The notes below the pieces were generated by a model, which saw only the letters and a program-made list of their open reading frames with translations, was not told the origin of the DNA and made no database searches. Shown one piece after another: positions 1-40,544 of a DNA stretch of 40,544 nt. The position numbers were made by a program, and so were the translations under genes. Source of the DNA: Syntrophomonadaceae bacterium. GTDB lineage: Bacteria; Bacillota; Dethiobacteria; DTU022. The stretch lies in assembly GCA_007119965.1 (NCBI GenBank), contig SKOR01000001.1, positions 1 through 40,544 of the forward strand, written 5' to 3'. The first letter of the stretch is position 1, and every line of letters begins with the position of its first letter.

Positions 1-363
1 CAAAGGCAAGCATAAAGGCTTTGCCCAGGCATACAGGCGGAAAAGCAGGCGGTTCAGTTAGCGCCGTCATTTGCGGGTTCTGTCGCAGGTAGCGGCTGCA
101 GTTCAACTTCAGCCCTCCGCTTTAGGCTGCCCGGGACATTCGCCCTCCGTGGCTCAGGCCCCGGCGGCCCGCCTCCATGCGGGCCGGACTGCTCCGGCCT
201 TTGTTTCACAGGCCATTAATGCTGCTCCGCCACACGTCAAATGCCTGCATAAACTGAACCGTGTAAACGAAAATAAGCGGGCTGAACAAACACAACATTT
301 TTTATCATGCTGCATATAACGCCTGTCATGAGACTGTTTTTGCGCCGCCCTGGCCGGAATTAT
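1..363. other. Left-edge stretch without a convincing gene
   Basis: No recognisable protein is encoded here. Two edge fragments are possible. On the + strand a basic C-terminus ending in RRKSRRFS stops with TAG at 59-61. On the - strand a frame stays open from a TTG at 104-106, preceded by an AGCGGAGGG Shine-Dalgarno-like run, to the window edge. Neither resembles a family I know, and they overlap, so at most one is real. The longer + strand frame over 71-319 runs through a strong hairpin and has no ribosome site, so I do not call it. The centre (165-215) is unusually GC-rich and palindromic. Confidence 0.4.
182..206 (+). terminator. Probable intrinsic terminator, + strand
   Basis: A perfect 7-bp GC stem (GGCCGGA, loop CTGC, TCCGGCC) is followed directly by TTTGTTT. 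This would end a + strand transcript arriving from left of the window. The upstream arm also takes part in a second palindrome (GGCCCGC/GCGGGCC, about 167-186), so the two hairpins compete. Confidence 0.5.
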
Positions 364-1230
364 TTACCTGAGCAGGTTTAATGCGGCCTTTATATGCTCT
401 AGCGTAGTTCCACAACAACCTCCGACCATGGAAGCCCCGCTCTCGACGCATTTCAATATCCCGTCAGCAAAATCTTCCGGTGACATGTCATATACAGTTT
501 CTTTGTCAACCAGTTTCGGCTTTCCGGCATTGGGCTGGATCAGAACCGGCAGTGAGGAGTGCTCCTTGTAAATAGCCGCTATTTTACCCATCTCTTCCGG
601 GGAAAGATCGCCGCAGTTGGCGCCGACAGCATTAGCCCCGTTTTTTTCAAGAGCTTTGGCAATCTCCGGTACCGTGCTGCCCATAATTGTACGGCCGCCT
701 TTATCGGTAACCGCAAAAGACAGCGTCACAAGAATCGGCCTGTCTGTTACAGAGCGGGCTGCTTTTAAAGCACAAAGTGCTTCACGCAAATCTGTCATCG
801 TTTCGATGATCAAGCCATCTACTTCACCTTCAATTAATATCCGGGCCTGTTCCTCAAAGTTTTCATAGAACTGCTCTTCAGTGTAAGTGCCGTAGGGCTC
901 CAACAGTTTTCCGGTCGGCCCGATATCACCAAACACATATTGTCCTTCCCCGGCTGCTTTCCTGGCCAGGCCGGCACCGGCCAGGTTTGCTTTCCGCAGA
1001 TCAGTGTCCAGGCCTTTCGATTCTATGCTGATCCTGTTCATGGTAAATGTGTTAGTTGTTAAAGCATCAACCCCCAGGTCAGCATAATCGGTATGAAAAC
1101 TTAGAATTTGATCGGGGTTTGTGAGGTTGACAGCCCCACTTGCTTCCACTCCGCGCCTGGCTAACTCCGTGCCGGTTCCACCGTCGAATATGATTATCTT
1201 CTTCTCTGCCAAAATTTTTTGCAAGTCCAT
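364..1230 (-). CDS. Homocysteine S-methyltransferase family protein
   Basis: This 288-residue protein matches the single-domain homocysteine-binding methyltransferase fold (Pfam S-methyl_trans; the N-terminal module of MetH, and MmuM/BHMT). It opens with IIFDGGTGTELARRG, typical of the family's first barrel strand. The zinc-thiolate ligands are visible as Cys in GANCGD (about residue 205) and the paired Cys in GGCCGTT (about 272). The family transfers a methyl group to homocysteine, forming methionine, in the cytoplasm. There is no cobalamin- or folate-binding domain, so the methyl donor (a methylated corrinoid protein, S-methylmethionine or a betaine) cannot be read from the sequence. It stands alone and diverges from the threonine genes. 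The ATG at 1230 has a weak GTGGTGA ribosome site. Confidence 0.85.
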   Translation of the reverse strand: MDLQKILAEKKIIIFDGGTGTELARRGVEASGAVNLTNPDQILSFHTDYADLGVDALTTNTFTMNRISIESKGLDTDLRKANLAGAGLARKAAGEGQYVFGDIGPTGKLLEPYGTYTEEQFYENFEEQARILIEGEVDGLIIETMTDLREALCALKAARSVTDRPILVTLSFAVTDKGGRTIMGSTVPEIAKALEKNGANAVGANCGDLSPEEMGKIAAIYKEHSSLPVLIQPNAGKPKLVDKETVYDMSPEDFADGILKCVESGASMVGGCCGTTLEHIKAALNLLR

Positions 1231-1488
1231 TTTTTAATTTCACCACTTTCTCCGGTATGTTGCAAACCGTAATTTAAACCGCGCTTCTCAACGCTTTGTT
1301 CCAACTATTCTTCAACTGCTGATCATAATATGCCTGCTTCGAATACGCTTTATATTATACCAAATTATTGTAAGAGGCCCAAAAAGGATATCTTTCAACA
1401 GGCAGCGAATTATCTTTTTATCAAACCTTTTAAAGAACCAGATTGCCATTAACAAAACAACGGAACTTAAACAGGAGGGACTCTATCA

Positions 1489-2442
1489 ATGAAGAAGATA
1501 CTCGTAACCGGCGCTCTCGGCCAGATTGGAACTGAACTTGTGCCCTATCTCAGGGATAAATACGGCCCGGAGAATATCATCGCCTCGTCAAGAAGAGTAA
1601 AAGACGGCTGCGAAGGCATAACCGGGGGAGGACCTTTCGAATTGCTTGACATTACGAACCGCGAAGCCGTTCGATCCGTGATTAAAAAACATGGGGTGGA
1701 CTCTGTATATCATCTCGCTTCCATGCTTTCCGCCACGGGTGAAGATAACCCCCAGGCGCTCTGGGACGTAAACATGAACGGCTTAATCAATATTCTCGAA
1801 GAAGCCAGGCAGCAAAGCTGCTCAATTTTCTTCCCCAGTTCAATTGCTGTCTTCGGACCGGACTCTCCCAAAGATAAAACTCCCCAGGATACTGTAACCA
1901 GGCCCACCAGCATTTACGGTGTCTCCAAGATATCAGGAGAATTGCTCTGTGACTACTACCACAAAAAATACGGCCTCGATATCCGCGGGTTGAGGTACCC
2001 GGGGGTTATATCAAGCGCGGCCATGCCCGGTGGCGGCACTACCGATTACGCTGTTCATATTTTTTACGATGCGATAAAAAAGGGTAGTTACACCTGTTTC
2101 CTGGAAGAAAACAGCTCAATCGATATGATTTATATGCCCGATGTCCTCGAGGGCGCCGTGAAGTTAATGGAAGCAGATCCGGCTAAACTTCAGCACCGCA
2201 ACGCTTTCAATGTTTCAGCTATAACTGTCACGCCGAAGGAACTTGCTGCCGAAATCAAAAAACATATCCCCGGCTTTAACATCGATTACGACATTGACCC
2301 CGTCAGGCAGGCTATCGCCGACAGCTGGCCCAATTCGTTAGACGATTCGGCAGCCCGCAGGGAATGGGGCTGGGACCCGCAATATGACCTGAAAATGATG
2401 ACAGAAGATATGCTCAGGGAACTCGGCAAAAAGCTGCAGTAA
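1489..2442 (+). CDS. SDR-type L-threonine 3-dehydrogenase (NAD-dependent epimerase fold)
   Basis: This 317-residue extended short-chain dehydrogenase has an N-terminal Rossmann motif TGALGQIGTE and a catalytic YGVSK (about residues 143-147). The start MKKILVTGALGQIGTELVP and the overall length are those of the UDP-galactose-epimerase-like threonine dehydrogenases, not of the zinc-dependent Tdh. The enzyme oxidises L-threonine to 2-amino-3-ketobutyrate with NAD+. The next gene, 24 bp downstream, encodes the ligase that consumes this unstable product, which strongly supports the substrate. The start is fixed by AGGAGG before the ATG. A sugar-nucleotide epimerase role is possible from the fold alone, but the context argues against it. 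Confidence 0.88.
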   Translation: MKKILVTGALGQIGTELVPYLRDKYGPENIIASSRRVKDGCEGITGGGPFELLDITNREAVRSVIKKHGVDSVYHLASMLSATGEDNPQALWDVNMNGLINILEEARQQSCSIFFPSSIAVFGPDSPKDKTPQDTVTRPTSIYGVSKISGELLCDYYHKKYGLDIRGLRYPGVISSAAMPGGGTTDYAVHIFYDAIKKGSYTCFLEENSSIDMIYMPDVLEGAVKLMEADPAKLQHRNAFNVSAITVTPKELAAEIKKHIPGFNIDYDIDPVRQAIADSWPNSLDDSAARREWGWDPQYDLKMMTEDMLRELGKKLQ

Positions 2443-2466
2443 ATAATAATATATGGAGGCATAAAA

Positions 2467-3654
2467 ATGTCCGAACAGATTATCAGAGACCTTCAGGGTC
2501 AATTTAGCGAGCTCCGGGAACAGGGGCTCTTCAAACAGGAACGAATTATTACAAGCTCTCAATCAGCGAATATTGAAGTATCAACAGGTGAAGAGGTTTT
2601 AAACTTCTGCGCCAATAATTACCTCGGCTTATCGAACCACCCGGAGGTAATCAGGGCTGCCCAGGCAGCTATGGATCAGTGGGGGTACGGCCTTTCGTCT
2701 GTCCGCTTTATCTGCGGAACACAGCAAGCCCACAAGGACCTGGAACAGAAGGTTTCCACATTTTTAGATACTGAGGACACGATTCTTTACGCCGCCTGCT
2801 TCGATGCCAACGGCGGGATATTTGAACCCCTGCTCGGGGCAGACAGCGCCATAATTTCCGACGAACTAAACCACGCATCAATTATCGACGGTGTCCGGCT
2901 TTGCAAAGCAGCCCGCTTCCGGTTCAGCCATTCAGACATGGCTGAACTGGAGGATTGCCTTCGGCAGGCCCAATCTTCAAAGTACCGGCTGATTGCCACC
3001 GATGGAGTTTTTTCCATGGACGGGGATATTGCTAAACTGCCCCAGATATGCGATCTGGCCGGGCGGTATGATGCCCTGGTCATGGTTGACGACAGCCATG
3101 CTACCGGCTATATCGGCAAAACAGGCCGCGGCACCTTTGAACATTTCGGCCTGGAAGGAAAAATCGATTTAATCACCACCACTTTCGGCAAAGCGCTCGG
3201 CGGGGCCATGGGCGGCTGCACTTCGGGCCGCAAAGAACTGGTTGAGATGCTTCGCCAGCGCTCACGGCCTTACCTTTTCTCCAATTCGCTGGCCCCGGCC
3301 ATTGTAGGGGGAACCTTAAAAGTTCTGGAGATGCTCGGGGATTCTACCGAACTTCAGGACAGGGTTAAGGAGAACGCCGCTTATTTCCGTAAAAAAATGC
3401 TGGATGCCGGCTTTACGATAGTTCCAGGCGACACAGCAATAGTCCCGGTTATGCTCTACAACGAGCCGCTGGCCCTAAAGATGGCAGACTTAATGTTGAA
3501 AGAAGGCATTTACGTGATCGGCTTCGCTTACCCGGTTGTCCCGAAAGGGAAAGCACGCATCAGGGTCCAGCTTTCTGCCGCCCACGAAAGAGAACACCTT
3601 GACAGGGCTGTTTCCGCTTTCATTAAAGTCGGAAAAGAGCTGGAGGTGATTTAA
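2467..3654 (+). CDS. kbl: Glycine C-acetyltransferase (2-amino-3-ketobutyrate CoA ligase)
   Basis: This 395-residue PLP enzyme belongs to the alpha-oxoamine synthase family. The PLP-binding lysine lies in TTFGKALGGAMGG (about residue 240) and the cofactor-stacking and binding segment is DDSHATGY (about 205). FCANNYLGLSNHPEV near the N-terminus is characteristic of Kbl. It cleaves 2-amino-3-ketobutyrate with CoA to glycine and acetyl-CoA, completing threonine catabolism with the preceding dehydrogenase. A GGAGG site precedes the ATG. BioF and serine palmitoyltransferase share the fold; adjacency to the threonine dehydrogenase decides the call. Confidence 0.95.
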   Translation: MSEQIIRDLQGQFSELREQGLFKQERIITSSQSANIEVSTGEEVLNFCANNYLGLSNHPEVIRAAQAAMDQWGYGLSSVRFICGTQQAHKDLEQKVSTFLDTEDTILYAACFDANGGIFEPLLGADSAIISDELNHASIIDGVRLCKAARFRFSHSDMAELEDCLRQAQSSKYRLIATDGVFSMDGDIAKLPQICDLAGRYDALVMVDDSHATGYIGKTGRGTFEHFGLEGKIDLITTTFGKALGGAMGGCTSGRKELVEMLRQRSRPYLFSNSLAPAIVGGTLKVLEMLGDSTELQDRVKENAAYFRKKMLDAGFTIVPGDTAIVPVMLYNEPLALKMADLMLKEGIYVIGFAYPVVPKGKARIRVQLSAAHEREHLDRAVSAFIKVGKELEVI

Positions 3655-3743
3655 TAAACCGGTGAGCTCATGCCTTTTTCTTTGCCTTTTTATTAACGAT
3701 CACCCCAGCCTGCTGCCATAAATGATCGTACCGGCAGTTCCGG

Positions 3744-4709
3744 CTAAGGTGAATCCAGCCCGACCAGAAAATCGGCCAGGATTGCATTAAACTGTTCCGG
3801 TGAAGTCTCCATCGGGCAGTGGCCTTCGCCTTCTATTGCCACCAGCCTGGAGCGGGGAATTAATTGAAGCAGCCTTTCCCCCTGCTCCAGGGGCACCCAG
3901 GTATCTTCTACACCCCAGACACAAAGCACCGGAAGGGCCAGTTCATCCAGGCGATCCACCAGGGATACAGGACTTGTTTTAAGCAAATCAACCAATACGG
4001 CAGCAGTGTTTTCTACCGCCAGCGGCCTGTAATATCCTGCAGTTTCATCTATAGAAGGTTCCCGCCCGTAAGCAGAAGCCAGGACCTGCTCCAGCCTGCT
4101 TTCGCTGCGCAAGAAGCCCGGCCCGAGAATCCTGATCCAGCGGCTGACCGGGGGGTAATGCAGGAATGAGTTAAAAAACGAAGGCTCCGATTCAGCGAGC
4201 GCGCCTGCAACCAGGGTGATACTCTTTACCTTCTGAGGTTCCTGCAGGGCCATAGCCGTTACCACGGCACCTCCCATGGAGTGTCCGACAAGGTTCCACT
4301 GCTCACCGGGATAACGCTCATCCAGAAAAGCCCACAGCCTCCCGGCCCTTGCCGGGGCAGTGTGATCAAGACCCTGCCTGCGTTCACTTAAACCAAAGCC
4401 CGGCAAGTCCACGGCAACTACCCTGTATCCTTCCGACTCCAGGGCCGGGGCCGTATAACGCCATGAAAACGTGGAGCCTCCCAGCCCGTGCACCAGCAGC
4501 ATGTTAACACTGCCCTGGTTACTGCCTTCCCAGGAACGGTAGTGCAGCTCTACCCCTCCAACTTCAGCATACTCGCTGTTAGCAAAAGATAGCTGATGAC
4601 GGTTTCCACTTTCCCGCGGTTCCGGGATCAGGTAAGGCAGCAGGCTAAAGAGCACAAAAAGCGCTCCGGGAACCAGGACAATCCACTTCAGCACTTTCCT
4701 GACATTCAC
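3744..4709 (-). CDS. Membrane-anchored alpha/beta hydrolase
   Basis: This alpha/beta-fold hydrolase of about 321 residues has one N-terminal hydrophobic helix (WIVLVPGALFVLFSLLPYLI), suggesting an anchored enzyme facing the outside. The oxyanion region is LLVHGLGGS, the nucleophile elbow is GHSMGG, the acid is probably the Asp in WGVEDTWVP, and the catalytic His is in GEGHCPME near the C-terminus. Together these form a complete Ser-Asp-His triad. I prefer the GTG at 4709, nine bases behind AGGGGG, over a TTG at 4718 that almost touches that site. It is convergent with kbl. The substrate is unknown; an esterase, lipase or C-C hydrolase would all fit. Confidence 0.8.
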   Translation of the reverse strand: MNVRKVLKWIVLVPGALFVLFSLLPYLIPEPRESGNRHQLSFANSEYAEVGGVELHYRSWEGSNQGSVNMLLVHGLGGSTFSWRYTAPALESEGYRVVAVDLPGFGLSERRQGLDHTAPARAGRLWAFLDERYPGEQWNLVGHSMGGAVVTAMALQEPQKVKSITLVAGALAESEPSFFNSFLHYPPVSRWIRILGPGFLRSESRLEQVLASAYGREPSIDETAGYYRPLAVENTAAVLVDLLKTSPVSLVDRLDELALPVLCVWGVEDTWVPLEQGERLLQLIPRSRLVAIEGEGHCPMETSPEQFNAILADFLVGLDSP

Positions 4710-4948
4710 AACTGCCAACCCCCTGTATTTTATTGAGGCAGGTATTTACCCGCGCCCGCCTGCTGACAGGCGCCAAACCGCCCGCTATGGTTATTTAATT
4801 CCACAGCAGCTGTTGCTATCCCTACCGGAGAGTATCCCGTTCGCTGCCTGACAGAAAAAAACCTCGAACTATTTTTAAGTTATTGAAGGGATCGCAGGGC
4901 CTGAAACAGAAGGGAAATAATCGAATTAAATTACAGGAGGTTTTTTTA

Positions 4949-5290
4949 ATGAGTGTTATTGAGAAAGCGAAAGAGCTGGGTATTGAAATCAGCAAAACCG
5001 AACAATACCAGGAACTGGAACGGGTTTCCGAAAACATGCAGGCAGATCCTGAAGCCAATCAAATGATCAAGGAAGTCCAGGAACTTCAGCAGCAGATACA
5101 ATTTGCCCAGCAGTCGGGAGTCCAGCCCAGCGAGGAGCAAATACAGCAGTTTAACGACTTAAAAGGCAAAATGGATACCAACCTGACTATCCAGGCTTAC
5201 GCCAAGGCCCAGAACGACTTTAGCCAGTTTATGCAGGAAGTCAACAGTGCGATCAGCGAAGGAATCAATCCCGACGCCAATAAAGAGTAA
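4949..5290 (+). CDS. YlbF/YmcA family protein
   Basis: This small, mostly helical and glutamine-rich protein of 113 residues matches the YlbF/YmcA (Com_YlbF) family of Bacillota. It begins MSVIEKAKELGIEISKTEQY and carries the repeated QQ/EQIQQF helical segments typical of the family. In Bacillus, YlbF forms a complex with YmcA and YaaT that adjusts RNase Y activity and developmental decisions; no partner gene is nearby. The ATG at 4949 follows a perfect AGGAGG. An upstream extension of the frame lacks a ribosome site. It is monocistronic, followed by a hairpin. Confidence 0.82.
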   Translation: MSVIEKAKELGIEISKTEQYQELERVSENMQADPEANQMIKEVQELQQQIQFAQQSGVQPSEEQIQQFNDLKGKMDTNLTIQAYAKAQNDFSQFMQEVNSAISEGINPDANKE

Positions 5291-5302
5291 ATGCGCAATT
5301 TT

Positions 5303-5330
5303 ACGGGCAGCAAGATATCGTGCTGCCCGT
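5303..5330 (+). terminator. Terminator after the YlbF gene
   Basis: A perfect 10-bp inverted repeat (ACGGGCAGCA / TGCTGCCCGT, 8-nt loop) starts 13 bases after the stop codon and is followed by TTTAG. The short T tail makes it a moderate intrinsic terminator. Confidence 0.65.
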
Positions 5331-5360
5331 TTAGCCCGAAATACCGAAATACTGACGCTG

Positions 5361-5378
5361 CCCCTGCCAGGGCAGGGG
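5361..5378. terminator. Second GC hairpin between convergent genes
   Basis: CCCCTG and CAGGGG form a very GC-rich stem between the YlbF gene and the convergent uspA gene. Neither side has a T tail, so a bidirectional terminator role is only plausible. Confidence 0.4.
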
Positions 5379-5423
5379 GCGTTGGCATTTCCAGACCCCA
5401 GGTTGAACAATCCCGGCCTGCAA

Positions 5424-5864
5424 TTATTTTACTATCAGTACATTTTTAGCGGTGCAGTGAGCGACCTTGTTACTCACACTGCCCAGGAAAGCTTCCCTGA
5501 GGCCCCTTACCCTGTAACTTCCTAAAATCAGCAAATTAAATGGTCCCCTGTCCGCCATTTTGCAAATTGCATCTGCAGGCGGCTGCTTTCCAATCAGGAC
5601 CTTCGTTTCAACCCTGACTCCGTTTTCCTTCAACTTATCAGCAGCTTTCCCCACAATTTTTTCAGCATCACCTTTCATGTTTTTCTTAACCTGATCCCAG
5701 TAATCATCAGACATGTGAACACTGATCCGGTTTTGCATATCATATTCACCGGTTACATTAAGAACAGTTACCTCTGCATCCAACGCTTTTGCAATTGTTA
5801 ACGTTTCATCAATCACTCTATCTGAATGCTCGGAACCGTCAATCGCCACCAGTATTTTATACAT
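5424..5864 (-). CDS. Universal stress protein UspA-like 1
   Basis: This 146-residue single-domain USP starts MYKILVAIDGSEHSDRV, the standard first strand and nucleotide-binding loop. Near the C-terminus LILGSYRVRGLREAFLGSVS follows the ATP-binding pattern G-2x-G-9x-G(S/T) with slight variation, then VAHCTAKNVLIVK. The start at 5864 is supported by GGGAGTGA seven bases upstream; a 12-codon upstream extension has no such site. It sits directly behind a paralogue, probably in one transcript. USPs bind ATP and help cells through starvation or redox stress; the specific role here is unknown. Confidence 0.9.
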   Translation of the reverse strand: MYKILVAIDGSEHSDRVIDETLTIAKALDAEVTVLNVTGEYDMQNRISVHMSDDYWDQVKKNMKGDAEKIVGKAADKLKENGVRVETKVLIGKQPPADAICKMADRGPFNLLILGSYRVRGLREAFLGSVSNKVAHCTAKNVLIVK

Positions 5865-5903
5865 TTCTAAATCACTCCCATGTAGTATTTGGGTTTTCAT
5901 GCT

Positions 5904-6344
5904 TTACTTTGCAATTAAAACGCTGGTGCATCCCATATGGGCCACTTTATTGCTTACGCTGCCTAAAAACATTTCCTGGATACCCCGCAAACCGCGGCTG
6001 CCAATCACGATTAAATCGAACTTGCCTTCCCTGGCCAGTTCACAGATAGCATCAGCCGGAGCCTGGTGGCCGACAACAGTTTTGGTTTTCACCGTCAGGC
6101 CCTTATCCCTGAAAGGTTCCGCCGCCTTTTTTACTACTTCTTCAGCTTCCTCTCTGAGCTGCCTGTTAACCTTATCCCAGTTGTCTTCGGAAAACTGCAT
6201 ACTTACGCGGGGGCTGAAAACATATTCCCCAACCACGGTAACAACAGTTACTTCGGCATTCAGGCCTTCTGCAACAAGCAGGCCTTTCTCAATTACTTTT
6301 TCAGTATGCTCCGAACCATCTACTGCCAGCAGGATGCGATTCAT
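5904..6344 (-). CDS. Universal stress protein UspA-like 2
   Basis: This 146-residue USP begins MNRILLAVDGSEHTEKV and ends GSRGLRGIQEMFLGSVSNKVAHMGCTSVLIAK, an intact ATP-binding G-2x-G-9x-G(S) motif. It resembles the downstream gene along its whole length, so the pair is a tandem duplication. GGAGG precedes the ATG, and a good sigma-A promoter lies about 30 bp upstream. The baeRF-family gene on the other side of the intergenic region is often associated with stress genes, which fits a general stress role. Confidence 0.92.
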   Translation of the reverse strand: MNRILLAVDGSEHTEKVIEKGLLVAEGLNAEVTVVTVVGEYVFSPRVSMQFSEDNWDKVNRQLREEAEEVVKKAAEPFRDKGLTVKTKTVVGHQAPADAICELAREGKFDLIVIGSRGLRGIQEMFLGSVSNKVAHMGCTSVLIAK

Positions 6345-6374
6345 TGGCTTATAACCTCCAACTCTTTTTCATAA

Positions 6375-6403
6375 ACTATATCAATATTCTGTTACTTGAT
6401 CAA
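6375..6403 (-). promoter_or_regulatory. Sigma-A promoter of the uspA pair
   Basis: On the - strand TTGATC is separated by 17 bp from TATAGT. It lies just upstream of the first uspA gene with a short leader. Confidence 0.65.
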
Positions 6404-6653
6404 CCACCCAAAATGCAAGCACTTAAAAGTGGCTTCGGCAGGATTGCCGTGCAGGCGGTTTATGATTTCCTGTTTTACAGGGGCACTATGATCTGTAACC
6501 GGACGGCACTCCCTACATAGCCCTATCTTCCTGCTGTCTTGCATGGATATGCCTTATTCCTTAAATTGTTTCGCTGTTAAGGCATCCTAACCTTCAATGG
6601 GCTAAAAACCCCGGACTGCTGACGATCTTTTATGACAACATTTCCAGATAAGG

Positions 6654-6681
6654 TTGAAGCTCACAGTCAATCAGTTATAAT
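6654..6681 (+). promoter_or_regulatory. Sigma-A promoter of the baeRF-family gene
   Basis: TTGAAG, a 16-bp spacer and a perfect TATAAT lie in the 0.5 kb region between uspA and the baeRF-family gene. Transcription from here would leave an untranslated leader of about 170 nt containing interleaved inverted repeats. The rest of the intergenic region (6404-6653) shows nothing I recognise. Confidence 0.6.
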
Positions 6682-6698
6682 AAAGGTAAGCAACAAAT

Positions 6699-6742
6699 CG
6701 GGTAATGAAACAGCAGAGCCTATTACCCGTAACATCTGCTGT
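6699..6742 (+). promoter_or_regulatory. Candidate pseudoknot or alternating-hairpin leader RNA
   Basis: Two perfect 8-bp inverted repeats are interleaved. CGGGTAAT (6699-6706) pairs with ATTACCCG (6722-6729), and ACAGCAGA (6710-6717) pairs with TCTGCTGT (6735-6742). The order A-B-A'-B', with connecting loops of 3, 4 and 5 nt, is that of an H-type pseudoknot, or of two mutually exclusive hairpins. A further TTACCCG at 6827-6833, just before the ribosome site, could compete for the first arm. The position early in the leader suggests control of the downstream gene. It matches no riboswitch class I can name. Confidence 0.45.
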
Positions 6743-6857
6743 AGCTTTTAACCATTGCTGTGCCTTTAACTGATCCTGTAATCGCAAACCCTTTGCAGCA
6801 AGTAAAATAACTTGACGGCTGTTTTCTTACCCGAATACTCTTAAGGGGGACGGTTAA

Positions 6858-8021
6858 ATGGAGCGTTTAAACAAGGAAGAAATGGAACTTCTGCTAAGCC
6901 AGGGAAAGAAAGAGCCCTGCATTTCCATTTATATGCCCACTAAAAAAGGCAGGGAAAGAGCAAAAGAGAATTCCACCCGTTTTAAAAACCTGCTTGCAAA
7001 AGCCGAAGAGCAGTTGGAAAGCTGGAGCCTTGAACCCGCAGAAAAAAGTAATCTGCTTGACTCCGCAAAAAAGCTTATTTCCGACAGCTATTACTGGGCT
7101 AATCAGAGTGAGGGCCTGGCCTACTTCATTGCCGACGGTTTTTCACAGTATTACCGTTTACCGGTTCAGTTTGAAGAAATGTCAGTAGTCAGGAAAACTT
7201 TCCATATCAAGCCCCTTTTTACCCTCTTATCTTCCGACGGACAGTTTTACATTCTTGCCCTCAGCCAGAAGGATGCCCGCCTGATGCGCGGCACGCAAAC
7301 CACGGTTGAAGAAATGGATTTAAGCAAGCTGATCGAAAAGTTCGAAGTCGAATTCGTCGATGAAATTCCCGCACAGTTTCTCCAGTTCCACACAGGAGCC
7401 CCGGAGTCGGCCGGCACCAGAACCGCTATATATTTCGGCCACGGCGGTGAAATAGACAGCCTCATGCGGGAAAGACTGCTCAACTATTTCAGGTTCATCG
7501 ACCGCGAGATCCAGGGCCTGCTCGATGGCAACAATTCTCCGTTGATCCTGGCTTGCGTTGACTATCTTACCCCGCTCTATAAAACAAGCAGTAAATACCC
7601 GCTGCTGTTCGAAGATAACATCAAGGGGAACCCGGAAAACCTCAGCGCCGGGGAGCTGCATCAAAAAGCCTGGGAAATTGTAAAACCTTACTTTCAGGAA
7701 AAACAGGAAACGGCAAAAAAACGCTACCATGAGTTGAAAGGAACGGGGAAAACTTCCAATGATATACTTGAAATCCTCCCGGCAGCCTATCACGGCAGGA
7801 TCAGTGAACTTTTTGTTACCCCGGGTGTACAGCAATGGGGCCGCTATGACCCGGCGAAAGAAGAAATCAGCCTGAACGAAAATCCGCAGGACGGCAGCGG
7901 CGGCGAAGATTTAATTGACATGGCTGTAGCGAAAACATTCTTAAGCAATGGCACTGTTTACGCTGTAGATTCCGGGCAGATGCCCGACACTGCTCCTGTT
8001 GCGGCAGTCTACCGCTGGTAG
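6858..8021 (+). CDS. Bacterial archaeo-eukaryotic release factor (baeRF) family protein
   Basis: This 387-residue soluble protein has the N-terminal pattern EPCISIYMPTKKGRE, then RFKNLLAKAEEQL, EGLAYFIADG and FHIKPLFTLLSSDGQFYILALSQ. These resemble the baeRF family 3 proteins, which are related to archaeal/eukaryotic eRF1-type folds. These proteins are proposed to act on ribosomes or translation, but their role is not established. GGGGGAC lies upstream of the ATG. The gene sits between the UspA pair and dinB, an arrangement consistent with stress physiology. I see no catalytic motif to assign an activity, and the family call rests on remembered similarity. Confidence 0.65.
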   Translation: MERLNKEEMELLLSQGKKEPCISIYMPTKKGRERAKENSTRFKNLLAKAEEQLESWSLEPAEKSNLLDSAKKLISDSYYWANQSEGLAYFIADGFSQYYRLPVQFEEMSVVRKTFHIKPLFTLLSSDGQFYILALSQKDARLMRGTQTTVEEMDLSKLIEKFEVEFVDEIPAQFLQFHTGAPESAGTRTAIYFGHGGEIDSLMRERLLNYFRFIDREIQGLLDGNNSPLILACVDYLTPLYKTSSKYPLLFEDNIKGNPENLSAGELHQKAWEIVKPYFQEKQETAKKRYHELKGTGKTSNDILEILPAAYHGRISELFVTPGVQQWGRYDPAKEEISLNENPQDGSGGEDLIDMAVAKTFLSNGTVYAVDSGQMPDTAPVAAVYRW

Positions 8022-8115
8022 AAACGCAGGTACAGAAACCCTGTCCGGTTCGAATTAAATATTTACAGGCTGAATAAGATAAACATGAGGGCGTTAAACC
8101 GGAAGGATTAACTCC

Positions 8116-9282
8116 ATGAAAAATAAACGCGATATCCTGCTCTGCGATCTCGACGCCTTTTTTGCTTCAGTCGAACAGCTCGACAACTCTGCCCTGAGGG
8201 GGAAGCCGGTGCTGGTCGGCGGCAGTCCCGAAGGAAGGGGCGTTGTTTCAACCTGTTCCTACGAAGCCAGGAAATTTGGCGTACGATCTGCCATGCCGAT
8301 GAAAAAAGCCCTGGTTCTCTGCCCCGAAGCTATTGTAGTAGGGGGCCGCATGTCTCGTTATAAAGAAGCGGCACAACAGGTCCGAAAGATATTCGAGCGA
8401 TTTACGCCGGATATCGAGATTGTTTCTATAGATGAAGCATACCTGGCCGTCAAAGCAGGCGCAGGCTGCAAAACGGGCCTTGCCATTCATGGCGCTGTGC
8501 GGGATGAGCTAAACCTGCCAATCAGCGTTGGTGTCTCGGCCAACAAGCTTTTAGCTAAAATAGCCTGCGAACTGGCCAAACCAAACGATGTAGGCACCCT
8601 CTGGCCGGAGGAAGTGGAAACCAAGCTCTGGCCCATGTCTATCAGAACTCTTCCGGGTATCGGTCCTGTAGCGGAACAAAAACTAAACCGCTGTGGCATT
8701 AAAAAAGTCAAAGATTTGGCCTTTTCCCCCCCGGAGTCTTTAGCCCGTATCCTTGGAAGCAGCGCCGGGGCCGTGCGGGGCTATGCACGCGGAATGGACA
8801 ACCGGCCGCTCGAGCTTGAACACGAAGCTAAGTCAATTTCGGAAGAAGCCACTTTTCCTGAAGACATTTATGACCGGGAAGATATGCTGGCCGTGCTTAT
8901 GGAACAGGCGGCAGGCGTAGGCTACCGCCTGCGCTCGGCCGGGATCACGGCCCGAACGGTCACCCTTAAATTACGCTTCAAAGATTTTAAGACCATAACC
9001 CGCAGCAAATCGATGCCCGAAACAATTAGCGGTGACTCTGAAATATACCTCGCCACCAAAAAATTATTCGGCGCCCACTGCGGCAGCGGCCCCTGGCGCC
9101 TCGCTGGTGTTCAGGTTTCAGGTTTTGAAGAGGGCAGCCAGATGTCACTGCTGAAGCCTGCACCTGCTGATGACAAAGAGCATATCTTAACAGCAACCAG
9201 GGATGTTTTACGAGAAAAATATGGCTCAGAAGTAGTTTTCCAGGGGAAAAGGCTGCCAAAAAAGAAAAAAGAGGATTTTTAA
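8116..9282 (+). CDS. dinB: DNA polymerase IV (Y-family translesion polymerase)
   Basis: This 388-residue DinB has all the expected parts. The first metal-binding segment is DLDAFFASVEQ with the steric-gate aromatic pair FF. SYEARKFGVRSAMP forms the fingers, and SIDEAYL carries the catalytic Asp-Glu. Helix-hairpin-helix thumb residues appear as RTLPGIGPVAEQKL (about 180-193), followed by the little-finger domain. QMSLLKP near residue 345 resembles a beta-clamp-binding motif. The enzyme copies past damaged template bases. GGAAGGAT precedes the ATG. No LexA box was recognised upstream. The 3' neighbour is convergent. Confidence 0.95.
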   Translation: MKNKRDILLCDLDAFFASVEQLDNSALRGKPVLVGGSPEGRGVVSTCSYEARKFGVRSAMPMKKALVLCPEAIVVGGRMSRYKEAAQQVRKIFERFTPDIEIVSIDEAYLAVKAGAGCKTGLAIHGAVRDELNLPISVGVSANKLLAKIACELAKPNDVGTLWPEEVETKLWPMSIRTLPGIGPVAEQKLNRCGIKKVKDLAFSPPESLARILGSSAGAVRGYARGMDNRPLELEHEAKSISEEATFPEDIYDREDMLAVLMEQAAGVGYRLRSAGITARTVTLKLRFKDFKTITRSKSMPETISGDSEIYLATKKLFGAHCGSGPWRLAGVQVSGFEEGSQMSLLKPAPADDKEHILTATRDVLREKYGSEVVFQGKRLPKKKKEDF

Positions 9283-9383
9283 GCAAACTTCAGCATAAAA
9301 TCTGCAGCTCTGCTGCACGCCAACCGGAAACAAAACTGCTCAAAATAAACCGGGCCGGCTTGGCCATGCCTGGCAGCCTGCTC

Positions 9384-10463
9384 TTAAAGGGCAAGCTGCT
9401 CAAAATCAAGAGCCTGCGCGAACTGATCCTCAAGGTAAGAAGCCTGAAAAAGGCCTGCTCCAACTTCGGCAACAGAAGCGGTAAAAAGCAGTTTCAAATC
9501 CTGTTCCTGCGCAGTTTTTACCGGAAAACCAAAGTAACTGTTAAAATAATTAACCTCTTTACCCGCTTTTTGGCTGTCCGCAACAAATTCAAGATGCCCG
9601 CTGACTCTTTCCCGGTTATAGATATGCAAACCGGGAGCCTCTGCTGCAATCCTGTCCTTCACGGCAGGGGAAAAGCCCTTTTCCATTTCACAGTTAACGC
9701 TATGGCGGCCTGCCGCCATTGCGGCCAGGGCAGTTGTGCCAGTGCCCGAAAAAGGATCTAGCACCGTATCCCCGTAAACTGAAAACATGTTAAGCAGACG
9801 AAATGGCAGCGCAAATGGGTACGCCGCACTCCTGCTGCGCAGCTCACGATTATTTATTTCCTGCCTGACCCCCTTAAATTCCCAGAGATCGGAAAACCAG
9901 GCATTGCGCTCCTCCCAGAAGTAAGCGCTCAGCCTCCTCTTGTGTTTATCTTCAGCGCTGTCAAAAGACCTTCTGCTTCCCTTGCGAAAGATGAGAATTA
10001 ACTCATGCTCTAATGTGACATAAGCCCCGGCTGGCAGCATGCCTGAGCCCATGAACTTATTAGGGGCGTTGGTCTGCTTGCGCCAGATAATCATGGGCAG
10101 AACAGCGAAGCCCAGATCGAAAAATTTATTCTGGATCCTGGCATGATTGGCAAACAGTTGAAAGCGTTTATTATTTGTCCGGGTTGCATCCCCGATATTG
10201 ATACAGGCCAGGGCCCCCTCCTTCATCACCCTGTAGAGCTCACTCCAGACCAGGTCAAGTTCGCGGTGCATCATTTCGAAAGCCCTGTTGTAATCGCTGC
10301 GCTGCAGGTAAAGGGCAATATCGGGATTGAGGGCACAGAACTGCTCATCCCACATTTCGATCATCGGGTACGGCGGGGAGGTTATAACCAGGTCGATGTG
10401 AGCGCTTCTTACCGCACTCAGCTTACGCGAATCTTCATAGAAAAACTTGTGCGCTGTCTGCAA
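9384..10463 (-). CDS. Orphan beta-class DNA methyltransferase (N4-cytosine/N6-adenine)
   Basis: This 359-residue S-adenosylmethionine-dependent DNA amino-methyltransferase has catalytic motif IV, TSPPYPMIEMWDEQF, at the N-terminus (about residues 28-42). The AdoMet-binding motif I, LDPFSGTGTTALAA, comes late (about 238-251). This motif order defines the beta class, and TSPPY suggests N4-cytosine or N6-adenine modification. The region between the motifs is the likely target-recognition domain. No restriction endonuclease, specificity subunit or Vsr gene lies beside it, so it looks solitary. The start is a TTG at 10463 behind AAAGGAAAGAGGG. Confidence 0.88.
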   Translation of the reverse strand: MQTAHKFFYEDSRKLSAVRSAHIDLVITSPPYPMIEMWDEQFCALNPDIALYLQRSDYNRAFEMMHRELDLVWSELYRVMKEGALACINIGDATRTNNKRFQLFANHARIQNKFFDLGFAVLPMIIWRKQTNAPNKFMGSGMLPAGAYVTLEHELILIFRKGSRRSFDSAEDKHKRRLSAYFWEERNAWFSDLWEFKGVRQEINNRELRSRSAAYPFALPFRLLNMFSVYGDTVLDPFSGTGTTALAAMAAGRHSVNCEMEKGFSPAVKDRIAAEAPGLHIYNRERVSGHLEFVADSQKAGKEVNYFNSYFGFPVKTAQEQDLKLLFTASVAEVGAGLFQASYLEDQFAQALDFEQLAL

Positions 10464-10561
10464 AAAAGAAACCCTCTTTCCTTTGTTAACGCCACCCTGT
10501 TCCCTGTTATCTTTACCTGAAGGTCTTCAGCGGAACTAAAGACGGCCCTGGATCTGATGCC

Positions 10562-11224
10562 CTACCAGGTAATTCTTACACCCGGCAGCCTGCATTCGCC
10601 GGTATTTTGCAATGCAGCCAGGGAGAACTCTTTCCTGAGTTGATCATCACCTGCCAGGGGAACGACAAGGGTCAGCGTTTGAACCTGTTCGCTGAGATCC
10701 GGAAGTTCGAGGAGAACATCTGACGACCAGGCAGCTCCTTCGGCAGAACCTGAACAATAAAGGTGCTCGGCCACGAAGTTGCCGCCCTGGTACCGGTATT
10801 CACGACCGTTTTGATCAATCAAGTAAACCTGTTTCAGGTTTTCATCCAAACGCTGCCTCACTGTTCCCGGGTCTGAATCGCCATCAAAACCGGGGTACAC
10901 CCTGTATGCAGGGATCTGTTCCAACCGCAGAGACAAACAGATACTGCCGGTCATCGGTTCAAACCCCGTGATTTTAACAGTCCCCCCATTAATGCCAATG
11001 GTAATCGGTTCTTCACTAACAGGTGCCGAACTTAGTTCCTGGTCCTGCCCGGCCGGTTCAGACGCAGGCTTCAGACCAAATAATCTTTGCATTCCTTCTC
11101 CGGCCTGATCCGGCCCTACCCAGGCCGCGGCAGTTGCCGCGGCAATCAGCAGGGCCGCTAAGCCCCCTGCAATTTTTTTAAGCGTAGAAACGGTAAAGCT
11201 GTATTTAAATTTGCCGGCCTTCAT
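10562..11224 (-). CDS. Unknown membrane-anchored extracytoplasmic protein
   Basis: I do not recognise this protein of about 220 residues. It has a basic N-terminus, one hydrophobic helix (IAGGLAALLIAAATAAAWVG), a low-complexity Ala/Pro/Ser/Glu linker and then a beta-rich domain with the segments ITIGINGGTVKITGFEPM and VQTLTLVVPLAG. That architecture recalls the outer domains of anti-sigma-factor-like proteins (DUF4179/DUF5643 type), but I cannot confirm a family. I chose the ATG at 11224 because AGGAG lies eight bases upstream; a GTG three codons earlier overlaps that site. No sigma-factor gene is adjacent. Confidence 0.6.
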   Translation of the reverse strand: MKAGKFKYSFTVSTLKKIAGGLAALLIAAATAAAWVGPDQAGEGMQRLFGLKPASEPAGQDQELSSAPVSEEPITIGINGGTVKITGFEPMTGSICLSLRLEQIPAYRVYPGFDGDSDPGTVRQRLDENLKQVYLIDQNGREYRYQGGNFVAEHLYCSGSAEGAAWSSDVLLELPDLSEQVQTLTLVVPLAGDDQLRKEFSLAALQNTGECRLPGVRITW

Positions 11225-11430
11225 TTTGTTCACTCCTGCAGTAGGTTTGCCTCATTATACCACCTGCTGAGGGTACAGGCGGCTCTACCGGAAGCCCCGG
11301 GCCTGATCCGGCAGGGCAGAGACTTAGTCTTGCCCAGCCCTCTCCCGCTCTAATAATAAAGTTACCTGCGTGAGGCTGCAAAGAGATCAGGATCTCCGGT
11401 CAGCTGTAAGCGAGGCAGTTCCAAGTTAAG

Positions 11431-12009
11431 TTACAACCTGTAAACCGCTACTTTATCCTCTACGGCATCCTCCCGGCTAACTTCACCGACAAAAGCTCCG
11501 GTTGATTCGCTGTATTCCAAAACATTACCGCCAATTTCAACCCTGTAATTCCCGGGATCCGGCACCTCAAGGATGACGATTACAATACTGGAGCCGGGGG
11601 AAATACCTTCAGCTACAATGACCTTTTCAACCAGGTCGGTTTCGAGCTTCCCGCGGCCGGGAAATTCATCAATTAGCCCCAGGGATTTCTGCATGAGCAA
11701 ACTGATATCCCGGACATTCACGACCCCGTCAGCGTTGACATCGGCAAGAGTTTCACCCGCTCCGGAAAGAGGGCTCATTCCCAGGACATGCCTTGTTACC
11801 AGGGCAACATCCCGGACATCAATCCTGCCATCGCCATTTACATCACCGTAACGTGCTGCTGAAACTCCCGGGGCAGAGAGCAGCAAAAATACCGGGGCTG
11901 TAATCAGTAAAACATAGATAACAGCCCGGCCTGCTTTATTCAGCACAAGATAGAGCCCGAAAAAAGGCCTTTCCTCTTCTTTATAACAGCGCCCTTTGCA
12001 ATCCCGCAT
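11431..12009 (-). CDS. Small secreted protein with a type I dockerin domain
   Basis: This 192-residue protein has a hydrophobic signal segment (VIYVLLITAPVFLLLSAPGVSA). Right after the likely cleavage site comes a dockerin pair of calcium-binding loops: DVNGDGRIDVRDVALVTRHVLG and, about 34 residues later, DVNADGVVNVRDISLLMQKSLG. The D-x-N-x-D-G-x(5)-D spacing is that of F-hand dockerin repeats. The C-terminal 60 residues form a predicted beta domain (VIVILEVPDPGNYRVEIGG). Dockerins dock on cohesins, but no cohesin or glycosidase gene is here. GAGGGA precedes the ATG by seven bases. Confidence 0.8.
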   Translation of the reverse strand: MRDCKGRCYKEEERPFFGLYLVLNKAGRAVIYVLLITAPVFLLLSAPGVSAARYGDVNGDGRIDVRDVALVTRHVLGMSPLSGAGETLADVNADGVVNVRDISLLMQKSLGLIDEFPGRGKLETDLVEKVIVAEGISPGSSIVIVILEVPDPGNYRVEIGGNVLEYSESTGAFVGEVSREDAVEDKVAVYRL

Positions 12010-12056
12010 CTGTAAATCCCTCTTTCCTGTGCCGCCATAGCCCGGAAAATAAGTTG

Positions 12057-12437
12057 TTAAGAGCTGGCGATAACTTCGATCTCTACGGTAACATCTTTTG
12101 GCAGCCTGGAGACCTCAACACATGACCTCGCCGGGAAGTTGCCCTTGAAAAAGCCGGCATAAGCTTTATTGACCTCTCCAAAGTCATTCATATCTGTCAA
12201 AAATATTGTCGCTTTTACAATGTTATCGCCAGCCAGTCCTGCCTGCTCAAGAATGGCCAGCACATTTTTCATGCACTGGACAGCCTTTTCCGCTGCGCTG
12301 CCTGTAACTAAATCTCCTGTTGCCGGATCAACAGGCATTTGCCCTGAAACGAAGAGCAGGCTGCCTGCCTTCACCCCCTGGCTGTATGGCCCGACAGCCG
12401 CCGGTGCATTGCCGGTGTGCAAGTATTCCTTTGCCAT
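12057..12437 (-). CDS. ridA: RidA family reactive imine/enamine deaminase
   Basis: This 126-residue protein matches RidA (YjgF/YER057c/UK114) in length. It shows the N-terminal APAAVGPYSQGVKAGSLLFV, the segment GQMPVDPATGDLV, and the C-terminal PARSCVEVSRLPKDVTVEIE with the conserved substrate-binding arginine. RidA hydrolyses 2-aminoacrylate and related enamines released by PLP enzymes acting on serine, threonine or cysteine. A GGGAGG site precedes the ATG. It lies 48 bp from the dockerin gene, but a functional link is not obvious. Confidence 0.95.
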   Translation of the reverse strand: MAKEYLHTGNAPAAVGPYSQGVKAGSLLFVSGQMPVDPATGDLVTGSAAEKAVQCMKNVLAILEQAGLAGDNIVKATIFLTDMNDFGEVNKAYAGFFKGNFPARSCVEVSRLPKDVTVEIEVIASS

Positions 12438-12452
12438 CCTGAAAACCTCCCT

Positions 12453-12494
12453 TTTTTAGATCAAACCACAGCCTCTTTAGAACAAACCGTGGCC
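12453..12494 (-). repeat. Two tandem 21-bp repeats upstream of ridA
   Basis: Read on the - strand, 12494-12474 and 12473-12453 are adjacent 21-bp copies with shared cores GGTTTG and TCTAAA and about four or five mismatches. The proximal copy ends right at the ridA ribosome site. It could be a regulator half-site array or simple slippage. The rest of 12495-12738 is gene-free and shows only AT-rich sequence. Confidence 0.55.
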
Positions 12495-12738
12495 TGAACA
12501 GACAACTGCGTTGATCAGGCGATGCCGGAACCCGGGCCGTCTCAACCCGTTCACGGCCCTGCATGTTGCATCATTTAAAAAATTCCTTCATTTTTTCACA
12601 CCGCCCATGAATGCAGTACTTATATAAACAGTTCTTTCATTAAGGGGCTCGCTCAGTTACGGATATTATACCCTATCGGGGAAAACTCTTCTGCTCCCGG
12701 CAAACAGGGGCTATTTTATCTAAACTGCCTCTATCCGG

Positions 12739-12766
12739 TTGTAATGATCCTAAATAATGTTAAACT
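12739..12766 (+). promoter_or_regulatory. Putative promoter of acyltransferase copy 1
   Basis: TTGTAA, a 16-bp spacer and TAAACT form a weak sigma-A promoter. The same two blocks, TTGTAAT and TAATGTTAAACT, occur at identical spacing before the second acyltransferase copy, so this element was duplicated with the gene. Confidence 0.45.
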
Positions 12767-12797
12767 ATGTTTAGCAGCTTGTAAAGGAGGAAGTAAC

Positions 12798-13388
12798 TTG
12801 CTGAAATGGATTGCCATGTTTCTGTTCACCATCGGGGGCTGGACAAAGAAAGGGACTATTCCCGCTGATATCAGGAAATGCGTTGTCGTCGGTGGCCCGC
12901 ATACCAGTAACTTTGACCTGCTTTTTGCCATGGCCGGTTTCTATAAGATGGAATACCCGGTCAGGTTTTTGATCAAAAAAGAATGGTTAAAGCATTTTCC
13001 GCTTAAGAATGTGTTGCTGTCAGCCGGAGCGCTGGGCATTGACAGAAAAAAAACTGGCACCATGGTAGACGCAATGGCTGAATTGCTGATTAATGCGGAA
13101 GAAGACCTTGCTGTATTAGTTACTCCTGAAGGCACCAGGAAGCATACCTGTAAGTGGAAAACCGGTTTTTATCATGCCGCCCTGAAGGCCGGGGTTCCTA
13201 TTGTCCTGACCCACCTGGATTATGCCAAAAAAGAAGCCGGGGTCGGCCCCAGTTTTATGCCCACAGGCGATTATAAAAAGGATATGCAGATCGTCAGGGA
13301 TCATTACAAAAATATCACCCCAAAGTACCCTCAGAACTTTTGCCTGAAAATATACGTGGATGAAGAGCAAAAAGAATGTGAAAAGTAA
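12798..13388 (+). CDS. Lysophospholipid acyltransferase-like protein, copy 1
   Basis: This protein of about 196 residues is in the PlsC/AGPAT superfamily (LPLAT). It has the catalytic H-x4-D in GPHTSNFDLLF, where Asn precedes the Phe-Asp, and the acyl-acceptor motif in LVTPEGTRKHTCKWKTGFY. The family moves fatty acyl groups from acyl-ACP or acyl-CoA to lysolipids or similar acceptors at the inner membrane; the exact acceptor is unknown. I start at the TTG at 12798, seven bases behind AAAGGAGG, because the paralogue also starts with a TTG at the matching residue. The longer frame from 12744 would translate the conserved promoter blocks. Confidence 0.85.
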   Translation: MLKWIAMFLFTIGGWTKKGTIPADIRKCVVVGGPHTSNFDLLFAMAGFYKMEYPVRFLIKKEWLKHFPLKNVLLSAGALGIDRKKTGTMVDAMAELLINAEEDLAVLVTPEGTRKHTCKWKTGFYHAALKAGVPIVLTHLDYAKKEAGVGPSFMPTGDYKKDMQIVRDHYKNITPKYPQNFCLKIYVDEEQKECEK

Positions 13389-13417
13389 TATAATAAGTCC
13401 GGCAGGTTATCCCGCCA

Positions 13418-13445
13418 TTGTAATAATTGATGATAATGTTAAACT
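13418..13445 (+). promoter_or_regulatory. Putative promoter of acyltransferase copy 2
   Basis: The TTGTAAT and TAATGTTAAACT blocks are repeated with the same offset as before copy 1, giving TTGTAA-16-TAAACT. Conservation between the copies supports function better than either match alone. Confidence 0.45.
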
Positions 13446-13481
13446 TAGTGTAATTGATTTTTTAAGGGAGGAATATAATTT

Positions 13482-14069
13482 TTGAAGTTTTTCACTGTTT
13501 TCCTGTTTACAATTATGGGTTGGAAGCTTCAGGGCCAACTGCCCGCGAATACTAAGAAATGTATAGTGGTAGCAGCGCCGCACACTTCAAATTTTGACTT
13601 CATTTTTGCCATGGCCGGTTTCTACAAAATGAAAATCCCGATTAGGTACCTTTTAAAGCAGGAACTTTTTAACTTTTTCCTGTTAAAAAGGTTTTTTGTA
13701 AATTCAGGCGGCATGGGCGTCGACAGGAGCAAAAACAACACTCTCGTCGAGACGCTGGTTGAGTTAATTACATCTTCAAAAGAAAATATTGCCCTGATGA
13801 TTGCACCTGAAGGAACCAGAAAACTAACCCGCAGGTGGAAAACAGGCTTCTATTATACTGCCCTGAATGCCAGGATCCCAATAGTATTAAGCCACCTCGA
13901 TTATTCCAGGAAACTGGCTGTCGTCGGGCCGAGCTTCATACCCTGCGGATGCTATAGGAGAGATATGCAGATTCTAAAAAATTATTACAAGAATATCACC
14001 CCGAGGCACCCGGAAAAATTCAGCCTGGATATCTACGAAACTGATCATGAAGCGGTTTGTGCCGGATAA
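13482..14069 (+). CDS. Lysophospholipid acyltransferase-like protein, copy 2
   Basis: This 195-residue paralogue of the preceding gene shares MGWKLQGQLPAN-like and HTSNFDFIFAMAGFYKMK segments and the acceptor motif APEGTRKLTRRWKTGFYYTAL. The catalytic His-Asp pair and PEGTR are intact, so both copies should be active. It starts with TTG behind GGGAGG. Copy 2 has more hydrophobic and basic residues around residue 65 (LFNFFLLKRFFVNSGG) and is less GC-rich, which may mean divergent acceptor use. glpP follows after 24 bp, so glpP and copy 2 are probably co-transcribed. Confidence 0.85.
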   Translation: MKFFTVFLFTIMGWKLQGQLPANTKKCIVVAAPHTSNFDFIFAMAGFYKMKIPIRYLLKQELFNFFLLKRFFVNSGGMGVDRSKNNTLVETLVELITSSKENIALMIAPEGTRKLTRRWKTGFYYTALNARIPIVLSHLDYSRKLAVVGPSFIPCGCYRRDMQILKNYYKNITPRHPEKFSLDIYETDHEAVCAG

Positions 14070-14093
14070 TAGATCTGGAATGTGGAGGGCTAA

Positions 14094-14657
14094 ATGCCAG
14101 GTAAACTTGCCAGAATAATTGAAAACCACCCAATCATCCCTGCCGTAAAAGACGATGCCGGCTTAAAGGCGGTTGTGGACACAGACAGTAAAGTAGTCTT
14201 TATTCTATACGGCACTATCCTGAACATCAGCGAGATAGTTGCGCAGGTAAAAGAAAGCGGAAAGATGGCTTTTATAAACGTCGATCTGTTGGAAGGCTTT
14301 GCCAATAAAGAAATAGTTGTCCAATACATAAAGAAGTATACCGGCGCCGATGGAATTTTGAGCTCGAAAGCTTCAATGCTCCGGGCTGCAAAGGCCCAGG
14401 GCTTTTATACTATCCACCGGTTGTTTATCATTGATTCATTTTCTTTTAATAGCCTGTCCCGTCAAATTGAAATATCACAGCCCGATCACCTGGAAATCCT
14501 GCCGGGATGGCCAAAGTTGATTCCCTGGGTTATGGAGAAAACAGACATCCCGATTATCTCCGGCGGTTTAATCTGCTGTAAGGAAGATGTTGTGGCCGCC
14601 CTCCGGGCCGGCGCAACAGCAATATGCTCAACTAACCCGGAAGTATGGTCCATGTAA
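14094..14657 (+). CDS. glpP: GlpP-type glycerol-3-phosphate-responsive antiterminator
   Basis: This 187-residue TIM-barrel protein of the GlpP family has the characteristic segments IPAVKD (about 15-20), VVFILYGTILNISEIV, FINVDLLEGFANKE, GADGILSSKASMLRAAKAQG and PIISGGLICCKEDVVAALRAGATAICSTNPEVW. In Bacillus subtilis GlpP binds glycerol-3-phosphate and then the leader RNAs of glp genes, letting RNA polymerase pass an intrinsic terminator. Exactly such a leader, with promoter and terminator, begins nine bases after this stop codon. TGGAGGGC precedes the ATG. I infer that GlpP controls the following SDR-kinase-FAD-Etf operon. Confidence 0.92.
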   Translation: MPGKLARIIENHPIIPAVKDDAGLKAVVDTDSKVVFILYGTILNISEIVAQVKESGKMAFINVDLLEGFANKEIVVQYIKKYTGADGILSSKASMLRAAKAQGFYTIHRLFIIDSFSFNSLSRQIEISQPDHLEILPGWPKLIPWVMEKTDIPIISGGLICCKEDVVAALRAGATAICSTNPEVWSM

Positions 14658-14665
14658 TTTGCTTA

Positions 14666-14694
14666 TTGACATTCAGGCAAATGAAATTTATACT
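14666..14694 (+). promoter_or_regulatory. Strong sigma-A promoter of the SDR-kinase-Etf operon
   Basis: A perfect TTGACA, a 17-bp spacer and TATACT lie just after glpP. The predicted start near 14701 places the terminator hairpin at the very 5' end of the transcript. Confidence 0.85.
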
Positions 14695-14717
14695 ATCTTT
14701 AATAATTACTAGAGAAG

Positions 14718-14766
14718 AGAGAAAAGTAATTTCCGTAGGGAAGTGCGCTTTTTTCTCTTTTTTTTT
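14718..14766 (+). terminator. GlpP-type leader terminator
   Basis: AGAGAAAAG (14718-14726) pairs with CTTTTTTCTCT (14748-14758), with an inner TTCC/GGAA stem, and is followed by eight further T residues. It lies about 20 nt behind the expected transcription start and about 110 nt before the SDR start codon. A preceding purine run (AGAGAAGAGAG) could pair with the same pyrimidine arm or be the GlpP-binding site. I read this as a conditional terminator relieved by GlpP with its sugar-phosphate ligand. Confidence 0.75.
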
Positions 14767-14874
14767 GATAACTGTACCCGGCCGGTTTGAACATGCTGCT
14801 TAAGTTTTTTTACCGGTAACTGCTTGGAATCAGTTTAGCTGCAAAAATTTATAATCAAAGCGGGGGCCTAAATA

Positions 14875-15654
14875 ATGAGCATCGCGGAATTCTCAATGGA
14901 TTATTTTTCACTAAAGGGCAGGAATGCTATTGTAACAGGCGGCAATACCGGTTTGGGGCAGACTTTTGCCCTGGCCCTGGCCAAGGCCGGGGCTAACTTA
15001 TTCATACCGAGCATCAGGGAAGACGATGGCACGACAAGAGCACTTATTGAAAATGAAGGGGTTAAAGCCGAGTTAATTAACAAGGATATCACCACCCCGG
15101 GAGCGGCAAAAGAGATCATCGCCGGCTGCGTTGAAGCTTTCGGATCCGTGGATATAGTAGTCAACAGCGCCGGCCTCTGCAAAAATGTGCAGGATATCCT
15201 TGCTTTTGGCAGAGATGAATGGGATGCCATGATTAACGTTAACCTGACTGCTCCTTTTGAACTGAGCTACGAAGCAGCAAAAATAATGATTCCCCAGAGA
15301 AGCGGCAAAATAATCAATATTTGCTCCATGTATTCTTTCCTGGGCGGCCAGTGGTCCCCTGCATATGCCTCGACAAAGCACGGGTTGGCCGGCTTTACAA
15401 AAGCCTATTGTGATGAACTGGCCCGCTTCAATATTCAGGTAAACGGTATCGCCCCGGGTTATTACGCCACAGATTTAACCACTGAGACGAGGGGCGATGC
15501 TGACGCAAATCAGAAAATCCTTAACCACATCCCGGCCGGCCGCTGGGGGGAAACCCTTGACCTGATGGGTGCTACAGTTTTCCTGGCCAGCAGGGCTTCC
15601 GATTATGTTAACGGCCATATCCTGGTAGTCGACGGAGGGTTTCTGGTCCGTTAG
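14875..15654 (+). CDS. KduD-like short-chain dehydrogenase/reductase
   Basis: This 259-residue classical SDR has TGGNTGLGQTFAL (NAD(P) binding), NSAGLC in place of NNAG, a catalytic Ser in INICSMYSFLGG and YASTKHG as the Y-x3-K pair. The C-terminal run HIPAGRWGETLDLMG followed by FLASRASDYVNGHILVVDGG closely resembles 2-dehydro-3-deoxygluconate 5-dehydrogenase (KduD) and polyol dehydrogenases. It probably oxidises a polyol or reduces a keto-sugar. As first gene behind the GlpP-type switch, with a sugar kinase next, it likely prepares the kinase substrate. The ribosome site (GGGGG) is modest. The exact substrate cannot be read. Confidence 0.85.
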   Translation: MSIAEFSMDYFSLKGRNAIVTGGNTGLGQTFALALAKAGANLFIPSIREDDGTTRALIENEGVKAELINKDITTPGAAKEIIAGCVEAFGSVDIVVNSAGLCKNVQDILAFGRDEWDAMINVNLTAPFELSYEAAKIMIPQRSGKIINICSMYSFLGGQWSPAYASTKHGLAGFTKAYCDELARFNIQVNGIAPGYYATDLTTETRGDADANQKILNHIPAGRWGETLDLMGATVFLASRASDYVNGHILVVDGGFLVR

Positions 15655-15704
15655 GAAAGCAGAAACAGCTCCAAGTTCCTATTAGAAAGGCAGTGGTTTA
15701 AAAT

Positions 15705-17138
15705 ATGAAAAAAAAATACCTGATCGGGGTTGATGGCGGCACCCAGAGTTCAAAAGTTGTAATTTTTGATCTTGAAGGCGAGATCATCTGTGAAGGAAAG
15801 AAAGATTTAGAGCCGATGAGCCTGCCCCGGCAGGGTGTCGTGGAGCATCCCGATGATGACCTGTGGGATTCATTAAAAGCTGCTAGCAAAGAAGCGATGC
15901 AGCGTTTCAGCGGCAGAAAAGAAGATATCCTCGGGGTGGGTTTGTGCACGATTCGCTGCTGCCGGGCCCTGTTAAAGGAAGACGGGACCCTGGCGGCGCC
16001 GGTTATGAGCTGGATGGACCAAAGACTGGCCAAACCCTATGAACACAAAGATCCTGCCGTCAGGTATGTTACTACTTCAAGCGGTTATATTACCCACCGC
16101 ATGACCGGTAATTTTGTGGACACCGTTGCCAATTACGAAGGGCAGTGGCCTATTGATAAAGATACCTGGCAGTGGAGCGAAGACCCGGCAGTTTTTAAGC
16201 AGTATAATATTCCCCGGGAAATGCTCTTTGATTTACAGCTGCCCGGAAGCTCTGCCGGCTGCGTAACCTCCGCAGCTTCTGAAGCAACAGGCATTCCTGC
16301 CGGTATCCCCGTCGCTATAACAGCAAATGACAAGGCGGTTGAAGCCCTGGGAGCCGGCCTCCTCCCCGGCAATACCGCCCTTTTTTCCCTGGGCACCTAT
16401 ATAACTTCCATGGTTCACGGCAGGGAGAATATTAATAATGCAGAACATTTCTTTTCTAACCTTGCTTCAGTCCCGCACAGGTACCTTTACGAAAGCGCCG
16501 GTATCCGCCGGGGGATGTGGACTGTCAGCTGGATGAAAGACCTCCTGGGCGAGGAAGCGGTTAAAAGAGCGCAGGCTTCGGGCCTTTCAACGGAAGCATA
16601 CCTCAACGCTGAAGGAGAAAAGATTCCCGCAGGCTGCTGCGGACTGTTCACCATCTTAGACTGGCTGGCCCCTCCGGATCAACCGTACAAAAAAGGGCTG
16701 ATAATCGGTTTTGACGGCCGCCATACGGGCATTCACATGTACCGTTCAATCCTGGAGGGCATCGCGCTGACCATGAAAAATAATGCGGAAGCGATGCATG
16801 CTGAATTAGGCCTGGTTCCGGATAAAATAATAGTCTCCGGAGGCGGCTCCAACAGCGATCTCTTTATGCAGATATTTGCCGATGTCTTTGGCCTGCCTGC
16901 CTCCCGGAATGTAGTTAACGGCGCGGCAAGCATCGGTGCAGCTATCTGTGCCGCCGTTGCGGCAGGCGTGTATGAAAGTTTTGAAACTGCCGCCGGCAGG
17001 ATGGTAAAAATGAGCGATACCTTCCAGCCGGCCGAAGAAAACGTGGAGCTTTATAAGCGTTTGAATGAAGAGATCTACAAGTCTATTCCCTCTCATACAG
17101 ACGAAATCTTAAAAAAGTCATACCCAATCTTTGAATGA
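15705..17138 (+). CDS. FGGY-family carbohydrate kinase
   Basis: This 477-residue two-domain sugar kinase has the N-terminal phosphate loop GVDGGTQSSKVVIFD, the catalytic-Asp region PVAITANDKAVEALGAG and the C-terminal nucleotide-binding segment IVSGGGSNSDLFMQIFADVFG. Members phosphorylate glycerol, xylulose, erythritol and similar polyols or ketoses with ATP. The length and motif spacing are complete. It resembles the xylulokinase-like branch more than canonical GlpK, but control by a GlpP-type leader suggests a glycerol- or triose-related product. It lies 50 bp after the SDR gene and 19 bp before the FAD enzyme gene. Confidence 0.88.
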   Translation: MKKKYLIGVDGGTQSSKVVIFDLEGEIICEGKKDLEPMSLPRQGVVEHPDDDLWDSLKAASKEAMQRFSGRKEDILGVGLCTIRCCRALLKEDGTLAAPVMSWMDQRLAKPYEHKDPAVRYVTTSSGYITHRMTGNFVDTVANYEGQWPIDKDTWQWSEDPAVFKQYNIPREMLFDLQLPGSSAGCVTSAASEATGIPAGIPVAITANDKAVEALGAGLLPGNTALFSLGTYITSMVHGRENINNAEHFFSNLASVPHRYLYESAGIRRGMWTVSWMKDLLGEEAVKRAQASGLSTEAYLNAEGEKIPAGCCGLFTILDWLAPPDQPYKKGLIIGFDGRHTGIHMYRSILEGIALTMKNNAEAMHAELGLVPDKIIVSGGGSNSDLFMQIFADVFGLPASRNVVNGAASIGAAICAAVAAGVYESFETAAGRMVKMSDTFQPAEENVELYKRLNEEIYKSIPSHTDEILKKSYPIFE

Positions 17139-17157
17139 GGAAAGGAAAATTAATTTA

Positions 17158-18600
17158 ATGTCACTGGATAAAGAAACAATTGTGGAAAAAATGACTGCCC
17201 TGCTAGGAAAAGACAATGTTGTTACCGACGAACAGGTGTTAAAGGAAAGCAGCGTCGACCGGTTTAGAAGGTTTGAGGAACTGCACGGCGTTTTTACCCA
17301 GCCAATCCCTGCTGCAGTTGTTTATGTTCACAGCACGGAAGAGGTCAAGGCGGTGTTAAATTTTGCCCGCGAAAACAATATTAACATAGTACCCAGGACC
17401 GGCCATTCGGCGACTGAAGGCGGGCTGGAAACTGCCGTGGAAAATTCTATCGTTGTTGACGGCTCGGGCATGAATAAAATTATCAGTATTGACCCGTATA
17501 ATATGCTGGCCACCTGCCAGTGTGGCGCTTCACTGCAGGAACTTGAAGACAAGCTGCGGGAAGATGGTTACACCACCGGCCACTCACCACAATCAAAACC
17601 CCTGGCCCAAATGGGCGGCCTGGTTGCCACCAGGAGTATCGGCCAGTTTTCAACCCTTTACGGCGGCATTGAAGATATGGTGGTCGGCCTGGAAGCTGTT
17701 TTTCCAAATGGAAAAGTAACCAGGATCAAAAATGTGCCGCGGCGGGCAGCCGGACCCGACATCAGGCATGTGATCATCGGCAACGAGGGCGCGCTTTGCT
17801 ATATCACTGAAGTAACCGTTAAAATTTTTAAATTTACCCCTGAAAACAATGTGCTGCTGGGCTATACCTTAGATAACATGAAAACCGGTTTCGAGATACT
17901 GCGCGAGATCATGGTTAACGGCTACAGGCCTTCCGTGGCTCGTTTATATGATCCGGCAGACGGTTCACTCCACTTTTCCCATTTTGCTGCAGGCAAATGC
18001 GTCCTGATCCTGATGGCCGAGGGACCCAAACCGCTCGCCGATGCTACAGGAAAAGCAATGGAAGAAATTGTGTCTAAGTATGGCGGGTGTAAAAAAGTTG
18101 AACCCAAATATATCCAGGTCTGGTTTGACAACCTTAACTGGGATGTGGGAAAAGTTGCCGAAGAAAGAGAAGAAATAATGGCTACAAAAAATATCGGCAA
18201 CACAACCGAGGTAGCCGGAACCTGGGATATAATCAATGACATATATGAAGTCTGTGTTGAAAGGATCAGCAGCGAAATCCCCGACATCACGTTGATCGGC
18301 GGCCACTCCTCACACAGTTACTTAAACGGAACGAATATGTACTTTGTTTACTATTATAATGTTGTCAACTGCAGGCCCGAAGAAGAAATTGCGAAGTATC
18401 ACCTGCCGATCAAGAAAATTATCGTCGAAGAAACAATCAGGGCCGGGGGCTCGATGTGCCACCACCACGGCGTGGGCAAACACAGGACGCACTGGATTGA
18501 AGACGAGTACGGTTCTTCATACTACATCCTTGAAACATTGAAAGAAGCTTTTGACCCGCAGGGCATTATGAACAGGGGGACGATCCTCCCGGGGCGGTAA
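17158..18600 (+). CDS. FAD-linked oxidoreductase of the alkyl-DHAP synthase/glycolate oxidase type
   Basis: This protein of about 480 residues contains a VAO-type FAD-binding domain (about 45-230; PAAVVYVHSTEEVKAVLNFA, NIVPRTGHSATEGG) and a C-terminal FAD-oxidase domain. The segment CHHHGVGKHRTHW (about 434-446) matches the HHHGVGK signature of alkyldihydroxyacetonephosphate synthase, which separates that group from plain GlcD or D-lactate dehydrogenases. The following etfBA genes argue for a true dehydrogenase passing electrons to an Etf, as in lactate dehydrogenase-Etf complexes. Sugar- or glycerol-phosphate, or a 2-hydroxyacid, are candidate substrates. I chose the ATG at 17158 behind GAGGAAAGG. 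An ether-lipid synthase is the alternative. Confidence 0.8.
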   Translation: MSLDKETIVEKMTALLGKDNVVTDEQVLKESSVDRFRRFEELHGVFTQPIPAAVVYVHSTEEVKAVLNFARENNINIVPRTGHSATEGGLETAVENSIVVDGSGMNKIISIDPYNMLATCQCGASLQELEDKLREDGYTTGHSPQSKPLAQMGGLVATRSIGQFSTLYGGIEDMVVGLEAVFPNGKVTRIKNVPRRAAGPDIRHVIIGNEGALCYITEVTVKIFKFTPENNVLLGYTLDNMKTGFEILREIMVNGYRPSVARLYDPADGSLHFSHFAAGKCVLILMAEGPKPLADATGKAMEEIVSKYGGCKKVEPKYIQVWFDNLNWDVGKVAEEREEIMATKNIGNTTEVAGTWDIINDIYEVCVERISSEIPDITLIGGHSSHSYLNGTNMYFVYYYNVVNCRPEEEIAKYHLPIKKIIVEETIRAGGSMCHHHGVGKHRTHWIEDEYGSSYYILETLKEAFDPQGIMNRGTILPGR

Positions 18601-18601
18601 T

Positions 18602-19423
18602 ATGAATATCCTGGTCTGCTTTAAAGTTGTTCCCGATTTAGATCTGATGCCCGGAGGCGATTGGAATGTTGACAGCCGCCTCCGGGTAGAAACGGGCTAT
18701 GTCAAAAACATCATTAACCCCTATGATGAAAGTGCCCTCGAAATTGCCCTGCAGTTTGCCGACAAGGCCGACGACGATCAATGCTCACCAGGCTTAACCG
18801 CCCTGACAATCGGCGATTCAAAAGCAAACCTTCACCTGAAAACCCTGAGAGCTTTAAGTTTTGATCGTGCCGTACGAATTGACAGCAAAGAAGATCTGCG
18901 CTTCAGGCCTGAAACATGTGCAGCCCTGATTTCTGCTTATATTAATAAGATCGGTAAAAACAATGTGGTAATCATGGGCCGGCAGAGCGGTGTAGGGGAC
19001 AATGCCCAAACGCCACTGATCTGTGCCGAGATGATGGGCTGGCCCTGCATCACCCAGGTGTCCTCAATCGAACCGGCTGCAGGTGCCTGCCTCAGGGTTA
19101 CAAACCTCGTTGACGACGGCACCTGCCGGCAAACGATCGAACCTCCCTGCATCCTGGCAATAGGCAATGCCCCCAATTCTTACCTGCGTGTGCCGACCCT
19201 GAAGGATATTAAAGCCCACGGTCAAAAACCGGTTGAGGTTATTGATGCCGCAGTTTTAATGGCCACCGGTGGCCAGCCCGCCCTTCCCGGCGGCTGTGAG
19301 CTGTTGGGCATCGAAGCAATCGACCGCCGGAGAAGCGGGATCATTATCGAAGGTGAAACAGCGGCAGAAAAAACACAGGCCCTTTATTACTCCTACCTGA
19401 AAGGGTGGCTGGCAGGCATATGA
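18602..19423 (+). CDS. etfB: Electron transfer flavoprotein beta subunit
   Basis: This 273-residue EtfB begins MNILVCFKVVPDLDLMP, has INPYDESALEIALQFAD (about 38-54), and the nucleotide-binding stretch VIMGRQSGVGDNAQTPLICAEMMGWP (about 123-148). It pairs with EtfA to accept electrons from flavin dehydrogenases. It starts one base after the FAD enzyme stop and overlaps etfA by four bases, so the three products are surely made together and probably form a complex. Whether this Etf bifurcates electrons cannot be settled by eye. Confidence 0.9.
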   Translation: MNILVCFKVVPDLDLMPGGDWNVDSRLRVETGYVKNIINPYDESALEIALQFADKADDDQCSPGLTALTIGDSKANLHLKTLRALSFDRAVRIDSKEDLRFRPETCAALISAYINKIGKNNVVIMGRQSGVGDNAQTPLICAEMMGWPCITQVSSIEPAAGACLRVTNLVDDGTCRQTIEPPCILAIGNAPNSYLRVPTLKDIKAHGQKPVEVIDAAVLMATGGQPALPGGCELLGIEAIDRRRSGIIIEGETAAEKTQALYYSYLKGWLAGI

Positions 19424-20391
19424 AATATAAAATAGTTCTTAACGGCTGCTCGTCCACTTACCGTATCCAGGCCGGGGAAACAGGCGCTTTTATCAGAAAC
19501 AACCTGGAATCTCAACCGGGGGATGGCAGCACTATTGTCTTTTACAATGACGGGGCCGCAAAAGAAAACCTGATCGCTGCATCGCCAACCACCCGCCTGC
19601 ACCTGGTTAAGATTAACAGCTACCGTCCAGAGGCTGTTTTAACCTATTTAAAAGAACTGGAATACGGCATTGAATGCGACCTATACCTGTTCCCGGGCGA
19701 CTATGCCGGCAGCGAACTTTCCACCCGGTTCGCCGCCCGCACCGGAGGCAGCTCGATTGCCGCCGTTGACAAGATCGAACCGGGCAGCGAATCCCTAACC
19801 TGTTACAGGGCTATATACAGCAATTACCTGCGCGGCCGTTTCAGGCTCGGCAAAAAGCCATTCTGCCTATCTATCGCCAGAGGCCTGTCTGCCGGGGCGC
19901 CGGGTAATCAAATCGAAAAACGCCAGGTTACCGAAAGCGATTTTTGGGATCTTCCGGAAAACAGGTTCACCCGCGATTGCGAGTTTACGGCTGCAGATCC
20001 GGTCGGAGAGCTCGGCCGGGCCCCCTTTATCCTCGCTGCCGGTCGGGGGGTAAAAAGTCGTGAAAAAACTGAAATGCTCGGCAAAATCGCCAAAGAACTT
20101 GGCGCTGAACTCGGTGTCAGCCGCCCTGTTGCCATGAGTGCCTGGGCGCCGCTGGATCGGTTGCTTGGAATCTCCGGAACCATGGCCAGACCGAAATTGT
20201 GCCTTGCCGCAGCGGTTTCAGGAGCAGCAGCCTTCTATGCGGGCATTGAGAAAAGCAAAAAGATAGTAGCGATCAACATCGATGCTCAGGCCCCGCTGGT
20301 CCGGGCTGCAGATGTCGCCATAATAGATGACTACGAAACAGTTTTAAAGGAACTTGTTAAATTAGTGCAGTCCGGAGAACCACGAGAATAG
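19420..20391 (+). CDS. etfA: Electron transfer flavoprotein alpha subunit
   Basis: This 323-residue EtfA has a divergent N-terminal half and a recognisable C-terminal FAD domain: LGVSRPVAMSAWAP, LGISGTMARPKLCLAAAVSG and IVAINIDAQAPLVRAADVAIIDD. The ATGA overlap with etfB indicates translational coupling; a GTG five codons upstream is less likely. In clostridia such Etf pairs link lactate or acyl-CoA dehydrogenases to NAD or ferredoxin. The gene ends the operon and is convergent with the proline racemase-family gene only 34 bp away, with no clear terminator between. Confidence 0.9.
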   Translation: MKYKIVLNGCSSTYRIQAGETGAFIRNNLESQPGDGSTIVFYNDGAAKENLIAASPTTRLHLVKINSYRPEAVLTYLKELEYGIECDLYLFPGDYAGSELSTRFAARTGGSSIAAVDKIEPGSESLTCYRAIYSNYLRGRFRLGKKPFCLSIARGLSAGAPGNQIEKRQVTESDFWDLPENRFTRDCEFTAADPVGELGRAPFILAAGRGVKSREKTEMLGKIAKELGAELGVSRPVAMSAWAPLDRLLGISGTMARPKLCLAAAVSGAAAFYAGIEKSKKIVAINIDAQAPLVRAADVAIIDDYETVLKELVKLVQSGEPRE

Positions 20392-20425
20392 CTTCTTAAG
20401 CCCCTCATCAATCATTAAGACTGCC

Positions 20426-21424
20426 CTAACGAAGCGTAAATCCGTATTTCAGGGGATCTGCAGAGTCGATCAACAGGTTCCCCATTCCGGTAATGTAGGC
20501 CCTGCCTTTTACACGGGGAATGACCGCCGGGAATTGCCCAACCCTGTCCAGCCCTACAATCATTCCTTCAAATAAAGCCCCGGTTATGCTTTCATGGAAG
20601 AAGGCTGCCCCCTCTTCAAGCATGCCCCTGGCGTGCAGCATGGCCATCCGGACGCAGGTCCCCGTTCCGCAGGGTGATCTGTCAACCATGGCATGTCCGA
20701 GGACTACAAGGTTCTTGTGGGTATCTCCCTGAAACTCCGGTTCTTTTACAAATATAATATCTTCAACAGTATTTATATGCGGTTTTTCGGGGTGGGCTAT
20801 CGGGATCTGCTTGTTGGCTTCTTCCCTGATTGCCAGGCCAAACCGGATAAAATCGGGAATATCATCCTTGGAATGCTTCAGACCCAGTTGTTCCATCCCG
20901 ACGATGGCAAAAAAATTCCCGCCAAATCCGATATCAATCAGGACGGTTTGTTCGGGCAGGGTGATAGAAACATCCTGGCGGTAGAGGAAGGACGGCACCC
21001 CCTGCAGGGTAGCATCGCCCGCACTCCCGTTGGACACTTCGACCTCAATACTGACCAGGCCCGCCCCCGTCTCCAAGACGACAGTGGTGACCGGTTCCCT
21101 GACCGGGACAAGCCCCATTTCCACGGCAATAGTAGCAATAGCGATAGCACCGTGGCCGCACATGTTGTTGTAAAAAGCGCCGTCGATAAAAATAATTCCC
21201 AGGTCTGCCTCAGGATGACAGGGATCAACCACTACCGCGCCGTACATATCATCATGGCCGCGCGGTTCCAGAACGACTGCCGTCCTGATAAAATCATAGT
21301 TTTTCATCATATAGGCCCGCTTTTCAAGCAGTGTACTGCCTTTTAGGCGGGGGCCCCGCAGGATAAGGCGCAGCGGTTCTCCTCCAACATGTGCATCAAC
21401 ATAGTTTAAGATATATTCGCTCAA
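20426..21424 (-). CDS. Proline racemase family enzyme (racemase/epimerase type)
   Basis: This 332-residue member of the proline racemase/hydroxyproline epimerase family keeps both catalytic cysteines, MCGHGAIA (about 91) and DRSPCGTGT (about 253). The two-Cys form marks racemases and 2-epimerases; trans-3-hydroxyproline dehydratases replace the first Cys. It would interconvert stereoisomers at the alpha carbon of proline, hydroxyproline or an N-methylated analogue. It is the last gene behind the OpuC transporter, 90 bp away, which suggests that the imported solute or a breakdown product is its substrate. The start is TTG behind GGAGA. Confidence 0.88.
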   Translation of the reverse strand: MSEYILNYVDAHVGGEPLRLILRGPRLKGSTLLEKRAYMMKNYDFIRTAVVLEPRGHDDMYGAVVVDPCHPEADLGIIFIDGAFYNNMCGHGAIAIATIAVEMGLVPVREPVTTVVLETGAGLVSIEVEVSNGSAGDATLQGVPSFLYRQDVSITLPEQTVLIDIGFGGNFFAIVGMEQLGLKHSKDDIPDFIRFGLAIREEANKQIPIAHPEKPHINTVEDIIFVKEPEFQGDTHKNLVVLGHAMVDRSPCGTGTCVRMAMLHARGMLEEGAAFFHESITGALFEGMIVGLDRVGQFPAVIPRVKGRAYITGMGNLLIDSADPLKYGFTLR

Positions 21425-21514
21425 TATACTGTCTCCATGACTATAAAATTTTTCATTGAAAAACTGGCGCCGGCTGCGCTGCAGGATCGGCTTTGCCCTT
21501 TTAAACCGGCATCA

Positions 21515-22165
21515 TCAATCAGCCAGGCTGAACTTTTTCTGAACACGGTTATCGATAAAACCGACGACCCGATCCAATAGAACCGTAGTAATAACCACCA
21601 TAATTATTCCTGCTAAGAGCATCCCTGTATTGTAGGTTCGCATTCCCCGCATGATGATGCTGCCCATTCCGCCGGCTCCGATAAATACAGCATAGGTGGC
21701 CAGGGAAAAAGTCATGACCATTGCCGTCCGTATGCCGGCAAAAATAACCGGAAAAGTAAGGGGGATTTCCACCTTGAACAGCAGCTGCAGGTTGTTAGCC
21801 CCCATACCGAGGGCGGCTTCTTTTGTCATCGCCGGAACCTGGCTTATTCCGACACAGGTATTGCGGACAACCGGCAGCAGGCCGTAAATAACCAGGGCAA
21901 TCAGGGCCGGCCTGGTCCCGATACCCATGATCGGGATCAGAAAACCCAGCAGGGCTAAAATTGGAATGGTATAAAGAATACCGACAGAACCGAGGACAAG
22001 CTCCTGTAAACGGTTAGTCCTGGAAATAATAATTCCCAGGGGCACCCCGATCAGAATCACAAAAAATGTAGCCCATATAACAAGCATGAAATGGTCTGTT
22101 AATGTCGCAAGCACGTACTCTCTCCTGGCAATGAGGTATGTAAAAGCATCGGCAAACACTTCCAT
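21515..22165 (-). CDS. opuCB: Quaternary-amine ABC transporter permease, OpuCB/OpuCD type (1)
   Basis: This 216-residue inner-membrane permease has about five to six hydrophobic helices. The binding-protein-dependent transport loop is TKEAALGMGANNLQLLFKVEIPLTFPVI (EAA motif, about 125-150). Start MEVFADAFTYLIARREYVLATLTDHF and length match OpuC-type permeases. It sits three bases after the ATPase gene. Two distinct permeases flank the ATPase and binding-protein genes, the standard OpuC layout for uptake of glycine betaine, carnitine, choline or related compounds. Confidence 0.9.
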   Translation of the reverse strand: MEVFADAFTYLIARREYVLATLTDHFMLVIWATFFVILIGVPLGIIISRTNRLQELVLGSVGILYTIPILALLGFLIPIMGIGTRPALIALVIYGLLPVVRNTCVGISQVPAMTKEAALGMGANNLQLLFKVEIPLTFPVIFAGIRTAMVMTFSLATYAVFIGAGGMGSIIMRGMRTYNTGMLLAGIIMVVITTVLLDRVVGFIDNRVQKKFSLAD

Positions 22166-22168
22166 AAT

Positions 22169-23269
22169 TTACCCCGCCTCCCGGGACAGCAGGCCTGCGC
22201 AGGCCTGGAATGTAACAATGCCTTCGAAAACATTTTCCGGCGAAGCAACAGGAAGCCAGGTTCGCCCGCCATAGAGCATTTGTTCAACGGCTTTTTTTAT
22301 AGAAAGGTCGGGAGAGCAGCCGGGTAAAAGCGGGCGCACCGCCCCTGCCGGTATTACCCCGTCAGGACCGACATCTTCAAGAGAAACATAACCCACACCG
22401 GCACCATTTTGATCAAGGACAATAATATTTTCCCAGCCGTTCATTGCCGTTTTTAATTTAAAAGGTTCTCCTTCCCGCACGTTCGGGATATCATTTTCCA
22501 TCACCCGTTTAACGGGAATGTTGTCAAGGGCATCAAAAATTGCACCCTGGCCGACGAAACTGCGCACAAATTCATCTTCATTTTTGACAAGTTCCATAGC
22601 ATTGCCTACAGAGGCCATTTTACCGTTTCTCATAATACCGATGCGGTTACCGACCTTGAAAGCCTCCTGTATATCATGGGTAACGAATACAATTGTCTTC
22701 TGAATGGTTTCCTGCAGCCGCAGCAATTCGTTTTGCAACTGCTCACGGGTGAGTGGATCGACTGCACCAAAAGGCTCGTCCATCAACAGTATTTCAGGAT
22801 CTCCGGCCAGGGCCCTGGCCACACCGATACGCTGCTGCTGCCCGCCGCTCAATTCACGGGGGTGACGTTTCAGGTAAGAAGCGGGAAGCCCTACGGTTTC
22901 AATCAGTTCATGAGCCCGTTTTTTTTGCTCTTTTTTGGGGCGCCTTATCAGCTGGAGGACAAAAGTTATATTTTCTTCAATAGTGAGGTGTGGCAATAAG
23001 CCAATATACTGAATAACGTAACCTATAGAACGACGGAGCTCGACAGCGTCGAGCTCCTTCACGTTCATCCCGTTAACCAGTATATTACCTGAGGTATGCG
23101 GTATCAGCTGGTTGATCATCTTTAACGTAGTAGTTTTCCCGCAACCGGAAGGGCCGATCAACACAAATATTTCGCCCTTCTCGATCGACAGGTTTACACC
23201 ATCAACCACTTTCGTTGTATCGTAAACCTTAACTACATCCTGTAACTCTACACTGATTTCACGGGTCAT
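22169..23269 (-). CDS. opuCA: Quaternary-amine ABC transporter ATPase, OpuCA type
   Basis: This 366-residue protein has Walker A GPSGCGKTTT, signature LSGGQQQRIGVARALA, Walker B ILLMDEPFGAVD and the switch His in VFVTHD. Residues from about 255 to 360 form a tandem CBS region (VKRVMENDIPNV to VFEGIVTFQACAGLL), as in OpuCA, where CBS domains sense ionic strength or c-di-AMP. It powers import of quaternary ammonium solutes. AAAGGCGG lies upstream of the ATG. Retention of CBS domains implies osmotic or nucleotide control even if the system serves catabolism. Confidence 0.93.
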   Translation of the reverse strand: MTREISVELQDVVKVYDTTKVVDGVNLSIEKGEIFVLIGPSGCGKTTTLKMINQLIPHTSGNILVNGMNVKELDAVELRRSIGYVIQYIGLLPHLTIEENITFVLQLIRRPKKEQKKRAHELIETVGLPASYLKRHPRELSGGQQQRIGVARALAGDPEILLMDEPFGAVDPLTREQLQNELLRLQETIQKTIVFVTHDIQEAFKVGNRIGIMRNGKMASVGNAMELVKNEDEFVRSFVGQGAIFDALDNIPVKRVMENDIPNVREGEPFKLKTAMNGWENIIVLDQNGAGVGYVSLEDVGPDGVIPAGAVRPLLPGCSPDLSIKKAVEQMLYGGRTWLPVASPENVFEGIVTFQACAGLLSREAG

Positions 23270-23292
23270 CAGTATGCCGCCTTTCTGTATCC

Positions 23293-24246
23293 TTAAATAA
23301 GCCCTCTTTCTGTCAGGAAATCTCTTGCTACATCTTCGGGTTCCATGTTTTGCACTTCAACGAGATAGTTAAGCTCTGTCATGGTTTCTTCATCAATAGT
23401 ACCCAGCAGCGGGGCCAATGCTTCGCCTACAGAGGGGTACATTTCCAGGATCTCGGTACGGACAACAAATGTAGCATCGTAAGGCGGGAAGAATTGCTGG
23501 TCATCTTCCAGGACGACAAACCCATATTCCTTCAGCCTGCCATCAGTTGAAAAACAGGTCGTTACATCGCCTTCGCCCTGGGCAACAGCTTCATAGAAGA
23601 ATGCGGTATCGACAATAACCTGGTTCATATCCAGACCGTAAACTTCCTGCAGGCCGAGGTACACATCGGGGCGGGTAAAACTGGTCGAATCGCCAACAAA
23701 GGTTAAGCCTTCTGTCTGGCCCAGGTCGGTAAGAGTGCTGAGGCCCAGCTCTTCTGCTCTTTCAGCAGTCATGGCAATAGCAAAGGTATTTTCAAAACCG
23801 ATTGCATCGAGAACGGTCAGGCCAAACTGTTCTGCATAAGCTTCCTGCACTTTTCCTAAAATCTCATCATGGTTGGGCAGATCTTCATTCTCAAGAACTA
23901 CCATCCAGGAAGTACCGGTGTATTCAGGATAAATATCAATCTGACCGCCGACGATAGCCGGATGGAGCATTTCGGTCGGGCCCATATCAGCTGTACTGCT
24001 ATCTACAGTGTGTACCGTATTTTCTTCAATTAATATGGCCGCCATGTAAGCCAGGGTCATATTTTCAGCCCAGCCCTTGCCGCCGACTTTAATCTCGGTA
24101 GGTTCTTCAGCAGCAACTTCGTCTGCCGGTTGATCTGTATCAGGCTCTTCAGGAGCGGCTTCATCCGTTCCGCATCCGGTTACCATAAATAATCCAACGA
24201 AAAATACTGCTGCCATCATAAGCACTAAATATTTGCTGTTCTTCAA
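23293..24246 (-). CDS. opuCC: Quaternary-amine ABC transporter substrate-binding lipoprotein, OpuCC type
   Basis: This 317-residue lipoprotein has signal MMAAVFFVGLFMVTGC, the Cys being the lipidation site, and an acidic Glu/Pro/Ala linker before the mature domain. The start KVGGKGWAENMTLAYMAAILIEE and IYPEYTGTSW are those of OpuAC/OpuCC binding proteins. Aromatic residues such as Trp in GTSWM and Tyr near PEYTG may form the cation box for a trimethylammonium group, but the ligand is not determined. It starts with TTG behind AGGAGG. The 107-bp gap to the next permease gene holds TATAAA-like sequence but no clear promoter. Confidence 0.92.
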   Translation of the reverse strand: MKNSKYLVLMMAAVFFVGLFMVTGCGTDEAAPEEPDTDQPADEVAAEEPTEIKVGGKGWAENMTLAYMAAILIEENTVHTVDSSTADMGPTEMLHPAIVGGQIDIYPEYTGTSWMVVLENEDLPNHDEILGKVQEAYAEQFGLTVLDAIGFENTFAIAMTAERAEELGLSTLTDLGQTEGLTFVGDSTSFTRPDVYLGLQEVYGLDMNQVIVDTAFFYEAVAQGEGDVTTCFSTDGRLKEYGFVVLEDDQQFFPPYDATFVVRTEILEMYPSVGEALAPLLGTIDEETMTELNYLVEVQNMEPEDVARDFLTERGLI

Positions 24247-24353
24247 AATACTTGACCTCCTAGTGTTTTTGCTAATTTATATAAAGCGCCCTGCACATTG
24301 CCTGAACAGCTCACCTCCGTTCATGTATACAGGATTATCTTCAAGCCGAAACT

Positions 24354-25001
24354 TCAGGCCGCTCCTGTTATAAGCTGAAGCCTGCGCTCCAAAAGACCTA
24401 AAATCTGATCGAAAAACAGGGCCATCAGGGAAACAGGGATTGTTCCCGCCAGGATCAGGTAATTATCCATCATCGAGATGCCCTGAAAGATTAACTCGCC
24501 CATTCCCCCGGCGCCGACCAGGGCTCCCATGGTAGTAATTCCCACTGTCAGCACCGCTACGGTGCGTATTGCTGCCATAATAATCGGTAAAGCGAGAGGC
24601 AGTTCAACACGGATTAACATCTGAAAAGGAGTGGCGCCCATTCCCCTGGCTGCTTCCTTTATTGAAGCATCGACGCCCATGATGCCCGTACAAGTATTCC
24701 GCAGCACCGGCAGCCAGGAATAGATTACCAGGGCAGTAATAGTTGGCAGCCACCCCAACCCCATGAAGGGTAGTAAAAAACCTAAAACTGCCAGCGATGG
24801 TATTGTGTAGAGCATTCCGGCTACATCAATAGCATAGCCGCTTAGCTTTGGCCTGCGGGATAAAAAAATACCTACGGGTACCGCAGTCGCTGTGCCAATC
24901 AAGACCCCGAACAGGGACATCCAGGCATGGCGGGTTGCCAGTCTCAGAAGAGTTTCTCTCAGTTCCCAAAAGTATTGGAAAAAATCAACTACCGCTTCCA
25001 A
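24354..25001 (-). CDS. opuCD: Quaternary-amine ABC transporter permease, OpuCD type (2)
   Basis: This 215-residue permease is homologous to the other one, with EAA loop IKEAARGMGATPFQMLIRVELPLALPII and the final GAGGMGELIFQGISMMDN segment. I place the start at the TTG at 25001, seven bases behind AGGGG, because the product then has the length of its partner; a TTG 12 codons earlier has no ribosome site. It lies 57 bp after panB, so panB and the transporter probably form one transcript. Confidence 0.9.
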   Translation of the reverse strand: MEAVVDFFQYFWELRETLLRLATRHAWMSLFGVLIGTATAVPVGIFLSRRPKLSGYAIDVAGMLYTIPSLAVLGFLLPFMGLGWLPTITALVIYSWLPVLRNTCTGIMGVDASIKEAARGMGATPFQMLIRVELPLALPIIMAAIRTVAVLTVGITTMGALVGAGGMGELIFQGISMMDNYLILAGTIPVSLMALFFDQILGLLERRLQLITGAA

Positions 25002-25058
25002 TGTTAATCCCCTGCCCCCTTTGACTCTGAATCCCAAGTAATCATTGCATACCGCCGG

Positions 25059-25910
25059 TTAACTGTCAAACTCGCTGAAGAGTTTTTCGAATGCTTCCAG
25101 CGGTTCGGAAATATGGTATACATGCTCATCCGTCGGGAATAATCCGTTTTTCACATCACTGATATATGCCTTGAAAGCTTCAACCGTAACCCCGGCAACA
25201 TCGGCATACTGCTTGACAAATTTCGGTGTAAATATTTTAAATTGGCCCAGCATATCACCGCTGATTAAAAGCTGCCCGTCACATGGACCGGCACCGATCG
25301 AGTAGACCGGGATATGCAGTTTCCGGGCGATAAAAGCAGTTACTTCCGGCGGCACTGCTTCAATTAGCAACGAAAAAGCCCCTGCTTCCTGGACGGCAAG
25401 AGCGTCCCTGATTACCTCACGGGCATTATTAACATCCCGCCCCTGGGCCTTGAAACCGCCCAGCTGACCGGAACTCTGGGGAGTAAGGCCGATGTGGCCC
25501 ATAACCAGTATGCCGGCATCGGTGATCGCCCTGATCCTGCCGGCCACCCTTTGCCCTCCCTCCAGCTTTATGCAGTCAACAGCTGCTTCCTTAATAAAGC
25601 GGACTGCGTTCTGCACCGCCTCCTGGTCAGTGGTTTGGTACGAACCGAAAGGCATGTCGCCGATCACCCAGGTCTCGGGAGCACCACGGCGGACTGACTG
25701 GCAGTGGGCAATACAATCAGCCATCGTTACCGGGATGGTACTGTCGTAACCCATAACCAGCATCCCCAGGGAATCGCCGACCAGCAGCATATCCATGCCC
25801 GCCTGTTCGCCGAACAGCGCCGTCGGGTAATCGTAGGCAGTAATCCATGCGACCTGTTCACCCTTTTTTTTCATCGTAATGAAATCTATAACACTTTTTT
25901 TCTTAACCAT
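25059..25910 (-). CDS. panB: 3-methyl-2-oxobutanoate hydroxymethyltransferase (PanB)
   Basis: This 283-residue protein matches PanB throughout. It has MLLVGDSLGMLVMGYDSTIPVTM, carrying the metal-binding Asp, WVIGDMPFGSYQ with the second Asp, VDCIKLEGG with the metal Glu, and IEAVPPEV with the catalytic Glu. PanB adds a hydroxymethyl group from methylene-tetrahydrofolate to ketoisovalerate for pantothenate synthesis. panC and panD are absent, and it is joined to betaine-type transport genes instead. The start at 25910 (AGGTGG upstream) removes an implausible 52-codon extension. A decayed copy of its 5' end lies 300 bp upstream. Confidence 0.9.
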   Translation of the reverse strand: MVKKKSVIDFITMKKKGEQVAWITAYDYPTALFGEQAGMDMLLVGDSLGMLVMGYDSTIPVTMADCIAHCQSVRRGAPETWVIGDMPFGSYQTTDQEAVQNAVRFIKEAAVDCIKLEGGQRVAGRIRAITDAGILVMGHIGLTPQSSGQLGGFKAQGRDVNNAREVIRDALAVQEAGAFSLLIEAVPPEVTAFIARKLHIPVYSIGAGPCDGQLLISGDMLGQFKIFTPKFVKQYADVAGVTVEAFKAYISDVKNGLFPTDEHVYHISEPLEAFEKLFSEFDS

Positions 25911-26085
25911 AATCCACCTGCGTTCTTTAATAATTTGGATCTGCTCAGCTAAACCCCGGTTTTCCGGCAGCTGCAAACAAAGACCCGGGTCCCCTTGAAG
26001 GCGTAAGCAGATGCTTTCACTTATAATCCCGAAAGCACAGTAGAATACTTTTTTTAAGAATTTCAAATCATGGGGAAAACCTTCG

Positions 26086-26101
26086 GCACCTGTGAAGGTG
26101 C
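26086..26101. repeat. Perfect hairpin near the panB transcription start
   Basis: GCACCT and AGGTGC flank a 4-nt loop. It falls at the expected 5' end of the panB transcript, so it could stabilise the RNA or act as an operator. There is no T tail, so it is not a terminator. Confidence 0.4.
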
Positions 26102-26109
26102 TCGGTTAA

Positions 26110-26137
26110 ATTATACCAACAATCAAAAATTTTACAA
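26110..26137 (-). promoter_or_regulatory. Sigma-A promoter of panB-opuC
   Basis: On the - strand TTGTAA, 16 bp and TATAAT lie about 200 bp upstream of panB. It gives the panB-transporter genes their own promoter, separate from the sigma-54 promoter of the two upstream genes. Confidence 0.55.
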
Positions 26138-26214
26138 CAAACAAAATGTAAGTAATTATTATTAAAGATTGGATATTTTGTAAGGCAGGCTGCAATCTCC
26201 CCCTCCCGACAAGC

Positions 26215-26325
26215 GGAGCCGCCGGGTAATCACAGGCAATAATCCAGGCGGCCTGCTTATCATTTTTTTATCGTCATGAAGCCAGCAGCACTTTTTCCTT
26301 GGCTATAATCCACCTGTGTTCTTTG
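26215..26325 (-). pseudogene. Decayed 5' remnant of a second panB
   Basis: About 110 bp align, with a few small gaps, to the ribosome site and first 30-odd codons of the intact panB (25817-25928). Shared blocks include the leader AATCCACCTG.GTTCTTT and the codons for AWI.A.DYP. The start codon is ATA instead of ATG, there are frameshifts and several stops, and the rest of the gene is missing. It lies directly after the mttB-family stop, so an earlier operon may have run opine dehydrogenase-mttB-panB. The remaining intergenic DNA (25911-26214) holds the panB promoter and hairpin. Confidence 0.75.
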
Positions 26326-26334
26326 CTGGTTTTA

Positions 26335-27807
26335 TTAAGCCGCTGATCCGGATTCAACCAGGACAATTATTTTCTGCATTTCGGCCTCAACAATTTCGTC
26401 AAGCGGCTCAGGCCGGTGCTCTGCTAAAAGCTGCCTGGCCTTATCAGTTAGCCGCTGATCGTAGGTAATTTTACCTTTTGCTTCCCAGGCAGTATACTGC
26501 TCACGGTTGAACAGCTTCGGAAGCCAGAAAGCCGATTTGAAATTGCGGAAAGTGTGGTCTTCCTGCAGGAAGTGTCCCCCGGGGCCTACCGCATCAATCA
26601 CATCAAGGGCCAGGGTTTCATCATCAACCCTGATTCCGGCAACTATCTTGCGCACATAGCTGATTATCTCATCACCCATAACCAGCCCCTGCAGGGAACC
26701 CGCCATTCCCGATTCCAGGTAACCAACATCATGAACCAGGTTCGCCCCGCTTAGGGCAGCACTGTAAATCGTCAGGGCATATTCAATAGCTGACTGCATG
26801 TCAAGCGCTTTTGAATCGCTGCACCCGGCTGTGCTGAACATGGGAAGGCCAAGGTAGTGGATCAGGTCTGTCAGTCCGGCATGCATCAGGCAGAAGTCCG
26901 GAGAAGAACCATAACAGTGGATCATGGTATGCATATCCATGTTGGTGACCACCCCTCCGCTAATAAAGGGAGCCCCCTCTTTCTTCAACTGGTGCACGAC
27001 GAGGCCGGCCAGGCTGTCGGCGGCAGCCATCACGATAACTCCGGCCAGTGAGGCTGGGGCAGTTGCATTGCCCTGCACACCGGGGGTATAAATTATAGGC
27101 AGACCTTTATCTGCCATGAACAGTAATTTATCCATGCCTTCCCCGGGATGCTTGAGGGGCGTGGCCGGTTCGGTATAGAGCACGAATGATGGGTTATCCC
27201 TTAGATTTTCCGCTCCTCCGGCGGCAACTTCACACATCGCGACCATCGAAGCCAGGTTCTGGACGTTAAAAGTCCATGATATAATTGGCTTGGTGGTGTT
27301 CTGAAGCATGGCATGAACTTCATGGACATCTGCCAGCACCGGCTCCACATCCGAGATGGTCGCTAAAGACATACAAAAATCCATACCGGGCAGTCCGTCG
27401 ACCAGGGTAGCGACGTTGCAGACATCCTGCCTGGTCACTTTGCGCCGTTCGCCCGAATCCAGATCAATGAAATTTGGGGTGGTCGGCCCCGGGCCGAAAT
27501 AGGTGTTGTTCCCTTCCAGGAGAAGCCTTCTTCTGCCGTTCCGGTCGGCCAGGGAGATTCTCGATGGCGCTGAACGGACCGCCTTATCTACCAGGCGCGC
27601 CGGAATCCAGACCCGTTCCCCTTCCACCCGGCAGCCTGCAGCTCGAAGCAGGTCCAGGGCTTCCAGGTTAAAAACCTTAGTCCCGGTGCCCTCTAATACA
27701 TCCAGCACAGCGCTGTATATTCTTTTGCATTGACTTTCCGACAGGACTGAAAACTGGACTGATCGGTTATCGACCTGGTTACTGGCAATGCATTTGTCCC
27801 AATTCAT
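26335..27807 (-). CDS. Non-pyrrolysine MttB-family (trimethylamine methyltransferase superfamily) protein
   Basis: This 490-residue protein belongs to the MttB/COG5598 superfamily. It has FGPGPTTPNFIDLDSGERR, TTKPIISWTFNV and FSTAGCSDSKALDMQSAIE, where the last stretch aligns with the region following the pyrrolysine of true trimethylamine methyltransferases. There is no in-frame amber codon, so it is of the pyrrolysine-free type whose studied members (MtgB, MtpB, MtcB) demethylate glycine betaine, proline betaine or carnitine to a corrinoid protein. No corrinoid protein gene is in the window. GAGGAGG precedes the ATG. It follows the opine-dehydrogenase gene by 56 bp, and the pair shares the sigma-54 promoter. 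Confidence 0.9.
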   Translation of the reverse strand: MNWDKCIASNQVDNRSVQFSVLSESQCKRIYSAVLDVLEGTGTKVFNLEALDLLRAAGCRVEGERVWIPARLVDKAVRSAPSRISLADRNGRRRLLLEGNNTYFGPGPTTPNFIDLDSGERRKVTRQDVCNVATLVDGLPGMDFCMSLATISDVEPVLADVHEVHAMLQNTTKPIISWTFNVQNLASMVAMCEVAAGGAENLRDNPSFVLYTEPATPLKHPGEGMDKLLFMADKGLPIIYTPGVQGNATAPASLAGVIVMAAADSLAGLVVHQLKKEGAPFISGGVVTNMDMHTMIHCYGSSPDFCLMHAGLTDLIHYLGLPMFSTAGCSDSKALDMQSAIEYALTIYSAALSGANLVHDVGYLESGMAGSLQGLVMGDEIISYVRKIVAGIRVDDETLALDVIDAVGPGGHFLQEDHTFRNFKSAFWLPKLFNREQYTAWEAKGKITYDQRLTDKARQLLAEHRPEPLDEIVEAEMQKIIVLVESGSAA

Positions 27808-27863
27808 GAAACAACCTCCTCACAACCCTGAAATGTATTCCTTAAACTAAACAGACCAACCTG

Positions 27864-29075
27864 TTAAGCCCCGTCACGGAGATACCGGTTCAGCATATCC
27901 CGATCCATGCCGCCAATACCCAGGTACTCGAGCGTATAGCCGCTGCTGTAATAATCTTTATCCATCATAGCGTTCGCCAGGTTAATCATTGAATCGATGA
28001 CCGGTGTTTTGACGCCGAAAACTTCGCCAAGCTGGTGGTAAACATGACAGCCTACGGGGATATCTTCAGTAATGTAACGGTTGTTGATATCGTGCGGCCC
28101 CGTGCCGTACTGGATGTAATCCTGCTCTTCAAAGGGGATTACATAATCCGGGCCCATGTATTCAGCGCCAAGGATGCTTTCCCGGTGAAAAAACTGCTTT
28201 TTTTCAAACTGCTGGATGCCGACTGCAAGCGCCTCGGCCAGTTTGCACTGTTCCAGGTAGAACGAGTATTGGACCCTGGCAATTGAGGGGCAGTAGGCAT
28301 GAGAATAAATCGAATAATCGTACTTGTCATTGCCATAAATTACTCCCCAGTTTTCCATTACCCCGACTCCGAGGATTGTACCCGGGCAGTGCAGGACAGG
28401 GTTCACGTTGCTGAAACCGATATCCAGGGCGGTATCACCGGGATCCAGGCCGCCACAGCTGGTAATCGCATCCATCGAACCAAGGTATTTGGCGCTTTCC
28501 AAAAACTGTTCCTGGTCTGCCATCGGCATGGCAGCGCCGCGCAGGGTAATCGCCCGGTAATATACCCGGATGCGGGGCAGGACCACACCGCCCTTGATAT
28601 CAACCCGGCAGCCGTATGGCGCGCTTGACCAACCGCCGACAATAATTTTTTTATCACAGCCCGCTTCGCGCATCATTTTGCGCAGCAGCAGTGAGCCGAA
28701 ATTGTCGGGGTAAATGTGAACAACCATCCCGTCTTCCAAACACGGTATCAGTTTCTCAAAAAACACCTGGTGCCCGAATGCGGGCGTAGCAACCACAACG
28801 AGGCCGGCCCCTTTGACTGCTTCGGCTACATCTTCAGTAACCATTTCCATCGCAGCAGTCCCGCTTCGCTCAAACCCGTACAGGTTCAGTTGATCGCCGT
28901 AAAAGACAATGCCGCTTTCCCTCACCCCGAAAAGGCTCTTTTGTGAAAACGGGGGTAAATCGCATAAACGGACCCTGGCCCCCGCCAGGGCACAGTCTGC
29001 TGCCTGGGCTTTGCCAACCGCACCGGCGCCTAATACCGCAACCGGTTTTTCCTTAAGATAAAGCATGTCTGCCAC
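27864..29075 (-). CDS. Opine/octopine dehydrogenase family protein
   Basis: This protein of about 403 residues has an N-terminal Rossmann motif VAVLGAGAVGKAQAADCALAG and the C-terminal helical domain of NAD/NADP octopine/nopaline dehydrogenases. That domain shows NPVLHCPGTILG with the catalytic-type His, NNRYITEDIPVGC and GEVFGVKTPVIDSMINLA. The family joins or splits amino acids and 2-oxo acids with NAD(P)H. Here it may oxidise an N-substituted amino acid derived from the transported amine. I start at the GTG at 29075, eight bases behind GGGAGGGG, because the ATG at 29099 lies upstream of that site. Other members of the 6-phosphogluconate-dehydrogenase-like superfamily, including ketopantoate reductase, are distant alternatives. 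Confidence 0.82.
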   Translation of the reverse strand: MADMLYLKEKPVAVLGAGAVGKAQAADCALAGARVRLCDLPPFSQKSLFGVRESGIVFYGDQLNLYGFERSGTAAMEMVTEDVAEAVKGAGLVVVATPAFGHQVFFEKLIPCLEDGMVVHIYPDNFGSLLLRKMMREAGCDKKIIVGGWSSAPYGCRVDIKGGVVLPRIRVYYRAITLRGAAMPMADQEQFLESAKYLGSMDAITSCGGLDPGDTALDIGFSNVNPVLHCPGTILGVGVMENWGVIYGNDKYDYSIYSHAYCPSIARVQYSFYLEQCKLAEALAVGIQQFEKKQFFHRESILGAEYMGPDYVIPFEEQDYIQYGTGPHDINNRYITEDIPVGCHVYHQLGEVFGVKTPVIDSMINLANAMMDKDYYSSGYTLEYLGIGGMDRDMLNRYLRDGA

Positions 29076-29113
29076 TTTTTTAACCCCTCCCTGGATCATA
29101 CTAACATTTTATA

Positions 29114-29130
29114 TTGCAAGAATAATGCCA
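29114..29130 (-). promoter_or_regulatory. Sigma-54 (-24/-12) promoter
   Basis: On the - strand TGGCATTATTCTTGCAA matches TGGCAC-N5-TTGCA at nearly all key positions, with the required GG and GC dinucleotides 10 bp apart. It ends about 40 bp before the GTG of the opine-dehydrogenase gene. The divergent neighbour encodes a sigma-54 activator. A 7-bp inverted repeat (ACATTTT/AAAATGT) brackets it. Confidence 0.88.
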
Positions 29131-29220
29131 ACAAAATGTCTCGTAAGCCATCAAAAAAGTTCATAAATGGCCGAAAACAGGGCTTATAACAGGGGTTCAT
29201 CTGCCCGGGAAGCGAATAAA

Positions 29221-29237
29221 TGCAACTAATCGTTGCA
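29221..29237. promoter_or_regulatory. Palindromic upstream activator site
   Basis: TGCAAC-TAATC-GTTGCA is a perfect 6-bp inverted repeat about 90 bp upstream of the sigma-54 promoter and 105 bp before the regulator gene. Position and symmetry suit a dimeric Fis-type activator site. Confidence 0.65.
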
Positions 29238-29305
29238 CGCAAACATAACTTGCGCCGGGCAAAGCAGGCAGGATTTTCCGCATATTAAGGGAATATAACC
29301 CCATA

Positions 29306-29321
29306 TGCAAGAATTAATTGC
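29306..29321. promoter_or_regulatory. Possible second activator half-site pair
   Basis: TGCAA-N7-TTGC resembles the palindrome 85 bp away but with longer spacing and one weaker arm. It lies 20 bp before the regulator start codon, where binding could repress the regulator gene. Confidence 0.3.
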
Positions 29322-29342
29322 TCATAAAGCGAGGGACCCGCG

Positions 29343-30755
29343 ATGATTAAAACCGATCACCTGGATCATATAACAGAATTATTGAATAGCGCCTTAAATG
29401 TTATAGAAGACGGGATACATATTATCGATGAGCGGGGGATAACAGTCTTTTATTCCAGGTCTTCCGAAAGGATTGAGTGCAATAAAGCTGATAATGTTTT
29501 GGGCAAGCATATTACAGAAACCTACCAGCTTAACGACGAGAGCAGCATCCTTTTAAAAGTCCTTAAATTGGAAAAACCAATCGAAAACCACCAGACCACC
29601 TACCTGACTAAAAACGGCCGCGAAGTCAGCATCCTGACCAATACTTACCCCGCATTTGCGGACGGCAGAATCATCGGCGCCGTTTCTGTGAACAGGGACA
29701 TAACCGGCAACAAGCAGCTGATCGATAAGGTTATTCAACTGCAAAAACAACTCAACTCCAGCCAAACCAAAAATGTAACCCAGTACACTTTCAGGGATAT
29801 AATAGGAGAGAGCGCCGCGATCCAAAATACAATCCAGTTTGCGCAGAGGATAGCATTAAACATGTCGCCGCTGCTGATTTACGGGGAAACTGGTACCGGC
29901 AAAGAACTCTTTGCTCAGAGTATACACAACTACAGCTTCCGATCGGACGGCCCCTTTGTGGCAGTTAACTGCGCCGCAATCCCGGCAACCCTGCTGGAAA
30001 GCATCCTTTTTGGAACAAAAAAAGGAGCTTTTACAGGCGCAGAAGATAAACCCGGCCTGTTTGAAGAAGCTGACCAGGGAACCTTGTTCCTCGATGAAAT
30101 CAGCTCGATGGATATTACTCTGCAGAGTAAACTGCTGCGCGTGCTTGAATCAAAAACGGTCCGCCGACTCGGCGGAAAAACGGATATCAAGGTAAACCCG
30201 CGGATTATCAGCGCAATTAACACCGATCCCCAGGAAGCGATTATAAAACAAAGCCTGCGCCAGGACCTCTACTACCGCCTGGCCGTGGTAACCCTGACTA
30301 TTCCATCCTTACGTGAGCGCATGTCGGACATACCTCTTCTGGCCCATTTTTTTATTTCCAACATTAATAAAATAATGAATAAAGGGGTCAGTGAAATTTC
30401 TCAGGAGGTCCACGATATAATGCAGCGGCACAAATGGCCCGGTAATATAAGGGAACTGCAGCATGCCGTTGAACACGCCATGAACTATGCGGAAGAAAAT
30501 GCTGGAATACTGGAACTGAGGCACCTGCCACCTCACCTGCTGCACAAGTATCATCACAGCAGGCCGATCACCAGCGACCAATACGGCAAGAGCTGCGGAA
30601 CCGGCAGCCTGAAAGAGAGCCTGAAACAGTTCGAATCAGAAGCGATCAGGGCGGCGCTGGACAATTGCGATCAGAACATCACCAAAGCGGCAGCTGCCCT
30701 GGGCATGTCGAGGCAAAATCTGCAGCAGCGCATCAGGCGCCTGGGCCTCTTTTGA
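29343..30755 (+). CDS. PAS-domain sigma-54-dependent transcriptional activator
   Basis: This 470-residue activator resembles RocR. An N-terminal PAS domain (about 10-125, IIDERGITVFYSRSSERIE) should sense a small ligand. The AAA+ domain has Walker A GETGTGKE (about 181), the sigma-54 contact loop GAFTGA (about 228) and Walker B GTLFLDEI, plus an arginine-finger region near LRQDLYYRL. The C-terminal Fis-type helix-turn-helix is ITKAAAALGMSRQNLQQRIRR. All parts needed for open-complex formation are present. It is divergent from the opine-dehydrogenase gene, with promoter and palindrome between them, so it very likely controls that operon. GAGGGA precedes the ATG. Confidence 0.93.
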   Translation: MIKTDHLDHITELLNSALNVIEDGIHIIDERGITVFYSRSSERIECNKADNVLGKHITETYQLNDESSILLKVLKLEKPIENHQTTYLTKNGREVSILTNTYPAFADGRIIGAVSVNRDITGNKQLIDKVIQLQKQLNSSQTKNVTQYTFRDIIGESAAIQNTIQFAQRIALNMSPLLIYGETGTGKELFAQSIHNYSFRSDGPFVAVNCAAIPATLLESILFGTKKGAFTGAEDKPGLFEEADQGTLFLDEISSMDITLQSKLLRVLESKTVRRLGGKTDIKVNPRIISAINTDPQEAIIKQSLRQDLYYRLAVVTLTIPSLRERMSDIPLLAHFFISNINKIMNKGVSEISQEVHDIMQRHKWPGNIRELQHAVEHAMNYAEENAGILELRHLPPHLLHKYHHSRPITSDQYGKSCGTGSLKESLKQFESEAIRAALDNCDQNITKAAAALGMSRQNLQQRIRRLGLF

Positions 30756-30764
30756 TCCAAAAAA

Positions 30765-30781
30765 GCCCGGCCTTTGCGGGC
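30765..30781 (-). terminator. Hairpin at the end of the regulator gene
   Basis: GCCCG and CGGGC with a 7-nt loop. On the - strand it is followed by TTTTTT, so it would stop antisense transcripts entering the regulator. On the + strand it has no T tail. Confidence 0.45.
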
Positions 30782-30982
30782 GCCCCTCGCTTACCGGCTA
30801 AATCTTGCTGCCCTGCCGTTCCAGCCGGTTTTTTCAGCGAAAGGCTGGGAACAGGCTTAGAAACAAAATATTTGTTCCGGAAAAATCTTTATTAAAGGAT
30901 TTTGCCGTGATATCCATAAATTATTTACAGCAGCTATTAACACCGCCGGTCTGGCATTGGCGGCATGCAGGTGTTTACCCGG

Positions 30983-32254
30983 ATGAAAGATATATCTAAA
31001 AAAGCAGCGGACCGGAAGCGGCTGATCGCCCTGGCAATAATTTCCACAGCTTACATAGCTGTATTTGTTAACATACAGGGTTTTAAGGCCATGCTGCCCC
31101 TGGTTCAGGACGAATTTCTAATCAGCAGGGCCCAGGTGGGCCTCTACTCCAGTTTTTACTTTTTGAGCACTGTTATAATAGCAGTTTTCAGCGGGCGCAT
31201 TGCCGATCACCTGGGGACAAAACGGGGGCTGGTTTTAGGTGTCGGCATCGTCGCCATCATGATATTCCTTCACTCTGTTTCGCCCTATTACGGGCTGATC
31301 CTGATCCTGGCCTTCATTACCGGAATCGCTTTCAGTTTAATTACCCCTTCAGTTAACAAGGGCGTCATTGAAATTTCCGAACCGTCGAAGAGAAGCTTAT
31401 CAATGGGAATTGTCCACGGCGGAGGCGGCCTGGGAGGTTTCCTGGGCGCGGTTATGCTCCCTTATTTCGGGGAGATGTTCGGCTGGAGGACGGCCCTTTT
31501 GTTTGGCAGCATATTTGCGATCATGGCTGCTTTATTCATTCTCAGGTTCTACCAGCAGACAGCAGCTGTGGAAGATGAAACCGGCAGCAGTGCCGGGGCC
31601 CGATCAACCACATTAAAAGAAGACCTGGCCTACCTCCTGCAAAACCGTTACCTGGTCAGCGTATTCTCGATGGGTGCAGTTTTCGGCATGGGCATTTCTT
31701 CTGTCACCGGGCACTTCCCCCTTTACCTGGCCCGCGACCTGGGCACCACCGCTGCTTTTGCCGGGCTCGGCCTCGGTGTTTTTCATGTTGGGGGCATTCT
31801 CGGCCAGCCGTTTTGGGGGCTGGTCAATGAAAGAGTATTCCATGGCGACAGAAGGAAGGGGCTTGCCCTGCTCGGCCTGCTCATCGCCGGGCTGCTCTTA
31901 TTCTTTGGCCTGGCAGTCAGCAGGTATAATTTTTCATCCTATACTATCCTTTTCTTTTCCTTCCTGCTGGGATTCTGTACCATGGGGATCATTGCAATCT
32001 ACTTCACCGCTGTAAGCGAGCTGGTGTCTAAAAAATACGTTGGCGTGGTTACCGGCCTGGCTCTCATTTTTCCCCGAACCAGCACCGTGGTTACCCCGCC
32101 ACTTTTCGGCCTTATTGCTGATATAAGCGGGACCTATGCGCTCAGCTGGGTCATCCTGGGAGCCACTGTACTGGTAATGACTCTTGGTTTCATTTATTAC
32201 AGCGGAAGATACTCCGGTTCCCCATCAGCAAACGATCCGACAGCCGGGGGTTGA
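30983..32254 (+). CDS. Major facilitator superfamily transporter
   Basis: This membrane protein of about 423 residues has roughly twelve hydrophobic segments. The loop after helix 2 reads SGRIADHLGTKRGLVLG, the MFS motif A (G-x3-D-x2-G-x-R/K). A central basic/acidic loop separates the two halves near residue 200. The start at 30983 is favoured by GCAGGTG upstream; an ATG at 30965 in frame has no site. Upstream, 30862-30876 is a perfect small palindrome (AACAAA-ATA-TTTGTT) that may be an operator. The substrate is unknown; proximity suggests an organic acid or amine of the neighbouring pathway, but no shared promoter is visible. Confidence 0.85.
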   Translation: MKDISKKAADRKRLIALAIISTAYIAVFVNIQGFKAMLPLVQDEFLISRAQVGLYSSFYFLSTVIIAVFSGRIADHLGTKRGLVLGVGIVAIMIFLHSVSPYYGLILILAFITGIAFSLITPSVNKGVIEISEPSKRSLSMGIVHGGGGLGGFLGAVMLPYFGEMFGWRTALLFGSIFAIMAALFILRFYQQTAAVEDETGSSAGARSTTLKEDLAYLLQNRYLVSVFSMGAVFGMGISSVTGHFPLYLARDLGTTAAFAGLGLGVFHVGGILGQPFWGLVNERVFHGDRRKGLALLGLLIAGLLLFFGLAVSRYNFSSYTILFFSFLLGFCTMGIIAIYFTAVSELVSKKYVGVVTGLALIFPRTSTVVTPPLFGLIADISGTYALSWVILGATVLVMTLGFIYYSGRYSGSPSANDPTAGG

Positions 32255-32509
32255 TAACTAGGCTGCCGGCAGTCCTGCCCTTATAGGCTCAGCCCGGGCA
32301 GCAGAAAACAGTGACTTCACCGAACAATGCTGCTGCTCCTCCAAGCGGTAAGGAAATGCTTCGCTCACAGCTAACCGACAATCTGAATCCCCCTGGAGGC
32401 CTGGGCAGATCATTCTCTTTATATATTTACTTGATTGCCCATCTGTGGTATATAACGGTTAAGATCATCCATTTTAAACAAATTATACTGGGTATGAAGG
32501 TGAGCAAAC

Positions 32510-34174
32510 ATGGCCGGCTCTGAAACATTCCGTAAAAAAAATGTTCAAGTTGCCGCCAGCCCTTACGGCATGGTTTCAACTGCCTCCTCTGTGGCCACAC
32601 AGGCAGGAGTCCGTATGCTCGAGCTGGGCGGCAATGCTGTTGATGCTGCTGCTGCCGCAGCCTTTTGTCTCGGCGTTACCGAGCCACAGGCTTCAGGCCT
32701 CGGCGGCCAGAGCATGATTCTTTTACACCACAGCCCGAACGGGAAGCCGGTTACTATCGCCCTCGACGGATCATCGCGCGCTCCTTACGGCATCGATCCG
32801 AATAAGCTTCCCCCTCAGCCTTTAAAGCTGGGAATCAGGTCAACTACCGTGCCTTCTACCCCGGCTGCTCTCGGCTACCTGCTTGACAACTACGGGACTT
32901 TACCGCTTGAAGAAGTTTTGAAACCGGCAATTTCTGCGGCCGAAAATGGTTTCAAAATATCTGCCCTGCAGCGTAAGCTTATTTCCAGGGAGAGCGAAAA
33001 GCTGACTGACCGGGAAGTCCGCGTTAACTTCTTTAAAAACGGCAGGCCCCTGAATGCCGGCGATACCCTTTTTCAACCCCGCCTTGCAGACTGCCTTAAA
33101 ATGTTGGCTAAAAATGGCTGGAAAGATTTCTACCTGGGCAGTGTGGGAGAACAAATTATTGAGGATATGAAAAAACGCGGGGGCCTGGTTACGAGGGCCG
33201 ATTTAAGCCAGATTCCCCTGCCGGTTCAACGGGAAGCGTTAATCGGAGATTATCGCAGCTACAGCCTGGCCACTTTTCCACCCCCGGGAGCGGGTCGAGC
33301 CCTTGTCCAGATCCTGAACACCCTGGAGAATATGGAGCAGGAAAAGCTGGTCCCCGATTCACCAAAGTGCTGGTTACTCCTGGCTATGACTTTTCGGGCG
33401 GCTCTCGTAAAAAGGGAGCGGCTCCCCGTTGACCCCGCCCTTTATTCCCAGCTTGATCACGTATGGGGTGTCGATAAAGAAAGCGCCTCTTATATAGCAT
33501 CCCATATAAAAAATGTGCTGGCTTACCTGGATGAAGATCGACATCCTCCCCCACCAACATCAGGCGAAACAACTCACCTTTCCGCTGCCGACAGCTTCGG
33601 TAACGCCGTTGGGATAACCCAGTCTATAGAGTTGGTTTTCGGCGCTAAGACAGTAGCAGCCGGCCTCGGCTTTTTCTACAACAACTACATGAGCGCCTTT
33701 GACTACAAGGATATGATGCACCCATACTACCTGGTTCCCGGAGGCATGCCATACAGCAGTGTTGCGCCGACCATGCTGTTTAAGGAAAACGGAGATCCGT
33801 ACATGATGCTGGGCAGCCCCGGCAGCGAGCGAATATCAACCACCCTGGCCCAGGTTATCTGCAGGATTATCGATTGCGGGCAGGGATTGGCCGAAGCTGT
33901 GGAAGCTCCCCGCCTGCATGCCGGAAGTTCGGGAAAAGTAACTATAGAGAAAAGAAGCTTTAGACCGGAAGTTGTCGAACCATTAAAACGAGCCGGGTTC
34001 CAGGTCAGCAGCAGGGGGGCATACAGCTTTTACCTGGGCTGTGTTCAGGCAGTGGAATTTCCGGAAACCCCCGGAGGAGATTTTACCGGAGTTGCCGATC
34101 CCCGCCGGGACGGAACCGCCGGCGGGCCGCTCTATCCGCCCGGGAATAGAACTCGCTTAAACCGCCCCGGGTAA
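32510..34174 (+). CDS. Gamma-glutamyltransferase family protein
   Basis: This 554-residue N-terminal-nucleophile hydrolase has the autoprocessing site SGETTHLSAADSFGNAV, with the new N-terminal threonine at about residue 355. MLELGGNAVDAAAAAAFCLGV (about 35-55) and GSPGSERISTTLAQV (about 430) are family blocks. It lacks a signal peptide, so a cytoplasmic location is expected, unlike exported Ggt. It would transfer or hydrolyse gamma-glutamyl or similar N-acyl bonds. The next gene lies 43 bp downstream and encodes an ATP-grasp/peptidase-like fusion, suggesting both handle one peptide-like metabolite. AAGGTGAG precedes the ATG. Confidence 0.87.
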   Translation: MAGSETFRKKNVQVAASPYGMVSTASSVATQAGVRMLELGGNAVDAAAAAAFCLGVTEPQASGLGGQSMILLHHSPNGKPVTIALDGSSRAPYGIDPNKLPPQPLKLGIRSTTVPSTPAALGYLLDNYGTLPLEEVLKPAISAAENGFKISALQRKLISRESEKLTDREVRVNFFKNGRPLNAGDTLFQPRLADCLKMLAKNGWKDFYLGSVGEQIIEDMKKRGGLVTRADLSQIPLPVQREALIGDYRSYSLATFPPPGAGRALVQILNTLENMEQEKLVPDSPKCWLLLAMTFRAALVKRERLPVDPALYSQLDHVWGVDKESASYIASHIKNVLAYLDEDRHPPPPTSGETTHLSAADSFGNAVGITQSIELVFGAKTVAAGLGFFYNNYMSAFDYKDMMHPYYLVPGGMPYSSVAPTMLFKENGDPYMMLGSPGSERISTTLAQVICRIIDCGQGLAEAVEAPRLHAGSSGKVTIEKRSFRPEVVEPLKRAGFQVSSRGAYSFYLGCVQAVEFPETPGGDFTGVADPRRDGTAGGPLYPPGNRTRLNRPG

Positions 34175-34217
34175 AGCTAAAGCAGTGTAAATTAAAAAAA
34201 CGAGGAGGCAGCCGTAA

Positions 34218-36389
34218 TTGAAAATAGCCATTATCTACAACCGTGACAGCCAGGCCGTGATCAACCTGTTTGGAACTCCCAACCGGGAAAAATATGGTCT
34301 GCAGACAATAGACATGATCACCGAGGCCCTGGTAAAGGGAGGACATCAGGTTAAAGCGTTCGAAGGGGATAAAAACATTATCTACGCCCTGGAAGAGTTT
34401 ATGCCTTCGGTTATTACCGGGGAACGGCCCGGCCTGGTTTTTAACCTCAGTTACGGGATCCAGGGCAGGGCCCGCTATACTCACATCCCCGGAATTCTCG
34501 AAATGCTGGGGATTCCTTACGTCGGGTCAGGGCCTGAAACCCATGCAATAGCCCTGGATAAAGTGTTAACCAAAATGGTGCTGCTGCAAAAAGGTTTGCC
34601 TACCCCCAGGTTTACTGTCCTTGAAACGCCCGATTTCTCACTGCCCCTGAAAGACGGCCTGAATTACCCCCTGATTATCAAACCGAAGGACGAAGCGGTA
34701 TCTTTCGGGTTAAAAATCGTTAATAGTGATCCTGAACTGAGAGAAGGGGTCGACGTAATATACGGTATGTTCAAATCCCCCACCCTGGTAGAAGAATATA
34801 TCGACGGCCGCGAAATCAATGTCGGCCTGCTCGGTAATGACCCGGTGGAAGCCTTTCCCCCCGTCGAAATAATTTTTGACCAGGGAGAGCAAATATTCAC
34901 GTACGAAGATAAAATTAAAACCAGCGGCCGCACCCTTAAGAAAAGCTGCCCGGCGTCCCTTGACCCGGAAGTGGCAGCGCAGGTTGAGCGTCTGGCAATC
35001 GAGGCATTTAACTCCCTGGGCTGTTTTGACAGCGCCAGGGTTGATTTTCGGATTGATCGGCAGGGCAACCCGTACATTCTGGAAATTAACTCCATGGCCA
35101 GCCTGGGCCCGGGCGGTTCTTATGTTTATGCCGCTGAAAAAGTAGGCCTTGATTACAGCGCCCTGGTCAACCGCCTGATCGAAATCACCAGCAGCCGCTA
35201 TTTTGGGCCGCACCTGGTTGAAGATAGCTCAACCATGCTTCAGGATGATCCCAGGGCTGCAGCTTTCACCTCCCTGACCCAAAACCGCGATAAGATTGAA
35301 GAGGAACTTAAAGATTGGACCAACCTGCCAAGCTGGACAGGTGATCCTGTTGGCCTTGGCGCGGTCATAAAAAAACTGGAGTACCAGTTTACTGAACGGG
35401 GGCTGCATCCGGTAAAAGAATTTACCAGCCGCCGGTCAGCCTGGACCTGGCAGACCGATGCCGGTTTTGAGGGCGGCACTCTGCTGGTCGCCTCGGTAGA
35501 CGTGCCCCGGGATGGAGGCGGCGGATATCCGATCCCGTTCAGGCGTGATCCGGAATGGCTTTACGGCGAGGGTATTGCCTCGAGCCGCGCCGGCATCACC
35601 TGCATTTTTCAGGCGCTGGGTGTCCTGGAGGCGCTGGAAAAGCTTCATGACAGCAAGCTGGGCGTTTTTATTTATGCCGATGAGGGCCGTGGCATGCGCT
35701 ACAGCGCTGCATACCTTCAACAGGCGGCTTTGAAAGCCGACCGGATAATAGTTATGCAGCCCGGCTTTCGCAGCGGAAAGATTGTCGACCAGCGCCGCGG
35801 CTCACGTAAGTACAGCATCCTGATTGAAGGCGCTTTCCAGCGAATTGGAGCCCATGGCTCTTCCAGCGACCTGATGAGCTGGTTTTTATACCGGGCTGAA
35901 CGGGTCGGGCTGCTCAGCAACCAGGAGGGGCGGTTAACCGTAGCCGTGCAGGAGGTGCACTCTGAGCGCTACAGCGTACTTCTCCCCCATCGGATAAGGG
36001 CTACTGTCTATGTTACCTTCCTCGATTCTGCCATGGCCGATGAAGCGGAATCCGCCCTTCATGAACTTTTTGCCCCTGAACAGGGCGAAGAACATGAAGA
36101 GGCGATGGTCTATATAGAAAGGCTGGAAGAAAGGCCGCCCTTAAACCGGTCGGCGGCGGCTGAAGAAACAATCAATCAGCTCAAAAAAATCAGCGAAGAC
36201 TGGGAATTGCCTTTTGGGGTGGAGTCGAGCCTTCTGCCCTCTGCCGCAGGCGAAGTGCCGGAAGGCAAAGCGGTAATCTGCGGCATGGGGCCGGCCAGCA
36301 GGGATATGTTTACTCCCCATGAATGTGTCCACCGGGGCGAACTTTTACAAAGATCGCTGCTTCTGACCCTCCTGCTGCTCGAAGAATAA
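34218..36389 (+). CDS. D-Ala-D-Ala-ligase-like ATP-grasp fused to an M20-like peptidase domain
   Basis: This 723-residue fusion has an N-terminal ATP-grasp ligase (about 1-335) with VEEYIDGREINVGLLGN and the metal-binding ILEINSMASLGPGGSY, as in D-alanine-D-alanine ligase. The C-terminal part (about 400-723) follows the M20 carboxypeptidase pattern: LLVASVDVP, YGEGIASSRAG, FIYADEGRG and a terminal FTPHECVH. Compared with CPG2-type enzymes, the first metal His, the bridging Asp and one Glu appear replaced by Ser, Ser and Gly, while the catalytic Asp, one Glu and the last His remain. The domain may bind rather than cut peptides. The start is TTG behind GAGGAGG. Product unknown. Confidence 0.8.
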   Translation: MKIAIIYNRDSQAVINLFGTPNREKYGLQTIDMITEALVKGGHQVKAFEGDKNIIYALEEFMPSVITGERPGLVFNLSYGIQGRARYTHIPGILEMLGIPYVGSGPETHAIALDKVLTKMVLLQKGLPTPRFTVLETPDFSLPLKDGLNYPLIIKPKDEAVSFGLKIVNSDPELREGVDVIYGMFKSPTLVEEYIDGREINVGLLGNDPVEAFPPVEIIFDQGEQIFTYEDKIKTSGRTLKKSCPASLDPEVAAQVERLAIEAFNSLGCFDSARVDFRIDRQGNPYILEINSMASLGPGGSYVYAAEKVGLDYSALVNRLIEITSSRYFGPHLVEDSSTMLQDDPRAAAFTSLTQNRDKIEEELKDWTNLPSWTGDPVGLGAVIKKLEYQFTERGLHPVKEFTSRRSAWTWQTDAGFEGGTLLVASVDVPRDGGGGYPIPFRRDPEWLYGEGIASSRAGITCIFQALGVLEALEKLHDSKLGVFIYADEGRGMRYSAAYLQQAALKADRIIVMQPGFRSGKIVDQRRGSRKYSILIEGAFQRIGAHGSSSDLMSWFLYRAERVGLLSNQEGRLTVAVQEVHSERYSVLLPHRIRATVYVTFLDSAMADEAESALHELFAPEQGEEHEEAMVYIERLEERPPLNRSAAAEETINQLKKISEDWELPFGVESSLLPSAAGEVPEGKAVICGMGPASRDMFTPHECVHRGELLQRSLLLTLLLLEE

Positions 36390-36400
36390 CAGGAGGGTCA
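36364..36400. terminator. Perfect 11-bp inverted repeat at the gene end
   Basis: TGACCCTCCTG and CAGGAGGGTCA, separated by 15 nt, straddle the stop codon of the fusion gene. The stem is strong but has no T run, so it may be a bidirectional terminator with the convergent HAD gene. Confidence 0.5.
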
Positions 36401-36433
36401 GGCTTTGCCATGCCAGGTGTGCCGGTCAGCTTT

Positions 36434-37063
36434 TCATAATTCTCCCAGGAGACTCTCAATTTCTGCGGGGGTATGAGCAACCAGGTCGGGCTCCCCCTGC
36501 TGCAGCAGTGAAAGATGATCGTATCCCCAGGATACGGCAATAATTCTAATCGGAACTTTTTTGCAGGCGTTAATATCGCGCAGTTCATCTCCGACGTACA
36601 CAGCCTGGCTGCTCTTGATTCCCAGCTCCTTCAGCGCCTGCTTGATAGTCCGGTGCTTGCCGAACAAACTCGATGTACAGCAAATATGATCAAAAAGTTC
36701 CAGGTCGTGAGCCGCCAGGAAACTGTTAATATTCCTGGATGTATTGGATGACACGATGCTCAAAACATAGCCCTGCGCTTTTAAGCTGCGGATCATCTCC
36801 TCTATGCCCGGGAAAGGCTCGGCCGAACCGATAAACTCACCGAAAATCGGTATTGCCTCAGCTGCCAGGCGGGGAAGCCTGAGCAGGGGAACTCCCGCTT
36901 TTTTAAACCTTTCCCTGATCGGCAGCGACCTCATATTTTCCAGTTCTTCACGGGACATAGCCTGAATATTATGCTTTTCAGTGAGCCGATCGTAAACTTT
37001 AAACAGGATGTGCCCGGTATCGGCAAGGGTCCCGTCGAAGTCAAAAATAACTGCTTTGAGCAT
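36434..37063 (-). CDS. HAD-superfamily phosphatase (PGP/Gph-like)
   Basis: This 209-residue HAD subfamily IA hydrolase has motif I DFDGTLADT (nucleophile Asp10), motif II VSSNTS, motif III Lys in FGKHRTIKQAL and motif IV VGDELRDINACKK. A helical cap (about 18-85) follows motif I. It resembles phosphoglycolate phosphatase, but substrate specificity is not visible. The upstream region has TATAAT at about 70 bp without a good -35 element. It is convergent with the ATP-grasp fusion gene. Confidence 0.87.
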   Translation of the reverse strand: MLKAVIFDFDGTLADTGHILFKVYDRLTEKHNIQAMSREELENMRSLPIRERFKKAGVPLLRLPRLAAEAIPIFGEFIGSAEPFPGIEEMIRSLKAQGYVLSIVSSNTSRNINSFLAAHDLELFDHICCTSSLFGKHRTIKQALKELGIKSSQAVYVGDELRDINACKKVPIRIIAVSWGYDHLSLLQQGEPDLVAHTPAEIESLLGEL

Positions 37064-37728
37064 AGCATTCCTTTCCTGATCCTTTATAATGTCTCGGGGC
37101 CGGCTGAAGATTTAGCGTTACAGTTCTTTCTGTTACCATGAATACAGATCGCCATGCAATAACCGGTTGTTAGTATTATAGCATCAATAAGTCCGCAAAT
37201 ATCCCTGGTTATGCCAGGCCTCAGGTTAAGCGCTGAGATCATCAGCGTGTTGATCACCGGGGAATGGGTAATCATTCGGTTTGATTAATGGATGGGCATC
37301 CAGCCAGCTGCCAGGGAAAAAAGAAATGTGGCGTCAGTACAGCCCACTCCCGGAGGCGATAGAAAGGAAAGTGCCCCCGCCATTTTACCTTCACGATCAG
37401 CGAACTGCGCAGTGCAGCGCTTAACTGATCATCGATCCCGGCAATAACCGCAACCGCCCCGGACAGGATAACTTCTGCAAAGCACAGCCGCCCTCCTGCT
37501 TCCCCCTTAACAGCTGTATTAATTTGGGGGCGGAAGCAGCAGCTTCAAAGCGCAATAAGTTAAAATATTAAGCCTGTCTTCTTTTTGTTAACTTATTGCT
37601 CTTTGAAGGGTATTCCGGTTTAAATACCGAAATCATATGCGATCGAAGAGATGCGGCAGTCAGGCCTTATCTCCTGGTTAGCATAAGCCGCAACCCTTAA
37701 AATGAAGCACATGAAAGGGGAAGATTCT
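37064..37728. other. Gene-poor stretch with several hairpins and a possible gene relic
   Basis: No gene is called in these 665 bases. A - strand frame is open over 37275-37544 (about 90 codons, VILSGAVAVIAGIDDQL, GHFPFYRLREW) but has no plausible start, so it may be a relic. A second short - strand frame (37084-37275) lacks a ribosome site. From 37500 onward there are three hairpins: CCCCC/GGGGG (37502-37530), the long palindrome at 37543-37608, and GGTATT/AATACC just after it. Direct control of sppA by these is possible. Confidence 0.4.
37543..37608. repeat. Long near-perfect palindrome (21-bp arms)
   Basis: The arms 37543-37563 and 37588-37608 are complementary at 20 of 21 positions (CTTCAAAG and GCAATAAGTTAA blocks) around a 24-nt loop. 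It has no T tail. It may be a small non-autonomous mobile repeat or an RNA hairpin upstream of sppA. Confidence 0.75.
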
Positions 37729-39441
37729 GTGCTGATTTCCTACCTGGTATATTTCGTGCATCTGGTATTGATCATAATTGGCAATGCCCTGAAGAAAGGG
37801 ATCCGGGCACCTGACTATGTCATTTTTACCCTGCAAGGTGATTACCCCGACCTGCGCCAACCTCCCGGGAGTTTCCTGCAGCAGAGGCTGAGGGGGCGTG
37901 TAAAGAGCCTGCAGGAGTTGGAAAAAGATTTCCAGGCAGTTGCAAAAAGCCCGCAGGTCAGGGGCGTTATCCTCCATATCGGCAAACTTGATCTCAGCCT
38001 GTCTCAGGTACAGTCTTTGACCCAGATGATCAACGATCTGCAGGCCTCCGGCAAAGAGGTAATCGCCTGGGCTACCGGCTATTATACCAACAGTTACCTT
38101 CTGGCAGCAGCAGCAGACCGTATCCTGCTCCAGGAAGGAGGCATAATCTACACCCTTGGTTTTACTAACCGGGCGCTCTATATGAAAGACACCCTTGACT
38201 GGTGCGGCATAGAATTCGATGTTGTCCGGATCAGCCCCTATAAATCGGCACTGGATCAATTAACCCGATCGGACATGTCCGGGGAAGTCAGGGAAATGAT
38301 TAACTGGTTAATCGATTCTCATTACCGGCAGTTTACCCGCTCCATTGCCCGGGGGCGCAGCCTGGATGAAGAAAAGGTCCAAACCCTGATCGAACAGACC
38401 CCCCTTTCCGGGCAAAAGGCAATCGACACGGGGGCTATTGACGGTATCGTCAGCGCCGAAGACCTTCCCGCATTTCTGGGAAGCGGGGATAAACCGGCAC
38501 GTCTGGCCAACTGGGACGAATGCAGAAAAAGTTTCCCCCACTCCCTGCCTGCTGCACCAGGAAAATACATTGCCGTCTTACGCGTGGAAGGGAATATTGT
38601 CGATGGGAAAAGCCAGCGCCCTCCGGCCCGCCCCCCTCTGCCCATACCCTTTCTTTTTAATGAACAGACCGGGGACTTAACTTTTGTCCAGCAGGCTCGC
38701 CGGGTTCTGAGGGACAGGAGAGCGAAGGCCGTCCTGCTCTATATTGACTCAGGAGGCGGTTCAGCATCCTCATCCGAGGCTATGGCCTCCATCCTGCAGA
38801 AAATCGCCGCTAAGAAACCCCTGGTAGCCTTAATGGGGTCGGTAGCGGGTTCCGGCGGCTATTACGTGGCCACCCCCGCTTCCTACCTGGTAGCCCGGCC
38901 GGCAACCGTTACCGGCTCAATCGGTGTAATCTCAGCTAAAATTGTAAATTCCCGCCTGCTGGAACGGCTGCTACTGAACCGGGAAACCATCCGGCGGGGC
39001 CAGAAAGATCTTTTCGGTTCGCCTGAAGAACGTTTTACCGCGGAAGAAAGAGAAAAAGCCGGGGAATACATCAGCCAGGTCTATCAGCTCTTTGTCAAAC
39101 GCGTTGCCGATAGCCGAAAGATGAGTGCCGATGCTGTTGACCAAATTGGCGGCGGAAAGGTCTGGACAGGGGAACAAGCCCTTAATAACGGGCTTGTCGA
39201 CGAACTGGGCGGGTTAAAAGCAGCCCTTGGCAAACTGTGCCAACTGGCCAACCTTCCGGAAAACACCCCGCTGGTTGAAACTCCTTATCCGAAGCGGAAT
39301 AACGCACCCCTGCCCACCGCCGCGGGCTGGATCGATTATACCCTCGACAACCTGGCCCAATTCCGGGAGCAGCAGGCCCTCCTGGCCGGCCCGCTGTATT
39401 TCCACCTGCCGCCGGGTCCTGGCACAAAGCTTCGCTTCTGA
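37729..39441 (+). CDS. sppA: Signal peptide peptidase SppA, 67K-type
   Basis: This protein of about 570 residues has two tandem ClpP-like halves, as in the long E. coli SppA rather than the short Bacillus form. The N-terminal half carries the general-base Lys in SPYKSALDQL (about 172), and the C-terminal half carries the nucleophile Ser in SVAGSGGYY (about 375). The Lys-to-Ser spacing of about 200 matches E. coli SppA. An N-terminal helix (LVYFVHLVLIIIGNAL) anchors it in the membrane, where it degrades leftover signal peptides. The GTG at 37729, eight bases after AAAGGGG, is preferred over an ATG at 37702 without a site. Confidence 0.9.
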   Translation: MLISYLVYFVHLVLIIIGNALKKGIRAPDYVIFTLQGDYPDLRQPPGSFLQQRLRGRVKSLQELEKDFQAVAKSPQVRGVILHIGKLDLSLSQVQSLTQMINDLQASGKEVIAWATGYYTNSYLLAAAADRILLQEGGIIYTLGFTNRALYMKDTLDWCGIEFDVVRISPYKSALDQLTRSDMSGEVREMINWLIDSHYRQFTRSIARGRSLDEEKVQTLIEQTPLSGQKAIDTGAIDGIVSAEDLPAFLGSGDKPARLANWDECRKSFPHSLPAAPGKYIAVLRVEGNIVDGKSQRPPARPPLPIPFLFNEQTGDLTFVQQARRVLRDRRAKAVLLYIDSGGGSASSSEAMASILQKIAAKKPLVALMGSVAGSGGYYVATPASYLVARPATVTGSIGVISAKIVNSRLLERLLLNRETIRRGQKDLFGSPEERFTAEEREKAGEYISQVYQLFVKRVADSRKMSADAVDQIGGGKVWTGEQALNNGLVDELGGLKAALGKLCQLANLPENTPLVETPYPKRNNAPLPTAAGWIDYTLDNLAQFREQQALLAGPLYFHLPPGPGTKLRF

Positions 39442-39465
39442 CCGGATCCGGTAACTGACCGGGGT

Positions 39466-39493
39466 TTAACCCCCTCCGCCGCAGGAGGGTTAA
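39466..39493. terminator. Bidirectional terminator between convergent genes
   Basis: TTAACCC and CCTCC pair with GGAGGGTTAA through a two-base bulge, with T-rich and A-rich flanks on opposite sides. It sits between sppA and the convergent dehydratase-family gene. Confidence 0.6.
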
Positions 39494-39501
39494 AAGATCT
39501 C

Positions 39502-40544
39502 CTATTTTGGCTTCATTCCGGCCAGCCTTCTGACAATATCCTTCCTGGATTCAATGTCATACTGGGAAGTAATGGCAATCTGTTCCATAATCGGAGAACC
39601 GCCTCCATGATATGCGCCGTATAACATAGAACCGGACGAACCAGAAAGGGCAAAATCAACAAAGTTGAGCCAGAATTTAATCTGCTCTTCGATGGGAATC
39701 TCCGGGTTTCGCATCAGGTATTTTTCAAGCAGTTCTTTAGTTTCCGGGTTGGTCAGATCTTTTTCGTAGGGAAAAGTAGCAGGCATCCCCCCGGCAATGT
39801 TGCAGAGGATTTCCTGTTCGTGGAAAACAGCTTCACCGGTCAGGCATCGTCCCACATTAGCATAAATAGAATGAGGGATGCAGTTGCCGGGGCCGTAAGG
39901 TAAAAAACCCATTTTAGGGATGTAAACTTCCGCTTTGCCGAGAGCAGATGACGTATACCCGGCAGCATAACCCAATTCCCCTGTCATGATCAACTCCGAT
40001 AACATCTCGCGGACGTGCGGGGTTTTTTCAATACCGTTGATCTCCGCAGCAAGGGCGGCCAAACCGATCACGTAATCAAGCATGGCCGGTTTGCAACCGG
40101 AGTAAGAGTGCCTGTGAAACAGGGCGAAGAGCAGGGCGGCCACGCCCCCGTGGTCTGTTTCGCCGCATGTAAACACCCGCTCCCATGGTATAAAACAATC
40201 ATCAAAGATTACGTAGGAATCTGTATAGCCAACTTCTATTCCCCTCTGGTAATGATCCCTTTTGCGCAGGTTGTGAAAATGGACTACCTGTTTTACCCCT
40301 TCATGATCTGCAGGAACTGCAAAGCACAGGGCGTAATCTTTTTCGTTGCCCTTAAGGGCCCGGGTGGGCACTACCAGTATTTCATCGGCGATGGAAGCTT
40401 CCGATATATGCACCTTGGCGCCGCGCACCACGATCCCGTCACTTCGCTCTTCCACGACGTGAACATACATATCGGGATCAGTCTGCTCGGCCGGCCTTTT
40501 CATCCGCTCGCCCTTGACATCAGTCTGGGCGCAGCAGCCGACCA
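39502..40544 (-). CDS. 4-hydroxybutyryl-CoA dehydratase/4-HPA 3-hydroxylase family protein, partial
   Basis: The C-terminal 347 residues are present; the frame stays open to the window edge, so the N-terminus is missing. AQTDVKGERMKRP, YVIFDDCFIPWERVF and LAALAAEINGIEKTPHVREML are hallmarks of this FAD-dependent acyl-CoA-dehydrogenase-like family. The segment HRHSYSGC keeps the H-x6-C spacing that in 4-hydroxybutyryl-CoA dehydratase supplies two [4Fe-4S] ligands, which favours the oxygen-independent dehydratase over the hydroxylase. Such enzymes convert 4-hydroxybutyryl-CoA to crotonyl-CoA by a ketyl radical. The other cluster cysteines lie outside the window. Confidence 0.85.
   Translation of the reverse strand, partial: VGCCAQTDVKGERMKRPAEQTDPDMYVHVVEERSDGIVVRGAKVHISEASIADEILVVPTRALKGNEKDYALCFAVPADHEGVKQVVHFHNLRKRDHYQRGIEVGYTDSYVIFDDCFIPWERVFTCGETDHGGVAALLFALFHRHSYSGCKPAMLDYVIGLAALAAEINGIEKTPHVREMLSELIMTGELGYAAGYTSSALGKAEVYIPKMGFLPYGPGNCIPHSIYANVGRCLTGEAVFHEQEILCNIAGGMPATFPYEKDLTNPETKELLEKYLMRNPEIPIEEQIKFWLNFVDFALSGSSGSMLYGAYHGGGSPIMEQIAITSQYDIESRKDIVRRLAGMKPK

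Follow-up and report, generated by a model that had tools for sequence, protein, structure and literature searches.

The window analysed here, a stretch of 40,544 nucleotides from a Syntrophomonadaceae bacterium (contig C116; genome size 2.3 Mb), encodes a ligase resembling D-Ala-D-Ala ligase (Ddl) that continues in frame into an M20 peptidase fold and is preceded by a gamma-glutamyltransferase (GGT)-like hydrolase. What is the use of an amide ligase with a peptidase fold attached to it and a second hydrolase next to it? An earlier note on this DNA, made from the sequence alone, had considered a make-and-remodel system for a gamma-linked dipeptide or conjugate conceivable, with the M20 part as a substrate-gripping or regulatory domain.

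Organization of the locus

The features of the locus are collected in Table 1. The GGT-like and fusion ORFs lie on the + strand and are separated by 43 bases. The MFS gene upstream is a possible member of the operon and the PAS/sigma-54 activator a candidate regulator; a betaine-type importer and MttB are encoded near these two. The MFS transporter looks to be of another type than those encoded next to the cassette (see below) on contig C102 of the same genome (G000:C102) and in genomes G006 and G011.

Table 1. Features of the locus, in window coordinates.
Feature	Position	Strand	Remarks
PAS + sigma-54 activator	29343..30755	+	Upstream; PrdR-like, below curated cut-off
MFS transporter	30965..32254	+	MFS_1 158 bits; immediately upstream of the GGT-like gene
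GGT-like Ntn-hydrolase	32510..34174	+	554 aa; no signal peptide; predicted nucleophile Thr354; PF01019 388 bits
Fusion, Ddl-like ATP-grasp ligase + pseudo-M20	34218..36389	+	723 aa; TTG start; single open frame
Ligase domain	34218..35207	+	Fusion residues 1-330; Dala_Dala_lig_C 125 bits, residues 124-322
Linker, low-confidence	35208..35243	+	Fusion residues 331-342; pLDDT <50 at 332-341
Pseudo-M20 domain, CPG2-like	35244..36386	+	Fusion residues 343-723; Foldseek top match CPG2

A conserved fusion of a ligase and an M20 fold

At least seven phyla show the same domain order (ligase-M20). The genome of the window itself holds a paralogue, on C102, that is 72% identical. A chance read-through of two genes was ruled out by the one open frame and the occurrence of the same fusion across phyla. 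In the phylogenetic tree all fusions form one clade apart from Ddl (support 100/98), with a ligase-only protein of the Pirellulales at its base, and the clade divides into groups A and B, each supported at 100/98. The Peptidase_M20 score of the window fusion (23.3 bits) falls just under the PFAM cut-off of 24.6, and 16 of the 19 group-B members match this profile. The structure of the window fusion was modeled with AF2 from a 27-sequence alignment of the family (mean pLDDT 86.6, pTM 0.60); given the low pTM, the domain arrangement in the model is uncertain. A Foldseek search with the model matched the ligase half to Ddl (TM 0.84) and returned carboxypeptidase G2 (CPG2) as the best PDB match of the M20 half (TM 0.74-0.75 by target). 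A second model, made for a group-B homolog from Gemmatimonadota that is about one third identical, likewise gave CPG2 first (TM 0.78-0.82) and also matched Ddl. The in-frame ligase-M20 fusion that the earlier note had read from the letters is thus borne out by the coordinates, the PFAM matches, the models, the clade and the spread over phyla.

The ligase half has kept what catalysis would require. K115, K155, S162, E199, R274, D276, E289 and N291 are invariant in the 27 fusion-family members, and K232 is present in 26 of them. The ATP-grasp residues that we take to be catalytic in DdlB are kept accordingly: K97, K144, E187, R255, D257, E270 and N272 in 27/27 and K215 in 26/27. The residues that presumably bind D-Ala (E15, S150 and Y216) are not: the S150 position is Val in 25 of the 27 members, the Y216 position is never Tyr, and the N-terminal GGxSxE motif (E15 region) was not seen when the family was checked by eye. 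The protein also misses the curated NCBIfam Ddl cut-offs (169.4 vs 243 and 154.3 vs 245.65 bits). Judged by its residues, the ligase half is an intact ATP-grasp ligase and not a Ddl. A role as the Ddl of cell-wall synthesis was ruled out, considering that the true Ddl of the same genome is encoded elsewhere (at C89), that the fusions form a separate clade and that the pocket is not conserved.

The opposite holds for the M20 half. An intact M20 gene adjoining the Latescibacterota fusion (L061:9647-10840) was used as the bridge to CPG2 in the alignment. The CPG2 metal ligands, which we take to be H112, D141, E176, E200 and H385, correspond to S426, S455, G490, Q514 and F698 in the window fusion. 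The earlier note was therefore right about the loss but not about the count, as all five ligands are replaced instead of three. Across the family, D141, E176, E200 and H385 are lost in 27/27 members; H112 is retained in some, and most group-B members have a Glu at the D141 position. D428, the equivalent of CPG2 D114, persists, and so does in group A the base E489 (CPG2 E175); both are present in 13/13 group-A members. A conserved replacement for the metal site was not seen across the family, within which no His or Cys of the M20 half is conserved; within group A a single His (H591, in the lid region) and a single Cys (C688) are invariant, neither of them at a ligand position. The comparison of a predicted structure with CPG2, which had been suggested earlier, gave the expected fold. 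Of the two outcomes that the earlier note had named as refuting its reading, a complete two-metal site with alternative ligands and a fusion that is not conserved, neither came about.

One residue of the M20 half stands out. R639, part of an Arg-Pro motif (R639-P640) that aligns with the RPAF motif of CPG2, is invariant in the family, and the aligned Arg of CPG2 presumably binds a carboxylate. Groups A and B share around 50% identity in the ligase but around 20% in the M20 half, which is therefore under weaker constraint. The dN/dS values per domain were mostly saturated, and the few defined ones (0.035-0.08, at a dS near 2) weakly suggest that both halves are under purifying selection. Given the fast evolution of the M20 half and yet the invariance of a single Arg, the pseudo-M20 is most likely a non-catalytic domain that dimerises or holds a substrate, in line with the non-catalytic role that the earlier note had envisaged.

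An altered GGT-like enzyme

The small-subunit start of the window GGT aligns at residue 354, which places T354 at the position of E. coli T391. The Thr nucleophile is kept in the cassette GGTs, with a Ser in two of them, and so are S462/S463 of the canonical enzyme. The residues R114, N411, Q430 and D433 of E. coli GGT, which we take to form the gamma-glutamyl pocket, are replaced by S, E, Y and A in almost all cassette GGTs including that of the window. Considering these replacements, it is doubtful that the cassette enzyme recognizes gamma-glutamyl groups in the canonical way, and the gamma-linked product that had been thought conceivable is left without support. One may speculate that a pocket for another group, such as a beta-amino or N-blocked acyl, is rebuilt by the Glu that replaces N411 together with an Arg two residues beyond the R114 position. 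The TIGR00066 equivalog cut-off (357.85 bits) is missed by the window GGT (347.0) and by that of L044 (355.7); a canonical GGT was ruled out by the pocket residues together with this cut-off. The window GGT is the only GGT homolog found in its genome. No signal peptide or hydrophobic N-terminus was present in the 17 GGTs checked, and the enzyme is apparently cytoplasmic, as had been supposed.

A three-gene cassette and its distribution

When each locus was counted once, 43 distinct fusion loci were obtained. A GGT-like gene adjoins the fusion in 24 of these, in two gene orders and in several phyla, and a gene for a protein resembling N-formylglutamate amidohydrolase (FGase) lies within the gene run in 19. 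The link between GGT and fusion, which the earlier note had proposed to look for elsewhere, is supported by these counts. The three genes make up a cassette, which in group A mostly runs GGT-fusion-FGase and in group B fusion-GGT-FGase; there are variants such as the fusion-GGT-fusion of G006 and L039. The FGase-like protein scores well above the PFAM cut-off for PF05013 (134 vs 28.9 bits) and far under the cut-off of TIGR02017 for HutG, the N-formylglutamate deformylase (73.7 and 103.4 vs 278.75 bits). The fusion, the cassette-type GGT and the FGase occur in 10, 11 and 11 of 98 class genomes, respectively, with 8 shared, and the co-occurrence of fusion with GGT and of fusion with FGase is significant (Fisher p = 4.4e-8 each), although the values are indicative as the 98 genomes are related. 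In the window the FGase-like gene is absent and the GGT present, while the reverse is true for the C102 paralogue; the two loci may therefore complement each other.

The hydrolases are not obligatory, given that most Bacteroidota members and several others have neither GGT nor FGase. The ligase-only proteins of G008 and G018 form a long branch nested within group A and have therefore lost the M20 half; GGT and FGase were not seen at these two loci. In G063 and G066 the locus persists as remnants that lack the fusion, and G068 holds a broken copy. The fusion is rare in the four groups sampled (4/294, 2/249, 4/247 and 1/237 genomes), suggesting that it spread horizontally or was lost repeatedly.

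Proposed function

From the conserved catalytic residues, the ATP-grasp half would activate a carboxylate as an acyl-phosphate and join it, in a Ddl-like manner, to an amine; the partner supplying this amine would itself bear a carboxylate and be held by R274. The substrates would differ from the two D-alanines of Ddl. The pseudo-M20 half, with its M20 fold, lost metal ligands and invariant Arg, would take no part in hydrolysis; it most likely dimerises the ligase and/or grips the carboxylated substrate or product via R639. The GGT-like Ntn-hydrolase and the FGase-like amidohydrolase, whose association with the fusion is evident, would then cut amides of the same compound, either for its turnover or for the unmasking of a precursor. 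We give an even chance to this overall make-and-trim reading, by which the cassette is conserved, cytoplasmic and probably spread horizontally, and its product a small amide or dipeptide-like conjugate.

Some clues to the compound come from the habitats and from the gene neighborhoods, which outside the three core genes lean toward osmotic and ion-related functions. MscS channel genes lie in the gene run of the fusion in L049, L050/L100, L052 and L099. With 4-8 MscS genes per genome, the adjacency is unlikely to be due to chance in any single genome, but most of these loci are from related hosts of the Marinilabiliaceae, which counts against this clue. An Na+:alanine symporter is encoded 8 bp upstream in L094 and a glutamate-2,3-aminomutase-like protein in L061 (594.9 vs a cut-off of 650). 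A gene for a class-I GATase adjoins the fusion in L051, L058, L092 and L093 and, as a fragment, in L099 (Bacteroidota and a Latescibacterote). According to the record titles, the hosts are mostly from saline or alkaline habitats and several from hypersaline soda-lake sediment, the source of the CSSed samples (PMC6146748). Solutes already described include beta-glutamate and NAGGN (PMC1224877, PMC8070244). Given these neighbors and hosts, a peptide or beta-amino-acid compatible solute, by analogy with the NAGGN system, is the likeliest specific product, though a tentative one. More tentative still is the fuller picture of a new osmolyte system in anaerobes and halo-alkaliphiles: the dead M20 would hold the growing product, and the GGT- and FGase-like hydrolases would degrade the solute as salinity falls.

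Transporters of the exporter type at other loci (EamA after the L036/L057 cassettes, a DHA2 efflux MFS after that of L046) would fit a secreted product and speak against an osmolyte. The ligase would then make a dipeptide natural product that is exported by MFS or EamA, and the cytoplasmic hydrolases would serve to shield its producer or in its maturation. The MFS genes beside the cassette in the window, G000:C102, G006 and G011 and the sporadic distribution (e.g. 4/294 genomes of one class) agree with this. However, tailoring enzymes and NRPS genes are absent, the transporters vary from locus to locus, and an identical core across several phyla is unusual for a niche antibiotic, which makes a secreted compound unlikely.

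In a module for catabolism or salvage, an N-acyl or amide compound would be imported and broken down by the two hydrolases, and some of it would be recycled or stored by the ligase. This would suit the activator and the MFS gene that precede the GGT-like gene in the window, close to the betaine-type importer and MttB, and the catabolic nature of FGase relatives such as HutG. The most conserved component is, however, the ATP-consuming ligase, which points to synthesis, and the FGase-like proteins score far under the HutG cut-off; we regard this reading as quite unlikely. Improbable is a modification of proteins, with the ligase adding amino acids like RimK and other amidoligases and the hydrolases removing them: a RimK-like ligase is encoded upstream in L056 and a RimK/GCS2/FGase/C39-type cluster lies beside the L044 cassette, but Ddl-type ATP-grasp enzymes act on free small substrates and a conserved gene for a target protein is absent beside the cassette. 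It is most improbable that the M20 half is still an enzyme, through other ligands or a single metal, as the D428 and E489 of group A, the H112 of some members and the Glu of group B are outweighed by the four ligands lost throughout, the absence of a family-wide His or Cys and a divergence far faster than that of the ligase.

Implications and comparison with known systems

If the make-and-trim reading holds, the cassette points to a metabolite produced in at least seven bacterial phyla. It also points to a metallopeptidase fold that, free of metal, has been reused as a lasting component of an amide ligase. Being compact and of few genes, the cassette makes product and role directly testable in the cultured Carboxylicivirga, Oceanirhabdus and Anaerotalea. 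A description of the fusion or the cassette was not found in the literature searched, although an earlier mention is possible (2009 amidoligase survey).

The ligase half shares with Ddl (COG1181-type ATP-grasp) the fold, the residues for ATP and Mg and the Arg for the carboxylate of the second substrate, but differs in its separate clade, the lack of the E15/S150/Y216 triad, the attached M20 domain and the presence of a true Ddl elsewhere in the genome. The other half has the two-domain M20 fold of CPG2 (M20A), its top structural match in both subgroups, and the Arg-Pro motif, but sits behind a ligase and lacks, in the window member, all five metal ligands. The cassette GGT resembles the gamma-glutamyltransferases (T03) in the Ntn-hydrolase fold, the Thr at the start of the small subunit and S462/S463, and departs from them in the missing signal peptide, the S, E, Y, A signature and a score below the NCBIfam equivalog cut-off. 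Similarly, the third protein clearly belongs with HutG/FGase (PF05013) by its PFAM score, but not with HutG by equivalog, and is part of a cassette. The NAGGN system consists of AsnO, Ngg and a glutamyl aminopeptidase (PA3459-PA3461; PMC8070244). Here too an amide ligase is combined with an amidotransferase and a partner of the peptidase type; the class-I GATase encoded at the Bacteroidota loci could have a role parallel to that in the NAGGN system. In contrast, the hydrolases of the cassette are GGT- and FGase-like and its ligase is Ddl-like with a dead M20, and the NAGGN hallmarks, a GNAT-ATP-grasp fusion and AsnO, were not seen in the cassette loci examined. The parts are known; within the scheme of an ATP-grasp amide ligase with dedicated hydrolases, the novelty lies in how they are combined, in the dead but conserved M20 and in the altered GGT.

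Variants of the fusion

Two ligase-only relatives of the fusion have lost the M20 half (L101:8994-9983 and L102:5253-6278); they form a long branch in the tree, and the neighbours of the cassette are absent around both. The role of the M20 half can be probed by comparison with these genes, a test set up by nature. In the isolate of Anaerotalea alkaliphila (L035:9710-12163) the fusion is present as two ORFs, with the break at the M20 part, caused by either a frameshift or a sequencing error.

Neighbouring genes and related ligase systems

The importer/MttB gene group of the window, which is divergently oriented with respect to the upstream regulator of the cassette, encodes a glycine-betaine-type ABC importer (OpuAC, ABC and two permeases), a ketopantoate hydroxymethyltransferase, an MttB-family methyltransferase whose gene is a single open frame, and an octopine-dehydrogenase-like protein. 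The paralogue cassette is preceded by genes for DapL, a decarboxylase resembling LysA and a membrane protein resembling TspO, the latter two of which were also found upstream of the cassette in genome G011.

Features within the window and at compared loci
Feature	Position	Strand
Betaine-type importer/MttB gene group	window 21518-29099	-
Tandem ORF pair, mutually homologous (214 + 195 aa)	window 12744-14069	
Paralogue cassette region	L090:1814-5149	
Related aminomutase/ligase system	L105:10063-14307	-
Amidoligase-type cluster, separate from cassette	L044:4947-9233	-

Consecutive genes beside the L044 cassette encode FGase-like, GCS2, RimK-like ATP-grasp and C39-like peptidase proteins. At L105, a fusion of a KamA-type aminomutase with a Ddl-like ligase is followed by a second Ddl-like ligase, the C-terminal part of which resembles a GNAT acetyltransferase; the system looks like a pathway for N-acetylated beta-amino-acid peptides.
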